Shown: positions 1 to 64,000 of the stretch, one piece after another
Layout of the letters: each line of letters begins with the position of its first letter
Position numbering within the stretch: the first letter of the stretch is position 1
Source: Hamadaea flava
GTDB taxonomy: Bacteria; Actinomycetota; Actinomycetes; Mycobacteriales; Micromonosporaceae
Direction: 5' to 3'
Length of the DNA: 64,000 nucleotides
Assembly: GCF_024172085.1 (NCBI RefSeq)
Contig: NZ_JAMZDZ010000001.1
Span: 7,688,001-7,752,000 of the forward strand
Position numbers and translations under genes: made by a program
The notes under the pieces: generated by a model
Told to the model about the DNA's origin: nothing
The model's database searches: none
The model's input: only the letters and a program-made list of their open reading frames with translations

Positions 1-291
1 CGGGCGGTGGTGGCCGAGATCGGCACGCCGCGCGCCTTCGAGCGGTACGCCTTCCGCCCGGACGGCGCGGTCGGCGGCCCGCATCAGACTTTGCGCAACA
101 GCAACCAGTACGCCGTCCCACATGACCTCGGCGGACGCGGTCTATGGCTGGTCGGCGACTCGACCTGGCCCGGACTCGGCACTGTCGCCTGTGTCCTCGG
201 CAGCCGGATCGTCGCCGACGGAATCCTCCGGGAAAGGCGGCGGTCACTCCGGGACAGGCGGCTGTCGCTCCGGGAAAGGCAGCTGCCATGA
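1..291 (+). CDS. FAD-dependent oxidoreductase (phytoene desaturase-like), C-terminal part
   Basis: Only the last 96 codons are in the window; the start lies before base 1. The visible part has the C-terminal FAD-binding signature of the CrtI/amine-oxidase-like NAD(P)/FAD oxidoreductases: a run reading GGRGLWLVGDSTWPG followed by a helix ending GSRIVADGIL. Enzymes of this family desaturate or isomerise carotenoids or related polyprenoids. The stop overlaps the ATG of a His-box membrane hydroxylase/desaturase (ATGA), so the two are co-translated, which supports a carotenoid-type role. The last 20 residues are an Arg/Ser/Leu-rich tail made by a 21-bp tandem repeat and are probably not catalytic. 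The exact substrate cannot be told from this fragment. Confidence 0.75.
   Translation, partial: RAVVAEIGTPRAFERYAFRPDGAVGGPHQTLRNSNQYAVPHDLGGRGLWLVGDSTWPGLGTVACVLGSRIVADGILRERRRSLRDRRLSLRERQLP
227..287 (+). repeat. 21-bp tandem repeat, about 3 copies, in a coding tail
   Basis: Three consecutive units begin TCCGGGA(A/C)AGGC at 227, 248 and 269. They keep the reading frame and encode LRERRRS, LRDRRLS and LRERQLP at the extreme C terminus of the oxidoreductase. The third unit runs into the ATG of the next gene, so the repeat also forms that gene's ribosome binding region. Confidence 0.8.
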
Positions 292-1079
292 AGTTGCCCA
301 CGATGCGCGAGTTGGGCGAGGATCTGCTGGTGACGACGCCCGCCCGCCGCAGGATCGCGCTGGCCCGGCCCTATCTGGGGGTCGCCGCCTTCGCGGTGGC
401 GATGTGGCTCGGGCTCTGGTGGCTGACGCCGCTGATGGTCTTCGGGATCTTCGTCGCCGTCGTCACGGTCACCCACGACGTCGTGCACCGCACGCTCGGC
501 CTGACCGAGCCCGAGACCGACCGCTGGCTGTTCGCGCTCGGCCTGGTGTTGCTGGAGAGCGGGCACGCGTATCGGATCACGCACCGGCAGCATCATCGGC
601 TGTTCCCGAGTCCCGACGACCCGGAGGGCTACCCGGCCAACCTGTCGTTCGCCGGTGCGGTCTGCTATGGGCCGGTGTTCCTGGTCCGGCTGTGGATCTG
701 GGCGTTCGCCCGGTCGGGCCGGCGAGACCGGCTCTGGCTGCTGCTGGAGGCGGCGATCCCGGTCGCCGCCGTCGTGGGCGGAGTGCTCCTGTGGCCGGTC
801 ACGCCGGGCGTACTGGTCTACGCGGTGCTGGCGATCGTCGGCAGCTGGGTGTATCCGCTGCTCACGGTCTACCTGCCGCATCACGACTACGGCGACGAGC
901 CGCTGCGGCAGACCCGCACGCTGCGCGGACGGATCATCCCCGCGATCTTCCTCGAACTGACCTACCACCTCGAACACCATCTCTATCCGCAGGTCCCGAG
1001 CCATCACCTGCCGGAACTCGCGCGGCGTCTCGACCCGTTCCTCGCCCGCGCGGGCGTACAGCCGGTGGCGGTGCCATGA
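288..1079 (+). CDS. Fatty-acid desaturase / carotenoid hydroxylase-ketolase family membrane di-iron protein
   Basis: A 263-aa integral membrane protein with the three histidine clusters that bind a di-iron centre in this superfamily: HDVVH near residues 63-67, HRQHH near 99-103 and HLEHH near 227-231, with an extra HHDYG near 199. Hydrophobic segments surround residues 30-60 and 140-190. Family members desaturate acyl lipids or hydroxylate/ketolate carotenoid rings. The overlap with an upstream phytoene desaturase-like gene makes a carotenoid-modifying role more likely, but this is inference. ATG at 288 was chosen because it overlaps the previous stop; in-frame codons further upstream lie inside that gene. 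Its own stop overlaps the next ATG. Confidence 0.8.
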   Translation: MKLPTMRELGEDLLVTTPARRRIALARPYLGVAAFAVAMWLGLWWLTPLMVFGIFVAVVTVTHDVVHRTLGLTEPETDRWLFALGLVLLESGHAYRITHRQHHRLFPSPDDPEGYPANLSFAGAVCYGPVFLVRLWIWAFARSGRRDRLWLLLEAAIPVAAVVGGVLLWPVTPGVLVYAVLAIVGSWVYPLLTVYLPHHDYGDEPLRQTRTLRGRIIPAIFLELTYHLEHHLYPQVPSHHLPELARRLDPFLARAGVQPVAVP

Positions 1080-1684
1080 CCTCAGGTCCCCGGGTCGCGG
1101 CCCGCGAGCGCATCCTGCGGGCCGCGATCCTCGCGCTGTGCACCCACGGGTACGCCGGAACGACCGCCCGGTCGATCGCGGCCCTCGGGGGGTTCGCCCC
1201 AGGCGTCATCTACTACCACTTCGCCGATCTCGACGAGGTGTTCACGGCGACCGCGGCGTACACGAGCGAACTGCGCGAGGAGCGCTACCGCACGGCGCTC
1301 GCCGACGTGACCAAGGCGGTGCCGCTCGTCGCGACCCTGCGCACCCTGTACGCCGAAGACACCGAGTCCGGCCACATCGAGGCGGTGCAGGAACTCGTCG
1401 CAGCCGCCCGGCCGGGGTCGCCGCTGGCGGCCGCGATGGCGGCCCAGACGAGGCAGTGGGAACAGTTCGCCGAACAGATCCTGGGCCGGCTGCTGCGCGG
1501 CAAACCGTTGGGCCGCCTGGTGAACGTGCCGACCGCCGCCCGCGCCGCCGTCGCGTACTACCTGGGCATGCAGACGCTGACCCACCTCGACGGCGACCGC
1601 AGCCGGCCGGAAGCCGCGTTCGGGCAGGCCGCCCGACTGGCCGCCGCCTTCGACAAACTCCCCACCCTCCGCCGCCCCCGCTAA
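1076..1684 (+). CDS. TetR/AcrR-family transcriptional regulator
   Basis: A 202-aa protein. Residues about 7-55 form a TetR-type helix-turn-helix (ILRAAILALCTHGYAGTT...IARSIA-like core with GVIYYHFADLDEVF), followed by an all-helical ligand-binding domain. Its ATG overlaps the stop of the hydroxylase/desaturase gene (ATGA), so it is the last gene of the carotenoid-like operon and probably regulates it. No palindromic operator can be assigned because the operon promoter lies before the window. Ligand unknown. Confidence 0.88.
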   Translation: MTSGPRVAARERILRAAILALCTHGYAGTTARSIAALGGFAPGVIYYHFADLDEVFTATAAYTSELREERYRTALADVTKAVPLVATLRTLYAEDTESGHIEAVQELVAAARPGSPLAAAMAAQTRQWEQFAEQILGRLLRGKPLGRLVNVPTAARAAVAYYLGMQTLTHLDGDRSRPEAAFGQAARLAAAFDKLPTLRRPR

Positions 1685-1805
1685 CCCCCTTTCCTGCCGA
1701 TCATGAACTAACGGTCGTGATCGACCGGCGTGTCGTGTCCGCAACATCATGATCGTTCCCCTACAGGGCTGCTCGTGGCGGGGGTGTGGGGGTGCCGAGG
1801 TGCGG

Positions 1806-2300
1806 TCAGACCTGGTGGTATTCCATGGCGCGTTCGATCGCGCGGTAGATCTTGGCGTACCGGGTGTAGTCCTCAAGACGTAGGAGCAGCAGTTCCGTGC
1901 CGGTGGCCGAGGCCCAGATCTCGTAGACCGCGTCGCCCTTGTCGTAGCTGTCGTCGACGCGGTGCAGCATCCACTCCCAGATCGCCCAGCCGAAGCCGCC
2001 CAGCATGAGGACGACCGCCAGCAGCAGGAGCGTGTTGCGCGGCACGTGTACGCCGCCGACGTTGGCCTCCGTGTACGCCGCGGAGACGAACGCGATGAGG
2101 ATGACGAGCCCGATGACTCCGGCGAAGGTCATGATCGTGTTGAGGACGCCGCGGCCGGCGGTGCGGCTGCGTACGCGCCAGGTCGCCGCGCTCTCGGAAT
2201 GCCAGACGTAGTCGAGGTCGGACAGGCGCCAGCGCCGGTTCTCGATCTGCAGGTACGCGGAGGTCACCACGACCGTCGCATCCCGATAGAACGTGATCAT
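1806..2300 (-). CDS. DUF6232-like two-TM membrane protein
   Basis: A 164-aa protein opening with a short beta-rich stretch (MITFYRDATVVVTSAYLQIENRRW) typical of the DUF6232 group of actinobacterial proteins. Two transmembrane segments follow, around residues 54-75 and 87-108, then a hydrophilic C-terminal domain. A Shine-Dalgarno-like CCGGAGG lies just before the ATG. It is divergent from the secreted propeller-like gene at 2369. Function unknown; the family assignment is from recognition of the N-terminal pattern only. Confidence 0.6.
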   Translation of the reverse strand: MITFYRDATVVVTSAYLQIENRRWRLSDLDYVWHSESAATWRVRSRTAGRGVLNTIMTFAGVIGLVILIAFVSAAYTEANVGGVHVPRNTLLLLAVVLMLGGFGWAIWEWMLHRVDDSYDKGDAVYEIWASATGTELLLLRLEDYTRYAKIYRAIERAMEYHQV

Positions 2301-2368
2301 GGTGGCCTCCGGAGGGCTCGTCTTCTACGGTACGAGCCGGTCGCAAGCCGAACTGCCACACTGGTCGG

Positions 2369-3433
2369 GTGCGGATCTCGGCGGCTCTCCTGTCCTTCTT
2401 GCTGACGGCCTTGGTGCCCGGGGCGGTGGCGCTTGTCCCGGGGGCGGCGTACGCCGAGCCGGGGGAGATGTCGGTCGCGTGCATCGTGAACGACGACCGG
2501 GTCAGCGAGCTGTCCGGGCTGGTGGTCACCGCGTCGGGCTACCTCGCGATCAACGACTCGAACTGGGATCCCTCGGCGATCCGCATCTTCTACCTGGACA
2601 AGAAGTGCAAGCTCACCAAGTCGGTGGGCTATCCGACGGCGGCGCGTGATCCCGAGGATGTCCTCCTGGCGAAGGACGGCACGGTGTGGGTCGCCGACGT
2701 CGGCGACAACTACAACGCGTCGGTACGCCGCAAGACCATCGCGGTGTGGAAGCTGGCGCCGGGGGCGAAGAGTCCGGTGATCTACCGGCTGGCGTACCCG
2801 GACGGGCCGCATGACGCGGAGACGTTGCTGCTGGCGGCGGACGGTACGCCGATCATCGTGACGAAGGAGCTGGGCGGGCGGTCGGAGATCTTCGTGCCGA
2901 CCGGTCCGCTGGTGGCGAAGTCGGCCGACGGGGTGCCGTTGAAGCGCGTCGGGTATGTGCGCCTGCCGGATTCGCAGACGCCGAACTTCCTGGACAGCAT
3001 CGGGCGCCGGTTGGTGACCGGGGGAGCGGTCTCGCCGGACGGCCGTCATGTCGTGTTGCGCACGTACGCCGACGCGTTCGAGTGGGACGTGGTGGACGGG
3101 GACATCGTCAGGACGTTGACCGACGAGCAGCCGCGGGCGACTCCGTTGCCGGATGAGCAGCAGGGTGAGGCGATCGCGTACACGCCGGACGGGTCGGCGT
3201 TCGTGACCGCGTGTGACGAGCCGGCGGGTCCGACGACGTTGCGCCGGTATGTTCCCGCGGCGCGGCCGACCCCGTCTCCGCCCGCGTCGGCGTCGGGTGA
3301 TCAGGAGCAGACGCTGGCGGTGGACGACGGCGGCCAGCCCAGCAATCGGCTGATGTTCGCCGTCGGCATCACCGGGTTGGTGCTGGTCGTCGTGGGGCTC
3401 ATCGGGGTGGTGCTGCGGCGGCTGGCGCGCTGA
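2369..3433 (+). CDS. Secreted, membrane-anchored beta-propeller-like protein
   Basis: A 354-aa protein with an N-terminal signal peptide (residues 1-28, cleavage near AYAEP). The body of about 260 residues has repeated blade-like motifs (DPEDVLLAKDGTVWVADVGD, DAETLLLAADGTPIIV, GGAVSPDGRHVVLRT, GEAIAYTPDGSAFVT). A Pro/Ser-rich linker, a C-terminal transmembrane helix (about 327-350) and an Arg-rich tail follow. This is the layout of a cell-surface protein held by one C-terminal helix. No catalytic residues are obvious. GTG at 2369 is followed directly by the signal peptide. The 3' end overlaps the convergent hydrolase gene by 35 bp. Confidence 0.7.
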   Translation: MRISAALLSFLLTALVPGAVALVPGAAYAEPGEMSVACIVNDDRVSELSGLVVTASGYLAINDSNWDPSAIRIFYLDKKCKLTKSVGYPTAARDPEDVLLAKDGTVWVADVGDNYNASVRRKTIAVWKLAPGAKSPVIYRLAYPDGPHDAETLLLAADGTPIIVTKELGGRSEIFVPTGPLVAKSADGVPLKRVGYVRLPDSQTPNFLDSIGRRLVTGGAVSPDGRHVVLRTYADAFEWDVVDGDIVRTLTDEQPRATPLPDEQQGEAIAYTPDGSAFVTACDEPAGPTTLRRYVPAARPTPSPPASASGDQEQTLAVDDGGQPSNRLMFAVGITGLVLVVVGLIGVVLRRLAR

Positions 3434-4262
3434 TCCAGCCGGCGGCTGGTTGGACGATGCGCGGGTCGCCGAGGATGCGCCGGTGGCCGAGCCCTTCGGT
3501 GAGGATCAGCTGGGACTGCGCGTACGCCTGGTGCAGCCGATGGGCTTGGTCGACGCGGACGAACTCGTCGTCGCTGCCGTGGAGGATCAGCATCGGCTGG
3601 GTGAACAGTTCGGGTTGGTGGTCGCTGCTGAGCCGGGTCCAGAGGTCGTCGCTTCCGCCGAGCATCTTCTCCATTCGCCGCCGGAGGTCGTCGGTGAGCC
3701 GCTGGCGGAGTCCGAGTTGGCGGGCGAACTCGGCGATCAGGTAGCTGAACTCGCTGATGCCGCTGACGGTGACGATCGTGTCGGCGCGTACGCCGGTGCG
3801 CAGGGCGTGGAAGGCGGTCAGGACGCCGAAGGAGTGCCCGACGATGCCGCGGAAGTCGCCGTGGCGTTGCTGGACGGCGTGGACGAGGCGGGCGTACTGC
3901 AGGATCGTCGTGGTGTCGCCGCCGGAGTCGCCGTGTCCGGGTGCGTCGACGGTGATCGCGGTGTAGCCGCGCTGGGCGAGTTCGGTGGCCAGGGCGGCGT
4001 ATCGGCTGCCGCGGGAGGCCCAGCCGTGCAGGAGCAGGACGGGCCGGTCGCCGTCGCCCCAGCGGTAGCCGGCGACGCGTACGCCGTCCACCGTGTAGTC
4101 CTCCCGGATGGCGGCGGCATGGGCGGCCTGCTCGCTGGGGTGTACGCGTGCCCGGCGGGTGGGGCGGCGGAACAGCTCCCAGGCCAGCCGGCGGGCGAGG
4201 GGCGGGGCGGCCACGGAGGTGGCGTTGAGGAGCCCGCCGGTGAGCTTGTACGCGGTCGTCAT
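3399..4262 (-). CDS. Alpha/beta hydrolase
   Basis: A 287-aa alpha/beta-hydrolase-fold protein. Visible elements are the oxyanion-side motif LLLHGWASRGSRYAALA near residue 77, the nucleophile elbow GHSFG (Ser near 143), the acid strand LILHGSDDEFVRVDQA near 230, and the catalytic His in LGHRRIL near 262. It has no signal peptide, so it is probably cytoplasmic. The sequence AGCCTA at 4269-4274 (TAGGCT on the coding strand) ends 6 nt from the ATG with no Shine-Dalgarno, so a leaderless transcript is likely. A perfect palindrome at 4287-4300 sits just upstream of that -10, suggesting repression by a TetR-type protein. Substrate unknown. Confidence 0.8.
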   Translation of the reverse strand: MTTAYKLTGGLLNATSVAAPPLARRLAWELFRRPTRRARVHPSEQAAHAAAIREDYTVDGVRVAGYRWGDGDRPVLLLHGWASRGSRYAALATELAQRGYTAITVDAPGHGDSGGDTTTILQYARLVHAVQQRHGDFRGIVGHSFGVLTAFHALRTGVRADTIVTVSGISEFSYLIAEFARQLGLRQRLTDDLRRRMEKMLGGSDDLWTRLSSDHQPELFTQPMLILHGSDDEFVRVDQAHRLHQAYAQSQLILTEGLGHRRILGDPRIVQPAAGWISAPAAAAPPR

Positions 4263-4286
4263 GGGCGGAGCCTAGCAATAAATAAG

Positions 4287-4300
4287 ACCGACCGGTCGGT
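4287..4300. promoter_or_regulatory. Perfect 14-bp palindrome, probable TetR-type operator
   Basis: ACCGACCGGTCGGT is identical on both strands. It lies 13 bp upstream of the predicted -10 (4269-4274) of the minus-strand alpha/beta hydrolase, over the expected -35 region. No TetR gene is adjacent, so the cognate regulator is encoded elsewhere. Confidence 0.6.
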
Positions 4301-4373
4301 TAGGTATCTCACATGGCAGGTTATTGAGGGAGTTGACTCTTTCGTAATCTCGATGCGGCCCTTAGATTGGTCC

Positions 4374-4385
4374 GGGAGCGCTCCC
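4374..4385. promoter_or_regulatory. CebR-type operator upstream of the GH6 cellulase
   Basis: GGGAGCGCTCCC is a perfect palindrome. With the following A it matches the CebR consensus TGGGAGCGCTCCCA at 13 of 14 positions. CebR (LacI family) represses cellulase and cello-oligosaccharide uptake genes in actinomycetes until cellobiose or related oligosaccharides are present. A -10-like TAGATT at 4363-4368 sits just upstream, which would place the operator over the transcription start. The same operator recurs in front of the GH9 cellulase at 60122-60139. Confidence 0.82.
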
Positions 4386-4422
4386 ACGCCCATGGGAGTG
4401 TCCGTCCATGAAGGAGAAACCC

Positions 4423-5835
4423 GTGCATTCGTCCCCCCGCACGAGGCTCGCGGCGGTCCTCGCCGCCGCGACGGCCGCCCTCGCGGCCACAGCCGTCGGC
4501 CTGCTGGCCGGCGGTGAACCGTCCTACGCCGGCACGCTTTCCGGCACCTTCTACAAGGATCCGAACAGCCGCGTCCTGCAGTGGCTGGCGGCCAACCCCA
4601 ACGATTCGCGGGCGGCCCTGATCCGCGACCGCATCGGCGTCCAGCCGCAGGGCAGATGGTTCGCCAGCTGGAACCCGAGCACGATCCAGTCCGAGGTCTC
4701 GGCGTACGTGTCCGGGGCCAACGCCGCCAACCAGATCCCACTGGCGATCGTCTACGAGATCCCCAACCGCGACTGCGGTGGCGCCAGCGCCGGTGGTGCG
4801 CCGGACTTCACCCAGTACCGCTCGTGGGTCGACTCGTTCGCCCGTGGGCTCGGCACGCGCACGGCAGTCGTGCTGCTCGAGCCGGACTCGCTCGCGCTGC
4901 AGACCTGCCTCAGCAGCACCGAACTGGCCAACCGCAACTCGGCGCTGGCGTACGCGATCAGCACGATCAAGACGAACAACCCGAGCGCGAAGGTCTACCT
5001 GGACGCCGGGCACTCGGCCTGGAACAGCGCGTCCGACCAGGCCCAGCGGCTCGTCAACGCCGGCGTACGCAGCGCCGACGGCTTCTACAGCAACGTGTCC
5101 AACTTCCGGTGGACCGCCGACGAGATCGCGTACGGCAAGAACGTCCTGAACGCGATCGGGTCGTCGAACCTGCACCAGGTGATCGACGTCAGCCGCAACG
5201 GCAAGGGCCCCAACGGCAGCGAGTGGTGCGACCCGGCGGGTCGTGGCGTCGGCGTGCCGCCCACCACCAACACGGGTCAGGCGACGGTCGACGCGTTCGT
5301 GTGGGCCAAGCCGCCGGGCGAGGCCGACGGGTGCGCCGCGGCCGCCGGGACGTTCGTGCCGGACCAGGCGTACCAGCTGGCTCTGAACGGGGTGGTCCCG
5401 ACCGCGACCGCGACGAGCAGCCCGACCGCGAGCACCAGCCCGAGCGCGAGCACGAGCCCCAGTGCCAGCACGAGCCCGAGCGCGAGCACGAGCCCGAGTG
5501 CCAGCACGAGCCCGACCGGCAACACCTCGTGCTCGGTGGCGTACCGGGTGGACAACCAGTGGAACAACGGATTCACGGCCACGGTGACGATCACCAACCG
5601 GGGCCCGGCGATCAACGGCTGGACCCTGACCTTCTCGTTCACCGGCAGCCAGATCATCACCAACGCGTGGAACGCCGGGGTCACCCAGTCCGGCGTCACG
5701 GTCACCGCCAAGGACGCGGGCTGGAACGGCTCGCTGGCCACCGGCGGCACCGCGAGCTTCGGCTTCCAGGCGACCTACGGCGGCACCAACGGCACGCCGA
5801 CCGGATTCAAGCTCAACGGCGTGGCCTGCTCCTGA
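4423..5835 (+). CDS. Secreted GH6 cellulase (endoglucanase/cellobiohydrolase) with C-terminal CBM2
   Basis: 470 aa from the chosen GTG. Layout: signal peptide (about 1-35, ending GGEPSYAG), GH6 catalytic domain (about 36-325), Thr/Ser/Pro linker with STSPSA repeats, CBM2 (about 370-470, flanked by two Cys). GH6 is an inverting family cleaving beta-1,4-glucan. The Asp of IPNRDCGG (near 117) and of LLEPDSLAL (near 155) match the conserved acid region. I chose GTG 4423 over the in-frame ATG 4408 because AAGGAGA at 4411-4417 is a well-spaced ribosome binding site for the GTG and would lie inside the gene if the ATG were used. A CebR-type operator precedes it and a strong hairpin follows. Endo versus exo action cannot be decided here. 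Confidence 0.93.
   Translation: MHSSPRTRLAAVLAAATAALAATAVGLLAGGEPSYAGTLSGTFYKDPNSRVLQWLAANPNDSRAALIRDRIGVQPQGRWFASWNPSTIQSEVSAYVSGANAANQIPLAIVYEIPNRDCGGASAGGAPDFTQYRSWVDSFARGLGTRTAVVLLEPDSLALQTCLSSTELANRNSALAYAISTIKTNNPSAKVYLDAGHSAWNSASDQAQRLVNAGVRSADGFYSNVSNFRWTADEIAYGKNVLNAIGSSNLHQVIDVSRNGKGPNGSEWCDPAGRGVGVPPTTNTGQATVDAFVWAKPPGEADGCAAAAGTFVPDQAYQLALNGVVPTATATSSPTASTSPSASTSPSASTSPSASTSPSASTSPTGNTSCSVAYRVDNQWNNGFTATVTITNRGPAINGWTLTFSFTGSQIITNAWNAGVTQSGVTVTAKDAGWNGSLATGGTASFGFQATYGGTNGTPTGFKLNGVACS
5428..5517 (+). repeat. 18-bp tandem repeat coding for the cellulase linker
   Basis: Five units of the form GC(G/C)AGCAC(C/G)AGCCC(C/G)AG(C/T) encode ASTSPS-type hexapeptides between the GH6 and CBM2 domains. 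Such Ser/Thr/Pro linkers are flexible and often O-glycosylated. The copy number is likely to vary between strains. Confidence 0.85.
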
Positions 5836-5859
5836 ACCTTCCGTCCTCTCCGGAAGAAT

Positions 5860-5894
5860 GCGGCGTGACCTGCGAGATCCGCGGGTCACGCCGC
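5860..5894 (+). terminator. Hairpin terminator after the GH6 cellulase
   Basis: Eleven-base arms GCGGCGTGACC (5860-5870) and GGTCACGCCGC (5884-5894) pair perfectly around a 13-nt loop, 25 bp after the cellulase stop. There is no T-run, as is usual in actinomycetes. It separates the cellulase from the next secreted protein. Confidence 0.75.
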
Positions 5895-5914
5895 AATCGT
5901 TCCACGGGGGAATC

Positions 5915-6853
5915 ATGCGCATCCGCGCTATCACGCTGGCCGTCGCCAGCCTCATCGCCGTCACGCCGGCCCACGCGTACGCCGCTTCGCCGCCCGATCC
6001 GATCGCCTTCGTGCGCGACGGAAACGTCTGGGTGCGTACGGCGAGCAAGACGTTCCCGGTCAGCCGGCACGGGCACGCCGTGTGGCCGCGGCTGTCACCG
6101 GACAAGACCGAGGTCGCGTACGCCGAGAGCGGCAACATCACGGTCGCCTACATCGGGGGCGGGCCGGAGAACGTCTACACCACGGAGTTGACCCACGGTC
6201 AGGACGCGGGCGGCCCGGCCTGGTCGCCGGACGGCCGGTTCCTCGCCTACCGGGCCGGGGACGTCTACAGCGGACTGCTGACGATCCTGCGGCTCGGCTC
6301 GGCCGAGAGCGGCCACGTCGCCGGCCGCGCCGGCGGCCGAGTCGTCGCGGGGCGCCAGGAGCGGGCCGCCGCGCCGCGGGCCGGATTCGACCAGCTGCGG
6401 CACGCGAACACGCTGGACTGGTCGCCGGACGGCACGTCGATCGCCTTCCCGGGCGGGGACTGCTGGGGGATCTACGACGACTGCCTGACGGTGCTGAATC
6501 TCGCGTCGAACAAGGAGACCACCATCGCCGCCTGGGGCGGGGGCGGCGCGGAGCTGTCCGGCTTCGCCACCACGCCCCGGTTCAGCGGGGACTCACGCAA
6601 GCTGTTCTGGACCCAGCAGGAGGACGTGATCGAGCAGCCCGATCCGAGTCCGCTGCGGATCTACGGCTACAACCTGGCGACCGAGCAGCGTTGGCAGGTC
6701 GGCGCCGACGGGGACACCGTGCCGGTGCACCTGGGCGGTGGACGGTTCGTCGTCACCGCTCGGCATGCCGGGACGAGCTGGGTGGCGTATCTGAGCGGGA
6801 CGTCGCACACCTGGCTGGTGCCGGGCGAGCAGGCCGACGCCCGCCGGGGCTGA
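5915..6853 (+). CDS. Secreted TolB/WD40-like beta-propeller protein
   Basis: A 312-aa protein with a signal peptide (MRIRAITLAVASLIAVTPAHAYA) and repeated TolB-type blades: WPRLSPDKTEVAYAE, GPAWSPDGRFLAYRA, LDWSPDGTSIAFPGG, PRFSGDSRKLFWTQ. Such propellers serve as binding scaffolds outside the membrane. ATG 5915 was chosen because GGGGGA lies just before it and the signal peptide starts there. An Ala/Gly/Arg-rich stretch around residues 130-165 interrupts the blades and has no clear fold. The hairpin at 5860-5894 lies between it and the cellulase, so it probably has its own promoter. Function unknown. Confidence 0.7.
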   Translation: MRIRAITLAVASLIAVTPAHAYAASPPDPIAFVRDGNVWVRTASKTFPVSRHGHAVWPRLSPDKTEVAYAESGNITVAYIGGGPENVYTTELTHGQDAGGPAWSPDGRFLAYRAGDVYSGLLTILRLGSAESGHVAGRAGGRVVAGRQERAAAPRAGFDQLRHANTLDWSPDGTSIAFPGGDCWGIYDDCLTVLNLASNKETTIAAWGGGGAELSGFATTPRFSGDSRKLFWTQQEDVIEQPDPSPLRIYGYNLATEQRWQVGADGDTVPVHLGGGRFVVTARHAGTSWVAYLSGTSHTWLVPGEQADARRG

Positions 6854-6895
6854 CTTCACAGCCGACTCCCAGCCCGAGCGGCTAAGGTGCGTTGG

Positions 6896-7264
6896 ATGCA
6901 GCAGATGACCTGCCCGAAGTGCCAAGGCGCGATGCGCCAGTATGAGCGCAGCGGGGTAGTCGTGGATCAGTGCTCCGAGTGCCGGGGAATCTTCCTCGAC
7001 CGCGGCGAGCTGGAGAAGCTCGTCGACGCGGAGAACTCGTTCCACGGCTCGGCTCCGCAGCCCGCGCAGACCCAGCCGCAGCCGCCGCAGTACCAGCAGC
7101 AGGCTCCTCAGCACCAACAGCAGTATCAGCAACAGCAGTATCAGCAGCAGCACTACCAGCAGCCGCGATACGAGGAGCGCCGGTACGGCAGCGACGGCTA
7201 CGGCCACGACTACCACCACAAGAAGAAGAAAAAGGGCAGCTTCTTCGAGGAACTGTTCGACTGA
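6896..7264 (+). CDS. zf-TFIIB-type zinc-ribbon protein with Gln-rich and Lys-rich tail
   Basis: 122 aa. Residues 5-45 form a zinc ribbon (CPKC, then CSEC with GIFLDRGELEKLVDAE), the hallmark of the zf-TFIIB small-protein family. Residues about 58-100 are very rich in Gln, Pro and Tyr (QYQQQQYQQQHYQQ), and the C terminus has five consecutive Lys before GSFFEELFD. The family occurs in many actinobacteria without a defined function. ATG 6896 was preferred to GTG 6887 because AAGG at 6884-6887 is correctly spaced for it. A strong hairpin follows 40 bp after the stop. The Q-rich segment is probably disordered. Confidence 0.82.
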   Translation: MQQMTCPKCQGAMRQYERSGVVVDQCSECRGIFLDRGELEKLVDAENSFHGSAPQPAQTQPQPPQYQQQAPQHQQQYQQQQYQQQHYQQPRYEERRYGSDGYGHDYHHKKKKKGSFFEELFD

Positions 7265-7305
7265 GCCGGAATTCGGCCGGACGAGTTCCGTTCACCGAGC
7301 ACGAA

Positions 7306-7339
7306 CCTGAGCCCCGGGCCCCTACGCCCGGGGCTCAGG
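7306..7339. terminator. Bidirectional 14-bp-stem terminator between convergent genes
   Basis: CCTGAGCCCCGGGC (7306-7319) pairs perfectly with GCCCGGGGCTCAGG (7326-7339) around a 6-nt loop. It lies after the zinc-ribbon gene and overlaps the last codons of the convergent DUF1023 hydrolase, so it can stop transcripts from both sides. Confidence 0.85.
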
Positions 7340-8339
7340 CGTTCCGGATGACCTCCGCCAGCGCCACCAGCGTGAGCGATCCGGGCACGAGGTAGCCGTC
7401 GTGACCGTCCACGTTGCCGGTCGGCAGCAGCCGGGCGCCGTATACGTCGCCGGTCGGGTCGGCGCCGTGGCCCAGCCCGGCCACGCGTACGCCCGGGATC
7501 CAGCCGATCCAGTCGCTGTCGGCGCGGGCGGCCCACAGCCGGGCGCTGGTGTGGAAACCGTCACCGAGGCCCGGGGAGGCCAGCACGGCGATGTCGGTGA
7601 CCGTCGGGCCGAGGCGGTCGGCGGCGAGTCCGATCACCACGGTGCCGTAGCTGTGCCCGACGAGGATCACCTTCGCGGCCGGGTTGGTCACGGCCAGCCC
7701 GTCGACGAATCGCGTCAGCGCGGCCGCGCCCGCTTCCGCCCGGTCCTCGCGCATGGCGGCCTTGCCGAAGCCCTCCGGTGGGTCGTAGCCGAGCCACGCG
7801 ATGACAGCGGTGCCCGGGTCGTCGACCGCGTCGGCGACGGTGCGGGCCTGCACGGCCGGTGCGCGCCGGGCGACCCCGCCCAGCCCTCGGTCGAAGTCGG
7901 CCAGGGTGGTGTCACTGCCCGGCACGATGACCACGATCCGGCGGGCGGTGGCCAGATCGCCGACGACCTCCACGGCCCGCCCGTCGCCGGCCGGGTCGTA
8001 CGCGAGGAAGGCGCGCTGATCGGGCGAGCGCCGCAGCACCGACGTCGCGGTGAACCGCAGCGACACGGGCGCGCCGTCGAGCGCGGCGACCACCTCGGGA
8101 TGACGCATGGCCAGCGCGGTGCGCTGAGCCGGGCTGAGCGCGGCGAAGAACTCCGCGACCTGACGGGGCGAGGCGGTCGCGGGATCCAGCCCCAGCGTCG
8201 CCGTGTCGGCGCGCCAGGCTCCGGTGTCGGGCATGGACAGTGTCGCGTCGTCGGCGGCGAGCAGGGGCGCGCCGAATGCTGACAGCATCGGCAGGCCGAG
8301 CGCGGTCACGGTGAGGGCGATGGTCTTGGCGACTGGCAT
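7335..8339 (-). CDS. DUF1023 alpha/beta hydrolase
   Basis: A 334-aa protein of the DUF1023 (Abhydrolase_8) family. It has an N-terminal hydrophobic segment that may be a signal or anchor, a helical region (SPRQVAEFFAALSPAQRTALAMRHP), then the hydrolase fold with the nucleophile elbow VGHSYGTVV (Ser near 228) and the catalytic His in NVDGHDGYL near 316. These proteins are common in actinobacteria and act as secreted or envelope esterases or lipases; the substrate here is unknown. ATG at 8339 was chosen over an in-frame GTG three codons earlier. Its 3' end overlaps the hairpin at 7306-7339. Confidence 0.8.
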   Translation of the reverse strand: MPVAKTIALTVTALGLPMLSAFGAPLLAADDATLSMPDTGAWRADTATLGLDPATASPRQVAEFFAALSPAQRTALAMRHPEVVAALDGAPVSLRFTATSVLRRSPDQRAFLAYDPAGDGRAVEVVGDLATARRIVVIVPGSDTTLADFDRGLGGVARRAPAVQARTVADAVDDPGTAVIAWLGYDPPEGFGKAAMREDRAEAGAAALTRFVDGLAVTNPAAKVILVGHSYGTVVIGLAADRLGPTVTDIAVLASPGLGDGFHTSARLWAARADSDWIGWIPGVRVAGLGHGADPTGDVYGARLLPTGNVDGHDGYLVPGSLTLVALAEVIRNA

Positions 8340-8413
8340 GCCGCACACGATCGCCGTCGACCCGGGCCGGGCGCGTCACTCCGCGGAGCCAACTGCGCCC
8401 TCACCCCGCAGTG

Positions 8414-9070
8414 TCATGCGGACCCCGGCGTGATCAGACCAGACTCGTACGCCACGACGACGGCCTGCGCACGGTCCCGCAGCTCCAGTTTGGCCAGAAT
8501 CCGCCCGACGTGCGTCTTGACCGTCTGCTCCGCCACGACCAGCCGGGTCGCGATCTCCTGATTGGACAGCCCCTGGGCGATCAGGGCCAGCACCTCGGTC
8601 TCCCGGGCGGTCAGGCCGTTGAGCGACGGGGGAGCGGCACGTTGCTGGTCCGGCCGCCGCGCGAACTCCTCGATCAGCTTGCGGGTCACCGACGGCGCCA
8701 GTAGCGCCTCCCCGGCCGCGACGACGCGTACGGCGTGCACCAGTTCGGCGGCTGGCGCGTCCTTGAGTAGGAAGCCGCTCGCTCCGGCGCGCAGCGCGGC
8801 GTACACGTATTCGTCGAGGTCGAACGTCGTCAGCATGAGCACCCGCGCGCCCTCCGCGACGACCAGCGGCGTCGCGGCCAGCCCGTCCATCCGGGGCATC
8901 CGGATGTCCATCAGCACCAGGTCGGGGTGCTCGGCGCGGACCAGCGCCACCGCCTCCACCCCGTCCGCCGCCTGCCCGACGACCTCGATGTCGGGTTGCG
9001 CGCCCAGCAGCGCCGCGAAACCCTCACGCACCATCTGCTGATCGTCGACCACCATCACGCGTACGCTCAC
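8414..9070 (-). CDS. NarL/FixJ-family response regulator
   Basis: 218 aa. The receiver domain (1-120) has the acidic pair VVDDQQ, the phospho-acceptor Asp in DLVLMDIRMPRMDG (near 54), a Thr in LTTFD and the Lys in FLLKDA. A LuxR-type helix-turn-helix is at about 150-212 (LTARETEVLALIAQGLSNQEIATRL). Its start overlaps the stop of the histidine kinase gene (ATGA), so the two form a two-component system. The targets are not evident. The neighbouring genes (DUF1023 hydrolase, LigD-type polymerase) do not suggest one. Confidence 0.92.
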   Translation of the reverse strand: MSVRVMVVDDQQMVREGFAALLGAQPDIEVVGQAADGVEAVALVRAEHPDLVLMDIRMPRMDGLAATPLVVAEGARVLMLTTFDLDEYVYAALRAGASGFLLKDAPAAELVHAVRVVAAGEALLAPSVTRKLIEEFARRPDQQRAAPPSLNGLTARETEVLALIAQGLSNQEIATRLVVAEQTVKTHVGRILAKLELRDRAQAVVVAYESGLITPGSA

Positions 9071-10281
9071 TGCGTTTCCTCCACCGGCAGCGTCGCCACC
9101 ACTTCGAAGCCCCCGTCGGCGGTCGGCTCCGCCCGCAACGTGCCGCCCAGCACCACGGCTCGTTCGCGCATGCCCAGCAGGCCGTGCCCGCTGCCGGCGA
9201 CCGTCGCGGGCTCCGGCCCCGGCTCATTGCGTATCACCAGCTCTAAATGACCACCGCGGACCTGGACGGTCACGTGGACCCGCGCCCCCGCGGCATGGCG
9301 GGCCGCGTTGGACAGCGCCTCCTGGACGATGCGATAGGCCGCCAGGCCGGTCGCGGGCGTGACCTCGCCGTCGAGCGTGAGCTGCGCGTCGATGCGCAGA
9401 CCCGCGTTGCGCGCGGTGCCGATCAGCTCAGGCAGGTCGGTCAGCGCGGGCTGCGGGGCGCGTTCCGGCTCTCCCGGACTGGTACGCAGCGCGCCCAGCA
9501 TCCGCCGCAACTCGACCAGGGTCTGCCTGGCCGACGCTGCGACCTCGACGAACTCGGCGCGCGCGGACTCCGGCAGATCCGGCAGCCGATACGGCGCGGT
9601 CTCGGCGCGCACCGCCAGCAGCGACATCGAGTGTGCGACCACGTCGTGCAGCTCGCGGGCGATGCGGGCGCGTTCCTCCAGCAGCGCCCGGCGCGCTTCG
9701 GCCAGCTCGCTGCGCTCCTCCTGGACGTGCAGCTCGGCCTGCGCCCGGCGACGCACCTGGATCTGCTCGCCGAGGATGGCGACGGCCACCACGAGCAGGG
9801 TCGCGCTCGCGCCGTTGGCGGTGGGCACCGCCCACCACAGGATGAGGCAACTGATCACGGTGGACCACAGCGTGACGCCGAACGGTGCACGCATCGCGAC
9901 GTAGAACAGCGCCACCAGCGCGACGAGGACGTTGGTCACCACCCATGGCCAGGCCTCGGCGTCGACGCGATGGTAGGTGCCCAGGACGAGGCCGACAGTG
10001 GTCAGCCGCCACGCCCACACCGGCTTGGCCCGCACGAACAGCAGCGGCGCCATGACCAGCACGGCCAGGCCCGCCGCGACCAGCGCGTTCAGATGGCGAT
10101 TGTCCTGGTAGTACCGCTGCGTGACGGCGGTGAGCCCGATCCACGCCAACAGCCCGGCCGGGCGCAGCAGCGGGGTGAACCAGCGGCGCCGCACAGGCCG
10201 CCGGACCGGCGCCGCGGACGGGTCCGGACCCCACACCGTCCGCAGCAGGTCACGGGCCGTACGGGCGAGGAAGCTGCTCAT
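9067..10281 (-). CDS. Sensor histidine kinase (HisKA_3 / HATPase_c)
   Basis: A 404-aa kinase with an N-terminal membrane domain of about five helices (residues 35-165) and no large extracellular sensor. A coiled coil leads into the HisKA_3 motif ARIARELHDVVAHSMS (phospho-His in ELHDV), and the HATPase end has AAYRIVQEALSNAARHA and GSGHGLLGMRERA. This intramembrane-sensing NarL-type kinase phosphorylates the overlapping response regulator. ATG 10281 was chosen rather than the GTG at 10302 because TAACCT (10289-10294 on the plus strand, reverse complement) ends 7 nt before the ATG, which fits a leaderless transcript. Ligand unknown. Confidence 0.9.
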   Translation of the reverse strand: MSSFLARTARDLLRTVWGPDPSAAPVRRPVRRRWFTPLLRPAGLLAWIGLTAVTQRYYQDNRHLNALVAAGLAVLVMAPLLFVRAKPVWAWRLTTVGLVLGTYHRVDAEAWPWVVTNVLVALVALFYVAMRAPFGVTLWSTVISCLILWWAVPTANGASATLLVVAVAILGEQIQVRRRAQAELHVQEERSELAEARRALLEERARIARELHDVVAHSMSLLAVRAETAPYRLPDLPESARAEFVEVAASARQTLVELRRMLGALRTSPGEPERAPQPALTDLPELIGTARNAGLRIDAQLTLDGEVTPATGLAAYRIVQEALSNAARHAAGARVHVTVQVRGGHLELVIRNEPGPEPATVAGSGHGLLGMRERAVVLGGTLRAEPTADGGFEVVATLPVEETQ

Positions 10282-10361
10282 CACCCGCAGGTTAACCGTC
10301 ACCGGCGGCAGGGTGCGTCACACCCAGGAGCCACACAGCCCTACCCCTCTGGTATGACCGG

Positions 10362-11594
10362 TCAGTCGGCGGTGGGGCGGCGCGGGTCGACCATCCCGGC
10401 CCACGGGTTGTAGTCGACCTCGAGCGGCTCCTGCTCGGGGCGTTGCTTCTCGGGCACGTGCTGCAGGTTGACCCGGATGCGGTACCAGACCGAGCTGCGC
10501 CCGCGCATCCCGTCGACCAGCACGTCGGCCGGTTCGAGGAGCGCTGCGACCTCGGCGTGCCGGTCCTTCCAGCGGTCGAACCCGGCCAGCGCCTCGTCCT
10601 TGGTCTTGGCACGGGCGATCTCGACCAGCGGCATCGTGGACTGGCGGCGGCCGTCCTTCGACGCGCCCTTGGGCGGCTTCTCGGCCGGGCCGAGCTTCTT
10701 CGCCAGGTCGAGCAGCCCGTCGAGGCCGCCGGCGGTGTCCTCGATCCCCGCCCAGGGATCGCCCCGTTCGGCGAACCGCGGGCCGACGGTGGCGACGGTG
10801 AAGTCCGCGGGCCGGCAACCGGGGACCTCGTCCCAAGTCAGCGGCGTCGACACCCGGGCGTCCGGCGTCGGGCGCACGGAGTACGCCGAAGCCACGGTCC
10901 GGTCCTTGGCGTTCTGGTTGAAGTCGACGAAGACGCCTTCGCGGTCTTCCTTCCACCATTTGCTGGTGGCCAGGTCCGGCACCCGGTTCTCGACCTCGCG
11001 GGCCACCGTCTCGGCGGCCAGGCGGACCTTCGGGTACGGCCAGTCCGGGCGGATGCGGGCGTACACGTGGAAGCCTCGGGAGCCTGACGTCTTGGGCCAT
11101 GCCGTCAGCCCGTAGTCGGCCAGCACCTCCTGGGCGGCCAGGGCCACGTCGACGATCTGACCCCACTCGACGCCCGGCACCGGGTCCAGGTCGATGCGCA
11201 GCTCGTCGGGGTGATCGAGATCCTCGGCCAGCACCGGGTGCGGGTTGAGGTCCACGCAGCCCAGGTTGATCACCCAGGCCAGGCCGGCCTCGTCGCGTAC
11301 GACGACTTCTTCGGCGGAGGTGCCGGAGGCGTACTTGAGTTCGGCGACCTCGATCCAGTCCGGCCGGGTCGACGGCGCCCGCTTCTGGAAGAACGCCTCC
11401 TGATCCAGCCCTTTGACGAAGCGCTTGAGGATCATCGGCCGGCCGCGTACGCCGCGCAGGGCGCCGTCGGCGACCGTCAGGTAGTAGCGAACCAGGTCGA
11501 GCTTGGTGAGGCCGGGTTCGGGGAAGACCACCTTGTCGGGATGGGTGATCGTCACCTCGCGCCCGGCGACCTCCAGGGTCTGCGACGCCGCCAT
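10362..11594 (-). CDS. Stand-alone LigD-type polymerase (archaeo-eukaryotic primase fold)
   Basis: A 410-aa protein matching the polymerase domain of bacterial NHEJ ligase D: the ITHPDKVVFPE start, the metal-binding pair in ELRIDLDPVPG, the nucleotide-binding motif PKTSGSRGFHVY and the third acidic region near KDRTVASAYSVRPTPDA. It extends NTPs/dNTPs at breaks in non-homologous end joining. There is no ligase or phosphoesterase domain, so partners (Ku, ligase) must be elsewhere. The C-terminal extension of about 120 aa is longer than the minimal PolDom. ATG 11594 is preceded at 6 nt by TATGGT on the coding strand, so the transcript is probably leaderless. It is divergent from the heparinase-like gene, 44 bp apart. 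Confidence 0.85.
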   Translation of the reverse strand: MAASQTLEVAGREVTITHPDKVVFPEPGLTKLDLVRYYLTVADGALRGVRGRPMILKRFVKGLDQEAFFQKRAPSTRPDWIEVAELKYASGTSAEEVVVRDEAGLAWVINLGCVDLNPHPVLAEDLDHPDELRIDLDPVPGVEWGQIVDVALAAQEVLADYGLTAWPKTSGSRGFHVYARIRPDWPYPKVRLAAETVAREVENRVPDLATSKWWKEDREGVFVDFNQNAKDRTVASAYSVRPTPDARVSTPLTWDEVPGCRPADFTVATVGPRFAERGDPWAGIEDTAGGLDGLLDLAKKLGPAEKPPKGASKDGRRQSTMPLVEIARAKTKDEALAGFDRWKDRHAEVAALLEPADVLVDGMRGRSSVWYRIRVNLQHVPEKQRPEQEPLEVDYNPWAGMVDPRRPTAD

Positions 11595-11638
11595 GTGCCC
11601 ACCATACGCATCTGGATCGAGGTGTAGAGTCCGTCCGC

Positions 11639-13369
11639 ATGGCGGAAAGCGTTTTCCCACCGGTCCCGGGGCAGCTCACCTCCCTGTCGAACGACATCGC
11701 GGCGGTCGCTGCCGACGACGCGCCGCTGCCGGTGCTCGGCTTCTCGGCGTACAACGACTTCTTCGTGACCGGGAACCGGATGCGCTTCGAGAAGCGCTAC
11801 TTCCGGCGGCGTGCGCGGCTCAACGCGCTGGCCGCACAGGCGCTCCTCGACCCCGACGCCGACGTGAGCCGGCTCGCGGACGTGCTGTGGGCGGTCTGTG
11901 ACGAGCACACCTGGGCGCTACCAGCGCATATTCACTCGCCGGGGAGGCTCTCGGCCGAGCCGCCAGGAGTGCAGTCAGGCGACCGAGAGGGCTGGGGCGC
12001 CGAACAGACCCTCGACCTGTTCGCCGCGGAGACCGCCCACGCGCTCGCCGAGATCGTCACCGGTCTCGGCCCGCGGCTCGATCCACTGGTCTCCCAACGG
12101 GTACGCGCAGAGGTCGACCGTCGAGTGCTGACCCCGTTGGCCGACCCGAGGCCGCTGGCGTGGGAAGGATTCGGCAACAACTGGGAATCCGTCTGCGCCG
12201 GAGCGGCCGGCATGGCGGCGATGCTGCTCCTGCCGCCGTCGGACCGGCTGTCGTCCATGCTGGCCCGATGCGGCAAGGCGATGGACCGGTTCCTCGCCGG
12301 CTACGGCGACGACGGCGGCTGCCCCGAAGGCGTCGACTACTGGGTCTACGGGTTCGGCTACTTCGTGTACTACGCCGTCATGCTGCACGAACAGACCGGC
12401 GTCGACCTGCTGGACGATCCGAAGGTCGCGCAGATCGCGGCGTTCCCGCACAAGGCGGCGCTCGGCGGCGGGGCGTACGCGCCCTTCTCGGACGCGTCGG
12501 AACGCCCGTGGCTGCCCGCCGGACTGCTCAGCCGGCTCGCCGAACGATTCGGCACCCCGCCCCCGGCGGTGATCCCGTCCTTCCACGACGACCACTGCTA
12601 CCGGTGGGCGCATCTGGCCCGGACCCTCGCCTGGTACCGGCCCGCTTCGGCCGTCTCGACGGTGGCCGACTCCGACTTCCTGCCCGACCTGGCCTGGGTC
12701 GTCGACCGAGGGCCCGACGCCGTCTTCGCCGCCAAGGGCGGGCACAACGACGAACCCCACAACCACCTCGACCTCGGCGCGTTCCTGCTGCACGTACGCG
12801 GTCGCACCGTGCTGGCCGACCTCGGCGCGGGCGAGTACACCCGGTCGTACTTCAGCGACACCCGGTACGACCACCTGCACCCGTCGGCGCGGGCGCACTC
12901 GATCCCCGTGGTCGACGACGAACTTCAGCTGCCCGGGGCGGCCCGGCTCGCGACCGTGGTACGCCACGAGGTGCTGCCCGACGGGGTCGCCTTCGACCTC
13001 GACCTGACCGCGGCGTACGAGGTCGACGGGCTGCGCCGGCTGATCCGGCGGTTCCGCTGGTGGCGTACCGGACGGCTGGAGCTGACCGACGTGGTGACCG
13101 CCGACCGACCGCTGCCGATCACGGAAGTGTTCGTCAGCCGGTACGCCCCGGTCGTCGCCGACGCCGCAGTGCGCTGGGACGACACGGTGACGCTGGACGT
13201 GGACCGGCCCGTCGCGGTCGACGCCGTCGAGGCGACCGACCACCACGGGCGGCCGGACGTGGCGTACCGGGTGCTCGTGCCGGTGACCGCGCCGGCGGGG
13301 GAGTCGGCGCACACCTTCACGTTCTCCGTCCGGCTTCGCGCCGACCGTCCGCTGAGGCGGATCGCGTGA
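11639..13369 (+). CDS. Heparinase II/III-family protein
   Basis: A 576-aa protein with the two-part layout of heparinase II/III-like polysaccharide lyases. The alpha-toroid (about 90-340) carries WEGFGNNWESVCAGAAGMAAM and GGCPEGVDYWVYGFGYFV. The beta-sandwich (about 350-570) carries the HNDEPHNHLDLGAFLLHVRG motif typical of the Heparinase_II_III domain. Such enzymes cleave uronic-acid polysaccharides by beta-elimination. No signal peptide is visible, so it may act on imported oligosaccharides. TAGAGT at 11625-11630 ends 8 nt from the ATG and there is no Shine-Dalgarno. A strong hairpin begins at the stop codon. Substrate unknown. Confidence 0.82.
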   Translation: MAESVFPPVPGQLTSLSNDIAAVAADDAPLPVLGFSAYNDFFVTGNRMRFEKRYFRRRARLNALAAQALLDPDADVSRLADVLWAVCDEHTWALPAHIHSPGRLSAEPPGVQSGDREGWGAEQTLDLFAAETAHALAEIVTGLGPRLDPLVSQRVRAEVDRRVLTPLADPRPLAWEGFGNNWESVCAGAAGMAAMLLLPPSDRLSSMLARCGKAMDRFLAGYGDDGGCPEGVDYWVYGFGYFVYYAVMLHEQTGVDLLDDPKVAQIAAFPHKAALGGGAYAPFSDASERPWLPAGLLSRLAERFGTPPPAVIPSFHDDHCYRWAHLARTLAWYRPASAVSTVADSDFLPDLAWVVDRGPDAVFAAKGGHNDEPHNHLDLGAFLLHVRGRTVLADLGAGEYTRSYFSDTRYDHLHPSARAHSIPVVDDELQLPGAARLATVVRHEVLPDGVAFDLDLTAAYEVDGLRRLIRRFRWWRTGRLELTDVVTADRPLPITEVFVSRYAPVVADAAVRWDDTVTLDVDRPVAVDAVEATDHHGRPDVAYRVLVPVTAPAGESAHTFTFSVRLRADRPLRRIA

Positions 13370-13430
13370 TCTCCGGAAGGCCGCGTACCTAACCGGGCCG
13401 CGGATAGGTACGCCGGCTTCCGGAGATCAC
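13366..13430. terminator. Long hairpin (about 25-bp stem) starting at the stop codon
   Basis: Positions 13366-13390 and 13406-13430 are nearly perfect inverted repeats (outer 14 bp GTGATCTCCGGAAG exact, inner GCGTACCT exact, with one small misalignment). The 15-nt loop can itself pair. The first arm includes the heparinase-like stop codon. It probably terminates that gene. Confidence 0.8.
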
Positions 13431-13484
13431 GGCGGCCCATGTCGGGTCGGCGCGCCGCGATGGGCGTCACGCGGCCGTCAGCGG

Positions 13485-13549
13485 TCGGCGTCCCCCAGCC
13501 GTCGGCGTCGCGCGGCCGAACGCCGTCGGCGTCCCCGAGCCGTCGGCGA
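13485..13549. repeat. 24-bp direct repeat in a short GTCGGCG-rich minisatellite
   Basis: Positions 13485-13508 and 13526-13549 match in 23 of 24 bases (GTCGGCGTCCCC, then AGCCGTCGGCG), 41 bp apart, inside a stretch built of GTCGGCG units. It lies between the terminator above and the end of the sigma factor gene. No gene is seen here. Confidence 0.7.
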
Positions 13550-13552
13550 GCG

Positions 13553-14500
13553 TCACCCCGCGAGGACGGGCGGCAGGTTGAACGCCGTGAAGACCTCCGG
13601 ATGCTGGAAGACGTAGGTGTGCGCGATCCGGCCGTCCTGGACCGTGAACACCTGCAGGGTGTGCAGCCGCAGGACGCCTTCGTCGTCGGCGCAGTACGCG
13701 GCCACCGCCGGCTGGGTGTTCGCGCCGACCGACGCCGTACGCCACACCCGGCCCCGCAGGTCGTAGACGCGCGCCATGAACCGGCCGTAGTCGGCGGCTC
13801 CGCGGTACCACAGCGGCACGGGCGGCATCTCCAGGACGACGTCCGCGCTGAGCAGTTCGACCAGCCGGTCGACGTCGGCCGCCTCGAACGCCTCGACATA
13901 ACGGTCGACCGTCTTGCGTACGTCGTCCGCCGGTTCGGCCATCTCGTCGGCGACCGGCCCGGCGGCCGACAGCCCGGCGCGGGCGCGCTGCAAGGCGCTG
14001 TTGACCGCGGCTGGTGAGGTGTCGAGCAGCCGGGCGGTCTCGTCGGCGCTGAAGTCGAGGACGTCCCGCAGGACCAGCACCGCCCGCTGGCGCGCCGGGA
14101 GCAGCTGCAACGCGGCGACCAGCGCCAGCCGAAGCGTTCCGCGGCGCACCACCTGACCGGCCGGATCGTCCAGCCGCGCGTCCGGGAACGGCTGCAGCCA
14201 CGGCACGTCCAACGCGGGGACGAGCGGCGCCCGCGGATCGTCGGCCGGGGCGCCGATCCCGGCCGGCAGCGGACGCCGAGCTCGGCCCTCCAACGAGGTC
14301 AGACAGGTGTTCGTCGCGATCTTGTAGAGCCACGTACGCACGGACGCGGTGCGCTCGTCGTAGCGAGCCCAGGCCCTCCAGGCCCGCAGGAACGTCTCCT
14401 GCACCGCGTCCTCGGCCTCCGGCATCGAGCCGAGCATCCGGTAGCAGTGCACGAGCAGCTCCCGGCGATGCGGTTCGGCACGCGTCTCGAAGTCCGGCAC
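13553..14500 (-). CDS. ECF sigma factor with C-terminal SnoaL-like domain (TIGR02960/SigG-like)
   Basis: 315 aa. Sigma region 2 (about 10-80: LVHCYRMLGSMPEAEDAVQETFLRAWRA) and region 4 (about 125-180: LPARQRAVLVLRDVLDFSADETARLL) are followed by a SnoaL-like NTF2-fold domain (about 195-315, VDRYVEAFEAADVDRLVELL and a C-terminal beta sheet). Sigma factors of this extended type use the C-terminal domain in place of a separate anti-sigma factor. A free SnoaL-like protein is encoded 11 bp upstream in the same direction, so the pair is probably one operon. The signal is unknown. Confidence 0.85.
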   Translation of the reverse strand: MPDFETRAEPHRRELLVHCYRMLGSMPEAEDAVQETFLRAWRAWARYDERTASVRTWLYKIATNTCLTSLEGRARRPLPAGIGAPADDPRAPLVPALDVPWLQPFPDARLDDPAGQVVRRGTLRLALVAALQLLPARQRAVLVLRDVLDFSADETARLLDTSPAAVNSALQRARAGLSAAGPVADEMAEPADDVRKTVDRYVEAFEAADVDRLVELLSADVVLEMPPVPLWYRGAADYGRFMARVYDLRGRVWRTASVGANTQPAVAAYCADDEGVLRLHTLQVFTVQDGRIAHTYVFQHPEVFTAFNLPPVLAG

Positions 14501-14511
14501 GTGTTCACTCC

Positions 14512-14913
14512 CTACAGGTGGACCGGGGCGTTGGCGTACGCCGCGATCTTCCAGTCGTCGCCCTGCCGGACGAGCACCCAGGTGGCGTGGCGCTCCCGCT
14601 CGGCGGCCAGCGTCGTCTCACCCGGCATCAAGGTACCCGCGTGGCTGACGACCATTGCGGTGTCGCCGGTGATCCGGATCTTCTGCGGCTCGTCGACACC
14701 CTGCGTGCCGGCCAGCCGCCCGGCGAACGCGGCCGCCATGAACTCGCGGATCGCCTCGCGGCCGTCGTGGAACAGGCCGGGCATGACGACGGTGGCGTCC
14801 TCGGTGTACAGATCGGCGAACTTGTCGGCGTCGTACGCCGACCACGCCTCGTAGATCTGGCCGAGAACGGTGCGGACGGCGGCTTCGTCGGTGGTGACAG
14901 TCGTGGTCGTCAT
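14512..14913 (-). CDS. SnoaL-like / SgcJ-EcaC-family NTF2-fold protein
   Basis: A 133-aa single-domain NTF2-fold protein: an opening helix (VRTVLGQIYEAWSAYDADKFADLYTEDATVVMPG), a middle helix with GREAIREFMAAAFAG and a closing beta sheet ending WKIAAYANAP. The SgcJ/EcaC group is annotated as oxidoreductase-like but few members have been characterised. A GGAAGG Shine-Dalgarno lies 8 nt before the ATG. It is the first gene of a two-gene unit with the ECF sigma factor, which carries a similar domain fused at its C terminus. It may sense or handle the same small molecule; that is inference. Confidence 0.8.
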   Translation of the reverse strand: MTTTTVTTDEAAVRTVLGQIYEAWSAYDADKFADLYTEDATVVMPGLFHDGREAIREFMAAAFAGRLAGTQGVDEPQKIRITGDTAMVVSHAGTLMPGETTLAAERERHATWVLVRQGDDWKIAAYANAPVHL

Positions 14914-14979
14914 CGTGATGATCCTTCCGGTGCGTCAGGGTGGCCCGCGGCGGGCCGGTGAAGGTGACGCCCGGATATA

Positions 14980-15013
14980 CCGGCGGGACGACCCGAACTC
15001 ATCGCCCCGCCGG
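14980..15013 (-). terminator. Hairpin downstream of the DHA2 exporter gene
   Basis: CCGGCGGG (14980-14987) and CCCGCCGG (15006-15013) form an 8-bp perfect stem just past the exporter stop at 15024. The region between it and the SnoaL gene start (14913) holds no gene and should carry the promoter for the SnoaL-sigma unit. Confidence 0.6.
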
Positions 15014-15023
15014 AAGAAATTTC

Positions 15024-16679
15024 TCAGGAGTCGACGCGGGTCGTCTCCGGGGAGACCTTCCCGGTCGTCGCGGCCGGTGCCGACGGCGGGCTCGCCTTGC
15101 CGCCGTTGCGGACGAACAGCACCGTCAGCGTCGCTACGGCCAGCACGATCAGCGGCAGCACCATGGTGCTTTTCATGGCCGCGGTGAAGCCCTCGTGGAA
15201 CGTCTTGAGGGCCAGTTCGACGATGGCCTGCGGGGTGTTGGGCGGCAGCGCCGCGCCGCTCTGCCCGGCGCCCACCTCCAGGCTGCCCGAGCTGGCGCTC
15301 TTGAACGCGTCGATGAATCGGCCCTGCTGGTCCGGCGGCAGCGCGGTCGCGTTGGTCTGCGCGCTGTCGGTGAGCTGGGTGACGAGTTGGTTCTGCAGGA
15401 GCGCGCCGACGGCTGCCGAGCCGATGACGCCGCCGAGCTGCCGGGTGGTGTTGATCATGCCGGAGGCCGCGCCGGCGACCTGCGGCTGGACGTTGCGCAT
15501 CGCGATCGTCTGCAGCGGGGCGAACGTGCAGCCCAGGCCGAGCCCGGCGACGAGCAGGCCGGGGATCAGGTCGCCCCGGTTGGAGTTCACCTGCGCCGAG
15601 AAGACCACGATGCTCAGGCCGACGACCCAGAGGCTCAGGCCGAAGAAGAGCACCCATTTGCCGCCGGTCTTGTCCGACAGCCGTCCGGCGAGCGGGGCCA
15701 CGAACATCGAGACGAGCGACATCGGCGCCACGGCGAGACCGGCTTGGAGCGCGGTCAGGCCGAGTACCGACTGCAAGTAGATGATCAGCGGCAGGAACAG
15801 GCCGAGCATGCCGAACGCGATCGCGGCGACGACGCCGTTCATCAGGGAGAAGTTGCGGTCGGCGAAGATGCGGAACGGCACCAGCGGCTCGCGGTTGCGC
15901 TGGGCGTACTGCTGCCAGAGGAAGATCGCGAGCACGATCACCCCAGCGCCGATGATCATGGGGATGGTGATCGGGCCCCAGGCCTTGCCCCAGTCGTGCG
16001 ACTGGCCCTCGATGAGGCCGTAGCAGATGAGGAAGAGCGAGATCGTGATCAGCAGGGTGCCCACGTAATCGAGCTGGTGCCTGCGGTTGAGCCGCAGGTC
16101 GGGCATGACGATGACGGCCATGATCAGGGCGATGATGCCGACCGGCACGTTGACGTAGAAGATCCAGCGCCAGTCCCAGTTGGTGACCAGCCAGCCGCCC
16201 AGCGTCGGACCGGCGACCGTGGCGACACCGGCGACGGCGCCCCAGATGCCGAACGCCGCGCCCCGTCGCTCCGGCGGGAAGATGACCGTCAGCACGGACA
16301 GGGTCTGCGGGGTCAGGAGTGCGCCGCCGACGCCTTGGATGACCCGGAACGCGATCAGCTGGCCGGGGTTCTGCGCGAGGCCGCAGGCCGCTGAGGCCAG
16401 CGTGAAGATGATCAGGCCCAGGATGAACAGCCGTTTCGCACCGTAGAGGTCGCCGAGGCGACCTGAGGTGATGAGCAGCACCGCGTAGACCAGGATGTAC
16501 GCGTTGAGGATCCAGAGGATCTGATCGAGTGAGGCGCCGAGCCGGTCGATCATGTCCGGGATCGCGATGTTCACGATCGTCGTATCCAGCAGGATCATGA
16601 AGAACCCGAGGCAGAGTACGCCCAGAATGAGCCACGGGCTGTGTTTGGTCTCCGGCGGCCGGCCGGGTCCTGAGGTCAT
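15024..16679 (-). CDS. DHA2-family MFS multidrug exporter
   Basis: A 551-aa, 14-helix MFS transporter of the EmrB/QacA (DHA2) type. Motifs include FFMILLDTTIVNIAIPDMI in helix 1, RLGDLYGAKRLFILGL (motif A) after helix 2 and GGALLTPQTLSVLTVIFPPERRGAAFGIWGAVAGVATVAGPTLGGWL (motif C region). A periplasmic loop of about 90 residues precedes the last helix. It exports hydrophobic or cationic drugs by proton antiport. ATG 16679 was chosen because GGAG lies before it. It is divergent from a PadR gene with a palindromic operator between them, the usual arrangement for inducible drug efflux. Confidence 0.92.
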   Translation of the reverse strand: MTSGPGRPPETKHSPWLILGVLCLGFFMILLDTTIVNIAIPDMIDRLGASLDQILWILNAYILVYAVLLITSGRLGDLYGAKRLFILGLIIFTLASAACGLAQNPGQLIAFRVIQGVGGALLTPQTLSVLTVIFPPERRGAAFGIWGAVAGVATVAGPTLGGWLVTNWDWRWIFYVNVPVGIIALIMAVIVMPDLRLNRRHQLDYVGTLLITISLFLICYGLIEGQSHDWGKAWGPITIPMIIGAGVIVLAIFLWQQYAQRNREPLVPFRIFADRNFSLMNGVVAAIAFGMLGLFLPLIIYLQSVLGLTALQAGLAVAPMSLVSMFVAPLAGRLSDKTGGKWVLFFGLSLWVVGLSIVVFSAQVNSNRGDLIPGLLVAGLGLGCTFAPLQTIAMRNVQPQVAGAASGMINTTRQLGGVIGSAAVGALLQNQLVTQLTDSAQTNATALPPDQQGRFIDAFKSASSGSLEVGAGQSGAALPPNTPQAIVELALKTFHEGFTAAMKSTMVLPLIVLAVATLTVLFVRNGGKASPPSAPAATTGKVSPETTRVDS

Positions 16680-16759
16680 GGTCGCGATCTCCAGTCGAAG
16701 TGTGATCTCCACCCGTAGCCTCGTCCGGCTGAGCCCAAACGTCCAGGGAATCGCCGATG

Positions 16760-16802
16760 TTGCTCAGCCCTTACTCGCCGACGTATACTCGTCGGCGAGT
16801 AA
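16760..16802 (+). promoter_or_regulatory. PadR promoter with -10 inside a 13+13 bp palindrome
   Basis: Arms TTACTCGCCGACG (16771-16783) and CGTCGGCGAGTAA (16790-16802) are exact inverted repeats. The 6-bp gap is TATACT, a good -10. A -35-like TTGCTC lies at 16760-16765 with an 18-bp spacer. A dimer bound to the arms would cover the -10 directly, so PadR very likely represses itself and possibly the divergent exporter. Confidence 0.8.
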
Positions 16803-16854
16803 GCGAGCAAAAGCGAGTCAAGCCCGAGGCGAGCAGAGGAAGAAGGGGAGGGCG

Positions 16855-17508
16855 ATGGCGAAGCGGCGCAAAGTCGGCAACATGCTGGGGCTGGCGATCC
16901 TGGCCAACCTCCTCGCCAAGCCCATGCATCCCTACGAATTGGCGACCGAGCTGCGCGAGCGCGGCAAGGACCAGGACATGCCGATCAAGTGGGGCTCGCT
17001 CTACACCGTGGTCGGCAACCTGGAGAAGCACGGTTTCATCCGGGCCGTCCAGAGTGAACGGCACGGGCTGCGGCCGGAGCGGACGATCTACGAGATCACC
17101 GACGCCGGGCGCGCCGAGCTGACCGACTGGATGCGCGAGATCGTCGGCGTCGCCGAACGGGAGATCCCGCGGTTCGAAGCCGGGCTGTCGCTGATCGGCG
17201 TACTCGCGCCGGACGAGGTGATCGCGCTGCTGGAGCAGCGGCTGGCCAGTCTCGCCGTCCAGCTCGCGACCGCCAAGGCCAACCTCGACTCCGCTCCCGT
17301 TCCTCGGATCTTCCTGCTGGAGGCCGAATACGACCTCGCCGTACGCCGAGCCGAGGCCGACTGGATCAGGGGGCTGCTCGGCGAACTGCGCGACGGCACC
17401 ATCCCGGGCGCGCAGCAGTGGCGGGAATGGCACGCCAGCGGGGCCGACCCGAGCCGGCTGCTGAGTTTCCTGGACGAACTGACGCCCGAGGGGAGACCGA
17501 AGGCCTGA
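16855..17508 (+). CDS. PadR-family transcriptional regulator
   Basis: A 217-aa PadR-type repressor. The N-terminal winged helix (about 10-85) has LAILANLLAKPMHPYELATELRERG, GSLYTVVGNLEKHGFI and the wing RTIYEITDAGRAEL. The C-terminal helical Vir_act_alpha_C-type domain (about 95-215) mediates dimerisation. ATG 16855 has AGGGGAG as ribosome binding site (16844-16850). It is encoded divergently from the DHA2 exporter and upstream of an ABC-2 exporter pair, so either exporter could be its target. Its own promoter carries a palindrome centred on the -10. Confidence 0.9.
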   Translation: MAKRRKVGNMLGLAILANLLAKPMHPYELATELRERGKDQDMPIKWGSLYTVVGNLEKHGFIRAVQSERHGLRPERTIYEITDAGRAELTDWMREIVGVAEREIPRFEAGLSLIGVLAPDEVIALLEQRLASLAVQLATAKANLDSAPVPRIFLLEAEYDLAVRRAEADWIRGLLGELRDGTIPGAQQWREWHASGADPSRLLSFLDELTPEGRPKA

Positions 17509-17651
17509 CGAAAGAACCCCGGCGCGGTGCTGCAACACCTCGCCGGGGCCAAACCAGAGCGAACCGAACCGCGAGGCGGCCCGATTGCCCGGTCGCACCA
17601 GCAAGGATAGCCGTCTCGCCGGTCCGGTCCGCGTACGCACCGGAGGAGAAG

Positions 17652-18668
17652 ATGCGAGACATCCCAGGGCCGGCCGTCGTGGCCGAGGCCCTCGTCAAAA
17701 CCTATCCCGGCGACGTCCGGGCGCTGGACGGGCTGTCGCTGACCGTCCAGCCGGGCGAGGTGTTCGGGCTGCTCGGCCCGAACGGCGCCGGCAAGTCCAC
17801 CACCATCAAGATCCTGACGACGCTGGCCCGGCCCGACGCCGGGACGGCGACCGTCGCCGGGTTCGACGTGCTGCGCGAACCCGACCGCGTACGCCGGGTG
17901 ATCGGCGTCGTGGCGCAGCGCTCGGGTGCCGATCCGGCCGCCACCGGGCGGGACAACCTGATGCTGCAAGGCCGCCTGTACGGGCTGTCCGGCGTACCGC
18001 TCAAGAGGCGGGTCGCCGAGCTGCTGGACCGGTTCGGTCTGACCGACGCGGCCGGGCGAGCCGTCAAGACGTACTCGGGCGGCATGCAGCGGCGGCTGGA
18101 CGTGGCGCTGGGCCTCGTGCACCGGCCGCAGGTGCTGTTCCTGGACGAGCCCACGACCGGGCTCGACCCCGAGGCGCGGGCGGCGATGTGGACCGAGATC
18201 GCCCGGCTGGCCGCCGACGACGCGCTGGCCGTCGTGCTGACCACGCACTACCTGGATGAGGCGGATCGGCTGGCCGCCCGGCTGGCGATCGTCGACGCCG
18301 GTCGCGTCGTGGCTGACGGCGCACCGGAGACGCTCAAGGGCGAGCTGCGCGGCGACGCGGTCCATCTGCGGCTGCGGCAGGCCGCCGGAACCGAGGTGGC
18401 GACGGTGCTCGGCGGTCTGCCGGGCGTACGCGAGATCACTGTGGACGGTGTGACGGTGAGTGCTCGGGCTGACGACGGGGCGGCGGCCGTGCCCGGCATC
18501 CTCGCCGCGCTCGACCGCGCGGGCGTACCGGTGGCGTCGGTGACGGTCGCCCGGCCGTCGCTGGACGACGTGTACCTGCGCTACACCGGACGCCGGTTCA
18601 ACGCCGACAAGACCGCCGACAAGACCGCCGAGAAGACGGCCGCGAACACGCTGGAGGTGGTGGCATGA
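17652..18668 (+). CDS. ABC-2-type exporter ATP-binding protein (DrrA-like)
   Basis: 338 aa. Walker A GPNGAGKSTT (near 43), signature YSGGMQRRLDVA (near 139), Walker B VLFLDEPTTGLDPEA (near 159) and switch His in TTHYLDEADRL (near 198) are all intact. The extended C-terminal domain of about 100 residues is typical of the DrrA/daunorubicin-resistance group. The last residues contain a small KTADKTAEKTA repeat. GGAGGA at 17642-17647 precedes the ATG. It energises the membrane protein encoded by the next, overlapping gene. The substrate is probably a drug or secondary metabolite, by family. Confidence 0.92.
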   Translation: MRDIPGPAVVAEALVKTYPGDVRALDGLSLTVQPGEVFGLLGPNGAGKSTTIKILTTLARPDAGTATVAGFDVLREPDRVRRVIGVVAQRSGADPAATGRDNLMLQGRLYGLSGVPLKRRVAELLDRFGLTDAAGRAVKTYSGGMQRRLDVALGLVHRPQVLFLDEPTTGLDPEARAAMWTEIARLAADDALAVVLTTHYLDEADRLAARLAIVDAGRVVADGAPETLKGELRGDAVHLRLRQAAGTEVATVLGGLPGVREITVDGVTVSARADDGAAAVPGILAALDRAGVPVASVTVARPSLDDVYLRYTGRRFNADKTADKTAEKTAANTLEVVA

Positions 18669-19438
18669 ACCTGCTGACGCAGACCTGGTGGATGACGCAC
18701 CGTCGGCTCAAGGCGCTGTTCCGGCAGCCCGGCGTACTGGTCATCACGCTCGTGCAGCCGGCGGTGTGGCTGTTCCTGTTCGGTGCCCTGTTCAAGCGGA
18801 TCGTCGAGCTACCCGGCTTCGGCGCGGGGTCCTACCTGGACTATCTGATCCCGGGCGTCGTGGTGATGAACGCCGTCTCGGCGAACATGTGGTCCGGCAT
18901 GGGCGCCATCGACGAGATCGAACGCGGCACGCTCAACCGCTTCCTGGTCGCGCCGATCCGGCGCAGCGCCATCGTCAACGCCGGGGTCATCGAGGCGGCG
19001 GTCAGCACGATCGTCCAGTCGCTGATCATCGTGGTGCTCGGCCGGCTCGCCGGGGCACAGTTCCCGGGCGGGCTCGCCGGGGTCGCGGCGCTGCTGGCGG
19101 CGTGCGTACTGCTGGGGACGGTGTTCAACGGGCTGTCGACCGCGATGGGTCTGGCGGTGCGCCAGCGCGAGACGATCATCGGGCTCAGCATCTTCCTGCT
19201 GCTGCCGCTGACCTTCCTGTCGACGGCGTTCATGGCCGCGGCGCTGATGCCGGGATGGATTCGGCACGCGGCCGCCGCGAACCCGGTGAACTGGGCGGTC
19301 GAGATCGGTCGGACGGCGCTCAGCGCGAGTCCGGACTGGGCGGCCACGGCACGGTTCGGCGGCGGGCTGCTCCTGCTCGCCCTCGCGCTGGTAGCGCTGT
19401 CGATCCGCAGCTTCCGCGGCTACCAGAAGTCCATCTGA
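18665..19438 (+). CDS. ABC-2-type exporter membrane protein (DrrB-like)
   Basis: A 257-aa protein with six predicted helices, including WLFLFGALFKRIV, the MVVMNAV-type helix before SANMWSGM, and a long last helix before the C terminus. The cytoplasmic ERGTLNRFLVAPIRRSAIV motif is typical of ABC-2 permeases. ATG overlaps the ATPase stop (ATGA), so both subunits are translated together. A hairpin follows the stop. Confidence 0.92.
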   Translation: MNLLTQTWWMTHRRLKALFRQPGVLVITLVQPAVWLFLFGALFKRIVELPGFGAGSYLDYLIPGVVVMNAVSANMWSGMGAIDEIERGTLNRFLVAPIRRSAIVNAGVIEAAVSTIVQSLIIVVLGRLAGAQFPGGLAGVAALLAACVLLGTVFNGLSTAMGLAVRQRETIIGLSIFLLLPLTFLSTAFMAAALMPGWIRHAAAANPVNWAVEIGRTALSASPDWAATARFGGGLLLLALALVALSIRSFRGYQKSI

Positions 19439-19448
19439 CATCGAGGCG

Positions 19449-19475
19449 CTGGGGCCGCGGGTTTTGCGGCCCCAG
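19449..19475 (+). terminator. Hairpin terminator after the ABC exporter
   Basis: CTGGGGCCGC (19449-19458) and GCGGCCCCAG (19466-19475) form a 10-bp perfect stem with a 7-nt loop, 11 bp after the permease stop and just before the iron box. Confidence 0.82.
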
Positions 19476-19485
19476 CTTGACACAG

Positions 19486-19504
19486 TGAGGGTAGCCTAAC
19501 CTAT
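19486..19504. promoter_or_regulatory. DtxR/IdeR-type iron box
   Basis: TGAGGGTAGCCTAACCTAT matches 16 of 19 positions of the actinobacterial iron-box consensus TTAGGTTAGSCTAACCTAA. It overlaps a -10-like TATCCT (19502-19507) that lies 7 nt before the GTG of the siderophore-interacting protein. Iron-bound IdeR/DmdR would block this promoter. Confidence 0.85.
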
Positions 19505-19514
19505 CCTTGCGGTC

Positions 19515-20402
19515 GTGTCGCCGTTCCGCATCTTCCCGGTCCGTGTCGCCCGGGTCACGCCGCTCAGTCCCTCCTTCGTCCGGGTCACGCTCAAGGGCGA
19601 GTCGCTGCGCGACTTCGCCGACAACGGCTACGACCAGCGCTTCAAGCTGCTCCTCCCGCTACCGGGCCGCGGGGTGAGCGATCTTCCGACGACAGGCGAC
19701 TGGTACGCACAATGGCGTGCCCTGCCAACGGAACGTCAGAATCCGATCCGGACGTACACGGTTCGCGCAGTGCGGACCGTGCCGGCGGAGGTGGACTTCG
19801 ACGTCGCGCTGCACGGCGTCACCGGCCCGGCGTCCAAGTGGGCCAGCGAGGTCCAGCCGGGCGACGAACTGGCCGTCTACGGGCCTGACGCGCGCTACGA
19901 CGGCGTACACGGCGGGATCGACTTCCATCCGCCGGCCGTGCTCGGCAGCGTCCTGCTGGCCGGGGACGAGACCGCCGTACCGGCGATCGCCGGGATCCTC
20001 GAACGGCTGCCCGCCGACGCCCAGGGCGTAGCGCTGATGGAGGTGCCGGTCGCCGGCGACCACCTCCCGATCGCCGCACCGGCCGGGGTGACCGTGACCT
20101 GGCTGCCCCGCGACGGCCAGACGCACGGCGTACGCCTGATCGAGGCGGTCCGGGCAGCCGCCGAACGGATGCTCCCCGTGCCGGTCGGCGCGAACTCCTC
20201 CACATTGGAGGATGTGGACGTCGATCAGCAGCTGCTCTGGGAGGTCCCGGAGACCGTCCCGGACGGCCGGTACGCCTGGCTCGCCGGGGAGGCCGCCGTC
20301 ATCAAGACCCTGCGCCGGGCGCTGGTCACCGAGTACGGCCTCGACCGGGGCTCGGTGGCGTTCATGGGCTACTGGCGTCAGGGCAAGGCCGAGGGCGCCT
20401 GA
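19515..20402 (+). CDS. Siderophore-interacting protein (flavin-dependent ferric-siderophore reductase)
   Basis: A 295-aa SIP-family protein. The FAD-binding beta barrel has the RxYTxR motif (IRTYTVR near 75-81). The NAD(P)H-binding domain has LLAGDETAVPAIAGILERLP near 155, and the C-terminal signature reads AGEAAVIKTLRRALV...GYWRQGKAEG. These enzymes reduce Fe(III)-siderophores in the cytoplasm to release iron. The iron box over its promoter supports induction under iron limitation. GTG 19515 has no ribosome binding site; TATCCT ends 7 nt before it, so a leaderless mRNA is likely. No siderophore biosynthesis or uptake genes are adjacent. Confidence 0.93.
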   Translation: MSPFRIFPVRVARVTPLSPSFVRVTLKGESLRDFADNGYDQRFKLLLPLPGRGVSDLPTTGDWYAQWRALPTERQNPIRTYTVRAVRTVPAEVDFDVALHGVTGPASKWASEVQPGDELAVYGPDARYDGVHGGIDFHPPAVLGSVLLAGDETAVPAIAGILERLPADAQGVALMEVPVAGDHLPIAAPAGVTVTWLPRDGQTHGVRLIEAVRAAAERMLPVPVGANSSTLEDVDVDQQLLWEVPETVPDGRYAWLAGEAAVIKTLRRALVTEYGLDRGSVAFMGYWRQGKAEGA

Positions 20403-20420
20403 GGGCGCCTGAGGGCGCGT
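20391..20420 (+). repeat. 10-bp tandem repeat (3 copies) across a stop codon
   Basis: GAGGGCGCCT, GAGGGCGCCT and GAGGGCGCGT follow one another at 20391, 20401 and 20411. The first unit codes for the last residues of the siderophore-interacting protein and the TGA spans units one and two. It looks like a local slippage duplication. Confidence 0.8.
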
Positions 20421-20423
20421 GAG

Positions 20424-21188
20424 TCAGATCAGGTCGGCCGGCGCCGACTCATACGCCCGGTGCAGCTCGCGCATCAGCTCGGCGTCCACCGCGTACTCGT
20501 GGTCGCCGATCCGCGTCACGGCCGCGATGCCGCGCGAGTTGGTGACGAACGCGCTGGGGAAATCGGTGAGCTGCGCCAGGCGTATCACCTGATGATGCTG
20601 GGGGAGCGCGAGCCGCGGCTGAACCACCTGGAGGGTGATCCCGCGGAGCATGGGGGCCTCGGGCCAGACGATGGCCGCGCCGTCCCAGAAGCCGACGTTG
20701 GCGATCCCGGCCTCGGCCACCGCGCCGCCCGGGGTGACGAGCAGGGCGTCGCCGAAGCCCGCGCGAGCCGCGCGCCGTCCCCAGTACGCCTGCCCGAAGT
20801 CGTTGGTGCGCTTGAGATGCGCCACGGTACGCGAGTAGTCGACGGGCAGCAGGCTGGTCGTCACGGGGGCGATGAACGGCGGGCGGACCGTGACCACCGT
20901 GGTGACCGGATCGCCCGGCTGGTCGCCGAAGTTCAGTACGCGCACCGACGCGTCGGCGAGATCGCCCAGCGCGTGCCGGATGAGCGCCCGGACGCGCTCG
21001 CCGTCGACCTTCGCGCCGAACAGCTCGTCGTCGGCCTGGGCGAGCCGGGCCAGGTGAAGGTCGAGGCCGCGGACCCGGCCGTCGCGGACCTGCATCGCGG
21101 TGAAGTGCCCGAACGGGGCGAACGCCAGCGTCTCCAACTGGGCGGGCGTCGCGGCGGCGCCGTCGACCTCGACGGTGATCAGATCCAC
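20424..21188 (-). CDS. Class IV aminotransferase-family PLP enzyme
   Basis: A 254-aa fold-type IV PLP enzyme (branched-chain aminotransferase / aminodeoxychorismate lyase group). The PLP Lys is in AHLKRTNDFGQAYW near 130, the cofactor-phosphate region is AEAGIANVGFWDG near 158-170, and the C-terminal FVTNSRGIAAVTRIG matches the family. At 254 aa it is closer to aminodeoxychorismate lyase-like proteins than to full-size BCATs. The reaction is not decided. GTG 21188 is preceded at 7 nt by TAGGCT on the coding strand, pointing to a leaderless transcript. Confidence 0.82.
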   Translation of the reverse strand: MDLITVEVDGAAATPAQLETLAFAPFGHFTAMQVRDGRVRGLDLHLARLAQADDELFGAKVDGERVRALIRHALGDLADASVRVLNFGDQPGDPVTTVVTVRPPFIAPVTTSLLPVDYSRTVAHLKRTNDFGQAYWGRRAARAGFGDALLVTPGGAVAEAGIANVGFWDGAAIVWPEAPMLRGITLQVVQPRLALPQHHQVIRLAQLTDFPSAFVTNSRGIAAVTRIGDHEYAVDAELMRELHRAYESAPADLI

Positions 21189-21246
21189 CCGCGTCAGCCT
21201 AGTTCAGCGCGGTTGTGTTTCATGCGCGGCCTGTTCTGCTCGCGGG

Positions 21247-21825
21247 CTAGGTCAGTACGCGGGCTACGGCGTCCCGTGTGACGGCGCGCAACGCCTCGGT
21301 GTCGTCGAGGTCGCTGCCGACCGCGACGCCGTCGCGCAGCAGCATCAGTACGCCCGCCGCGCGATCCGGCTCCGGGTCGCCCGCGGCGGCCAGCAGCTCC
21401 CGGAAGGTCGCCCGCGTCCACACGCGCTGGGCCTCGACGATCTGGCGGACGGGATCCCGGGGATCGGGGTACTCGGCGGCGACGTTGATGAACGGGCAGC
21501 CGCGGTAGCCGGGTTCGGCACCGAACTTGATCATGAAATCGAAGATCGCGGTGATCGTCTCCTGCGGCGTCAGCGCGCGGGCGCGGACGGCGGTGAACGC
21601 CTCCCGCTGGCGGGCGTACTGCTCGTCCAGATAGGACCGGACGAGGTCGTCCTTGGCCGGGAAGTGGTGGTAGAAGGTCGCCTTCGCCACGCCGGCCTCG
21701 GCGATGATCCGGTCGACGCCGACACCGTGCACGCCCTCGCCGTAGAAGAGCGCGGTCGCGGTGTCGAGGATGCGCCGCCGGGCGGGGCTCTCCTTGACCG
21801 CTGTGCTCTCCGTGACTGTTGCCAT
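21247..21825 (-). CDS. TetR/AcrR-family regulator, likely repressor of the adjacent ohr gene
   Basis: A 192-aa TetR regulator with the N-terminal HTH (RRILDTATALFYGEGVHGVGVDRIIAEAGVAKATFYHHFPAKDDLV) and a C-terminal domain containing a single Cys in GYRGCPF near 110. It is divergent from ohr, with two copies of a 17-bp operator between them. TAAAGT on the coding strand (21832-21837) ends 6 nt before the ATG, and the first operator copy covers its -35, so autorepression is expected. Ohr genes are usually controlled by the MarR-type OhrR, so a TetR partner is less common. The lone Cys is a candidate redox sensor (inference). Confidence 0.88.
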   Translation of the reverse strand: MATVTESTAVKESPARRRILDTATALFYGEGVHGVGVDRIIAEAGVAKATFYHHFPAKDDLVRSYLDEQYARQREAFTAVRARALTPQETITAIFDFMIKFGAEPGYRGCPFINVAAEYPDPRDPVRQIVEAQRVWTRATFRELLAAAGDPEPDRAAGVLMLLRDGVAVGSDLDDTEALRAVTRDAVARVLT

Positions 21826-21839
21826 GGCTTGACTTTACC

Positions 21840-21891
21840 AGACAGGTCTGTCTAGTCTCGGCTCATCGCTGGACAGACAGGTCTGTCTAGT
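21840..21891. promoter_or_regulatory. Twin TetR operators between tetR and ohr
   Basis: AGACAGGTCTGTCTAGT occurs at 21840-21856 and again at 21875-21891, 35 bp apart. Each contains the dyad AGACAG-GT-CTGTCT, and the second extends to GACAGAC-AG-GTCTGTC. The copies flank the likely divergent promoters. Confidence 0.85.
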
Positions 21892-21914
21892 TCCTCCTTC
21901 GAAAGGTGCGTTTC

Positions 21915-22325
21915 ATGAGCCTGTACACCGCGGTCGCCACCTCGGCCGGTCGGGACACCCGTGCGGTGACCAGCGACGGCCGCCTCGACGTCAAGCTGGC
22001 CCTGCAGAAGGAGTTCGGCGGCGACGGCGACGGCACCAACCCCGAGCAGCTGTTCGCGGCGGGCTACGCGGCCTGCTTCATCTCCGCGCTCCAGGCCGTG
22101 GCCCGGCGGCGCCGGATCGACGCGAGCGGCAGCGCCGCCACCGCGGAAGTCGGCCTGCACGGCGAGGAGGACGGCAGCTTCCGGCTGTCCGTCGTGCTGC
22201 GGATCGAGCTGCCCGACCACCTCGCCGGCGACCCCGGCCGGGAACTGGTCGAAGCGGCCCACCAGGTGTGCCCGTATTCGAACGCGACCCGGGGCAACAT
22301 CCCGGTGGAGCTGGTCATCGAGTAG
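21915..22325 (+). CDS. ohr: Ohr/OsmC-family organic hydroperoxide resistance protein
   Basis: A 136-aa Ohr-type peroxidase. The two catalytic cysteines are present: C54 in GYAACFISAL and C119 in HQVCPYSNATRGNI. Ohr reduces organic and fatty-acid hydroperoxides using lipoyl-bound thiols. ATG 21915 was chosen over an in-frame ATG three codons upstream because GAAAGG (21901-21906) is well spaced for it and MSLYTAVATS is the usual start of the family. Expression is probably controlled by the divergent TetR through the twin operators. The 3' end overlaps the convergent TetR gene by 11 bp. Confidence 0.92.
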   Translation: MSLYTAVATSAGRDTRAVTSDGRLDVKLALQKEFGGDGDGTNPEQLFAAGYAACFISALQAVARRRRIDASGSAATAEVGLHGEEDGSFRLSVVLRIELPDHLAGDPGRELVEAAHQVCPYSNATRGNIPVELVIE

Positions 22326-22887
22326 CTGTCAGCGCCCGGATCTCGGCTAGGGCGTCGCCGATGCAGTCGGCCAGCTTCATGCGCTGGGTCGGCGGCTCGG
22401 CGACCCAGCGCTCGAAGCCGACCTTGAACGCGGTCACGCCCATCTCGGCCGCGAGGCTCGCCCGTGGTTCGCGTACGCCCCGGCCGCGCAGCGCCTCCCC
22501 GGCCGCGGTGGCCAAGGCGGCCAGCTTCAGCAGCTCGCGCTCCAGCAGGCTGGGGTTCGCCGCGATGACCGTCGCCCGTCGCCGGGACCAGTCGTGGCGC
22601 TCCTCCAGCATCGCTCCCGCCGTCTGTAGCGCCCCGACGACGATCTCGACGGGCGGCGTACTCGCCGGGGCGGCCGCGATCGCGGCGACCATGGCGTCCT
22701 GCAACGTGTTGGATCGGTCGAACAGCACTTCCCGCTTGTCGGTGAAGTGCCGGAAGAAGGTGCGTTCGGTCACGCCGGCGTGCTGGGCGATGTCGGCCAC
22801 CGTCGTCTGCTCGTAGCCGCGTTCGGCGTACAGCTCCAACGCGGCCCGGGCGAGGCGTCCCCGCGCGTCCGGCTCCCAGCGTCCCAT
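22315..22887 (-). CDS. TetR/AcrR-family regulator of the divergent epimerase gene
   Basis: A 190-aa TetR regulator. The HTH is at about 8-55 (RLARAALELYAERGYEQTTVADIAQHAGVTERTFFRHFTDKREVL), followed by a helical ligand domain. ATG 22887 was chosen because TACACT on the coding strand (22895-22900) ends 7 nt before it, giving a leaderless start; longer in-frame forms would begin inside the operator. A 23-bp inverted repeat starts directly upstream of this -10. It is divergent from the NAD-dependent epimerase/dehydratase gene, its likely target. Confidence 0.88.
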   Translation of the reverse strand: MGRWEPDARGRLARAALELYAERGYEQTTVADIAQHAGVTERTFFRHFTDKREVLFDRSNTLQDAMVAAIAAAPASTPPVEIVVGALQTAGAMLEERHDWSRRRATVIAANPSLLERELLKLAALATAAGEALRGRGVREPRASLAAEMGVTAFKVGFERWVAEPPTQRMKLADCIGDALAEIRALTATR

Positions 22888-22900
22888 GCGAGCAAGTGTA

Positions 22901-22957
22901 GGTGATGGCAGCTTCTGACATCGCGTGCTAGCGTCGATGTCATAAGCTGACATCACC
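22901..22957. promoter_or_regulatory. 57-bp dyad operator between tetR and an epimerase gene
   Basis: Positions 22901-22923 and 22935-22957 are inverted repeats matching at 21 of 23 positions around an 11-bp centre. Within them, TGACATCG and CGATGTCA form the inner dyad, and GGTGATG/CATCACC the outer ends. The span between the two divergent genes is 87 bp, so this dyad controls both. The length suggests two TetR dimers. Confidence 0.85.
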
Positions 22958-22974
22958 TTGGGAGTGTGTGCAAC

Positions 22975-23862
22975 ATGCGGGTATTCGTCACCGGAGCGTC
23001 CGGCTGGATCGGCTCAGCCGTCGTTCCCGAACTGCTGGCCGCCGGCCACGAGGTCGTCGGGCTCGCCCGGTCCGACGAGTCGGCCCGAACCCTGGCCGAG
23101 GCCGGCGCACAGGTGCGCCGGGGGAGCCTCGACGACCTGGACAGCCTGCGTACCGGGGCCGAGGAGGCTGACGGCGTCATCCACCTCGCGTTCAAGCACG
23201 ACTTCAGCGACTACGCCGGAGCCGGGCGGACCGAACGCGCCGCCGTCGAGACCATCGGCAAGGAATTGGAAGGCACCGACCGGCCGTTCCTGTTCGCCTC
23301 CGGCGTGGCCCGCCTGGCCGCCGGCCGGGTCGCCACCGAACTCGACCCCAGCCCGTTCAGCGGTCCCGACACACCGCGCGGCGGCGGCGAGACCCTCGCC
23401 CTGGCGTACGCCGACCGGGGTGTTCGCACGGTCGCGCTGCGGTTCCCGCCGACGGTCCACGGCGACGGCGACCACGGCTTCACCACGACGTTGGTGAACA
23501 TCGCCCGGCAGCGCGGAGCGGCCGGCCACGTCGGCGACGGCGCGAACCGGTGGCCCGCAGTGCATCGGCTCGACGCGGCCACAGCGGTCCGCCTCGCCCT
23601 GGACAACGCGCCCGCCGGAAGTGTCGTGCACGCCGTGGCGGAAGAAGGGATCGCGACCCGCGACATCGCCGAGGTCATCGGACGCGGACTCGGCCTGCCG
23701 GTCGTCTCGGTCGCACCGGAGGACGCGGCGGAGCACTTCGGCTGGATCGCCCAGTTCTTCGCCCTCGACGCGCCCACATCCAGCGCGCTGACCCGAGAGC
23801 GGCTCGGCTGGACGCCGACCGGGCCGGGGCTGCTGGCCGACCTCCCGCACTACCTCCGCTAG
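22975..23862 (+). CDS. NAD-dependent epimerase/dehydratase-family protein (extended SDR)
   Basis: A 295-aa extended short-chain dehydrogenase. The nucleotide-binding motif is VTGASGWIGSAVVPELLAAGHEVVGLARS at 5-33, and VIHLAFKHDFSDY comes at about 67-80. The usual YxxxK active site is not clearly preserved (ETLALAYADRG occupies that region), so the catalytic reaction is uncertain. Homologues sit next to TetR genes in many actinobacteria and are annotated as NAD-binding or reductase-like. It is controlled by the adjacent TetR via the 57-bp dyad. The stop overlaps the convergent DUF1772 gene by 4 bp. Confidence 0.82.
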   Translation: MRVFVTGASGWIGSAVVPELLAAGHEVVGLARSDESARTLAEAGAQVRRGSLDDLDSLRTGAEEADGVIHLAFKHDFSDYAGAGRTERAAVETIGKELEGTDRPFLFASGVARLAAGRVATELDPSPFSGPDTPRGGGETLALAYADRGVRTVALRFPPTVHGDGDHGFTTTLVNIARQRGAAGHVGDGANRWPAVHRLDAATAVRLALDNAPAGSVVHAVAEEGIATRDIAEVIGRGLGLPVVSVAPEDAAEHFGWIAQFFALDAPTSSALTRERLGWTPTGPGLLADLPHYLR

Positions 23863-24338
23863 AGCCGGGTTGCGCCGATGAGGACCAGGACGATCGCGAC
23901 CACGCCCAGCACCGTACGCACGGTGTGGCGCGCGATCCACGGCTGTTCGAACCAGCCGCGGGCGGTGGCCAGGTCCGCATCGGACGCCGTGCGTACGTCG
24001 ACCGCGTCGAGGCGCTTGTTCAGCGGGATGTTCTGGCTGACCGTGACGCCGAACGGCCCCACGATGTACGCGACGGACGCGGCGAGCAGCCAGCCGAACG
24101 CGTCCGTCCCGGCGGCCAGGATCGTGGCCAGCGGAAGCAGCACGACCGGTCCGAGGAAGGCGGGCATGAAGACCGGGTTCACGATTCGCAGGTTCGTCTT
24201 CTGCACGACCGTCACATAGGTCCGGTCGTCGACGAGCTTCAACGCGAGGTTGTTCGCGACGGCGAAGCAGAACATGAGGCCACCGGTGAGCGCGGTGAGC
24301 GTCCCGGCGAGGATGACTACGAACGTCGTGAAGTCCAC
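23859..24338 (-). CDS. DUF1772 (anthrone oxygenase-like) four-helix membrane protein
   Basis: A 159-aa protein with four hydrophobic helices (about 5-27, 55-78, 80-100, 138-157) and the NIPLNKRLDA motif after helix 3 characteristic of DUF1772 proteins, a group that includes fungal anthrone oxygenases. GTG 24338 is preceded at 6 nt by TATCGT on the coding strand (24345-24350), so a leaderless transcript is likely. It is convergent with the epimerase gene. It faces the LysR gene at 24400 across 61 bp, suggesting LysR control. Biochemical role unknown. Confidence 0.8.
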   Translation of the reverse strand: MDFTTFVVILAGTLTALTGGLMFCFAVANNLALKLVDDRTYVTVVQKTNLRIVNPVFMPAFLGPVVLLPLATILAAGTDAFGWLLAASVAYIVGPFGVTVSQNIPLNKRLDAVDVRTASDADLATARGWFEQPWIARHTVRTVLGVVAIVLVLIGATRL

Positions 24339-24399
24339 GTCCCCACGATAGTGAACGGTGACCTGGTATAGGCCGCGGCTTCAGTCGTAGCATCATCCA

Positions 24400-25380
24400 A
24401 TGCGGGTGGAACTCCGCCACCTCCGGGCGGTGTGCGAAATCGCCGACGCGGGCAGTGTCACCAAGGCCGCGGCCCGGTTGGGCCTGGCCACGCCCGCGTT
24501 GACCACGCAGCTGCAACGGATCGAGCGCATCTTCGGCGGCCGGTTGTTCGACCGGGACCACACCGGCGTACGCCCGACGGAGCTGGGCGAGCTGGTGTTG
24601 GCGCGGGCCCGGGTGCTGCTTCCGGCGGCGCAAGGGCTGGAGGAGGAGGCGACCCGCCTCGCCGAAAGCCTGTCGCAGCCGGCCGAACCGGCGGCGTACC
24701 GGCTCGGCGCGGTGAACGGACCGCTCATCGGCGGGCTCGTCGCCCGGCTCAGCGCCGACCAGCCGGCCGCACGGATCACCTCGCACCCGTCCTGGTCCAC
24801 AGTAGAGCTGCAAGAGATGCTGCTCGGCGACAAACTGGACTTCGCTCTGGTCGGGATGTGCGGCGGCGCGCTCGGCGAGTCGCGGGCGGAGTTGAGCGTA
24901 CGGCTGTCGTGGGAGTTGATCGCCGACGCGCCGGTGTTCATCCTGCTGGGTGCGGACCATCCGCTCGCCGCGTGCGACGAGGTCGACCTCGCCCAGCTCG
25001 CGGACGCCTTCTGGGCGGCCACGCCAGGCGACGGCTGCTTCGCCGACTGTTTCGCCGCGGCCTGCGCCCGCGCCGGGTTCACTCCCCGGCCGATCTTCGA
25101 GACCGACGTCGGCGGCTGCATCGACCTGGTGCGTACCGGGGACGCGGTCGCGTTGTGCCAGCCGACGTTCCGGGGGTCGCCCGGGGTCGCGGTGGTGCCG
25201 CTGCGCTCCGAAGGGCTGCGGTGGCGTCATCTGATCGGGTGGCGGCCGGGGTCGGCCGCCTCGGCCGCGGCCGATCAGGTCGTCGGCCACGCGCGGGCGT
25301 CGTACGCCGACGCGGTGGCCCGGAGCAGTGCGTACACCCGATGGCTGCGAGGGAACCCGGAGCCGCACGCCGCGCGATGA
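24400..25380 (+). CDS. LysR-family transcriptional regulator
   Basis: 326 aa. The N-terminal winged HTH (ELRHLRAVCEIADAGSVTKAAARLGLATPALTTQLQRIERIFGGRLFDRD) is followed by a periplasmic-binding-like effector domain (about 95-300) with Cys-containing segments (MCGGALG, GDGCFADCFAAACARAG). TAGCAT (24388-24393) lies 6 nt before the ATG with no ribosome binding site. It is divergent from the DUF1772 membrane protein, its most likely target. Effector unknown. Confidence 0.9.
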   Translation: MRVELRHLRAVCEIADAGSVTKAAARLGLATPALTTQLQRIERIFGGRLFDRDHTGVRPTELGELVLARARVLLPAAQGLEEEATRLAESLSQPAEPAAYRLGAVNGPLIGGLVARLSADQPAARITSHPSWSTVELQEMLLGDKLDFALVGMCGGALGESRAELSVRLSWELIADAPVFILLGADHPLAACDEVDLAQLADAFWAATPGDGCFADCFAAACARAGFTPRPIFETDVGGCIDLVRTGDAVALCQPTFRGSPGVAVVPLRSEGLRWRHLIGWRPGSAASAAADQVVGHARASYADAVARSSAYTRWLRGNPEPHAAR

Positions 25381-25623
25381 GACGCGATGACACCGGTGTT
25401 ACTCCGAGCGTTAAGACCTCGGTGACAACTCTCGGCGAGGCGATCATCCCGTTAACGTTCGCGGCATGAAACGCGATTTCTACACCCTTTGATCCCTTCG
25501 GATAAGACTCCGGTTCGACTCCCCTCGGCGGCCGTGCCCCGCCAGGGCAGACCTGCGGTGCGGTGCGTGCCGTCGCGTCTGCCACCACCTACTGGGGAGA
25601 CTTGCCGGGCGTAGGTTGGGGGC

Positions 25624-26424
25624 ATGGATCTTCTGCCGTTCATGCCCCGACCTACGGTGACGCACCCGGGCATCGTTGTCGCCGACCCGCTCGGGTTCCG
25701 CCCGCTTCAGCTGGATCTGCACATTCCGGCGGGTGAGGGGCCCTTCCCGGTGGTGTTCTGGGTGCACGGGGGCGGGTGGATGTCCGGCAGCCGGGTCTGG
25801 CTGCCGGACTCGATCACTCCGTTCGGCTTCCATCAGCGCCTGATCGACCGGGGCTACGCCGTCGCCGACGTCGACTACCGGCTCGGCCGCGAGGCGCCGT
25901 TCCCAGCGCAGCTGGAGGACGTTCAGGCGGCCATCCGCTGGGTCCGGGGCAACGCCGGCCGCTTCGGGCTGGATCCGGGCCGGTTCGCCACGCTGGGCGA
26001 GTCCGCCGGAGGTCAGCTCGCCGCGCTGGCGGGCCTGCTGGGCAGCGGCGACACCGCCGTCCACGCGGTCGTCGACTGGTACGGCGTCTCCGATTTCCTC
26101 GCCTTGCAGGGACGTGACGATCCCAATGACAACGTGGCCATGTACCTCGGCGGAGCGCTGAGGACGGTGGCGGAGGCCGCCCGGGAGGCCAGCCCGACGC
26201 ATCGGGTGCACGCGGGCGCGCCGCCGTTCCTGGCCGTGCACGGCACCGACGACCGGATCGTGCCGTTCGCGCAGTCCGTCGGGCTCGCCGACGCGCTTCG
26301 GGCGGTCGGCGTACGCTGCGACGTCGTCCCGGCCGAGGGCGGCGACCACTGCTTCGTCGGGTACGCCGACATCGGCGGCCTGATCGACACGAGCATCGAT
26401 TTCCTCGACGACGTCCTGAAATGA
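25624..26424 (+). CDS. Alpha/beta hydrolase (HSL / BD-FAE-type esterase)
   Basis: A 266-aa esterase of the hormone-sensitive-lipase-like group. The oxyanion motif HGGGW is near 43-47, the nucleophile elbow GESAGG near 124-129, the acid in HGTDDRIVPF near 205, and the His in GGDHCFVGY near 240. No signal peptide. TAGGTT (25612-25617) ends 6 nt before the ATG, suggesting a leaderless start. Its stop overlaps the ATG of the methionine aminopeptidase gene (ATGA). The 243-bp region upstream holds no recognisable gene or RNA. Confidence 0.87.
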   Translation: MDLLPFMPRPTVTHPGIVVADPLGFRPLQLDLHIPAGEGPFPVVFWVHGGGWMSGSRVWLPDSITPFGFHQRLIDRGYAVADVDYRLGREAPFPAQLEDVQAAIRWVRGNAGRFGLDPGRFATLGESAGGQLAALAGLLGSGDTAVHAVVDWYGVSDFLALQGRDDPNDNVAMYLGGALRTVAEAAREASPTHRVHAGAPPFLAVHGTDDRIVPFAQSVGLADALRAVGVRCDVVPAEGGDHCFVGYADIGGLIDTSIDFLDDVLK

Positions 26425-27188
26425 TCCGGTTGAAGAGCCCGTCCGAGATCGCCACGATGCGGGAGGCCGGGCGTGTCGTCGCGCGTACGCTGGCCGCCGT
26501 CGCCGAGGCGGCCCGGGCGGGCGTCAGCCTGAGCGAACTCGACGAGCTGGCCGCTGACCTCATCAGCGCGGCGGGGGCCGACCCGTCGTTCCTCGGCTAC
26601 CGGCCCACCTGGGCGTCGACGAGGTATCCCGGCGTGCTGTGCCTGTCGGTCAACGACGCCATCGTGCACGGCATCCCCGACGGCCGGGTGCTGCGCGACG
26701 GCGATCTGCTGTCGATCGACTGCGGGGCGTACGTCGAGGGATTTCACGCCGACGCCGCGATCACGGTGGGCGTCGGCGACCTCGACGACCGGGCCCGGCA
26801 CCTCAGCGAGACCACCCGGCTGGCGCTGGAGGAGGGCATCGCGGCGGTCGCCGTCGGCGGGCGGCTCAGCGACATCTCGCATGCGGTCGAGACGGTGGCC
26901 CGCGGCGCGGGGTACGGCGTGCCGCCGAACATGGGTGGGCACGGCATCGGCACGAAGATGCACGAGGACCCGCACCTGGCCAACACCGGCCGGCCCGGAC
27001 GCGGCGTACGCCTGCGGGAGGGCATGGTGCTGGCGATCGAGCCGATGCTGATCGAGAGCGGCCGCGACCGGGCTCGGACCGCCCGGGACGGCTGGACGGT
27101 CCTCACCGGCGACGGCAGCCGCGCGGCGCACTGGGAGCACTCGGTCGCGGTCACGGGCGACGGCCCGGTCATCCTCACCCTGCCGTGA
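26421..27188 (+). CDS. map: Methionine aminopeptidase, type I
   Basis: A 255-aa pita-bread-fold M24A metallopeptidase that removes the N-terminal Met from new proteins. Metal ligands and active-site residues are visible: the His in IVHGIPDG near 79, Asp in LLSIDCGAYVEGFHADAAITVGVGD (two Asp, near 97 and 108), His in GGHGIGTKMHEDP near 171, Glu in AIEPMLIE near 204 and Glu in HWEHSVAVT near 235. Actinobacteria usually have two map genes. This one is coupled by overlap to an esterase gene rather than to ribosomal-protein genes, so it is probably the accessory copy (inference). Confidence 0.93.
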   Translation: MIRLKSPSEIATMREAGRVVARTLAAVAEAARAGVSLSELDELAADLISAAGADPSFLGYRPTWASTRYPGVLCLSVNDAIVHGIPDGRVLRDGDLLSIDCGAYVEGFHADAAITVGVGDLDDRARHLSETTRLALEEGIAAVAVGGRLSDISHAVETVARGAGYGVPPNMGGHGIGTKMHEDPHLANTGRPGRGVRLREGMVLAIEPMLIESGRDRARTARDGWTVLTGDGSRAAHWEHSVAVTGDGPVILTLP

Positions 27189-27270
27189 CCGACCCGGAGA
27201 CACGGTGGCGTGATGGCGCCCGGGGACACGACACCTCGCCGTGACCGCGACCGGAGACACGCTGCCGTGG
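27182..27270. repeat. Imperfect direct repeats after the map gene
   Basis: A unit of about 31 bp beginning GCCGTGACCG and containing CCGGAGACACG occurs at 27182-27212 and 27238-27270. A shorter copy of the core (CCGGGGACACG) lies between them at 27220-27230. The three cores CCGG(A/G)GACACG are 26 and 31 bp apart. No gene lies between the map stop and 27419. Confidence 0.65.
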
Positions 27271-27418
27271 CGAGGCCCGGAAAATGCCGATGACGAGCCG
27301 AAATGCGCGCGGCCTACCCTGAAGTCAGATGGATAAACCCGGCGAAACGCTTGAATAGGCGGCCGGATACGGGCACGTTGGAGCTTTGCCCAGAGTCGTC
27401 ACAAGAAGGGCTCTCCAC

Positions 27419-27697
27419 ATGCTTGCCGTAACCGAGCGCGCCGCGGACGCCATCCGCGCGCTGACCGACGCACCCCAGATCCCGGACGGGTCCGGGTTGC
27501 GTATCTCGTCCGGCGAAGGTGCGGGCACGCTGCAGCTCAGCCTCGTCGCCTCGCCCGCCGACGGAGATCAGATCCTGTCCAGCGGGGACGCCCTGCTGTT
27601 CCTGGACTCCGACGCCACCTTGCTGCTGGACGAGAAGATGATCGACGCCACGATGACCGACGGCGGCGAGATCCAGTTCGTCCTCGCCGACCAGTAA
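27419..27697 (+). CDS. HesB/IscA-like small protein without the conserved cysteines
   Basis: A 92-aa protein of the HesB/Fe-S biosynthesis fold: an N-terminal helix LAVTERAADAIRALTD, LRISSGEGAGTLQLSLVASPADGD, and a C-terminal strand pair ending DGGEIQFVLADQ. A-type carriers bind iron or clusters through three Cys, but this protein has no Cys at all, so it cannot act as a normal cluster carrier. Similar Cys-free proteins occur in actinobacteria with unknown function. ATG 27419 has AAGAAGG (27403-27409) upstream. A strong hairpin follows. Confidence 0.75.
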   Translation: MLAVTERAADAIRALTDAPQIPDGSGLRISSGEGAGTLQLSLVASPADGDQILSSGDALLFLDSDATLLLDEKMIDATMTDGGEIQFVLADQ

Positions 27698-27728
27698 GCC
27701 GATCGATAAGCACCTCGCATAGCTCTGC

Positions 27729-27773
27729 CTGCGGCGCCCCAGCCGGTCTGAAGACCGTGCTGGGGCGCCGCAG
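27729..27773 (+). terminator. Strong hairpin terminator after the HesB-like gene
   Basis: CTGCGGCGCCCCAGC (27729-27743) pairs perfectly with GCTGGGGCGCCGCAG (27759-27773). Inside the loop GGTC and GACC also pair, giving a near-continuous 19-bp stem. Confidence 0.88.
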
Positions 27774-27801
27774 TGTCGGACGCCCCGGCTAGCATTTCGC
27801 C

Positions 27802-28392
27802 ATGGCGATCAACACGCTCCAGGAACTGCACAGCCGGGCCATGCGTGCGTGCGGGGGCGCCGTCGCGCAGGCGACGCCGGCCGAGCTGGGCCGCCCGACG
27901 CCCTGTGCGGGCTGGACGCTGGCCGATCTGCTCGCACACATGACCGTGCAGGACAGCGGCTTCGCCGGGGCGGCGCGGGGCGCGGTGACCACCGTGGCCG
28001 ACTGGCGCCCGGTGTACCACGGTGACGAGGCGATCGCCCGCTACGCCGAGGCCGCTGCCGACGTCGAGCAGGCATTAGCCGAAGTCGGCGTGCTCGAGCG
28101 CGCCTTCGTGATCCCCGAGTTCACCACGGGCCAGCCCATCAAGGGACCCAGCGCCGTCCGGGCCCACCTGATCGACGCCGTCGTGCACGGCTGGGACGTC
28201 GCGCGTACCTTGGGCGTGGGGTATGAGCTGGACGACGAGGTGCTCGCCGAGTCGCTGGCGATCGCAGAGTCCATTCCGGACGGAGACAACCGCGGCACCT
28301 TCTTCAGCCGCGCGGTGGCCGTCGATCCGCAGGCCGCGCCGCTCGACCGGATCGTGGCGCACCTCGGCCGGTCACCGGTCTGGCCCGACTGA
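27802..28392 (+). CDS. TIGR03086-family metal-binding protein (DinB/MDMPI-like)
   Basis: A 196-aa protein with the mycothiol-dependent maleylpyruvate-isomerase N-terminal four-helix bundle: PTPCAGWTLADLLAHM with a His metal ligand near 47, and VHGWDVARTLG with further ligands near 130. The TIGR03086 group is widespread in actinobacteria; members bind a divalent metal and probably use mycothiol, but their substrates are mostly unknown. TAGCAT (27790-27795) ends 6 nt before the ATG and no ribosome binding site is present, so the mRNA is probably leaderless. The 3' end overlaps the convergent kinase-like gene by 21 bp. Confidence 0.85.
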   Translation: MAINTLQELHSRAMRACGGAVAQATPAELGRPTPCAGWTLADLLAHMTVQDSGFAGAARGAVTTVADWRPVYHGDEAIARYAEAAADVEQALAEVGVLERAFVIPEFTTGQPIKGPSAVRAHLIDAVVHGWDVARTLGVGYELDDEVLAESLAIAESIPDGDNRGTFFSRAVAVDPQAAPLDRIVAHLGRSPVWPD

Positions 28393-28887
28393 CTCGATCC
28401 GCCCTCGCAGCCCGGCGAAGTCCACGTCGGTCGACGTGTCGACGCGCAGCACCGGCCCGAGCGCCAATGGTTCGGCCCGCTTCGCCCACTCCGGCCACGA
28501 GTCGGCCAGCCGCTGGTCGTCCTGGTAGTGCGGCGGCCGGTCGCGGTTCGCGTACCGCTGCCTGGCGATCTCGACCGGAACCTCACACCAGAGCTCGACC
28601 ACCGGGGTGCCGCGCAGCCCGGCCCGCGCGAACTCGAGGTCGCGCGGCCGGAACCACCACGATTCGAGGATGATCGTCCCGGGCAGGCCCGCGGCCAGCT
28701 GGTAGGCGGCCTCCATCGCGGCCGCGCCCAAGGCCCGCGCCGGCACGGCCGGGAAGAGCGCCCGCAGGCCGTCCTTCACGACGTCCTTCGAGATCACGGG
28801 TACGCCCAGCGCAGCGCCCAGTCCGGTCGCCAGCGTCGTCTTGCCCGAGCCCGGCAAGCCGTTCACCATCAGCAGGAGGTCAGCCAC
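28372..28887 (-). CDS. P-loop kinase-like AAA ATPase
   Basis: A 171-aa P-loop protein: Walker A NGLPGSGKTTLA at 9-20, VISKDVVKDGL near 30, ESWWF near 74 in place of a Walker B strand end, and an Arg-rich lid region RQRYANRDRPPHY near 109. Size and motifs match the AAA_33 zeta-toxin/chloramphenicol-phosphotransferase-like kinase group. The substrate is unknown. No antitoxin-like gene is adjacent, so a toxin role is not supported. Start GTG at 28887. Confidence 0.78.
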   Translation of the reverse strand: MADLLLMVNGLPGSGKTTLATGLGAALGVPVISKDVVKDGLRALFPAVPARALGAAAMEAAYQLAAGLPGTIILESWWFRPRDLEFARAGLRGTPVVELWCEVPVEIARQRYANRDRPPHYQDDQRLADSWPEWAKRAEPLALGPVLRVDTSTDVDFAGLRGRIESVGPDR

Positions 28888-28946
28888 CGAGCGAGGATCT
28901 CACAAACCCCGGACACGCCGTCTGACCTGCGAATACGCTCGGACGA

Positions 28947-29774
28947 ATGAGTACCGGAACGGTCACCACCCAAGACGGCACGAAGATCTTCTACAAGGAT
29001 TGGGGAAGCGGACAGCCGGTAGTTTTCAGCCACGGCTGGCCCCTGACGGCGGACGCGTGGGACGACCAGATGTGGTACGTCGTCTCCAACGGATTCCGGG
29101 CAGTCGCCCACGATCGGCGCGGCCACGGCCGGTCGAGCCAGCCCTGGGAGGGCAACGACCTCAACACGTACGCCGACGACCTGGCCGCCGTGATCGAAGC
29201 CCTCGACCTGCGCGACATCGTGCTCGTCGGGCACTCGACCGGCGGCGGTGAGATCACCCGATACATGGCCCGGCACGGCACCGACCGTGTCGCCAAGGCG
29301 GTCCTGGTCGGCGCGATCCCGCCGCTGATGCTGCAGACCGACGCCAACCCGGAAGGTCTGCCGCGCAGCGTCTTCGACGACATCCGCGCCGGTGTGGAAC
29401 GCGACCGGTCGCAGTACTGGCACGATTTGAGCATGCCGTTCTACGGCGCCAACCGGGACGGTTCGAAGGTGAGCCAGGGACTTCGGGATCACTTCTGGCT
29501 CCAGGGCATGACCGTCGGCTTCAAGGGCGCCTACGACTGCATCAAGGCGTTCTCCGAGACCGACCTGACCGAGGACTGCAAGAAGATCGACGTGCCGACG
29601 CTGATCATCCACGGCGACGACGACCAGATCGTGCCGATCGTCGCGTCGGCGAACAAGTCGTCGAAGCTCATCAAGAACAGCGAGATGAAGGTGTATCCGG
29701 GCGCGCCGCACGGGTTGACCGCGACGCACCAGGACGAGTTCAACGGCGACCTGCTGGCCTTCCTCAAGGCCTGA
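28947..29774 (+). CDS. Alpha/beta hydrolase, non-heme chloroperoxidase-like
   Basis: A 275-aa hydrolase very close in layout to cofactor-free chloroperoxidases/aryl esterases: FSHGWPL near 27, [12 protein letters not shown] near 54, nucleophile elbow VGHSTGGGE (Ser near 97), acid in [12 protein letters not shown] near 225, and His in PHGLTATH near 255. These enzymes act as esterases and can form peracids that halogenate substrates. No signal peptide. TACGCT (28934-28939) lies 7 nt before the ATG, so a leaderless transcript is likely. A hairpin lies downstream. Confidence 0.88.
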
Positions 29775-29805
29775 CGGTCGTTTTGAGCTGACGCCTCATC
29801 GAGTC

Positions 29806-29852
29806 GATCTAGGCGGGAGATGTTGCCCAGGCAGCCGTCTCCCGCCTAGATC
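29806..29852 (+). terminator. Hairpin terminator after the chloroperoxidase-like gene
   Basis: GATCTAGGCGGGAGA (29806-29820) and TCTCCCGCCTAGATC (29838-29852) form a perfect 15-bp stem with a 17-nt loop, 32 bp after the stop. Confidence 0.85.
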
Positions 29853-29961
29853 ATCTGTCGGGCCGGGACAAACCGGGTGCCACGTTATGGCAGCTCCGCG
29901 TACGCCACGGGGCAGCCTGTCGTTAACCTTCGCGACGTGATCGGAACCTAGCGTCAGCCGA

Positions 29962-30918
29962 ATGCAGGTCAGTCCACGGGTGAGCGCGGTCATTCCCACC
30001 TTCGGCCGGCCCGAGCTGGTGGTACGCGCGGTGCGCAGCGTACTGGCGCAGACCATGGCCGACCTGGAGGTCATCGTGGTCGTCGACGGCCCGGACGAGG
30101 CGACCGGCCAGGCGCTGACCCGGCTCGGCGATCGCCGGTTGCGGGTGATCGAACTGCCGGAGAAGGGCGGCGCGCAGAACGCCCGCAACACCGGCGTACG
30201 CGCGGCGACGGCGCCCTGGACGGCCATGCTGGACGACGACGACGAGTGGCTGCCGCAGAAGCTGGCGAAGCAGCTCGCCGCGGCGCAGGCCACCGACGCT
30301 CCGCGCCCGATCGTGGCGAGCCGCCTGCTGAACCGCACCCCGCGCGCCGAGTACGCCATGCCGCGCCGGCTGCGCCAGCCAGGCGAGCCGTGGAGCGAGT
30401 ACTTCACTGTCCGCCGGGGCCTGTTCCACGGTGAGGGGTTCATCCAGACCTCGACGATCATGGCCCCGACCGAGGTGCTGCGGCAGGTGCCGTTCGCCCC
30501 GAAGGTGCCCCGGATGCAGGAGATGGACTGGGTGCTGCGGGCGCTGGGCACTGAGGGCACCGAGCTGCTCTACGTCGAGGAGCCGCTGGTGATCTGGTAC
30601 CAGGACGAGAACCGGCCGCGGATCACCTTCGAGGAGAAATGGCAGCAGTCGCTGGACTGGCTGCGGCGCAACGAGTCGCTGGTGACCAAGAAGGCGTACG
30701 CGGCGATCGTGATGAGCGTCGTCAGCTCGATGGCGGCGCCGACGCACAGCCTCAAGGTGTTCTGGCTGCTGCTGCGGGAAGCCCAGCGCAAGGGCCGGCC
30801 CGGGTTCATCGACTACGTGACCTTCCTGCAGATCTGGCTGATCCCGCCCGCCCTGCGGCGTACGCTGCGCGACAAGGCATTGTCCAGAACCTCCAGTCCC
30901 CAGGCAGAGTTGGTGTGA
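29962..30918 (+). CDS. GT2-family glycosyltransferase
   Basis: A 318-aa GT-A-fold transferase. It opens with VSAVIPTFGRPELVVRAVRSVLAQTM, then EVIVVVDGPDEAT, and the metal-binding DxD-type motif is AMLDDDDEWLPQKL near 90-103. The C-terminal third is Arg-rich and helical. GT2 enzymes add sugars from nucleotide donors to envelope polysaccharides, lipids or metabolites. TAGCGT (29949-29954) ends 7 nt before the ATG. Its stop overlaps the GTG of a GT4 gene (GTGA), so the two act in one pathway. Product unknown. Confidence 0.88.
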   Translation: MQVSPRVSAVIPTFGRPELVVRAVRSVLAQTMADLEVIVVVDGPDEATGQALTRLGDRRLRVIELPEKGGAQNARNTGVRAATAPWTAMLDDDDEWLPQKLAKQLAAAQATDAPRPIVASRLLNRTPRAEYAMPRRLRQPGEPWSEYFTVRRGLFHGEGFIQTSTIMAPTEVLRQVPFAPKVPRMQEMDWVLRALGTEGTELLYVEEPLVIWYQDENRPRITFEEKWQQSLDWLRRNESLVTKKAYAAIVMSVVSSMAAPTHSLKVFWLLLREAQRKGRPGFIDYVTFLQIWLIPPALRRTLRDKALSRTSSPQAELV

Positions 30919-32027
30919 GCGGTTCGGTCCTCATCTGGCGCAGCAGCATGCTGCCCGCCTCGGAAACGTTCGTCCGCGCGCAGGGCCTTGCCCTGACCGC
31001 ATGGCAACCGACCTTCGGCGGCGCGGTGAAGGTCGAGTCACCGGTCGCGGCCGACTCCGACCTGATCGTGTTCCCGGAGACGTCGGTCGGCCGCCGGGCC
31101 TTGCTGGCGCTCAAACTCACCGGACGCTCGGCCCTGCTGCGGGCCACGCTGCGGCGGCTGAGCCCCGATCTCGTGCACGCGCACTTCGCCGGGGACGGTT
31201 GGATGATCAGCGCCGACGCGGCCGAGTCGAGGATCCCGCTGATCGTCACGGTGCACGGCTACGACGTGACCCGGTTGCCCCGCGAGTCCGGCCCGCGCGG
31301 CGTTCGCTACCGCCACCATCTGCGTACGGTGTTCGCCCGCGCGTCGCTGATCCTCGCCGTCTCCAGCTACATCCGCGACAAGACCATCGAGCTGGGGGCC
31401 GATCCGGCGAAGGTACGCGTACACCACACCGGAGTCGCACTCGACCCGGCACCGCCCGCCGCTCTCGCCGAGAAACGATGGGACCTGTTGTTCGTCGGCC
31501 GGTTCGTCGAGAAGAAGGGCGTCGACGACCTGCTCACCGCCGCCGCGCAGGTGCCGGGGAAGCCGCGGATGCTGCTGATCGGCGGCGGCCCCCTCGAAGA
31601 GCCGATGCGGCAGCGCGCCGCCGAACTAGGGCTCGACGCGACCTTCCTCGGCCCGCAGGACCCTTCCGTCGTCCGCCGCAGCATGGCCGAGTCGCGGATC
31701 TTCGTGTCGCCGTCGAAGACCGCCGCCGACGGCGACAGCGAGGGCCTGCCCACGACGATCCTGGAAGCCGCCTCGCACGGGCTGCCCACCGTGTCCACCA
31801 TGCACAGTGGCATTCCCGAGGCCGTGCGGCACGACGAGACCGGCCTGCTCGGCCCGGAAGGCGACCCGGGCGCGCTGGCGGCCGACCTGCGGCGGCTGCT
31901 CGCCGACCCCGCGCTGTGCGACGCGATGGGCGAGCGGGCGCGGGCGTACGTCGCCGAGCACTTCGACCTCGCCCGGCAGACCGCCGAACTGGAGAAGATC
32001 TACGACTCGGTCGCCCGGCCCCGCTGA
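30915..32027 (+). CDS. GT4-family glycosyltransferase
   Basis: A 370-aa GT-B-fold transferase. The N-terminal domain has SSMLPASETFVRAQ and DLVHAHFAGDGW near 85. The C-terminal nucleotide-sugar domain has LLFVGRFVEKKGVDDLLTAAAQ near 195 and the E-x7-E region ADGDSEGLPTTILEAASHGLP near 275-295. GTG 30915 was chosen because it overlaps the GT2 stop and starts the conserved N terminus. Together the two genes probably build a short glycan or glycolipid. No flippase or polymerase is nearby. Confidence 0.88.
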   Translation: MSGSVLIWRSSMLPASETFVRAQGLALTAWQPTFGGAVKVESPVAADSDLIVFPETSVGRRALLALKLTGRSALLRATLRRLSPDLVHAHFAGDGWMISADAAESRIPLIVTVHGYDVTRLPRESGPRGVRYRHHLRTVFARASLILAVSSYIRDKTIELGADPAKVRVHHTGVALDPAPPAALAEKRWDLLFVGRFVEKKGVDDLLTAAAQVPGKPRMLLIGGGPLEEPMRQRAAELGLDATFLGPQDPSVVRRSMAESRIFVSPSKTAADGDSEGLPTTILEAASHGLPTVSTMHSGIPEAVRHDETGLLGPEGDPGALAADLRRLLADPALCDAMGERARAYVAEHFDLARQTAELEKIYDSVARPR

Positions 32028-32060
32028 CCGGATCCCGGCTGACGACGGACTTCCGCGCCC

Positions 32061-32159
32061 CTAAAGCAGGGCTCCCCCGGTGGCGTCGAGGCGCTGGCCG
32101 GTGACCCACCGTGCGTCGTCGGAGGCGAGGAACGCGACGACTCCGGCAATGCTGGGGCT
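32061..32159 (-). pseudogene. Remnant of a short-chain dehydrogenase C terminus
   Basis: Read on the minus strand, about 32 codons give IAGVVAFLASDDARWVTG followed by QRLDATGGALL and a stop. This is the typical C-terminal end of a classical SDR oxidoreductase (the FLASDDARWVTGQ helix and the D-x-GG strand). An in-frame stop lies directly upstream, and no Rossmann motif or YxxxK active site is present in any frame of the surrounding bases. It is therefore a decayed fragment, not a gene. Confidence 0.72.
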
Positions 32160-32385
32160 CTACACGGTTCGGTGCTCCAGGGTATTCCGCAGTCCGCCCG
32201 CGACGGTGCGGATCGGCACGAGCTGGAAAGGGTCGCCGCAGTGGCGATGCTCGGATGGCCCTGAGGGCTCTTGCTGGTCTCGTACACGGGCACGACTGGT
32301 CCCAGGTCGGTCACCTCGACGACGGCCTGCTGTCACCGCTGGCGGGCAAGACCGTCGTCCTTGTGTCACCTCAGGCCGTCATGTC
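32160..32385. other. Intergenic region without a convincing gene
   Basis: With the SDR remnant, the 358 bp between the GT4 and methyltransferase genes hold no gene with good codon use or a recognisable domain. Short open frames read through it but give Arg/Ser/Trp-rich, non-protein-like translations. Together with the SDR remnant this looks like decayed sequence left by a deletion. Confidence 0.5.
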
Positions 32386-33171
32386 ATGGTCGGCATCGTG
32401 ACCACCAATGAGGACACCTACGGCGGTCCCGCGGCCGCGCTCTACGACGAGTTCTTTCCCATCGACAGCCGGGCGTTGAACACCGCCGCCTTCCTATCCG
32501 GCCAGGCCAGGGCTACCGGTGCGGCCGAGCCGATCGCGCTGGACCTGGGCATCGGAACCGGGCGGGTGGCCCTTCCGCTGTCCGAACGCGGCGTCAAGGT
32601 CTTCGGGGTAGACCTGGAGCCGGCGATGCTGGACGTTCTGCGTACCAAGCCAGGTGCGGACCGACTCCACGCGACACTCGGCGACATGACTGACGCCGAT
32701 CTGCTCGCGTCGGCATCCGAGGGGGTGCCATACGACCTGGTGTACTGCGTGTTCGGCACGCTGACCGCGCTGCCCGACGCCAACGCGCAGCGACGCTGCC
32801 TGGCCGCGGCAGCCTCGGTGCTTGCACCGGCGGGACGCCTTGTCCTCGAAATGCCGGTGCCGGATTTGAGCTCGTTCGACAAGCAGGGGCGTCGCGTACG
32901 CCATTTAGGCCGGCGGGGCGACGGCACTGTCCTCGAGACCGGAAGGTTGAACCTGGTTACCCAGACGATCGAGTTCGAGGTGTCGACTCTCTCGCCGACG
33001 ACTGGTGTGACCATGCATTCGGTTCACAGCCGCTACGTGTGGCCCCATGAACTCGAACTCATGGCCGAGCTGGCCGGGTTACAGAGTCTTGAGCAGTACG
33101 GCGGCTACGGCGGCGAGAGCTTCACCCGAGACAGCCAGGTTGTTGTGACGGTCCACATCCGGCAGCACTGA
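32386..33171 (+). CDS. Class I SAM-dependent methyltransferase
   Basis: A 261-aa methyltransferase. Motif I is ALDLGIGTGRVALPLSERGVKVFGVDLEPAML (about 50-80), with the acidic loop GDMTDAD near 100 and the post-motif strand VYCVFGTLTALPD near 122. Substrate unknown. Several codons are less GC-rich than in neighbouring genes, and it follows a stretch of decayed sequence, so it may be a later arrival. ATG 32386 is used; GTG 32398 is a possible alternative, and neither has a clear ribosome binding site. Confidence 0.82.
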   Translation: MVGIVTTNEDTYGGPAAALYDEFFPIDSRALNTAAFLSGQARATGAAEPIALDLGIGTGRVALPLSERGVKVFGVDLEPAMLDVLRTKPGADRLHATLGDMTDADLLASASEGVPYDLVYCVFGTLTALPDANAQRRCLAAAASVLAPAGRLVLEMPVPDLSSFDKQGRRVRHLGRRGDGTVLETGRLNLVTQTIEFEVSTLSPTTGVTMHSVHSRYVWPHELELMAELAGLQSLEQYGGYGGESFTRDSQVVVTVHIRQH

Positions 33172-33298
33172 CCTCCGGCCGCGTAGCGCACCCTAGACTT
33201 TAGTCGGATACCGCGCCTTCTTTCTTCCGTTGCTCGCCCTGCACGTTCCTGCTGATCATGGCAGGGCAAGGCGAACACCGAGGGAAGGAACTATCCAG

Positions 33299-34735
33299 AT
33301 GAGACGGATCATGCACGTGACGGCGGCAGCCGCATCGGTGCTGGCGATGACGGCGGGTCTGGCGTCACCGGTGGCCGCCGCGACATCGGCGCAGATCACC
33401 GTCCGGGCCGACCAGCCGATCGCGGCGCTCGACCAGCACGCGATCGGCGTCAACACCTACCTGTCGAACCCGAATCTGACCAACGCCGCGGTCCCGGGTC
33501 TCCTGCGCCAGGCGGGTCTGCGCAGGCTGGTCTTCAACGGCGGCCCGATCAGCGACCTCTACCACTGGGCCGACGGTTCGCTGAGCCCGGATCCCGACAT
33601 CGCGGAGCATCCGTCGGACTACGCGGCGCTGCCGCCGCAGTTCACTTTCGACCAGTACGCCACCGTGGCCCGCTCCTCCGGCGCGGACATGATGGTCCAT
33701 GTCAACTACGGCACCGGTACGGCCGCCGAAGCAGCCGCCTGGGTGCACTACGCCAACCAGGTCCGGGGGTATGGCGTCCGCGACTGGGAGATCGGCGAGG
33801 AGGTCTACCTCAACGGGTACTTCGAAGACATGAACTTCGAGCCGGACGCCCACACCGACCGCAGCCCGCAGGCGTACGCGGCCAACGTCGTCGCGTACTC
33901 GCGGGCCATGAAGGCTGTCGACCCCAGCATCAGGATCGGCGTCGGGCTGTTCGTCGCCGGACCGGATCCCAGCCCCTTCCGCGACTGGAACGAGACGGTG
34001 CTGAGCATCGCCGGACAGGCCATCGATTACGTGGACCTGCACTGGTATCCGTCGAGCTTCATCGGCAGCGCACCGGCCGACCTGCTCGCCGCGGCGGAGT
34101 ACGCGATCCCGGCGATCCTGCCGGACACCCGGGCGATGGTCGACGAGTACGCCGGGCCGGAAACGGCCATCATGATCGGCGAGATGAACTCGGCCACAGC
34201 GGCGGGGCCGGACCAGATCGCACCGTTCAACGCGCTGTTCCTCGCCGCGCACTCGTTGTCCCTGCTGGCCAACGGCGCGGAGAGCGTCGATGTGTGGGCG
34301 CTGCACAACTGGTCGTTCCCCACCGGTGACCTCGGCCTGCTCGCCAGCGGGTGCGCGTCGACCGGCTGCGACGTGGCCGACGACACGCCCTATCCGTCGT
34401 ACTTCGGGATTCAGCTCGCGACCGAGGTCGCCGGGCGCGGCGGGGTGCTGCTGCGGACCGCTTCGACGGACGAGTCGGTGCTCGCGTACGCCAGCCGGCG
34501 GCCCGACGGCAGCATCGCCGTCCTGCTCGTCAACACCGACCCGACGCGGGCGCATCGCGTACAGCTGGACGTTGCCGGTCAGAAGATCCGCCGGGGCACC
34601 ACCGTGCACTCTTTCCAGCCTGGTGACAGCGGCCTGCGCAGCCGTCATGACAACGCGCTGATCGGCAGCTCGCGGATGCTGGCTCCATACTCGGTGACGG
34701 TTCTCAGCACCGGTCCGGGCGCGCCCGTGTCGTAA
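33299..34735 (+). CDS. Secreted clan GH-A glycosidase, alpha-L-arabinofuranosidase-like
   Basis: A 478-aa protein with a signal peptide (1-28, ...ASPVAAATS) and a TIM-barrel core. GVNTYLSNP and LVFNGGPISDLYHW match the N-terminal strands of arabinofuranosidase-like proteins. YGVRDWEIGEEVYLNG carries the probable acid/base Glu (the usual N-E pair reads E-E here), and AIMIGEMNSA the nucleophile Glu. A C-terminal beta-sandwich of about 90 residues follows. It probably acts outside the cell on plant polysaccharide side chains. GAAGGAA (33284-33290) precedes ATG 33299. The exact GH family is not certain, and the replaced Asn is notable. Confidence 0.72.
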   Translation: MRRIMHVTAAAASVLAMTAGLASPVAAATSAQITVRADQPIAALDQHAIGVNTYLSNPNLTNAAVPGLLRQAGLRRLVFNGGPISDLYHWADGSLSPDPDIAEHPSDYAALPPQFTFDQYATVARSSGADMMVHVNYGTGTAAEAAAWVHYANQVRGYGVRDWEIGEEVYLNGYFEDMNFEPDAHTDRSPQAYAANVVAYSRAMKAVDPSIRIGVGLFVAGPDPSPFRDWNETVLSIAGQAIDYVDLHWYPSSFIGSAPADLLAAAEYAIPAILPDTRAMVDEYAGPETAIMIGEMNSATAAGPDQIAPFNALFLAAHSLSLLANGAESVDVWALHNWSFPTGDLGLLASGCASTGCDVADDTPYPSYFGIQLATEVAGRGGVLLRTASTDESVLAYASRRPDGSIAVLLVNTDPTRAHRVQLDVAGQKIRRGTTVHSFQPGDSGLRSRHDNALIGSSRMLAPYSVTVLSTGPGAPVS

Positions 34736-35012
34736 GAATGGGGCAACGATGAGCGCAGGGCTGCTGCTGTAAGGGTCGCGGACGGAACGGTCCAGATTCT
34801 GCTCGGGCACCTGGGCGGGCTGTTGATGCGGTGCGATGCGGCTGCTGGATTGATCCACTGGCCGGTCAGCAACTGCACCTCCAGCCCGCCCGGGCCGATG
34901 GAATTCTGCGGCTGGCGCCGCGGGCTGAGTTGCCGGACACTATCGCGGTGCGGCCACCAAACGTCCTCGTTCCGGCATCTTGACTTCATAACTGAGCTGG
35001 CTAGGAGCTGCG

Positions 35013-35576
35013 ATGCACACGTCTATCCCCGTCGCATGGGTTACGCATGGTTCGCAGCCGGCAGTCTGCGCGCGCCACGGAGCGAAGGCTGAACTGACCG
35101 CTTCGGTCGCAATCGAATCGGCGCCGGCGCCGTGGACTTGGGCGCTGATCCCGCTCGGCGGCATCGTGTTCCTTGCGGTCCGTGCCGCAACGCGCCGGGT
35201 CGTCACCGCGCCGAGGTGGGCCTTCTGCGCTCGCTGCAGATCACTGCGCTACCTGCGGATGGCGGCCGGCTTCGTGCTCATGGGCCTCATGCTGGCCTTT
35301 CTCGTGGTCGGCCTGGACGCGGCGGACACAACCTATGCGGGGCCGGCGGAACACCGCAGCAGCTCGTGGGCGTTTGCCGGCGCGCTGTTGGCGGGCGTCG
35401 CCGGCTGGGCAGTTCTGGTGCTGTCGCGGTGGCAGTCGATCGCGCGTGCTCGGCTGAGCCGGGACGGTCTATCGGTCGATGTCATGAAACCGTCCGCCGA
35501 GTTCGAGGCCGCTGTGGAAGCTGTGTGGGTGCCGCCGAACACGAGCGCATCGCCCGTGGTGGCGCGCCCGGCGTAG
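35013..35576 (+). CDS. Three-TM membrane protein with N-terminal cysteine/histidine segment
   Basis: A 187-aa protein of unknown function. The N-terminal segment contains CARHG, a short Cys/His element frequent in small actinobacterial membrane proteins. Hydrophobic helices occur at about 41-60, 84-105 and 119-138, with a CARCRSL segment between helices 1 and 2. The C terminus is soluble. AGGAG lies a few bases before the ATG. The 277 bp upstream contain no gene that I can support. Confidence 0.6.
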   Translation: MHTSIPVAWVTHGSQPAVCARHGAKAELTASVAIESAPAPWTWALIPLGGIVFLAVRAATRRVVTAPRWAFCARCRSLRYLRMAAGFVLMGLMLAFLVVGLDAADTTYAGPAEHRSSSWAFAGALLAGVAGWAVLVLSRWQSIARARLSRDGLSVDVMKPSAEFEAAVEAVWVPPNTSASPVVARPA

Positions 35577-35679
35577 CCGACCCGCGATCCAGATGATCGC
35601 AAGGAGTCGAGGCTCATGATCACCGCTGCTTCGTGCCAGATGCTTCCTTAGGCGAGCAGATCATGGGACGCTCGGCCTC

Positions 35680-36504
35680 ATGAAGATCTTCGTCTCGCTG
35701 GATCTGGAGGGCGTCGCGGGCATCGTCGACTGGCAGCAGTGCGTCGCCGACGGCGACGACTACGCGGTCGGCCGCGACCTTGCGCTCGGCGAGGTCAACG
35801 CCGCGATCGAGGGCATCATCGCGGCCGGCGGGACTGAGATACTGATCAACGACGCTCATTCAGTGATGCGCAACCTGCCGCCGTCGCTGCTGGCCGGTCG
35901 GGCGGCGTACCTCTCCGGCCGAGTCAAGCCGCTCTACATGATGCAGGGCCTCGACCACTCGTTCGACGCGATCGTCTTCCTCGGCTACCACTCGGCCGCC
36001 GGAACACCGGGGATCCTCTCGCACACCTACAACCCCAAGGCCATCGCCGACGTACGCCTCAACGGCGTTCCGACCGGGGAAGCAGGCTTGAACGCTCTCG
36101 TCGCCCAGCATTTCGGAGTTCCGGTCGCGGTCATCACCGGCGATCAGTACGTCGGCCCGGAAGCCGAACCGTTCTGCCCTGGCGTGGCCACGATCGTCGT
36201 CAAGGAATCGATCAGCCGGTACGCGGCACGCAATCTCCACCCCGACGCGGCCCGTGAGTTGGTGCGCGACGGCGTACGCGAGGCGCTGGCCCGGCGGGGC
36301 GAACTGGTGCCGCCCCAGATCACCCTGCCCGCCACGATCGAGGTGCGGTTCACCTCGCCGGACATGGCCGAGCAGGCAACCTGGATCCAAGGCGTACGAC
36401 GCCTGGACTTCGTCACGGTGGCGTTCACAGGAGACGAACCGCTGGCTCTCTTCCAGGCGTTCATCGCGCTCGTTTACCTCACTCGTTCACTGGTCGAGAG
36501 CTGA
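35680..36504 (+). CDS. M55-family D-aminopeptidase (DppA-like)
   Basis: A 274-aa zinc peptidase of the DppA/M55 family. The N-terminal metal site is FVSLDLEGVAGI (Asp/Glu near 8-10), with a His in NDAHSVMRNL near 60, GYHSAAGTPGILSHTY with further ligands near 104-115, and EAGLNALVA near 131. The family releases D-amino acids from D-Ala peptides, often from peptidoglycan turnover. It has no signal peptide and stands alone, with no dipeptide transporter beside it. It lies 0.65 kb from the DUF4127/amino-sugar block, and a link with cell-wall recycling is possible but unproven. Confidence 0.88.
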   Translation: MKIFVSLDLEGVAGIVDWQQCVADGDDYAVGRDLALGEVNAAIEGIIAAGGTEILINDAHSVMRNLPPSLLAGRAAYLSGRVKPLYMMQGLDHSFDAIVFLGYHSAAGTPGILSHTYNPKAIADVRLNGVPTGEAGLNALVAQHFGVPVAVITGDQYVGPEAEPFCPGVATIVVKESISRYAARNLHPDAARELVRDGVREALARRGELVPPQITLPATIEVRFTSPDMAEQATWIQGVRRLDFVTVAFTGDEPLALFQAFIALVYLTRSLVES

Positions 36505-36612
36505 CTTCAGCGGTTCCACGAAGGTTGCGGCTTGTCGCTGTCGTGGTGCGCAGTCGGCGATTGGCGCGCGGGTACCAATGTCGAGTGGTCGCGGAGATCG
36601 GGGCGAAGCTGA

Positions 36613-36975
36613 TCAGGCATTTCTGGTGCGGTCGCTGGCCCGGAACTCATCCACGAACGTAAAGAACAGATTCAGCGGGCTCACGCCTCTGGCCTCGGCC
36701 TCGCGGCCGATTTCCGTAGCCCAGCCAAGGGAACTGTGCCGTCCCAGCTTCGTCCAGAGCCACTCGGCGAAAGCGCCAGTCGGCCAAAACTCGAAATCCT
36801 CTCCGATGCCATGGACTTCCAGCGCGACCCGGTACCCGATCAGCATCGATTGCAGCTCATCGAGCGACCGCACCCACATGCCCGGACGAAGACGTACTTG
36901 TTCGAGGAAGCCGAAGACGTCGGTCAGCTCGTGTAGTTGCCGGAGTCGAGGGCTGCCGGAGACCGTTTCTGGCAT
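36613..36975 (-). CDS. Small conserved-looking protein of unknown function
   Basis: 120 aa, not recognised. The N-terminal half (FLEQVRLRPGMWVRSLDELQSMLIGYRVALEVHGI) resembles a motif seen in uncharacterised actinobacterial proteins: an R-x-RPGMW turn, then a helix with GY. No signal peptide or membrane segment. AGCCTA at 36982-36987 (TAGGCT on the coding strand) ends 6 nt before the ATG, the same leaderless pattern as well-supported genes here, which supports it being real. A hairpin at 37086-37119 separates it from the DUF4127 gene. Confidence 0.6.
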   Translation of the reverse strand: MPETVSGSPRLRQLHELTDVFGFLEQVRLRPGMWVRSLDELQSMLIGYRVALEVHGIGEDFEFWPTGAFAEWLWTKLGRHSSLGWATEIGREAEARGVSPLNLFFTFVDEFRASDRTRNA

Positions 36976-37085
36976 GGGCTGAGCCTATCGACAATCGACC
37001 TGGCCCTCGTGCTCCCGGCCCACGTCATCTGCAGCGGCGCCCTCGCCAGGCTCCTGAACGGTGCTGGCCCGAACCCCCGCTGGCG

Positions 37086-37119
37086 GAAGGGCCCCCGCCG
37101 GTGAAGGCGGAGGCCCTTC
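37086..37119 (-). terminator. Hairpin terminator after the DUF4127 gene
   Basis: GAAGGGCCCCCGCC (37086-37099) and GGCGGAGGCCCTTC (37106-37119) form a 14-bp stem with one G-T type mismatch and a 6-nt loop, 32 bp beyond the stop codon at 37151. Confidence 0.82.
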
Positions 37120-37150
37120 GCTTGTCGTCGGGTGCGGCTGACCATGCGGT

Positions 37151-38848
37151 TCAGATCAGCTTCAGGCTCGTCGAGACCTGGAGTTCCGTCTCGAACAGGC
37201 GCGGCCACGGCAGGTGCACCGTCACCGAATCGAGGCTGGCGACGCGGGCGGTGACCGGGTGGCCGAGCAGGTAGCCCACCAGAACCCGGCGGCCGCCGAA
37301 GTATCGGTCGAAGTAGTCCTGGGTGACCGGCGTCAAATGGTCGACCACCCATTGGTTCATCGGCGCGTACTGGTCGTCGGTCAGGTTGTTGGTGTTCCAG
37401 CCCTGTGACTGCCCGTACGCGATGGCCGCCGGCTGGACGTCGTTCTTCCAGCGGTCGTCGATGATGAAGCGCTTGAGCAGGTACTCCACATGCGCGTTGG
37501 CGGCGGTGAGCGCGGTTGCCGGGGTGATGCCGTGGCGCAGCGGCTGCCGGGTCGACTCCAGGAAGGCATACCGGGACAGACCTTCGGCCAGGGCGAGGCC
37601 GAGCGAGTTGCCGCCGGTGTTCCAGCCGGAGTAGCCGAGCAGGTCCAGCAACGGCAGGCGGTCCTGCATCCGCGTCACGAGGTCGTGGTCGGCCTTGTTG
37701 ACGATGACCGGGTCGTCCACGATCACGCCCTTGCCTTGGGCCAGCAGTTCGGCGGCCTGGGCGACGAACTTGTCGAGATCGCCGCCGCGGTCGGCGCCGG
37801 CCGCCGAGGGCGTGTTCACCAGCAGGTGGACGGGAGACGCTGGATCAACCTTCAAGCCGAGCGCCGCCAGATGCCGCGTGATGTTGTCCGCGAACGGGAT
37901 GTCTTCCAGCGCCGCGGTCCACGCGCTGCCGTTGACGCCGGCGTACTGGACGGCCACCGACGGGTGCACGTTCAGCTTGGTCAGCACATAGCGCGCGACC
38001 AGGAGGGCGTCGATCTCGTCGGCGCCTGGGAAGATCTGCACCCGGTCGCCGACGCCGAGCTGGGCCACGAGCTGTTCGAGCTGAACGCGCTCGGCCCGTT
38101 CCAGCCCGTAGGGCGCGGTGTCGTCCTCGCCGAGAACGAGGTCGTCGATCGTGCCGTCGGCCACCCACCAGACCATCTGCTCGTTGATGTCGTGGTTGCG
38201 TTGCCGCGCCGCGAGGTAGTCGGCGAGGACCTCGTCCGGGATCTGGGCGCGCTTGGCGTCGAGCTGCGCCTGGTACTGGGTCATTCCCAGGTTGACGACC
38301 TGGTCGTAGAGGATCGCCCATTCGCGTACGAGGGTGGCGTAGTCGGTGCCGCCGACGGTCAGGCCGGTCAGGGCGAGACGCTGGATGGTGTCGAAGACAT
38401 AGAGCGGCTTGTCCGGATGGGCCTGGCGGACCGCCTTGATCGGCTGGATGTGAGACCGGGCGTCGGCCTCGGACATCGCCGCCGTACGCGAAGCGACCAG
38501 CCCGCCGTACGCGAGCATGCTCGTCGACACCACGTACGCGTCGGCGTCCTTCTGGCTGGTGAGCCACTGGCCGACGGCAACGGGGTCGCCGGGTGTCGTG
38601 AAGCGGCCGAGTAGCTCGCGAGGCGGCGTCGTGACCGCCAGCCCGGCGAGGGACGCCGTGGCGGCCGGTGCGAGCAGGTTGACTGGTCGGTCGTCCAGCG
38701 GTACGAGCGCGACGCGGGCCAGCGGGCGGGCTTCGCCGGGGCGCGCGGCCGACGGTCCGCTCGCGGAGGCGGGAGGCGCGGCGGCCAGTACGGCGACGGC
38801 GAGCGTCGCGGCACCGGTCATCGCGCCGAGGGATCGGGTGATGCGCAC
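37151..38848 (-). CDS. Secreted DUF4127-family protein
   Basis: 565 aa from the chosen GTG. A signal peptide (about 1-30, ...AAPPASASG) precedes a DUF4127 domain, recognised by its opening ARVALVPLDDRPVNLLAP, by VSTSMLAYGGLVASRTA near 100, by the EDDTAPYGLERAE and FPGADEIDALLVARYV segments (about 240-285), and by YSGWNTGGNSLGLALAEGL near 400. The function of DUF4127 is unknown. GTG 38848 was chosen over ATG 38863 because GGAGGA lies between them, correctly spaced. It is transcribed from a promoter overlapping dre-type operators and divergent from the FAD-oxidoreductase/ABC-importer operon, so it probably acts on the same extracellular amino sugar or glycan. Confidence 0.85.
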   Translation of the reverse strand: MRITRSLGAMTGAATLAVAVLAAAPPASASGPSAARPGEARPLARVALVPLDDRPVNLLAPAATASLAGLAVTTPPRELLGRFTTPGDPVAVGQWLTSQKDADAYVVSTSMLAYGGLVASRTAAMSEADARSHIQPIKAVRQAHPDKPLYVFDTIQRLALTGLTVGGTDYATLVREWAILYDQVVNLGMTQYQAQLDAKRAQIPDEVLADYLAARQRNHDINEQMVWWVADGTIDDLVLGEDDTAPYGLERAERVQLEQLVAQLGVGDRVQIFPGADEIDALLVARYVLTKLNVHPSVAVQYAGVNGSAWTAALEDIPFADNITRHLAALGLKVDPASPVHLLVNTPSAAGADRGGDLDKFVAQAAELLAQGKGVIVDDPVIVNKADHDLVTRMQDRLPLLDLLGYSGWNTGGNSLGLALAEGLSRYAFLESTRQPLRHGITPATALTAANAHVEYLLKRFIIDDRWKNDVQPAAIAYGQSQGWNTNNLTDDQYAPMNQWVVDHLTPVTQDYFDRYFGGRRVLVGYLLGHPVTARVASLDSVTVHLPWPRLFETELQVSTSLKLI

Positions 38849-38887
38849 GGATCCTCCGTTCATGGGGGTGCATACCGGAGTTTCTGT

Positions 38888-38959
38888 GGTCTAGTCCTAG
38901 AAGAAACAGGTCTAGACCTAAGGCGACCGACGCTAGACCCGGATTTCCGGCGAAGTCAA
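38888..38959 (-). promoter_or_regulatory. DUF4127 promoter with three dre-type operators at 21-bp spacing
   Basis: On the minus strand TTGACT (38954-38959) and TAGCGT (38930-38935) form a promoter with an 18-bp spacer. Three operators overlap or follow it: GGTCTAGTCC (38888-38897), the perfect dyad AGGTCTAGACCT (38908-38919) and the half site CTAGACC (38933-38939). Their CTAG centres at 38892.5, 38913.5 and 38934.5 are exactly 21 bp apart. The core matches the DasR consensus ACTGGTCTAGACCACT. Confidence 0.82.
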
Positions 38960-38993
38960 GCTGTGCTCCGAGTCACAGGCACCGAAGATGGCC

Positions 38994-39053
38994 TTGACAA
39001 GGGCAGTTTCGCTGACGACTGTGGTCTAGACCTGAGCAGATGAGGTCTAGAAC
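38994..39053 (+). promoter_or_regulatory. FAD-oxidoreductase operon promoter with two dre-type operators
   Basis: TTGACA (38994-38999) with a 17-bp spacer precedes a weak -10 GACTGT (39017-39022). GGTCTAGACC at 39023-39032 lies over the expected start site and GGTCTAGAAC at 39044-39053 just downstream. Their centres are again exactly 21 bp apart. Repressor bound here would block the operon that contains its own gene. Confidence 0.82.
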
Positions 39054-39067
39054 TCTGGGGGCCAATC

Positions 39068-40678
39068 GTGGTGGAAATGTCGAGCGAAGTCCTCGTCGTC
39101 GGCGGCGGACTGGGCGGGGTCGCGGCCGCCCTCGCGGCCCTGCGCCGCGGGCGGCGCGTGCTGCTGACGGAGGAGTACCCGTGGCTCGGCGGCCAGCTCA
39201 CGAGCCAGGCGGTCCCGCCGGACGAGCACCCCTGGGTGGAGCGCTTCGGCGTGACGGCGAGCTACCGGGCCCTGCGCGAGGGCATCCGTGAGCACTACCG
39301 GCGCTGGTACCCGCTGACCGCGGCGGCTCGCGCGCGGCCAGACCTCAACCCGGGCGCCGGCTGGGTCAGCAAGCTGTGCCATGAGCCCCGAGCCGCGGCG
39401 GCCGTCATCGACGCGATGCTCGCCCCGTACGAGAGCGGCGGCGCGTTGCGGATCCTGCGCGGCTACCGCCCGGTGGCCGCCGACGTCGACGGCGACCGCA
39501 TCAGCGCGGTCACCTTGCGGCACGTTCACACCGGCGCCCAGCTGACCGCGACCGCGCCATACATTCTGGACGCCACCGAGGCCGGCGATCTGCTGCCGTT
39601 GGCCGGGGTCGAGTACGTCACCGGATCCGAGGCGCGCTCCGAGACCGGCGAACCGAGTGCGCCGATCGAGGCCCAGCCCGCCAACTGGCAAGGTCTGTCC
39701 TGGTGCTTCGCGCTCGACCACGTCGACGGCGACCACACGATCGACCGCCCGGCGGCGTACGCCCGCTGGCGCGACTATCAGCCCGACTCCTGGCCCGACC
39801 GGATGCTGTCGCTGAGCTGGCCCGACCCCCGCACACTGGAACCGGTGACGGGCGCGTTCGTCCCGAACCCCGGCGACGATCCGCTCAACGTGGTGGCGGA
39901 CCAGAGCCAGGTGGCCAGCGGGCCCAACCTGTGGACCTACCGGCGGATCGTGGCCCGCGGGCTGTTCACCGAGGGGGCCTACGCCAGCGACATCACGCTC
40001 GTCAACTGGCCGCAGATGGACTACTTCGTGCGGCCGGTCATCGACGTGCCCGAAGACGAGGCCCGGCTCGCGTACGCCGAGTCCCGTGAGCTGTCGCTGT
40101 CCCTGCTCTACTGGCTGCAAACGGAGGCACCCCGCCCGGACGGGGGCACCGGCTTCCCCGGCCTGCGCCTGCGCGGCGATGTCGTGGGCACGGCCGACGG
40201 CTTCGCCCAGGCCCCCTATCTGCGCGAATCCCGGCGGATCCGGGCCCTGACCACGGTCGTCGAGCAGGACCTCTCCCTGGCCGTACGCGCAGACCGGGGC
40301 GCTGTGTCCTATCCGGACTCGATCGGCATCGGCATGTACCGCATCGATCTGCACCCGACCACCAACGGCGACACCTACCTCGACGTCGGCTGCTGCCCCT
40401 TCGAAATTCCGTTGGGCGCACTGATTCCGCAGCGGACCACCAACCTGCTGGCCGCCGCGAAGAACATCGGCACCACCCACATCACCAACGGCTGCTATCG
40501 GCTGCACCCGGTCGAGTGGAACGTCGGGGAGGCGGCCGGCGCGCTTGCCGCCTACTGCCTCGACAACGCCACCACCCCTACAGCGGTGCACACCGATGCC
40601 GGTCTCCTCGACGACTTCCGGGCCGGCCTGGCCCGCGAGGGCGTCGAACTCGCCTGGCCCCGGATCACGGGCTACTAG
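39068..40678 (+). CDS. FAD-dependent oxidoreductase (FAD_oxidored, PF12831-type)
   Basis: 536 aa, no signal peptide. The FAD-binding Rossmann motif is EVLVVGGGLGGVAAALAALRRGRRVLLTEE at 6-35. YILDATEAGDLLPLAGVEYVTG near 160-180 and the C-terminal NLLAAAKNIGTTHITNGCYRLHPVEWNVGEAAGALAAYCL (about 467-505) match the FAD_oxidored family often found in polysaccharide-utilisation loci. The reaction is not established; oxidation of a sugar or glycoside is the natural guess. It is the first gene of an operon with a sugar ABC importer, GntR regulator, ROK kinase and NanE-like epimerase, under dre-type operators. GTG 39068 or ATG 39077 could be the start. Confidence 0.85.
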   Translation: MVEMSSEVLVVGGGLGGVAAALAALRRGRRVLLTEEYPWLGGQLTSQAVPPDEHPWVERFGVTASYRALREGIREHYRRWYPLTAAARARPDLNPGAGWVSKLCHEPRAAAAVIDAMLAPYESGGALRILRGYRPVAADVDGDRISAVTLRHVHTGAQLTATAPYILDATEAGDLLPLAGVEYVTGSEARSETGEPSAPIEAQPANWQGLSWCFALDHVDGDHTIDRPAAYARWRDYQPDSWPDRMLSLSWPDPRTLEPVTGAFVPNPGDDPLNVVADQSQVASGPNLWTYRRIVARGLFTEGAYASDITLVNWPQMDYFVRPVIDVPEDEARLAYAESRELSLSLLYWLQTEAPRPDGGTGFPGLRLRGDVVGTADGFAQAPYLRESRRIRALTTVVEQDLSLAVRADRGAVSYPDSIGIGMYRIDLHPTTNGDTYLDVGCCPFEIPLGALIPQRTTNLLAAAKNIGTTHITNGCYRLHPVEWNVGEAAGALAAYCLDNATTPTAVHTDAGLLDDFRAGLAREGVELAWPRITGY

Positions 40679-40711
40679 GAACCCCCACCATTTCCCCTGG
40701 AGGACAAGGAT

Positions 40712-42001
40712 ATGAAGCGCCTGCGCTGGATGTCCGGCGTACTCGCGGCTGGTCTGGCCCTCGCGGCCGCCGGCTGCGGCGGCGGTGACAAGGCCGAAGA
40801 CGACAACGGCCCGGTCTCGCTGCGGATGACGGTCTGGACGGCGAACAAGGACCAGCTGGCCCTGTTCGACCAGATTGCCGCCGACTACAAGAGCACCCAC
40901 CCGAACGTCACCGTGAAGTTCGACGCGCTGCCGTTCGACAGCTACACCACGGCGCTGACCACCCAGGTGGCCGGCGGCAACCCGCCGGACCTGGCGTGGA
41001 TCTTCGAGAAGGACGCCCCCGACTTCGTCTCCTCCGGCGCGCTGACCGACCTGACCCCGACCCTCAAGGGCACGGCCGGCTACGACTACGACGACCTCGC
41101 CCCGGCCACCACGAAGCTGTGGACCGCCGGCGACAAGCTCTACGGCTACCCGTTCTCGACGTCGCCGTTCGTCGTGTTCTACAACGCCGACATGCTCACC
41201 AAGGCCGGCGCGCAGACCCCCGACCAGCTGGTCGCGGCCAACCAGTGGACCTGGACCGCCGCCGAGCAGGCGGCCGCGAAGGTGCCGGCCGCCGAGCCCG
41301 GGAAGTTCGGCCTGGTGATCCGCGACTTCGACTACAAGGTCTGGGACAACCTGGCCTCCCTGTGGGCGGGCTACGGCGCGGCTCCGTGGTCGGCCGACGG
41401 CAAGACCTGCCAGTTCACCAGCCAGCCGATGATCGACGCGATGACGTTCCTGCACAACGCGGTCTACACCGACAAGGCGATGCCGCCGCCCGGCACCGCG
41501 GCGGACTTCTTCGCCGGCGACTCGGCGATGACTGTCACGCAGATCTCGCGCGCCGCCACCCTCAAGGACGCCAAGTTCAAGTGGGGCGTCGCTCCGCTGC
41601 CGGCCGGCCCCGCCGGCGCGCAGCAGCTGTTCGGGCAGGCCGGCATCGGCGCCTTCGGCAAGGGCAAGCACCCGCAGGCGGCCGCGGACTTCCTCGCCTT
41701 CTTCAGCAACCCGGCCAACTCGGCGAAACTGGCCCAGTACTTCCCGCCGCCGCGTACGTCGCTGCTGAACGCGGCCAGTCTGAAGGCAGCCAACCCGCTG
41801 CTGACCGCGGAGCAGCTGGACAGCGTCGTCGTCAACGGCATCAAGAACGGCGCCGTGAAAGCCAGCCACCTCGGGTACGCCAAGATCGACGAGGCCGTCC
41901 GCGCCGCGATGGACACCTACTACCAGCCGGGAGCCGACGTTCCCGCCGCGCTCGCCGGCGTCTGCAAGGCCGTCGAGCCGCTGTTGAGCACGGGTAGCTG
42001 A
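40712..42001 (+). CDS. ABC sugar importer, solute-binding lipoprotein
   Basis: 429 aa. A lipoprotein signal (LALAAAGCGGG, lipobox Cys near 21) precedes a cluster-B (family 1) solute-binding protein: ITVW-like LRMTVWTANKDQLALFDQIAADYKSTHPNVTVKFDALPFDSYTTAL, then GGNPPDLAWIFEKDAP and GYPFSTSPFVVFYNADMLTKAG. It binds a mono- or oligosaccharide at the cell surface for the two permeases that follow. GGAGGACAAGG lies before the ATG. The ATPase is not encoded here; actinomycete importers of this type commonly share MsiK. Confidence 0.92.
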   Translation: MKRLRWMSGVLAAGLALAAAGCGGGDKAEDDNGPVSLRMTVWTANKDQLALFDQIAADYKSTHPNVTVKFDALPFDSYTTALTTQVAGGNPPDLAWIFEKDAPDFVSSGALTDLTPTLKGTAGYDYDDLAPATTKLWTAGDKLYGYPFSTSPFVVFYNADMLTKAGAQTPDQLVAANQWTWTAAEQAAAKVPAAEPGKFGLVIRDFDYKVWDNLASLWAGYGAAPWSADGKTCQFTSQPMIDAMTFLHNAVYTDKAMPPPGTAADFFAGDSAMTVTQISRAATLKDAKFKWGVAPLPAGPAGAQQLFGQAGIGAFGKGKHPQAAADFLAFFSNPANSAKLAQYFPPPRTSLLNAASLKAANPLLTAEQLDSVVVNGIKNGAVKASHLGYAKIDEAVRAAMDTYYQPGADVPAALAGVCKAVEPLLSTGS

Positions 42002-42006
42002 GAGCC

Positions 42007-42972
42007 ATGAGCGTCTCGACCGCATCCGCGGCCGACACCCAGGGCGGCGGCCGGGGACACCGGCCGCCGCCCGGGCGGGGCCGCCGGGACCACCGGATGA
42101 CCGCCCGACGGCGCGACGCGGTCGCCGGTTACCTTTTCGTCGCACCGCAACTACTGGGCTGGGCCGCGTTCGTCGGCTGGCCGGTCGTCGCGGTGGTCTG
42201 GTACAGCCTGCACAGCTGGAACCTGCTCGCCGGCACCTTCGACTGGGCCGGGCTGGCCAACTACCGGCAGCTGGCACACGATCCGGCGCTGGGGGCGGTG
42301 CTGCGCGCGACGCTGTTCTTCTCCGTCGGACTGGTCGTCCTCAACCTCGCCCTGGCGCTGCTGCTGGCCGTGCTGCTCAACCAGCGGCTACGGGGCACGG
42401 CCGTGTTCCGCACCATCTTCTTCTCCCCAGTCGTGGTCTCCCTCGTCGCGTGGGCGATCGTCTCCGGCACCCTGCTGCAGGGCACCGGCGGCATCAACGC
42501 ACTGCTGTCCAAGGTCGGCATCACGGGACCGAACTGGCTGCACGAGCCGGGCGCGGCCCTGATCGCCGTCATCGTCACCCAGACGATCAAGAACGTCGGC
42601 CTCAACATGGTGCTGTTCCTGGCCGCGCTGCAAGGCGTACCGGAGGAGTTGTACGAGGCGGCCGCGCTCGACGGGGCGTCGCGGTGGCGGACCTTCTGGC
42701 GGATCACGTTCCCCCTGATCACCCCGACCGTACTCCTCACATCGATCATCACGGTGGTGGGTTCGCTGCAGGTCTTCGCACCGATCCAGGTGCTCACGGC
42801 CGGCGGCCCGGGCAACTCCACCAACGTCCTCGTCTACGACCTCTACAAGCAGGGTTTCGTGGCCCACGACCTGAGCTACGCCAGCACCCTGGGGGTCCTG
42901 CTGTTCGTCATCGTGCTGGCACTGACCGCGATCCAGTGGCAGATGCGCAAGAAGTGGGTCGTCAATGAGTAG
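42007..42972 (+). CDS. ABC sugar importer permease 1 (MalF/UgpA-like)
   Basis: A 321-aa, six-helix permease with an N-terminal Gly/Arg-rich cytoplasmic extension. The EAA loop reads EELYEAAALDGASRWRTFWRITFPLI (about 216-241). The gene starts 5 bp after the solute-binding protein stop and overlaps the second permease by 8 bp, so it is translationally coupled to both. Imports the sugar delivered by the lipoprotein. Confidence 0.92.
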   Translation: MSVSTASAADTQGGGRGHRPPPGRGRRDHRMTARRRDAVAGYLFVAPQLLGWAAFVGWPVVAVVWYSLHSWNLLAGTFDWAGLANYRQLAHDPALGAVLRATLFFSVGLVVLNLALALLLAVLLNQRLRGTAVFRTIFFSPVVVSLVAWAIVSGTLLQGTGGINALLSKVGITGPNWLHEPGAALIAVIVTQTIKNVGLNMVLFLAALQGVPEELYEAAALDGASRWRTFWRITFPLITPTVLLTSIITVVGSLQVFAPIQVLTAGGPGNSTNVLVYDLYKQGFVAHDLSYASTLGVLLFVIVLALTAIQWQMRKKWVVNE

Positions 42973-43864
42973 CAAGAGCGAGAGCGGCAAGAGCAACCAA
43001 GACCGCGCCAATCACCGCAGCCGCGCGCTGTCCCTGCCACGCTGGGCGAAGATCGCCCTGTACGCGCTCATGACCGTGCTGGCGATCCCGTTCCTGTTCC
43101 CCACGTGGTGGATGGTGACCGCCTCGCTGTCACCGGCCAACGACATCTACAGCCAATCGCCGAAGCTGTTCCCGACACATCCGCTGTGGTCGGACTACAA
43201 GCAGGTTTTCGAGCTGCAGCCGTTCGCGCACCAGTACGTGAACAGCCTCTACATCGCCGTCCTGGTCACCGCCGGCACCATGGCGGTCTCGGCCCTGTCC
43301 GGGTACGCCTTCGCCCGCATCCGGTTCCCGGGGGCCGACGCGCTGTTCTTCGTGGTGCTGACCGGCATGCTCGTGCCGGCCGAGGTGACGATCGTGCCGC
43401 TGTTCCGGATGGTGCAGTCGCTTGGCCTCATCAACACCCACTGGCCGCTGATCATCATCCCGATCTTCGGCGCGCCCAGCGTGCTCGGCACCTTCGTCAT
43501 GCGCCAGTTCTTCCTGGCTCTGCCGGCCGAACTGGAAGAGGCCGGCCGCTTGGACGGACTGGGCCGGTTCGGGTTGTTCCGCAGCATCGCGCTGCCGCTC
43601 GCCCGGCCGGCGCTGGCGGCGGTGGCGATCTTCACGTTCCTGCGTACGTGGGACAGCTATCTGGAACCGCTCGTCTACCTGTCCGCCAAGGACAAGTTCA
43701 CCCTGCCGCTCGCCCTGACCCAGTACACCGACGCGTACGGCGGGAACATCTGGAATATTCAGCTCGCCGCGACGACGCTGACGGTCCTGCCCGTACTAGC
43801 GGTGTTTATCATCGCGCAACGCCAGTTCGTGGCCGGCCTCGCCCAGACAGGGTTGAAGGGATGA
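42965..43864 (+). CDS. ABC sugar importer permease 2 (MalG/UgpE-like)
   Basis: A 299-aa, six-helix permease. The EAA loop is AELEEAGRLDGLGRFGLFRSIALPLARPALA (about 180-210), and LVPAEVTIVPLFRMVQSLGLINTHWPLIIIP is typical of the second permease in these systems. It starts inside the first permease gene and its stop overlaps the ATG of the GntR regulator gene (ATGA). Confidence 0.92.
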   Translation: MSSKSESGKSNQDRANHRSRALSLPRWAKIALYALMTVLAIPFLFPTWWMVTASLSPANDIYSQSPKLFPTHPLWSDYKQVFELQPFAHQYVNSLYIAVLVTAGTMAVSALSGYAFARIRFPGADALFFVVLTGMLVPAEVTIVPLFRMVQSLGLINTHWPLIIIPIFGAPSVLGTFVMRQFFLALPAELEEAGRLDGLGRFGLFRSIALPLARPALAAVAIFTFLRTWDSYLEPLVYLSAKDKFTLPLALTQYTDAYGGNIWNIQLAATTLTVLPVLAVFIIAQRQFVAGLAQTGLKG

Positions 43865-44634
43865 GCGCGCCGACGGCCGCCAACGGCCAGGTGGGAGCAG
43901 TGTCGATGGAACAGACCGATGGACCGGCGGTCGCCAAGCACGCCTGGTTGCGCCAGGTGCTGCGCCAGGAGGTCGCCGAGCGGATGGCCCCGCACGAAAT
44001 GCTGCCGCCGGAACGGGAACTCGCCGCCCGCTTCGAGGTCAGCCGGATGACCATCCGCCAGGCGTTGCGCGCGCTCACCGACGACGGCCTGATCTACGCC
44101 GTACGCGGGGTGGGCACCTTCGTCACCGAGCCCAAGGTGTCGAAGGACCTGGCACTGTCCTCCTTCTCCGAGGACATGCGCGCACGCGGCCTGCGACCCG
44201 GCTCCCGGGTCATCGCCGCCGAAGCCGTCGACGCCGACGCGGCCATCGCCAAGGACCTCGGCATCGAGCCCGGTGCGGCCGCGTACCGGATCGAGCGACT
44301 GCGCTCCGCCGACGACATCCCGGTCGCGCACGAGCAGTCCTACCTGCCGGCCCGGCTGTTCCCCAAACTGCTCGACCAAGACCTGGACGGCTCCCTGTAC
44401 GAGCTCATGGAACGCCGGTACCGCATCCGCGTCGAGCGCGCCCAGCAGACCACCAGCGCGGTCAATCTGGGCAAGCACCTCGCGGACCTGCTCGGCGTGC
44501 CGGCCCGCACGGCCGCGCTGCACGTGCGGCGCATCGGCATCGACAACCAGGGCCGCATCGTCGAGCGCGCCGACACCCTCTACCGCGGTGACCGCTACGA
44601 CTTCTCCGCGACCATCCGACGAGTACGCCGATGA
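43861..44634 (+). CDS. GntR-family (HutC/UTRA) regulator, DasR-like
   Basis: 257 aa. The winged HTH is at about 30-95 (RQEVAERMAPHEMLPPERELAARFEVSRMTIRQALRALTDDGLIYAVRGVGTFVTEP), followed by a UTRA effector domain (about 110-250) with DIPVAHEQSYLPARLFPKL and DTLYRGDRYDFSATI. DasR, the best-known relative, binds ACTGGTCTAGACCACT and is released by glucosamine-6-phosphate. The dre-type sites at 38888-39053 and 46788-46972 fit this protein, as does its place in the operon between importer and kinase. Whether it is the DasR orthologue or a local paralogue cannot be decided from this window. Confidence 0.9.
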   Translation: MSAPTAANGQVGAVSMEQTDGPAVAKHAWLRQVLRQEVAERMAPHEMLPPERELAARFEVSRMTIRQALRALTDDGLIYAVRGVGTFVTEPKVSKDLALSSFSEDMRARGLRPGSRVIAAEAVDADAAIAKDLGIEPGAAAYRIERLRSADDIPVAHEQSYLPARLFPKLLDQDLDGSLYELMERRYRIRVERAQQTTSAVNLGKHLADLLGVPARTAALHVRRIGIDNQGRIVERADTLYRGDRYDFSATIRRVRR

Positions 44635-45569
44635 CGGGCGGACCCGGTCACGATCTGGTTCTCGGCATCGACATCGGCGGCACCAAGACGGCGGTGGCGG
44701 CGGTGGACCGCGACGGGCGGACGTATGCGACCCGCGTCGCACCGACGCCCGCGGCTGAGGGGGCCGCGGCGATCCTGGAGGTCGCGGCGCGTCTGGCCGA
44801 CGAGGTTCGCCACGACGTCGGCGGATCCGTCTCGGCCGCCGGTGTCGGGGCGCCCGGTGTCGTGGACGCCCGGCGCGGAGTCGTCGTCTCGGCCACCGAC
44901 CTGCTCCGCGGATGGGCCGGCACCCCGATCGTGGATCTGCTCTCCCAACGGCTCTGTCTGCCGGTCGCCGTCGACAACGATGTACGCGCGGCCGGCCTCG
45001 GCGAGGCCCGCTACGGCGCCGGCCGTACAGCCGGTTTCGCCGTCGTCGTGGCCGTCGGGACCGGCATCGGCGCGGCGGTGATCCGTGAAGGCGTACTCCT
45101 GCCGGGGTCCTGCGGGGTGGCCGGGCACCTAGGCCACATTCCCGTCCCCGGCACCGGGGACGACCTGTGCTCGTGCGGCCGCAGCGACCACCTGGAGGCA
45201 GCCGCGGCCGGACCGGCGATCCTGCGCGCCGCCCACCGCGCAGGTCTGGCGGCGACCACGACCATCGAAGTGATGGCGCTCGCCGAGACCGATCCCCAGG
45301 CCGCGGCCGTCGTGACGAACGCCGCCACCGTCTTGGGCCGGGCACTTGGCGGTGTGGTGAACCTGCTCGACCCGGACGCGATCGTGGTGGGCGGGGGCGT
45401 CGCCGAGGCCGGCGGAGTGTGGTGGCGGCCGCTGCGCGCCGCTTTCGACGCCGAACTGCTGCCGCCGGCCGCGCCGGCGCTCGTCCCCGCGACCCTCGGA
45501 ACACAGGCGGGCGTCATCGGCGCCGCCACCATGGCCCGCGATCTCGTCAACGGAAGGAACCCGCGATGA
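44631..45569 (+). CDS. ROK-family sugar kinase (amino-sugar kinase-like)
   Basis: A 312-aa ROK protein without a DNA-binding domain. The ATP motif DIGGTKTAVAAVDRDG is at 9-24, and the catalytic Asp lies in VAVDNDVRAAGLGEARYGAG near 112. The zinc site is altered: CSCG is present at 180-183, but the third Cys of the ROK consensus is His187 (CSCGRSDHLE), with upstream His in GHLGHIP. ROK kinases phosphorylate GlcNAc, ManNAc or glucose at O6. The overlapping NanE-type gene makes ManNAc or a related 2-acetamido sugar the likeliest substrate (inference). Confidence 0.88.
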   Translation: MTGGPGHDLVLGIDIGGTKTAVAAVDRDGRTYATRVAPTPAAEGAAAILEVAARLADEVRHDVGGSVSAAGVGAPGVVDARRGVVVSATDLLRGWAGTPIVDLLSQRLCLPVAVDNDVRAAGLGEARYGAGRTAGFAVVVAVGTGIGAAVIREGVLLPGSCGVAGHLGHIPVPGTGDDLCSCGRSDHLEAAAAGPAILRAAHRAGLAATTTIEVMALAETDPQAAAVVTNAATVLGRALGGVVNLLDPDAIVVGGGVAEAGGVWWRPLRAAFDAELLPPAAPALVPATLGTQAGVIGAATMARDLVNGRNPR

Positions 45570-46252
45570 CCGACGCCGCAGCACCAGTGCTGACCGCGAT
45601 CCGAGGCGGCCTGGTCGTCTCCTGCCAGGCCCCGCCCGGCGACCCCCTGCGCGATCCGGAGGTGCTGGCCCGCATGGCCGCCTCGGTGGTACGCGCGGGC
45701 GCGATCGGCGTACGCGTCAACGGCGTCGAGGTCGTCCGCCGGACCCGTGCCCTCGTCAAGACCCCCGTGATCGGGCTCTGGAAGGACGGCGACGAAGGCG
45801 TCTACATCACCCCGACGGCTCGGCACGCACTGGACGTCGCAGCGGCGGGCGCCGACATCGTGGCCGTCGACGCCACGGCCCGACCCCGTCCGGACGGGCG
45901 TACGCTCGCCGACACCGTAGCGGCCATCCATCGGCAGACCGAGGCGCTCGTCCTCGCCGACGTATCGACCGTGGATGAAGGCTTGGCCGCCGTCGACGCG
46001 GGCGCTGACGCGGTCGCCACCACGCTGTCCGGCTACACGGGTCCGGGGACACCGCCGGCCGGCCCGGATCTGGAACTCGTCGCGGCACTGGCGGGCAAAC
46101 TCGGCGTACCCGTGATCGCGGAGGGTCGGATCCACACGCCGGAGCAAGCCCGCGCTGCTCTGGACGCGGGGGCCTGGGCCGTGGTGGTCGGAACGGCGAT
46201 CACCTCTCCCGCGTGGCTGACGGGTCGATACCGGGCCGCGCTGGCGGCTTGA
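45566..46252 (+). CDS. Putative N-acetylmannosamine-6-phosphate 2-epimerase (NanE-like)
   Basis: A 228-aa TIM-barrel protein of the NanE family: LVVSCQAPPGDPLRDPEVLARMAASVVRAGAIGVRVNGVE at 13-52, LWKDGDEGVYITPTARHALDVAAAGADIVAVDATARPRPDG at 72-112, ADVSTVDEGLAAVDAGADAVATTLSGYT at 130-157 and GRIHTPEQARAALDAGAWAVVVGTAI at 190-215. The catalytic Lys/Glu pair expected in NanE corresponds to Lys in LWKDG and Glu in AEGRIHTPEQ. It converts ManNAc-6-P to GlcNAc-6-P. Its start overlaps the ROK gene. It is the last gene of the operon before a spacer. Confidence 0.9.
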   Translation: MTDAAAPVLTAIRGGLVVSCQAPPGDPLRDPEVLARMAASVVRAGAIGVRVNGVEVVRRTRALVKTPVIGLWKDGDEGVYITPTARHALDVAAAGADIVAVDATARPRPDGRTLADTVAAIHRQTEALVLADVSTVDEGLAAVDAGADAVATTLSGYTGPGTPPAGPDLELVAALAGKLGVPVIAEGRIHTPEQARAALDAGAWAVVVGTAITSPAWLTGRYRAALAA

Positions 46253-46319
46253 ACGCAGCCATGACGTCACCGAGCGGCGTGGGCTGTCGGGTAGGCCTCC
46301 CGCGTGGCAGACTCGAAGT

Positions 46320-46766
46320 GTGGCCGCACAGGACGAATCCTGGCGCGTAGAAGCCGACGGCGAGTGGCTGGTACGCCATCAGTCTCGGACGATGGCCAAC
46401 GTCCAGCGCCGCTTCAGCCGCATCCTGGTTGCGGGCGACGCCATCAGCAACGCGGAGCTCGGCCCGTTCGGCGGTGCGCCACGGAATCCAAGTCTCCGCC
46501 CGGCGCCTTCGCGCTACGCGGTGATTCGGCATGTCGTCGCAGTGTACGCGTACACGTCGATTCGTCTCATGATCGAGTACTGCCAGCGCTGTGGACGGCC
46601 CATGCAAGAGGCGCACCATGTGGCGACGGTCCGGGCTGACGGCAGGCGACTGTCGCTCGGTGCGGTCCGCAGTTGCCGCAGCTGCAACAGCGATTCGTGG
46701 CTGTTCCGCTCGCACATGCCAGCCGGCGACAAGGCGCGGCGGCAGGCGGTCAAGACCGTCCTCTGA
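46320..46766 (+). CDS. Possible small zinc-ribbon-like protein
   Basis: 148 aa if GTG 46320 is used. The C-terminal half has two Cys pairs, YCQRCGRPMQEAHH and SCRSCNSDSWLF, spaced as in a small zinc ribbon. The N-terminal 80 residues match nothing I recognise and may not be translated; ATG 46569 would give a 65-aa protein containing just the ribbon. No good ribosome binding site precedes either. It is on the same strand as the nanE and GH20 genes, directly before the dre-type operators. It could be a real small gene or a chance frame. Confidence 0.4.
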   Translation: MAAQDESWRVEADGEWLVRHQSRTMANVQRRFSRILVAGDAISNAELGPFGGAPRNPSLRPAPSRYAVIRHVVAVYAYTSIRLMIEYCQRCGRPMQEAHHVATVRADGRRLSLGAVRSCRSCNSDSWLFRSHMPAGDKARRQAVKTVL

Positions 46767-46787
46767 GCGGCTCACGCAGTCTCGTCA

Positions 46788-46818
46788 GGACTAGACATCT
46801 CGTCGTCAGGTCTAGACC
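46788..46818. promoter_or_regulatory. Pair of dre-type operators, 21 bp apart, upstream of the GH20 gene
   Basis: GGACTAGACA (46788-46797) and the perfect dyad GGTCTAGACC (46809-46818) have CTAG centres at 46792.5 and 46813.5, exactly 21 bp apart, the same phasing as in the 38.9-39.05 kb control region. They sit at the head of a 355-bp spacer before the GH20 gene. Confidence 0.78.
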
Positions 46819-47121
46819 ACAGTGTGCCTTGGCGCGGAATCTTTCGTCACATGTAGACGCTAATATCCCGCTAAAGCGGGCAGCATTCGACGCCTCGCCT
46901 TGACCTCTCGTCGGTCCACGTTCGATGATCCGACGCGACGTCAGCAAGATTCGGCCTGGCCAGGACTAGACCACATTTCACTAGGTACCGGTTGCGTCCG
47001 TCCCGTTCGCTGTCAGGAGTGCATCGCGGCTTCACCGCAGCCTCAACGCCCTCGACTCCGTGCACGTCCTGCCGTGGTCGGCCCGTACCCAGGCCACACG
47101 GTTCTGCTAGGAGAGGCTTCC
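46819..47121 (+). promoter_or_regulatory. GH20 leader region with one more dre-type operator and a promoter candidate
   Basis: A third operator, GGACTAGACC, lies at 46963-46972. A candidate promoter is TTGACC (46900-46905) with an 18-bp spacer to GATGAT (46924-46929), placing the operator about 30 bp into the transcript. A small hairpin CCCGCT-AA-AGCGGG is at 46867-46880. No gene other than the GH20 start is seen. The untranslated leader would be about 185 nt. Confidence 0.6.
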
Positions 47122-48720
47122 ATGACGACCGACAGTCCATTGTCCCGCCGCGCCTTCCTCGGCTCGGCTACCGCCGCGTTCGCCGCCGCCCCGTTCCTGC
47201 TCGGCGCGCCCCAGGCGGCAGCCGGTTCCCTCACGGTCAACGACCGTTCACTGCCCGCCAGCCTGTCCGTGATTCCCCGCCCGGCCCTGCTGACGCCGAC
47301 CGGCGGGCCCCCTTTTCAGCTCACGCCGCACACCGCGATCGTGGTACGCCATCCCGATCCGGCCGCCCGGCAAGCGGCGGAGCAGTTCGCGGAGCTGCTG
47401 CGCCGTTCCACCGGATTCCCGCTGCCTGTGCAGGATGAAAGCGGTAGCCCGCAGGCCATTCTGTTCGCGGTCAGCGACGAGCCGACCGGAGCGGAGGGAT
47501 ACCGGCTTGACGTGACCCCCGGCCTGGTGGCGATTCGGGCCACCGCGGTGGCGGGGCTGCACTACGGCGCGCAGTCCCTACGCCAGCTGCTGCCGCCCGA
47601 GACCGAGTCGACCACCGTCCAGGCCCGGCCCTGGCCGATCCCGGCCGTGCACATCGCCGACGAACCGCGCTTCGTGTGGCGCGGGGCGATGCTCGACGTG
47701 GCTCGGCATTTCTTCGGCGTGACCGAGGTCAAGCGCTTCATCGACGTGATCGCCGCCTACAAGATCAACCGCTTGCACCTGCACCTGAGTGACAGCCAGG
47801 GCTGGCGACTGGAGATCCCCAGCTGGCCGCGGCTGGCCACGTACGGCGGCAGCACCGAGGTCGACGGCACCCCGGGCGGCTACTTCACCCAGGCGGACTA
47901 CCAGGAGATCGTCGCGTACGCGGCTCAGCGCTTCATCACGGTGGTGCCGGAGCTGGACATGCCCGCCCACGTGAACGCCGCTCTGGCCAGCTATCCCGAG
48001 CTGAACGAGGACGGTGTCGCGCCGCCGCTGTACACCGGATACAAGGGCATCCAGGTCTCGCTGGCCATCGACAAGGACATCACCTACCGGTTCGCCGAGG
48101 ACGTCCTCACCACGGTCGCCGGTCTCACGCCAGGCCCATACCTGCACATCGGCGGGGACGAGGCCCTCGCCACCACCGCCGCCGACTACCGGCTGTTCAT
48201 CAACCGGATCCAGCAGATCGTCCAGACGCTGGGCAAGCAGGTGGTCGGCTGGGAGGAGATCAACACCGCCGACCTCGCCCCGGGGACGCACGTGCAGTAC
48301 TGGGCCGACGTCAAGAAGGCACGCGCCGCCGTCGCCAAGGGCGGCAAGCTCATCATGTCGCCGTGCAAGCAGGCATACTATGACCAGCAGTACAACGCGG
48401 ACACCCCGATCGGGCTGAACTGGGCTGGTTACACCGACGTCCAGGACGCCTACAGCTGGGACCCGGGCAGCTGTATCGCGGACGTGAGCGAGACGGATGT
48501 ACTCGGTCCTGAAGCACCACTGTGGACCGAGAACATCCGCACCGACGCCGACGTCGAGTTCATGACGTTGCCCCGGATGCCCGGACTCGCCGAGCTCGGC
48601 TGGTCACCGGTCGCCGGGCGCTCCTGGGACGAGTACCGCTACCGCCTCGCCGCGCAGGAACCGCGCTGGACCGCCATGGGCGTCGGCTACTACCGCTCGA
48701 CCGAGGTGCCGTGGCAATGA
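47122..48720 (+). CDS. Tat-exported GH20 beta-N-acetylhexosaminidase
   Basis: 532 aa. A twin-arginine signal (SRRAFLGSATAAFAAAPFLLG) leads into a GH20b N-terminal domain (about 45-165) and the GH20 TIM barrel (about 170-515). The catalytic Asp-Glu pair is in YLHIGGDEALAT near 345, and the substrate-assisted mechanism needs the acetamido group. It removes terminal GlcNAc/GalNAc from chitin oligomers or peptidoglycan fragments outside the cell. GGAGAGG precedes ATG 47122; upstream in-frame codons were rejected because the Tat signal starts here. Three dre-type operators upstream put it in the amino-sugar regulon. The stop overlaps the esterase ATG. Confidence 0.92.
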   Translation: MTTDSPLSRRAFLGSATAAFAAAPFLLGAPQAAAGSLTVNDRSLPASLSVIPRPALLTPTGGPPFQLTPHTAIVVRHPDPAARQAAEQFAELLRRSTGFPLPVQDESGSPQAILFAVSDEPTGAEGYRLDVTPGLVAIRATAVAGLHYGAQSLRQLLPPETESTTVQARPWPIPAVHIADEPRFVWRGAMLDVARHFFGVTEVKRFIDVIAAYKINRLHLHLSDSQGWRLEIPSWPRLATYGGSTEVDGTPGGYFTQADYQEIVAYAAQRFITVVPELDMPAHVNAALASYPELNEDGVAPPLYTGYKGIQVSLAIDKDITYRFAEDVLTTVAGLTPGPYLHIGGDEALATTAADYRLFINRIQQIVQTLGKQVVGWEEINTADLAPGTHVQYWADVKKARAAVAKGGKLIMSPCKQAYYDQQYNADTPIGLNWAGYTDVQDAYSWDPGSCIADVSETDVLGPEAPLWTENIRTDADVEFMTLPRMPGLAELGWSPVAGRSWDEYRYRLAAQEPRWTAMGVGYYRSTEVPWQ

Positions 48721-49970
48721 ACATCCCACGACTGACTGCCCTCCGGCCGCTGCTGTGCGCGAGTGTGCTGATCCTTTCGACGGCCGGCTGGTACGCCGAC
48801 GCCAACGCCGATACCGGCGCCGCCTCTCCTGCGACGGTGGCTCCGGGTGACCCCCCGGGTCTGCATGCGGTGACGACGTGGGCGGCCGGCGTACAGAGCA
48901 CGACGGGTCCGACAACCGGCCAGACGGTGCGCAACATCATCCATACCAGCGTCGGTGGTGTCGGTCTCCGGCTGACACTGTCCAACGTCGAAGGTGACGC
49001 ACCCGTCGTCTTCGACGCCGCTTTCGTCGGGATACCGGCTCAGGGCGCCGCCCTGGTCGCCGGTTCCAACCGACGGCTCACCTTCGGCGGACGATCCGAG
49101 GTCACCATCCCACCCGGCGCCGCGGTGCTCAGCGATCCGCTGCCCGGTCGTGTCCCAGCCGGGCACGACCTCGCGGTCAGCGTGCACATCGCCGCGATGG
49201 GGCAGGTCGCGACCGGCCACAACATGTACCGCACCCAGACCTCGTACCTGTCCACCCCCGGCGACCACGCCACCGACGAGTCGCCGCAGGCGTTCACCAC
49301 ACCGATCACCCGCTGGTTCTGGCTCGCGGCTGCCCAGGTGGACCCTGTTCCGCAGGTCGGCACCCTGGTCGCCTTCGGCGACTCGATCACCGACGGTTAC
49401 GGCTCCAGCGTCGACGCCAACCACCGCTGGCCCGACTTCCTGGCCCAGCGCATCCTCGCCGAGCCGCCGCCGCTCCAACTTGGCGTCGCCAACGTGGGCA
49501 TCTCCGGCAACGAGCTGCTCAGAGATGGCAAGGGGGCTAGCGCGCTCGCCCGCTTCGACCGCGACGTTCTCGACCAGCCTGGCGTACGGACGGTCATCCT
49601 GATGGAAGGCGGCAACGACATCGGTGCGAACAACGCCACCGCCGAGCAGCTCATCGCCGGTGAACGCGAGCTGATCGCCCGCGCCCACGCGTACGGCGTG
49701 TGCATCCTCGGCGCCACGCAGACGCCGATGGAAGGGTCCGGCTACTACTCTGCGCAACATGAGGCGGTACGCGTGGAGTTCAACGCCTGGATCCGCGGCA
49801 GCGGCGAGTTCGACGCGGTCATCGACTTCGACGCGGTGACCCGCGACCCGCAGCGTCCGACCCGGTTTCTGCCGGCCTTCGACGGTGCCGGGCACCTGCA
49901 CCCGAACGACGCCGGTTACCAGGCCATGGCCGACGCGATCCCGCTGAGCGACCTGAGCTGCAGCCGTTGA
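48717..49970 (+). CDS. Secreted SGNH/GDSL hydrolase
   Basis: 417 aa. A signal peptide (1-32) is followed by a beta-rich N-terminal domain of about 180 residues and a C-terminal SGNH hydrolase: block I AFGDSITDGYGSS (Ser near 223), block III GGNDIGANN near 300, block V DGAGHLHPNDAGYQAMA with the catalytic Asp/His near 395. This two-domain layout is found in secreted carbohydrate esterases. Overlap with the GH20 gene (ATGA) suggests it deacylates the same amino-sugar polymer, for example an O-acetylated glycan. A perfect 14-bp hairpin follows. Confidence 0.87.
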   Translation: MNIPRLTALRPLLCASVLILSTAGWYADANADTGAASPATVAPGDPPGLHAVTTWAAGVQSTTGPTTGQTVRNIIHTSVGGVGLRLTLSNVEGDAPVVFDAAFVGIPAQGAALVAGSNRRLTFGGRSEVTIPPGAAVLSDPLPGRVPAGHDLAVSVHIAAMGQVATGHNMYRTQTSYLSTPGDHATDESPQAFTTPITRWFWLAAAQVDPVPQVGTLVAFGDSITDGYGSSVDANHRWPDFLAQRILAEPPPLQLGVANVGISGNELLRDGKGASALARFDRDVLDQPGVRTVILMEGGNDIGANNATAEQLIAGERELIARAHAYGVCILGATQTPMEGSGYYSAQHEAVRVEFNAWIRGSGEFDAVIDFDAVTRDPQRPTRFLPAFDGAGHLHPNDAGYQAMADAIPLSDLSCSR

Positions 49971-49999
49971 CCAGACCCGCCCAAGAGAAGCCGTAAGGC

Positions 50000-50035
50000 C
50001 GGGCTGGGCTCGGCGCCTGCACCGAGCCCAGCCCG
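50000..50035 (+). terminator. Hairpin terminator after the GH20-SGNH operon
   Basis: CGGGCTGGGCTCGG (50000-50013) and CCGAGCCCAGCCCG (50022-50035) form a perfect 14-bp stem with an 8-nt loop, 30 bp after the stop. The convergent exporter operon ends at 50133. Confidence 0.87.
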
Positions 50036-50132
50036 AACCGTTGCGGGGCCATGGTTTCCCGCCGCGCCGTCTTTGGTCTGTGTTGATCCGAGGCGGCGGC
50101 GATCACGATGCCACCCGTGCTCGGCACAGCCG

Positions 50133-51326
50133 TCAGGCGGTACGCAGCGCGTCGGTCGGGGTGAGCCGGGCCGCGCGAACGGCAGGGTAGAGACCGGCGA
50201 CCGCGCCCACGACGCACGCCGCGGCGAGGGCGAGGCCCACCGCGGCCGGCGGGACCAGCGGTTGCCAGCCCCGCTGCATCGAGAGCGAATAGGTCGCGGC
50301 CGCGCCGAGCAGTACACCGGCGGCGCCTCCGCAAGCCGCGAGGAGCAGCGATTCGACGAGGAACTGCCCGGCCACGTGACGCCGGCCTGCACCGAGTGCG
50401 CGCCGCAGGCCGATCTCGGCCCGTCGTTCGAGGACCGAGATGACCATGACGTTGGCGATGCCGACTCCGCCGACGAGCAGGGCGACCGCGCCTAGGCCGA
50501 GGAAGAGGAAGGTGCCGGAGTCCGCGACGTCGAGCCGGGTGGTGAGCGCGTCCGAGGGCCGGCTGACCGTGACGTCACGCGGCTGCTCCGGGTTGGCCGC
50601 TCGGGCCAGCATGGTGGCGACCTCGGCCGTACGCTCCTGCTGTGCGCGGACGTAGATCCGGCTGGCGGTGCCGTCATGGCCGAAGTCGGCGACCGCGGCC
50701 GCGAAACCGATGAGCGCGGAGCGGTCCACCTCCGGTGCGAAGTCGAGCGGGGCGAGGATGCCGATGACGGTGTACCAGTAGCCGCCGATGAAGACGCGCG
50801 GGTCCCCGGACAGGTCCTCGACGCCGAGCCGCTCGGCCGCTGCGTGTCCCAGGACTGTGATCGCGTACCGGCTGGTCACGTCGGTGAAGAAGGTGCCGTG
50901 CGTCAGGTGCCCGTCGAGGACCGGCAGCAGCGACGCGTCCGCGGCGCGTACCGCTAGGCCGTTGGACAGCACGGACGGTATCCGGTCGGTGCGCCGCACC
51001 GTCACCCCGGCCAGTTCGGCGGTCGGCGCGCTGGCCAGTATGCCGGCGGTGAGGCTGACACCGCCCGCCGCGGTCGACGGCAGCGGCCGCTCCTGGCCGC
51101 TCGGACTCTGTCCACTTGTGACCGTCAGCAGATTGGTGCCGAGCCGGTCGATCCGCGCCAGCAGGTCGGACTGGCTCGATCGGGTGATGCCGAGCACGGC
51201 CACGAGCGCGGCGATGCCGATCGCCACGCCGAGCACCGACAGGGCGGTGCGAGCCGGCCGCGTACGCAGCCCGATCGTGGCGACGGGCAGCAGGTCAGCC
51301 GCACGCATGCGGGGCAGCAGGGTCAT
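50133..51326 (-). CDS. MacB/FtsX-type ABC transporter permease
   Basis: A 397-aa permease with the MacB layout: one helix near 25-50 (ALSVLGVAIGIAALVAVLGI), a large extracellular domain (about 55-270), then three C-terminal helices (LGAVALLVGGVGIANVMVISVLERRAEIGLRRALGAGRR, FLVESLLLAACGGAAGVLLG, VGLALAAACVVGAVAGLYPA). These machines use ATP mechanically to expel peptides or lipids from the envelope rather than to carry substrate across the membrane. It is the last gene of a four-gene overlapping operon with ATPase, adaptor and lipoprotein. Confidence 0.9.
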   Translation of the reverse strand: MTLLPRMRAADLLPVATIGLRTRPARTALSVLGVAIGIAALVAVLGITRSSQSDLLARIDRLGTNLLTVTSGQSPSGQERPLPSTAAGGVSLTAGILASAPTAELAGVTVRRTDRIPSVLSNGLAVRAADASLLPVLDGHLTHGTFFTDVTSRYAITVLGHAAAERLGVEDLSGDPRVFIGGYWYTVIGILAPLDFAPEVDRSALIGFAAAVADFGHDGTASRIYVRAQQERTAEVATMLARAANPEQPRDVTVSRPSDALTTRLDVADSGTFLFLGLGAVALLVGGVGIANVMVISVLERRAEIGLRRALGAGRRHVAGQFLVESLLLAACGGAAGVLLGAAATYSLSMQRGWQPLVPPAAVGLALAAACVVGAVAGLYPAVRAARLTPTDALRTA

Positions 51327-52009
51327 GCGGTACTCCCGGAGTCGTGTTCGACGAGCCCGTCGCGCAAGCTGATCCGCCGGCGGGCGGCCTGGGCGACCTC
51401 GTCGCTGTGCGTGATGACGACGATCGTGGTGCCGTCTGCGTTCAACTGGCGCAGCAGCAGGAGGATCTCGGCGCCGTTCGCCGAGTCGAGGTTGCCGGTG
51501 GGTTCGTCGGCGAAGACGATCGGCGGCCGGCCGATCAAGGCCCGGGCGATCGCCACACGTTGTTGTTCGCCGCCCGACAGCGTGCGCGCGCGATGGTGCG
51601 TCCGGTGGGCCAGCCCGACTCGATCCAGTGCTTCGGCCGCTGCGGCGCGGCGCAGCTTGGCGGGCACGCCTCGATACAGCAGTCCGGTCGCGACATTGTC
51701 CAGTGCGCTGAGCTGAGCCAGCAGGTGGAACTGCTGAAAGACGACGCCCATCCGGTACGCCCGCAGCCCGGCCAGCCGTCGGTCGGACAGCCGCTCGATG
51801 GGCTCGCCGGTGATGCGGATCGAGCCGCTGGTCGGCCGGTCCAGCCCGGTGGCGAGGTTGAGCAGCGTGGACTTGCCGGAGCCGGACGGGCCGACCACCG
51901 CTGTCAGTTCTCCGCTGTGGATGGCGAGGTCGATGCCGCGGATCGATTCGACGGGCGGGCTTCCCGGATAGACCTTGCGCGCGTCGCGCAGTTCCAGCAC
52001 GGCGCTCAT
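51323..52009 (-). CDS. MacB/LolD-type ABC transporter ATPase
   Basis: 228 aa. Walker A GPSGSGKSTLLN near 40, Q-loop VFQQFHLLAQ near 92, signature LSGGEQQRVAIARAL near 142, Walker B IVFADEPTGNLDSA near 163 and switch His THSDEVAQAA near 200 are intact. Its start overlaps the adaptor stop and its stop overlaps the permease ATG, so the exporter is made in a fixed order. Confidence 0.93.
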   Translation of the reverse strand: MSAVLELRDARKVYPGSPPVESIRGIDLAIHSGELTAVVGPSGSGKSTLLNLATGLDRPTSGSIRITGEPIERLSDRRLAGLRAYRMGVVFQQFHLLAQLSALDNVATGLLYRGVPAKLRRAAAAEALDRVGLAHRTHHRARTLSGGEQQRVAIARALIGRPPIVFADEPTGNLDSANGAEILLLLRQLNADGTTIVVITHSDEVAQAARRRISLRDGLVEHDSGSTA

Positions 52010-53100
52010 GAGGCGGGCACCTTCACTCGCTGGCCGGGCATCAGGGCACCGGTCACCTCCACCCGCCCGGCGGTGCCGTCGAACAAGCCCGGCTCGACCG
52101 GCACGTACTGGTCGGACTCCAGGCGTACCTGATAGCCACCGCCAGGCCGGGCGAGCAGCGCGACGATCGGGACGGTCAGCACGTTCTCGTGGGTCTGGCG
52201 GGTGAAGGCCGCCAACACCGGCGCCTGCTCAAGAGTGCCCGTTCCGGGCGGCGGCGTTGCGCTGATCGTCGCCTGGAACGGGGACTCCGCGCCGCCGTCC
52301 GACGAGCCGGACTGCCCCGACGCGGCGGGTGGACGCGTGATCGCCAGGACAGTTCCGGGGAACGGCGCCGTCCCGGTCAGGGTGAGGGTGACCCGATCAC
52401 CGACCTTCACCAGGCGTCGCCGGTCGGCGGTGATCGCGGCGGTGACCACCGGCGTGGTTGCCGTCACCGTCACCACCGGCTGATCCGGCCGGGCCATGGC
52501 GCCGATCGTGGCCAGCGCCTCCTTGATGCGTACCGCCCCGGGCTGGAACACCACCTGACCCAGCGGCAGGCTGCCGCTGCGCTGCGCGGACGGCAAGCCC
52601 CAGGCCGTTTGCCAGCGCCGGATCGCCGTAGCGGTGGCCGCCGAGAAATGCCCGTCCACGGTGAGCCTGTGGTAGGGGTCGAGGCCCAGCGCGACCAGGT
52701 TCGTCTCCAGCTGCCGCACGTCCGGGCCGTCGGTCATGCCCGCCTCGAAGTCCCGGTACGCCGGCAGACGGCCGTAGAGCAGACGCACGGCCTGGTCGGC
52801 CACCGCGTACAGCCGTGCTCCGCGAGCCACGACGATCTCCGCGGCGGTGATCCCGGTCAGCACCCCGGGCTGACCCAGGTGGACGATCGGATACGTGGTG
52901 CCGTAACCGAAGGTGCCGTTGATCTGAAACCGCTCCGAGATCGTCCCGCGGGTCACCTCGGCGGTCGCGGTCGGAACTTGCGCAGCCGCCGAGCCTTGGC
53001 CGTCGGGCTGCCGGGCTTCGGTGAGCCATGCCGCACCGGCCGCCCCGCCGGCGACGACGGTCACGAGCGCGCCGCCGAGCACCTTGCGCCGGCTGGTCAC
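52006..53100 (-). CDS. HlyD-like adaptor with peptidoglycan-binding domain
   Basis: 364 aa. An N-terminal anchor helix (KVLGGALVTVVAGGAAGAAWL) is followed by a lipoyl/HlyD-like segment, a peptidoglycan-binding-like domain (PDVRQLETNLVALGLDPYHRLTVDGHFSAATATAIRRWQTAWGL, about 130-175), and a C-terminal membrane-fusion-protein beta region with HENVLTVPIVALLARPGGGYQVRLE. This is the common Gram-positive partner of MacB-like ABC exporters, linking the transporter to the cell wall. GTG 53100 was chosen because it overlaps the lipoprotein stop (GTGA) and starts the anchor; a longer frame upstream lies inside that gene. Confidence 0.87.
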   Translation of the reverse strand: MTSRRKVLGGALVTVVAGGAAGAAWLTEARQPDGQGSAAAQVPTATAEVTRGTISERFQINGTFGYGTTYPIVHLGQPGVLTGITAAEIVVARGARLYAVADQAVRLLYGRLPAYRDFEAGMTDGPDVRQLETNLVALGLDPYHRLTVDGHFSAATATAIRRWQTAWGLPSAQRSGSLPLGQVVFQPGAVRIKEALATIGAMARPDQPVVTVTATTPVVTAAITADRRRLVKVGDRVTLTLTGTAPFPGTVLAITRPPAASGQSGSSDGGAESPFQATISATPPPGTGTLEQAPVLAAFTRQTHENVLTVPIVALLARPGGGYQVRLESDQYVPVEPGLFDGTAGRVEVTGALMPGQRVKVPAS

Positions 53101-53639
53101 GGCTGTGTCATCCCGGCACGTACGCCGTCCAGGTACTGCTGGCACGGAGCGGGCAGTTCGTTGCCTTTTTGCATCTCCTGCTCCATCGGCGTACCGGTGA
53201 TCGCGTACCGGCCGCGCGAGTCGGGGTCGGGCCAGTCCGGAAAGCCGTTCTGCCGCATGCACGCGGCGAACTTGCGCAACTTGTCGATGTCCGACGCGTT
53301 CGGCATGGGCCGTCCGGCCCAGAGGCTCGCCGGAAGTTGTTGCATGACCGACTGGCACGCGTCGAGTGCCGACGCGAATGTCTCGGTGTCGACGCCGGCC
53401 GGTTTGTCGCCCTTCCCCTGAACCTTGCCGTCGGTGAAGGCGGGCGCCTGGAAGCCGGCGACGCCGTGTTCGCGTACGCATTGCGCGTGCTGCTCAAGGA
53501 TCGCCACGATCTGTGCCTCGCTGAGCGCGCCGGCGCTGGGTGACGGCGCGGCGGCCGGGGACGTGCCGCTGCAGCCGGCGAGCCTGGCCAGTGTCACCAC
53601 GACGGCGGCTACGAGGCTGAGCCTCAGGTGTCTCGTCAT
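53097..53639 (-). CDS. Small lipoprotein with two conserved Cys motifs, exporter-associated
   Basis: 180 aa. A lipobox (VVTLARLAGCSG, Cys near 22) is followed by a Ser/Pro/Ala linker and a helical domain with two similar elements, CVREHGVAGFQAP and CMRQNGFPDWPDP, plus a C-terminal PCQQYLDG. The internal duplication and Cys suggest a disulfide-stabilised domain. Such lipoproteins often precede adaptor-MacB operons in actinobacteria and may bind or sense the exported compound. ATG 53639 was chosen because the signal peptide begins there. First gene of the four-gene exporter operon, divergent from the histidine kinase. Confidence 0.8.
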   Translation of the reverse strand: MTRHLRLSLVAAVVVTLARLAGCSGTSPAAAPSPSAGALSEAQIVAILEQHAQCVREHGVAGFQAPAFTDGKVQGKGDKPAGVDTETFASALDACQSVMQQLPASLWAGRPMPNASDIDKLRKFAACMRQNGFPDWPDPDSRGRYAITGTPMEQEMQKGNELPAPCQQYLDGVRAGMTQP

Positions 53640-53779
53640 GCCGTCGAGCCTCGCGTCGCACCGCTCCGCCGTCGTCTGAGCGCGCTCGGATCTTGGCCGC
53701 CGTCCGTACGAGTGTGCGCATACGCGGCGTACGACCACGATCTGATGTACGCGACCGCAGCGCTACCTATCCTGGACGC

Positions 53780-55111
53780 GTGCCCTCGGTGATCGACCTG
53801 TACCGCCGGATCGAGCCGTGGCGCGGCTACCTGTTCGACGCCGCGCTGGCGGCGGCGATGCTGGCACTGTCCAATGTGGCCGCAGGTAAGCCGGGGCAGG
53901 CGGCGCCGGCGCGGCCGTGGATCGTCGCCGCCTGGTGGACACTCGGTGCGGTGATCGTCCTGGGCCTGCTGCTGCAGCGCCGGTGGCCGGTACCCGCGCT
54001 CGTCGTGGTCACCTTCGGCGCGGTCGCGCATCAGCTCATCTCCGAGGCGGACAACCGCCGTATCCCGTTCCCCACGCTGATCGATCTGGCCGTGCCGGTC
54101 GTTCTCTACACCGTGGCCTGCCGGAGCAGGTCACGCTGGACGTCGCTGGCCGCACTGGCCGCCGTGGCCGGTGTCGAGGTGGCGGCAAGCCTGAGCGGTG
54201 GGCTGATTCCCGACGCCGAAGCCGGCCAGGACGGCGCCCGGCAGGCCGGCGTGTGGATCTATGGGACCAGAGCGGACGGCAAGTCGGCCGTCGCCGACGC
54301 GCAGCTGCAAGCGTTCGTCCACCAGCAGACCCTCGAACTGGCGCTCGTCGTCCTGCTGGCGCTCGCTCTCGGCTACGCGCTGGGCGAGGCGGCCCGCAGC
54401 CGCCAGGCTCATGTGCGCACCCTGGAACAGCGCGCGTCGGACCTCGAGCGGGAGCATCGTCAGCGCGTCGAGCTCGCAGCCGCGGACGAGCGCGCCAGGA
54501 TCGGCCGGGAGCTGCACGACGTCATCGCGCACAGCCTGTCGGTCATCGTGGTCCAGGCACAGGCCGCGCTCGCCGCGCAGCATCGCCGTCCCGAACGCAC
54601 CGCCCAGGCGGTCCGCGAGGTCATCACGGTCGGCCGGGATTCGCTGGCCGAGATGCGCCGGCTCATCGGCGCGTTCGGCCCCGAGCCGGACACGCGGGAC
54701 CGGCTCGCGTCGCCCGTCGGCGTCGCCGCGCTGCCCGCCCTCATCGAACGGATACGCGCGGCAGGCGTACCAGTGCAGTATTCCTTGGACGGTGCGCTGG
54801 CGGAGCTGCCCGCTGGCGTCGACGCGTCGGTGTACCGGATCGTGCAGGAGGCGCTCACCAACACGCTCAAGCACGCGGGCGCCGGCGCCACGGCGCGGGT
54901 GCGCCTGGCCACCGGCCCGGAGTATGTCGAGGTGGAGGTCACCGACGACGGAACCGGACCACCGGCCGGCCCGGACACTGACGACGGGAACGGACTGCGG
55001 GGCATCGCGGAGCGTGTCCATCTGCTCGGGGGCACGCTGACCGTCGGTCCCAACCCGTGTGGTGGCTTTCTGGTCCGCACCAGGTTGCCCGTCCCCGCCG
55101 TAGTGTCATGA
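53780..55111 (+). CDS. Sensor histidine kinase (HisKA_3 / HATPase_c)
   Basis: 443 aa. Four or five N-terminal helices (about 15-120) with a short loop, a further helix near 183-205, a coiled coil, then HisKA_3 ERARIGRELHDVIAHSLSVIVVQAQ (phospho-His near 250) and HATPase_c with YRIVQEALTNTLKHA and GNGLRGIAERVHLLGG. GTG 53780 was chosen because TATCCT (53768-53773) ends 6 nt upstream and no ribosome binding site exists, predicting a leaderless mRNA. The gene is divergent from the MacB-type exporter, which it most likely controls through the overlapping response regulator. Confidence 0.9.
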   Translation: MPSVIDLYRRIEPWRGYLFDAALAAAMLALSNVAAGKPGQAAPARPWIVAAWWTLGAVIVLGLLLQRRWPVPALVVVTFGAVAHQLISEADNRRIPFPTLIDLAVPVVLYTVACRSRSRWTSLAALAAVAGVEVAASLSGGLIPDAEAGQDGARQAGVWIYGTRADGKSAVADAQLQAFVHQQTLELALVVLLALALGYALGEAARSRQAHVRTLEQRASDLEREHRQRVELAAADERARIGRELHDVIAHSLSVIVVQAQAALAAQHRRPERTAQAVREVITVGRDSLAEMRRLIGAFGPEPDTRDRLASPVGVAALPALIERIRAAGVPVQYSLDGALAELPAGVDASVYRIVQEALTNTLKHAGAGATARVRLATGPEYVEVEVTDDGTGPPAGPDTDDGNGLRGIAERVHLLGGTLTVGPNPCGGFLVRTRLPVPAVVS

Positions 55112-55797
55112 ACGACGTGGTCGCCGGCCAGCGGCACATCCGGGTCGTGCTGGTCGACGACCAGGTGCTGATGCGGACCGGATTCCGGTTCATCCTCGAC
55201 GAGACCGACGACATCGTCGTGGTCGGTGAAGCCGGAGACGGCGCGACAGCGGTCCGCGTCGTCGAGCGCACCCGGCCCGACGTGGTCCTGATGGACATCC
55301 GCATGCCGGGCATGGACGGCATCGAAGCCACCCGGCGGATCATCGCCTCGACGCCGGCGGTCGCAGTCCTCGTGCTCACCACCTTCGACCTCGACGAATA
55401 CGTGTACGCCGCGCTGCGCAACGGAGCGAGCGGATTCCTGCTGAAGGACGCGATCGCCGACGACCTGCTCGCCGCGGTCCGGGCGGTCGCCGCCGGAGAA
55501 TCGGTCACCGCGCCCAGCGTCACCCGCAGACTCATCGCCCATTTCGTCAACACGACGCCGGCCGGCGCCCAGCCCGACGACCGCCTCGGCCCGCTCACCG
55601 CCCGGGAGCGCGAGGTGCTCACGCTGATCGGACGCGGCCGGTCCAACCCCGAGATCGCCGAGGACCTCCAGCTCGCCCCCGGCACCGTGCGTACGCACAT
55701 CGGCCGGATCTTCGCCAAACTCGACCTGCGCGACCGGGTCCAGGCGGTGATCCTCGCGTACGAGCAGGGTCTGGTTCAACTCGGCGAGAACAGCTGA
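55108..55797 (+). CDS. NarL/FixJ-family response regulator
   Basis: 229 aa. The receiver domain has VVLVDDQVLMRTG, phospho-Asp in DVVLMDIRMPGMDG near 64, LTTFD and FLLKDA. The LuxR-type HTH is at about 160-222 (LTAREREVLTLIGRGRSNPEIAEDLQLAPGTVRTHIGRIFAKL). ATG overlaps the kinase stop. It resembles the regulator at 8414-9070 closely, so the two systems are paralogous. Likely target: the divergent MacB-like exporter operon. Confidence 0.92.
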   Translation: MNDVVAGQRHIRVVLVDDQVLMRTGFRFILDETDDIVVVGEAGDGATAVRVVERTRPDVVLMDIRMPGMDGIEATRRIIASTPAVAVLVLTTFDLDEYVYAALRNGASGFLLKDAIADDLLAAVRAVAAGESVTAPSVTRRLIAHFVNTTPAGAQPDDRLGPLTAREREVLTLIGRGRSNPEIAEDLQLAPGTVRTHIGRIFAKLDLRDRVQAVILAYEQGLVQLGENS

Positions 55798-55863
55798 CGA
55801 GCGTGTGTTCCGATGGCCGCGCCGAGACGGACGGTCAGGGCGTGGCCCTTGGGCGGACGGTCC

Positions 55864-57636
55864 TCAGGGGACGGTGGGGACGGCGGTGATGCTGACTGTC
55901 TGCGTGCCGACGGCGTTGGTGACGTTGGCGTAGACGGTGATGGACCCGATCCACGCGAGGTTGGTCATGTCGAGCTGCGTGGTGCCCTTGCACGGCTGCG
56001 GTGTCGTCCAGATTCCGACGAAGCTCATCTTGCAAACGGTGGGGGAGCCCTCGCTGCCGACCTGGACGTTGAGGAGCAGGCCGCCGTTTGGACTGTGCAG
56101 GCTGAGGATCTTGATGGTGGGCGGTTTGAGGCTGATGGTCGCCGAACCCACGTTGCCCAGGAGTGTGCGAGAGCCGGGCGGGCCGAACCGCGTTACCGCG
56201 CGGACGGTGACGGGGCCGGGCTGGCCGGGAAACTGCACGGTCTGTCCGGTGACGGTGCGGTCGGGCTGGCCGGGTGCGGAGACGAGGTAATGGACGAGCG
56301 AGCCGCGGCGCAGGTCGGGCCGGTTCCACTTGACGATGACGGCGTCCGCGGTGGTGCGGACGGTGACGGCCGGGGCGGCAGCGGGTACCGCGACGAGAGA
56401 CGGGCCGCCGGTGCCGGCCGTGGCCGGCGCGCTGGTCGGTGACGCCACTGTCGAGGCCGAGGCCGCCGCGGTGGAGGCGCCGATCCGTACGCTCTTGATC
56501 AAGCCGTTCGCGGCGTCGACGACGAGCACGTGCGAGCCGTCAGGGCTGTCGACGTAGATCCGTCCGTCGTCGCCGCGGAGGAGCCGGGGCGCTCCGTCGT
56601 CGCCGCTGGTCGGCGTAGCTGTCGTGGTGAGGCGGGTGCCGGCTGGGACCTTCGCGCGGCCGGTCGGGGCGCCGGTGCGATCGAAGGTCAGCACCTCGTC
56701 GGTGTTCTGGTCGATCAGCGCGATGACGTTCGCGGTGGCCATCGGCTCGCCGAAGCGGCCGTCTCGGGGCAGGTCGGCGACGATCGGCTTGGCGGCCGGG
56801 CGGTTGTGCAGCCCGGCGGTGTCGAGCAGGATCAGGCGGGCGTGGTCGGGGTCGACGACGGCCAGCCGGTCGGTCGCGGCGCTGCTGGCGATGTACGCCG
56901 AACTCGGCAGGTCGCTGCCGATGGCGACGGGCTCACCGAGGCCACGCTCGCCGATGGTGCGCAGGGTGTCCGAGGTGGTGTCGACCAGTACGGCCTGGTC
57001 GTCGACGACGGTCAGCCCACCGGCGTGGCCCTGCTCGATCTGCGCATGGCAGACCAGGCGGTCGGCAGACCTCATCAGCGAGCACAGCGATCCGCTGTCG
57101 ATGCGATGCAACCAGACGGTGCCGTCGCCGGTCGCCGCGGGCCGCGACAGCGGTCCACCGGCGGCGACGGTGGCGGCCGGGTCGCCCAGCCGCACGACCT
57201 GGCCGGCGTTGCGGTAGACCAGGTACGGCCCGCCGGCGACCTCCAAGATGACGGGCTGCTCGGTGGCGGGTGGCGTGCTGCTGCCCTCGACGCCCAGCGT
57301 CGCCTTGCTGAACATGGTGATCCGCGAGCGCTGCACGACGTAGCCGGACTGTTCGCCTTGCGTGACCTGGCTGCCGGGCTCGTCGCTCGGCACCGAGACC
57401 TGCGCGTCGACCCGGGCGGTCGCCCCGTCGACGTGGTAGGCGGCCTGGCTCTCGTCGCTGTAGACCCAGTGTCCGTCCTGGACGAACTGCGGTCCGGGCG
57501 AGGCCGGGGCGTGACCGGTGACGGCGAAGCCGACGATCGCTGCGCAGAGCGTCGCCACGGCCGCGATCGCGACGCGGGTGCGCATCGCAGCGCGGCGTCC
57601 GCTTCCCTCGGAATGAATCCCGTCAGTCGACTCCAC
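55864..57636 (-). CDS. Membrane-anchored beta-propeller/FnIII surface protein
   Basis: 590 aa. A signal-anchor helix at about 20-40 (VAIAAVATLCAAIVGFAV) precedes an extracellular region of about 330 residues with repeated beta-blade motifs (QAVLVDTTSDTLRTIG, DRLAVVDPDHARLILLD, VIALIDQNTDEVLTFD, GRIYVDSPDGSHVLVVDAANG). An Ala/Ser/Pro-rich linker, a fibronectin type III domain (about 410-490, VIVKWNRPD...LVHYLVSAPGQPDRTVTG) and a further Ig-like C-terminal domain with a Cys pair follow. TATGGT on the coding strand (57643-57648) ends 6 nt before GTG 57636. Function unknown; it looks like a surface scaffold or binding protein. Confidence 0.78.
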   Translation of the reverse strand: MESTDGIHSEGSGRRAAMRTRVAIAAVATLCAAIVGFAVTGHAPASPGPQFVQDGHWVYSDESQAAYHVDGATARVDAQVSVPSDEPGSQVTQGEQSGYVVQRSRITMFSKATLGVEGSSTPPATEQPVILEVAGGPYLVYRNAGQVVRLGDPAATVAAGGPLSRPAATGDGTVWLHRIDSGSLCSLMRSADRLVCHAQIEQGHAGGLTVVDDQAVLVDTTSDTLRTIGERGLGEPVAIGSDLPSSAYIASSAATDRLAVVDPDHARLILLDTAGLHNRPAAKPIVADLPRDGRFGEPMATANVIALIDQNTDEVLTFDRTGAPTGRAKVPAGTRLTTTATPTSGDDGAPRLLRGDDGRIYVDSPDGSHVLVVDAANGLIKSVRIGASTAAASASTVASPTSAPATAGTGGPSLVAVPAAAPAVTVRTTADAVIVKWNRPDLRRGSLVHYLVSAPGQPDRTVTGQTVQFPGQPGPVTVRAVTRFGPPGSRTLLGNVGSATISLKPPTIKILSLHSPNGGLLLNVQVGSEGSPTVCKMSFVGIWTTPQPCKGTTQLDMTNLAWIGSITVYANVTNAVGTQTVSITAVPTVP

Positions 57637-57921
57637 ACTGGGACCATAACCCGCCGGTGAGTCGCGCGGAACAGCGAAGTGACCAGCACTTCATGGTTAT
57701 CTACATAGGAATGCTGGTGCCGCGATGGCCGCGCTCCGCTGTCATCGAATCCTCATGTTGAAGCGTGCATAATACGGCCGTGACCAGTCTTGCCCGAACA
57801 CGGCGGGCCCGCGCGTAGCTACGGTGATGCCGCACGGTTCGCGTCACCGCTGGCCGGGCCGGGGCGAGGCGATTCACCACGCGTTGCGGCTCAACGCGGA
57901 GCCGGCCACATGCGGGCGGCG

Positions 57922-58836
57922 TCACCCCGTCGCGGCGGCGATCGTCAGGAGTTCGGCGGCCAGCGGGGTCGGCGTACGCCCCAGCCAGAGGGCGTTCAGC
58001 GGACGGACGAGGGGCATGGCCTCCACCGTCAGCTCGACGAGCTCGCCGGAGGCGACCGCGGCTGCGGCCGCCCGGGAGCTGATCACGCCGACGCCGCCGC
58101 CCGCGCGCACGGTGGCGAGGATCGTCGTCGTCGAACCCAGGCTGATCACATGCGGCAGTTTCGGGGCGAAGCCGAGAGCCTGTTCCAGCGCCCGCAGGAA
58201 GGTGTCCCGGGTGCCGGAACCCGGTTCGCGCAACAGCAACGGCTGGTCTGCCAGATCAGTCGGGCGCAGGGGCCGCCACGCGTGTGCGGCCAGCGGATAC
58301 GTGGCCGCGACGACGAGGGCCAGCCGGTCGTCGCCGACGACCCGGGAGCTCAGATCCGCAGGAACGTCCGGCGACTCCACGAACCCGAGGTCCACCGTGC
58401 CGGAACGGACCGCCTCGATCACGCCGTTGCTGTTGGCCACGGCGGCCGAGATGTCGAGCCCAGGATGGGCACGCCGCAGACTGAGCAGCCAGGCGGGCAC
58501 CAGATGCTCGGCCACGGTGAGACTGGCCGAGACGCGCAGCCGGGCCTGCTGATCCGCACGGAGCGTCAGGACGCCGTCGGCCAGCGCCTGAGCGGCGTCC
58601 ACGACCCCGTGCGACCAGGCGACGACCGCTTCGCCGGCCGGGGTGAGCAGGCTGCCGCGCCGGGAGCGCACCAGCAGCGGTACGCCGAGGCGGCGCTCCA
58701 GTTTCGCCAGCCGGGCGCTGGCGCTGGGCTGCGTGATCCCGTGAACCTGTGCGGCGCGGCCCACGCTGCCGGTTTCCGCGACCGAGATGAGCAGGTCGAG
58801 CGCGGGCAGGTCACTGATCCAGGGCGGCAAAGGCAT
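57922..58836 (-). CDS. LysR-family transcriptional regulator
   Basis: 304 aa. The winged HTH (LDLLISVAETGSVGRAAQVHGITQPSASARLAKLERRLGVPLLVRSRRGSLLTPAG) and the effector domain (about 95-295) match CysB/CbbR-like regulators that commonly neighbour YeiH-type transporters. Here it is downstream of the transporter in the same direction rather than divergent. CACACT on the coding strand lies 7 nt before the ATG, a possible weak -10. The 285 bp beyond its 3' end (57637-57921) hold no supportable gene. Confidence 0.9.
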   Translation of the reverse strand: MPLPPWISDLPALDLLISVAETGSVGRAAQVHGITQPSASARLAKLERRLGVPLLVRSRRGSLLTPAGEAVVAWSHGVVDAAQALADGVLTLRADQQARLRVSASLTVAEHLVPAWLLSLRRAHPGLDISAAVANSNGVIEAVRSGTVDLGFVESPDVPADLSSRVVGDDRLALVVAATYPLAAHAWRPLRPTDLADQPLLLREPGSGTRDTFLRALEQALGFAPKLPHVISLGSTTTILATVRAGGGVGVISSRAAAAAVASGELVELTVEAMPLVRPLNALWLGRTPTPLAAELLTIAAATG

Positions 58837-58870
58837 CGTCCGCAGTGTGGCACAGGCGTTCGTCCTGGCG

Positions 58871-58961
58871 GGCCGGTTAGGCCATGAGTTGCAGGGCGAG
58901 GCTGGTCACGCTGAGGAGGCCGGTTAGGCCATGAGTTGCAGGGCGAGGCTGGTCACGCTGA
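58871..58961. repeat. 44-bp exact tandem duplication at the 3' end of the yeiH-like gene
   Basis: Positions 58871-58914 and 58918-58961 are identical, with a period of 47 bp. Each copy encodes the transporter's terminal SVTSLALQLMA and stop codon on the minus strand. Only the copy at 58918-58961 is used by the intact frame; the other is an extra tail left by duplication. Confidence 0.92.
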
Positions 58962-59940
58962 CCGAGGCCCACAGGATTAGGCCGAGCAGCAGCGGCCGGA
59001 CGCCTGCGCGGCGTATCGCGGCCAGGTCGGTGGACAGCCCGACGGCGGCCAGGGCGACCGCGACCAGGAACAGCGCCGCCTGATGGGCGACGGGCTGAAC
59101 CGCGGCAGGGATCAGCCCCGCGCTGTGCAGTGCGGCGGTGATCACGAACGCCACCAGGAACCACGGCACGAGGGTGGTGATTCGCCGGACTCCGGACGTC
59201 GGCGGCTGGCCGTCGCGGCGACGGGTGAGGGCGGTGAGAACCAGCACGATCGGGATGATCATCAACGTGCGGGCGAGCTTGACGACGACGGCGTACCGGG
59301 CGGCGTCGGGGCCGAACGCGCCCGCGGCGGCCACCACGGAACTCGTGTCGTTGACGGCGGTCCCGGCGAACAGCCCGAACGCGTGCTCGCTCAAGCCGAG
59401 CATCCGGCCGAGCGGGGGGAAGACCACCACCGCGGCCACATTGAACAGGAAGATGGTCGAGATCGCGTACGCCACGTCGTCGGCCCGGGCGCGGATCGCC
59501 GGTGTGGTCGCCGCGATGGCGGACGCGCCGCAGACGCCGGTCCCGACGCCGATCAGCGTACGCAGATCGCGCGGGACGCCGAGCCACCGGCCGACGATCC
59601 AGGCCAGCAGCAGGCACACACCGAGGGTGCCGAGCATGACCGGAAGTGATCCCGCGCCGACGCGTACCACCTCGCCGAGGGACAGCTGAGCGCCGAGCAG
59701 CACCACCGACAGCTGCAGCAGCATCCCCTTGGCCACGTTCAGCCCGGGCCCGAGTGCCTCGGTCCGGCGACGGGCCAGCGGGCTCAGCAGCACTCCGCCG
59801 ACGACGGCGATCACCGGCGCGCCGACGACGGGGACCAGCGTGCCGGCCGCGGTCGCGGCGAGCCCGAGCAGCGCGGCGACTCCGATACCGGCGGCCCATC
59901 CCGGGGACCGGGGGCCAGACTCCTCAGCGAGAACGATCAC
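58924..59940 (-). CDS. YeiH-family putative sulfate exporter/transporter
   Basis: A 338-aa membrane protein with about ten helices. The YeiH family (Cons_hypoth698) is recognised by VAKGMLLQLSVVLLGAQLSLGEVV, IGVGTGVCGASAIAATTPAIRA, HAFGLFAGTAVNDTSSVVAAA and VKLARTLMIIPIVL. The family is annotated as putative sulfate/sulfite exporter, with limited experimental support. GTG 59940 is the start. A LysR regulator lies just downstream. The gene's 3' end has been tandemly duplicated, leaving a second copy of its last 11 codons and stop. Confidence 0.88.
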   Translation of the reverse strand: MIVLAEESGPRSPGWAAGIGVAALLGLAATAAGTLVPVVGAPVIAVVGGVLLSPLARRRTEALGPGLNVAKGMLLQLSVVLLGAQLSLGEVVRVGAGSLPVMLGTLGVCLLLAWIVGRWLGVPRDLRTLIGVGTGVCGASAIAATTPAIRARADDVAYAISTIFLFNVAAVVVFPPLGRMLGLSEHAFGLFAGTAVNDTSSVVAAAGAFGPDAARYAVVVKLARTLMIIPIVLVLTALTRRRDGQPPTSGVRRITTLVPWFLVAFVITAALHSAGLIPAAVQPVAHQAALFLVAVALAAVGLSTDLAAIRRAGVRPLLLGLILWASVSVTSLALQLMA

Positions 59941-60083
59941 TCGTCCAGGCTTCGCCGACGGGCGGCGGGCCGGTAGCGGTCAGCTGCCGACCAGGGTCAT
60001 AGACATCGCCTATGACTGCAGCGGCTTACGCCGTCGGCGAGGCCGAGCGCCCGCACCGATGCTCGCCGCTCATCATCGATCGA

Positions 60084-60112
60084 TTGACATGAGTCGCGAA
60101 GGCTGGCAGCAT
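60084..60112 (+). promoter_or_regulatory. Promoter of the GH9 cellulase
   Basis: TTGACA (60084-60089), a 17-bp spacer and CAGCAT (60107-60112) form a sigma-70-type promoter. The start site would fall near 60119, immediately before the CebR-type operator, so a bound repressor would block transcription start or escape. Confidence 0.65.
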
Positions 60113-60121
60113 CGCCAGAAT

Positions 60122-60139
60122 GCTGGGAGCGCTCCCAGC
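60122..60139. promoter_or_regulatory. CebR-type operator upstream of the GH9 cellulase
   Basis: GCTGGGAGCGCTCCCAGC is an 18-bp perfect palindrome and contains the full CebR consensus TGGGAGCGCTCCCA. It lies 25 bp before the GH9 start codon. Together with the site at 4374-4385 it places both cellulases of this window in one cellobiose-responsive regulon. Confidence 0.9.
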
Positions 60140-60164
60140 AGTACCTTCCGGGAAGGACCGCCCC

Positions 60165-63100
60165 ATGTCCCATGCCTTCCGGCGGATCGGCGGTGCGCTC
60201 GGCGCCGCCTTGCTCGCCATCGTCTCCGCCACGACCTCTTCGGTGCCCGCGCACGCGGCGCCCGTCGAGCACATCACGAACGGCTCGTTCGACACCGGCA
60301 CAGACCCCTGGTGGGCCACCGCCAACACCACCCTGACCATTGACTCAGGACGGCTGTGCGCGGACATCCCGGCGGGCAGCACCAACCCCTGGGACGTCAG
60401 CGTGGGCCACAACGGCATACCGCTGATCGACGGAGCCGACTACACGCTGCGCTTCTCCGCCTCGGCCGGCGTCGCCACCAGCGTCAAGGCCAACGTCCAG
60501 CTCAACGAGGCGCCCTACACCGCGGCACTGTCCCGCGACGTCGCGCTCACGCCCACGGCGCAGACCTTCACCTACACCTTCACCGCCGGGCTCGACTCGG
60601 CCAACGGCACGCTGACCTTCCAGCTCGGTGCGGCCACGGCGTACACCTTCTGCCTCGACGACGTCTCGCTGTCCAGCGAGGACTCGGGCTCGGGCGGCGA
60701 CGGTCCTGAGCAGATCGACAACGGCGACTTCGGCGACGGAACTTCGGGCTGGTACACCTACGGCACCACGGGAACCGGCGTGGTCGACGGACGCCTGTGC
60801 ACGAACGTGCCGGGCGGACTGGCCAATCCCTGGGACGCCGGCATCGGCCAGAACGACGTGGCGTTGCTGGCCGGACACGAATACGCGTTCTCCTTCGACG
60901 CCGCCGCGGACCCCGGCGCCACCGTGCGTGTCGCCGTCCAGCTCGGTGCCTCGCCGTACACCTCCTACCTCGTCCGCGACATCCCGATGACGGCGGCGGG
61001 CGGGCATTTCGCGTACACCTTCACCGCGACCGAGGACACCGACGCCGCGCAGGTCGCCTTCCAAGTAGGCGGCAACAGCGCCGCCTACACCCTGTGCGTC
61101 GACAACGTCTCGCTGCTCGGCGGCGAGGAGGAGCCGCCCTACGTGCCGGACACCGGCCCCCGGGTTCGCGTCAACCAGGTGGGCTACCTGCCGACCGGCC
61201 CCAAGCACGCCACCCTGGTCACCGAGGCGACCACCGCGCTGCCGTGGGAACTGCGCAGCAGCGCCGGCACCGTCGTCGCCTCCGGCCAGACGACGCCCCG
61301 CGGCATCGACGCCGCCTCCGGCCAGAACGTCCACACCATCGACTTCAACGGGTACGCCACGGCAGGAACCGGGTACACGCTGACGGCCGACGGGCAGACC
61401 AGTCATCCGTTCGACATCGGCGCGGTGTATCAGCAGCTGCGCTCCGATTCCCTCCAGTTCTTCTACATCCAGCGCAGCGGCATCGCCGTCGACGGATCGC
61501 TCGTCGGCGACCAGTACGCCCGCCCGGCCGGACATCTGGGCGTCACCCCCAACCAGGGCGACACGGACGTGCCCTGCCAGGCTGGGGTCTGCGACTACCG
61601 GCTCGACGTACGCGGCGGCTGGTACGACGCCGGCGACCACGGCAAATACGTCGTCAACGGCGGCATCGCCACGGCCCAGCTGCTCAGCGCGTACGAGCGG
61701 ACGAAGACCGCGGCGACCGGCCGGTTCGGGGCCGGGCTCGGCGACTCGACGCTGCGCGTGCCCGAACGGGGCAACAGCGTGCCCGACGTGCTCGACGAGG
61801 CGCGCTGGGAGCTGGAGTTCCTGCTGCGGATGCAGGTCCCGGACGGTCAGGCGCTGGCCGGCATGGCGCACCACAAGGTGCACGACCGGAACTGGACGGG
61901 CCTGCCTCTGCAGCCGCAGGACGACCCGCAGCCCCGCGAACTGCACCCGCCGTCCACCGCCGCCACGCTCAACCTCGCCGCCGCCGCCGCGCAGGGCGCC
62001 CGGCTGTTCGCCCCCTACGACAAGGCGTTCGCCGATCGTGCGCTGGCCGCGGCGAAGAAGGCGTACGCGGCGGCGAAAGCCCACCCGGCGATCTACGCCG
62101 ACCCGAACGACGGCAACGGCGGCGGTTCCTACAGCGACAGCGACGTCAGCGACGAGTTCTACTGGGCGGCGGCCGAGCTGTACCTGACCACGGGTGCGGC
62201 CGGGTACCTGGCCGACCTCACCGCCTCGCGCCACCACACCGGCGACGTGTTCAGCGCGACCGGGTTCGGCTGGGGCAGCACCGCCGCCCTGGGCCGCCTC
62301 GACCTCGCGACCGTCCCGAGCGGCCTACCGGCGGCGGACAAGACCCGCGTACGCCAGTCGGTGCTGACCGCCGCCGACGCGTACCTCGCCACCCAGGCCG
62401 GTCAGGCGTACGGGCTGCCGATGCCAGGCACCGCCGGCGCTTACTTCTGGGGCGGCAACAGCAACGTCATCAACAACGCGATCGTCCTGGCGACGGCATA
62501 CGACCTGTCCGGAGGCACCGCGTACCGGGACGGCGCGGTCCAGGCGATGGACTACATCCTCGGCCGCAACGCGCTGAACCAGTCCTACGTCACCGGCTGG
62601 GGCGAGCACGCGTCCGAGAACCAGCACACCCGGATCTACAGCCATCAGCTGAACGCGTCGCTGCCGCATCCACCTGCGGGATCGCTCGCCGGCGGTGCGA
62701 ACGCGGGTCTGGACGACCCGTTCGCCCAGCAGCTGCTGGCCGGCTGCAAGCCGATGTTCTGCTACGTCGACGACATCAACTCCTACGCGACCAACGAGGT
62801 GGCGATCAACTGGAACTCGTCCCTGGCGTGGCTGTCGTCGTTCCTCGCCGATCAGGGCGCCGTCCCGCCGACCGGGACGCCGGCCTGCCGGGTCACGTAC
62901 GACAACTACGGTCCGTGGGCTGACGGTTCGGGCTTCACCGCCCAGCTGGCCGTGACCAACACCGGCACGACGACGGTCGACGGCTGGACGATCCGGTTCG
63001 CGTTCACCGGCGACCAGAAGATCCGCGAGGCTTGGATGGGCCGCGTGACCCAGTCGGGTGCCGTCGTCTCGGCCGCCAACGAGTCCTACAACGCCCGGCT

Positions 63101-63212
63101 GCAGCCGGGCGCGACGGCCTATGTCGGCTTCAACGCCACCACCAGCGGTGCGTACGCCAATCCGAAGCCGTCGCTGGTGACGCTTAACGGAACTCCCTGC
63201 GCCGGACCGTGA
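60165..63212 (+). CDS. Secreted multidomain GH9 cellulase (CBM4-CBM4-Ig-GH9-CBM2)
   Basis: 1015 aa. Order: signal peptide (1-31); two CBM4/9 modules (about 34-160, [16 protein letters not shown]; about 183-320, [16 protein letters not shown]), 30-40 % alike by eye; CelD_N Ig-like domain (about 332-412, [21 protein letters not shown]); GH9 barrel (about 425-895) with [17 protein letters not shown] carrying the catalytic Asp pair, [10 protein letters not shown] and [13 protein letters not shown] with the acid Glu; CBM2 (about 907-1014). GH9 enzymes invert beta-1,4-glucan bonds; the CBM4-Ig-GH9 layout is typical of processive or exo-acting forms. GGAAGGA (60151-60157) precedes ATG 60165. Controlled by a CebR-type operator. 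Confidence 0.94.
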
Positions 63213-63218
63213 CCGGCT

Positions 63219-63254
63219 GCCCGGTCGCCGTCGGCAGGTCGGCGGCGACCGGGC
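63219..63254 (+). terminator. Hairpin terminator after the GH9 cellulase
   Basis: GCCCGGTCGCCG (63219-63230) and CGGCGACCGGGC (63243-63254) form a perfect 12-bp stem with a 12-nt loop, 7 bp beyond the stop. Confidence 0.85.
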
Positions 63255-63290
63255 TCGGGGCCAGCTGACCGCGCCAATCAAGATGATCTA

Positions 63291-63319
63291 TTGACTGAGG
63301 TAAGATCTTCCGTTAGTTT
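63291..63319 (+). promoter_or_regulatory. Sigma-70-type promoter before the small ORF and lectin gene
   Basis: TTGACT (63291-63296) and TAGTTT (63314-63319) are separated by 17 bp in an unusually AT-rich patch. The predicted transcript starts near 63326. It has a long leader of about 270 nt before the lectin gene, which includes a potential 37-codon frame at 63409. The rest of the 383-bp gap after the GH9 gene holds only the terminator described above. Confidence 0.65.
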
Positions 63320-63408
63320 TCCGGTAAAGCAACCGTCTCGAGACCGCGTGGTGAAGCCGGGCCGTTGAGCCCGCGGTCGTTTCCCAACCATCAGTGGTGG
63401 AGGAAGAC

Positions 63409-63522
63409 ATGATTCCCTTGGCCCGGCGACATCTTCCTGTCTGGCGGACGACGACCGCCACGGTCGAAGCGATCCTGTTCTCGCGTCTGAGTACGCACCT
63501 CGACGCGAATTCCTCCTGCTGA
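63409..63522 (+). CDS. Possible 37-aa peptide gene or leader ORF
   Basis: An ATG with a strong ribosome binding site (GGAGGA at 63399-63404) opens a 37-codon frame whose product begins MIPLARRHLPVW and ends STHLDANSSC. It lies between the promoter at 63291-63319 and the secreted lectin gene 73 bp downstream. It is hydrophilic with a single C-terminal Cys and no signal peptide. It could be a translated leader affecting the lectin gene, or a precursor-like peptide; no modification enzyme is nearby. The ribosome binding site is the main evidence. Confidence 0.4.
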   Translation: MIPLARRHLPVWRTTTATVEAILFSRLSTHLDANSSC

Positions 63523-63595
63523 TCCATTTCCGCTGAGCCCGAGTTCCGGGCGCTCGGCTCAGACCCGCTCGCATCGGCAGAAGGGTCGATTCCGC

Positions 63596-64000
63596 ATGTC
63601 CTCGAAACCTAGGCGGCTGCTCGCGCTGGGGTTAGCCGCCTTACTGATCCCGCTGACCGCCGGTCCGTCACCGGCACAGGCAGCGCCGGTCACCTTCAGC
63701 AGCACGCTCGTCAACCAGAACAGCCGTACCTGCGCCGACCTGCCCAACGGGTCGTCGGCCAACGGCACCCAGCTGATCCTCTGGTCGTGCTGGGGCGGCA
63801 GCAACCAGACCTTCACGTTCACACCGGCCACCGGCACGACCGACCAATACAACATCCACACCGTCACCAACGGCAGCTGTGTCGACGTCAACGGGGCCTC
63901 CACCGCGGACAACGCCGCCGTCATCCAGTGGACCTGTCACACCGCGAACAACCAGCGATTCCGGCTTCAATCCACCAGCGGAGGATTCAACGTCGTGGCT
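63596..64000 (+). CDS. Secreted ricin-type beta-trefoil lectin domain protein (5' part)
   Basis: Truncated by the window end; 135 codons are visible. A signal peptide (1-31, RRLLALGLAALLIPLTAGPSPAQA) leads directly into a ricin-B/CBM13-like trefoil: STLVNQNSRTCADLPNGSSANGTQLILWSCWGGSNQTFTF, then NGSCVDVNGASTADNAAVIQWTCHTANNQRFRL. The repeated CxD...QxxxxW/F pattern is that of sugar-binding QxW repeats. A catalytic domain probably follows outside the window. Being next to the GH9 cellulase suggests another polysaccharide-active enzyme. AAGGG lies about 10 nt before the ATG. Confidence 0.85.
   Translation, partial: MSSKPRRLLALGLAALLIPLTAGPSPAQAAPVTFSSTLVNQNSRTCADLPNGSSANGTQLILWSCWGGSNQTFTFTPATGTTDQYNIHTVTNGSCVDVNGASTADNAAVIQWTCHTANNQRFRLQSTSGGFNVVA

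Follow-up and report, generated by a model that had tools for sequence, protein, structure and literature searches.

Repeated dre-like palindromes occupy a divergent intergenic region of 204 bp in Hamadaea flava, a soil actinobacterium. The questions raised by this locus are which genes the palindromes control, which protein reads them, and what their regular spacing means. The DNA studied is a stretch of 64,000 nt, called here the window, and all site positions are window coordinates (Table 1). The dre consensus is quoted in PMC6097792 as A(G/C)TGGTCTAGACCA(G/C)T. Four strong dre-like sites were found in the intergenic region, each matching GGTCTAGACC at 9 or 10 of 10 positions. An earlier note on this DNA had placed dre-type operators between the two divergent genes, and this was borne out by these matches. 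The note had counted five operators; four are where it put them, but the fifth, at 38930, matches at 7/10 and is a half-site. Start-to-start distances are 21 bp, two turns of the DNA, for 38888/38909 and for 39023/39044, with 114 bp from 38909 to 39023, and the weak half-site also lies 21 bp from operator 2 (38909) in the window. Two dre cores exactly 21 bp apart and upstream of a gene were found three times at the locus. The third pair (46788/46809), absent from the earlier note, is located upstream of the GH20 gene and 3′ of the operon. In the nearest named relative seen, Hamadaea tsunoensis DSM 44101 (L042, taken to be genome G061; FAD protein 93% identical), operators 1, 2, 3 and 4 are identical at 10, 10, 10 and 9 of 10 positions. 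Judging from these sequences, the region is a real, conserved and well-formed operator region, its function being presumed.

Table 1. Features of the H. flava locus, in window coordinates.
Feature	Position	Strand	Match to dre	Remarks
DUF4127 protein (PF13552)	37151..38863	-		Pfam; apparently secreted (signal-like start by eye)
dre-like operator 1, GGTCTAGTCC	38888..38897		9/10	DUF4127 leader; sequence read directly
dre-like operator 2, GGTCTAGACC	38909..38918		10/10	21 bp from operator 1; immediately downstream of the candidate DUF4127 -10
Weak half-site, ACGCTAGACC	38930..38939		7/10	CTAG at 38933; single good half
Candidate -10 TAGCGT, DUF4127 promoter	38930..38935	-		Putative; distance to the -35 is 18 bp in the two species alike
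Candidate -35 TTGACT, DUF4127 promoter	38954..38959	-		By eye; 6/6 conserved in H. tsunoensis
Candidate -35 TTGACA, FAD-oxidoreductase operon promoter	38994..38999	+		Putative; 6/6 conserved
Candidate weak -10 GACTGT, FAD operon	39017..39022	+		Putative; touches operator 3
dre-like operator 3, GGTCTAGACC	39023..39032		10/10	Sequence read directly
dre-like operator 4, GGTCTAGAAC	39044..39053		9/10	21 bp from operator 3
FAD_oxidored protein (PF12831), operon gene 1	39068..40678	+		Pfam
ABC importer: solute-binding protein and two permeases	40712..43864	+		Pfam
DasR/NagR-like GntR/HutC repressor, GntR + UTRA	43861..44634	+		Pfam; presumed to read the sites
ROK-family protein, probable sugar kinase	44631..45569	+		Pfam
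NanE, putative N-acetylmannosamine-6-phosphate epimerase	45566..46252	+		Pfam; exceeds the NCBIfam cut-off
dre-like site, GGACTAGACA	46788..46797		8/10	Upstream of GH20
dre-like site, GGTCTAGACC	46809..46818		10/10	21 bp from 46788
Single dre-like site, GGACTAGACC	46963..46972		9/10	160 bp upstream of the probable start codon of GH20
GH20 glycoside hydrolase, probable beta-N-acetylhexosaminidase	47123..48720	+		Pfam

By its protein families, the gene set looks like one for the uptake and breakdown of amino sugars. When seven proteins, including a second GntR protein of the genome (L086), were run against NCBIfam, NanE alone scored above a cut-off; no model did so for the ROK-family protein. 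For GH20, the Pfam run used a longer frame (46900-48720) and the start codon was picked by eye. The sequence GGTCAAGACC is present at 46748, 40 bp upstream of the 46788/46809 pair. Near DUF4127, a gene for an M55 D-aminopeptidase is found at 35680-36504; a CTAG-cored dre-like site was looked for beside this gene and not found.

The promoter elements were assigned by conservation and by eye, since a strict sigma-70 scan of the control region found no promoter. The spacer between the candidate -35 and -10 of the FAD operon is 17 in the window and 18 in H. tsunoensis. Under this assignment, transcription would start at about the first operator of each pair, the second operator being some 21 bp downstream. 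TTGACA and TTGACT each stand upstream of both sites of their pair, and not between the sites as in the chitinase form described below.

Taken as a whole, the locus is best explained as the operator region of a gene set for amino-sugar catabolism, with a DasR/NagR-type repressor encoded within the set, and we consider this explanation likely. Two back-to-back promoters, one for DUF4127 and the other for the FAD oxidoreductase-ABC importer-GntR-kinase-NanE operon, would lie between the two dre-like pairs. The first palindrome of each pair would stand at or just past the -10, and the second 21 bp deeper in the transcribed leader. When the sugar is absent, a pair of GntR dimers bound to the same DNA face would block initiation and escape at each promoter, and the third pair (46788/46809), together with the single site at 46963, would repress GH20 likewise. 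The repressor would be released by a phosphorylated amino sugar that the operon produces (GlcNAc-6P, GlcN-6P or ManNAc-6P). The promoter elements, the binding by the local GntR, the inducer and the contact between dimers are the parts of this scheme that we infer.

Spacing was compared in Streptomyces-like genomes (the genus of G431, a label that is itself inferred). Two GGTCYAGACC cores 10-40 bp apart are present in 132 of these 199 genomes. Among the matches listed, which come from 86 genomes and are counted with second-strand duplicates left out, 76 of 137 tandem pairs are at 21 bp, 27 at 16, 18 at 26, 5 at 22, 4 at 20 and 7 at other distances. Counted as distinct pair sequences, again among the matches listed, 28/62 are at 21 bp. 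Pairs with gaps of 31-60 bases were found in only 4/198 Streptomyces-like genomes. The earlier note had taken phased dre arrays to be unusual, and this view does not hold, 21 bp being the commonest tandem spacing in the 199 genomes. With a stricter pattern, 394 genomes of the class gave 9 pairs in 8 genomes, at spacings of 36, 36, 21 (the pair of H. flava itself), 34, 10, 21 (G431, Streptomyces-like), 28, 33 and 15 bp. Outside the Streptomyces-like genomes, 21 bp is not the dominant spacing; it is common in one group but no general rule. A looser pattern, CTAGNCC-N0-30-GGNCTAG, was tried on 300 genomes of the family and rejected; it matched in 169/300, and many of the matches listed were unrelated GC-rich palindromes. 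No statement of a 21-bp dre spacing was found in the literature consulted.

The genes beside the recurrent pairs were identified by Pfam in a hand-picked subset, with L197 (22 bp) and L199 left out. CBM2-GH18 chitinases were found beside 21-bp pairs (3/3 tested), a GH19 chitinase beside a 16-bp pair (1/1, L160), and CBM4-GH18 chitinases beside 26-bp pairs (2/2, L150 and L155). LPMO_10 was found in all 10 proteins tested, which represent 9 distinct promoters, as L138 and L200 share one. Five of these nine promoters hold their pair at 21 bp, three at 20 and one at 24; their spacers have diverged and contain no TTGAC. Streptomyces-like pairs that are half a turn off were seen at 16 bp (L140, L160) and at 26 bp (L136, L150, L154, L155, L158), and L156 has a pair at 27 bp.

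These pairs bear on whether neighbouring dimers touch. Cooperative multi-dimer repression may be at work here, as a distance of 21 bp fits it; the chitinase promoters at 16 and 26 bp put their sites on opposite faces of the DNA, which argues against a universal need for same-face contact. A competing explanation of the spacing, to which we give slightly less than an even chance, is that 21 bp is set by promoter geometry and provides two independent blocking positions, with neither contact nor cooperativity between the dimers. It agrees with the Streptomyces-like GH19 and CBM4-GH18 promoters, which have TTGAC, on one strand, between their sites and whose pairs at 16 and 26 bp are half a turn off 21. 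It accounts less well for the three pairs of the studied locus, which all hold 21 bp, and for the 8/9 distinct LPMO promoters that keep 20-21 bp despite diverged spacers and the lack of TTGAC between their sites.

The Streptomyces-like 21-bp pairs are probably the published direct repeats of chitinase promoters. In Streptomyces, these chitinase repeats are 12 bp long. They are described as short direct repeats in which single-base changes deregulate chitinase production (Delic 1992, Ni and Westpheling 1997 and Colson 2007, via the review PMC6097792). The same review states that DasR binds promoters of chitin genes with one or more dre. As in those promoters, repeated dre-type elements lie over the candidate promoters of the Hamadaea locus, and they are spaced at 21 bp, the commonest distance between two cores in the 199 Streptomyces-like genomes. 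The differences are that the chitinase pairs have TTGAC between the sites, whereas here both sites follow the candidate -35; that their core is mostly GGTCCAGACC, compared to GGTCTAGACC here; and that other genes and another regulator protein are involved. Double operators in a divergent region are also known from HutC-family divergons, where double sites at a near-constant distance have been read as co-operative (PMC4494728). There, a common pair serves both operons, or each operon has one site, whereas here each promoter apparently has its own pair. The dre-like pairs described here thus look like a further example of a known layout, not a new type of switch.

The presumed reader, the GntR protein encoded at 43861-44634, has the winged helix-turn-helix and UTRA domains (PF00392, 1e-18; PF07702, 4.8e-44). 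Among solved proteins it is closest to YvoA/NagR, at 147 bits, followed by DasR at 137 bits. The residues Arg38, Arg48 and Gly69 of NagR, which contact DNA, correspond to R52, R62 and G83, and its ligand contacts Arg133, Arg135 and Glu145 to R146, R148 and E158 (roles in NagR from PMC4333415); counterparts were read by eye from the alignment of the local GntR and the letters then checked. NagR (YvoA) of Bacillus subtilis thus shares with it the Arg, Arg and Gly that read DNA as well as the two arginines that bind phosphate, and is the best solved match, but it is a Firmicute regulator of nagP and nagAB. Native dre sites are described as imperfect palindromes (PMC4333415). DasR of Streptomyces coelicolor likewise belongs to the GntR/HutC family with UTRA and shares the dre consensus and the amino-sugar context, but it falls outside the clades of the local GntR and of L086. 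In a tree of 29 rows, whose outer part is poorly resolved with modest support and in which DasR is a long branch, the local GntR groups with its counterpart in H. tsunoensis (96%) and with sequences from further genomes of the family; the L086 clade is separate, and the solved DasR lies outside both. The local GntR does not group with Streptomyces DasR in that poorly resolved part, so DasR orthology is not supported by the tree; given its nearest solved relatives and the kept residues, the protein should nevertheless work like DasR/NagR. The earlier note had named this protein as the likely reader, and two results support the choice: the counterparts of Arg38, Arg48 and Gly69 are kept, and the local GntR co-occurs with dre-like pairs in 2/4 Hamadaea genomes searched, neither being found in the other two (G039, G080).

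A second DasR/NagR-like GntR of the same genome, L086 (C1:410948-411649; 47% identical to the local GntR), has the same R, R, G letters, its gene is preceded by a GGACTAGACC site, and it could read the same sites. It is conceivable, although we think it unlikely, that L086 is a global dre regulator and the main reader here, with the local GntR serving another operator or fine-tuning. Its scores to solved DasR and YvoA (~143 and ~139 bits) are similar to those of the local GntR, it has the dre-like site in front of its own gene, and its clade occurs in the two genus members in which the studied operon was not found. These two genomes, G039 and G080, have an L086-type protein without the local GntR, yet no dre-like 21-bp pair was found in them. 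Moreover, H. tsunoensis keeps the paired sites, yet the local GntR was the sole hit there at E <= 1e-55, in a search that scored 8/67 first-look candidates and may have missed a copy. Elsewhere in the genome, an exact single GGTCTAGACC is present at C1:646980 (L163), between two divergent frames and ~3.4 kb from another GntR of the DasR/NagR type (L087, 37% identical); this is possibly another dre-type regulon.

The earlier note had described all neighbouring sites within a cluster as phased at 21 bp. The phasing is true in the window, and in H. tsunoensis both strong pairs are at 21 bp, but the weak middle core is 22 bp from operator 2 there because of a one-base indel. The 21 bp between operators 1 and 2 is kept although the spacer matches at 5/11 only. 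The operator 3/4 pair is uninformative on spacing length, as its spacer is identical in both species (11/11). The locus was found in two species only, and an unchanged spacer length in one short stretch is weak evidence of selection. In the H. tsunoensis genome, the two main pairs were the only dre-like CTAG pairs found. It is improbable that all five sites are functional and that the region forms one five-dimer array, even though the weak core is conserved at 10/10 in H. tsunoensis and weaker extra half-sites have been described near operators of the GntR family, HutC included (PMC4494728). The 38930 site matches at only 7/10, it stands at 22 bp in H. tsunoensis, and the conservation of its core is explained by the candidate -10 at a constant 18 bp from TTGACT. 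It is probably, for the most part, the -10 region of the DUF4127 promoter. We therefore count four operators and not five of equal rank: the fifth, a half-site, overlaps the candidate -10, and its 21-bp phase is not conserved.

Within one mismatch, GGTCTAGACC occurs at 307 places in the H. flava genome (8,864,410 bases), and the control, the pattern read backwards, at 710. Exact copies number 6, three of them at the studied locus (38909, 39023, 46809). The pattern CTAG-N17-CTAG is found 10 times in the genome and 4 times at the locus, which leaves three pairs of fair-to-good sites, as the fourth uses the weak 38933 core. Four of the other six genomic pairs were scanned and none had two dre-like cores; in a repeated element carrying such a pair (L003/L004), one core reaches 8/10. 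A 25-base string, CTAGACCCGAAGCGGAGTGATCTAG, has three identical copies in the genome (C1:4565206, 6269557 and 7644667) and occurs once in another genus (G021:C151:2793); it appears to be a conserved element present in several copies and to have no relation to the dre pairs. A chance cluster of CTAG palindromes with no regulatory role has nothing in its favour beyond the shortness of the motif and is extremely improbable, given a Poisson probability of ~1e-10, at the genome rate, for four sites within 204 bp, and the conservation in H. tsunoensis of 49/50 bases of the five 10-mers, against 62/83 identical positions between the clusters (38940-39022).

Other FAD genes were examined in the best 80 of 581 loci. 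The earlier note had suggested looking for CTAG cores 21 bp apart upstream of such genes in related genomes; H. tsunoensis has them, but in the other 79 of these 80 loci no dre-like site was found within 500 bp upstream of the FAD match. Within 3 kb upstream, L038 alone adds one lone site, and in the DNA available for the 80 loci (1.3-8 kb upstream) the two pairs of H. tsunoensis were the only dre-like pairs. As a common operator upstream of FAD in these loci, only GC-rich palindromes were found. Ten further Hamadaea FAD loci (L095-L104, ~1.5 kb on each side) gave no dre-like pair, only one lone CTAG-cored site (L103) and one GGTCCAGACC (L099). The orthologous FAD control regions could not be used as a test of spacing because the dre-like sites are missing there.

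In 70 of the best 80 loci, the frame directly upstream of FAD has a LacI-type C-terminal motif, as detected by a regular expression devised for this analysis. Of nine upstream frames run on Pfam, eight are LacI-family regulators and the ninth (L005) matches no family. At the Hamadaea locus the GntR gene is inside the operon; in other actinobacteria the gene directly before the operon is mostly of LacI type, and dre is absent. It therefore looks as though the regulator was exchanged here, a LacI-type neighbour giving way to a GntR with dre. Relatives of the local GntR (50-53%) are found in NanE-GntR-FAD clusters of six genomes of the family (L172-L177), where a scan of 16-17 kb revealed no dre-like pair. 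In another genus, L171 has a cluster with NanE and a related GntR, and palindromes 20 bp apart before the first gene. This near-pair (L171:6209-6238) consists of CAGGTCATACCTG and CAGGTCTAGACCTG, palindromes of 9 and 10 bases that are 20 bp apart start to start.

The locus records what seems to be a joint change of regulator family and operator in one operon. It may be, though we hold this only tentatively and as the less probable case, that a transferable 21-bp dre module was taken along when a DasR/NagR-like GntR took over a formerly LacI-controlled amino-sugar operon in Hamadaea; the module would be the two-turn pair seen at chitinases and LPMOs of Streptomyces-type genomes, favoured because adjacent dimers touch at that distance. 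If so, each of the divergent promoters would have an independent switch built from a cooperative dimer of dimers, and the half-turn classes at 16 and 26 bp would represent a different, non-contacting mode. Natural pairs are found at 16, 20, 21, 22, 24 and 26 bp in related genomes, so the choice between cooperativity and promoter geometry is directly testable, and the Hamadaea locus offers a small system for asking what makes a 21-bp distance between dre sites so frequent.
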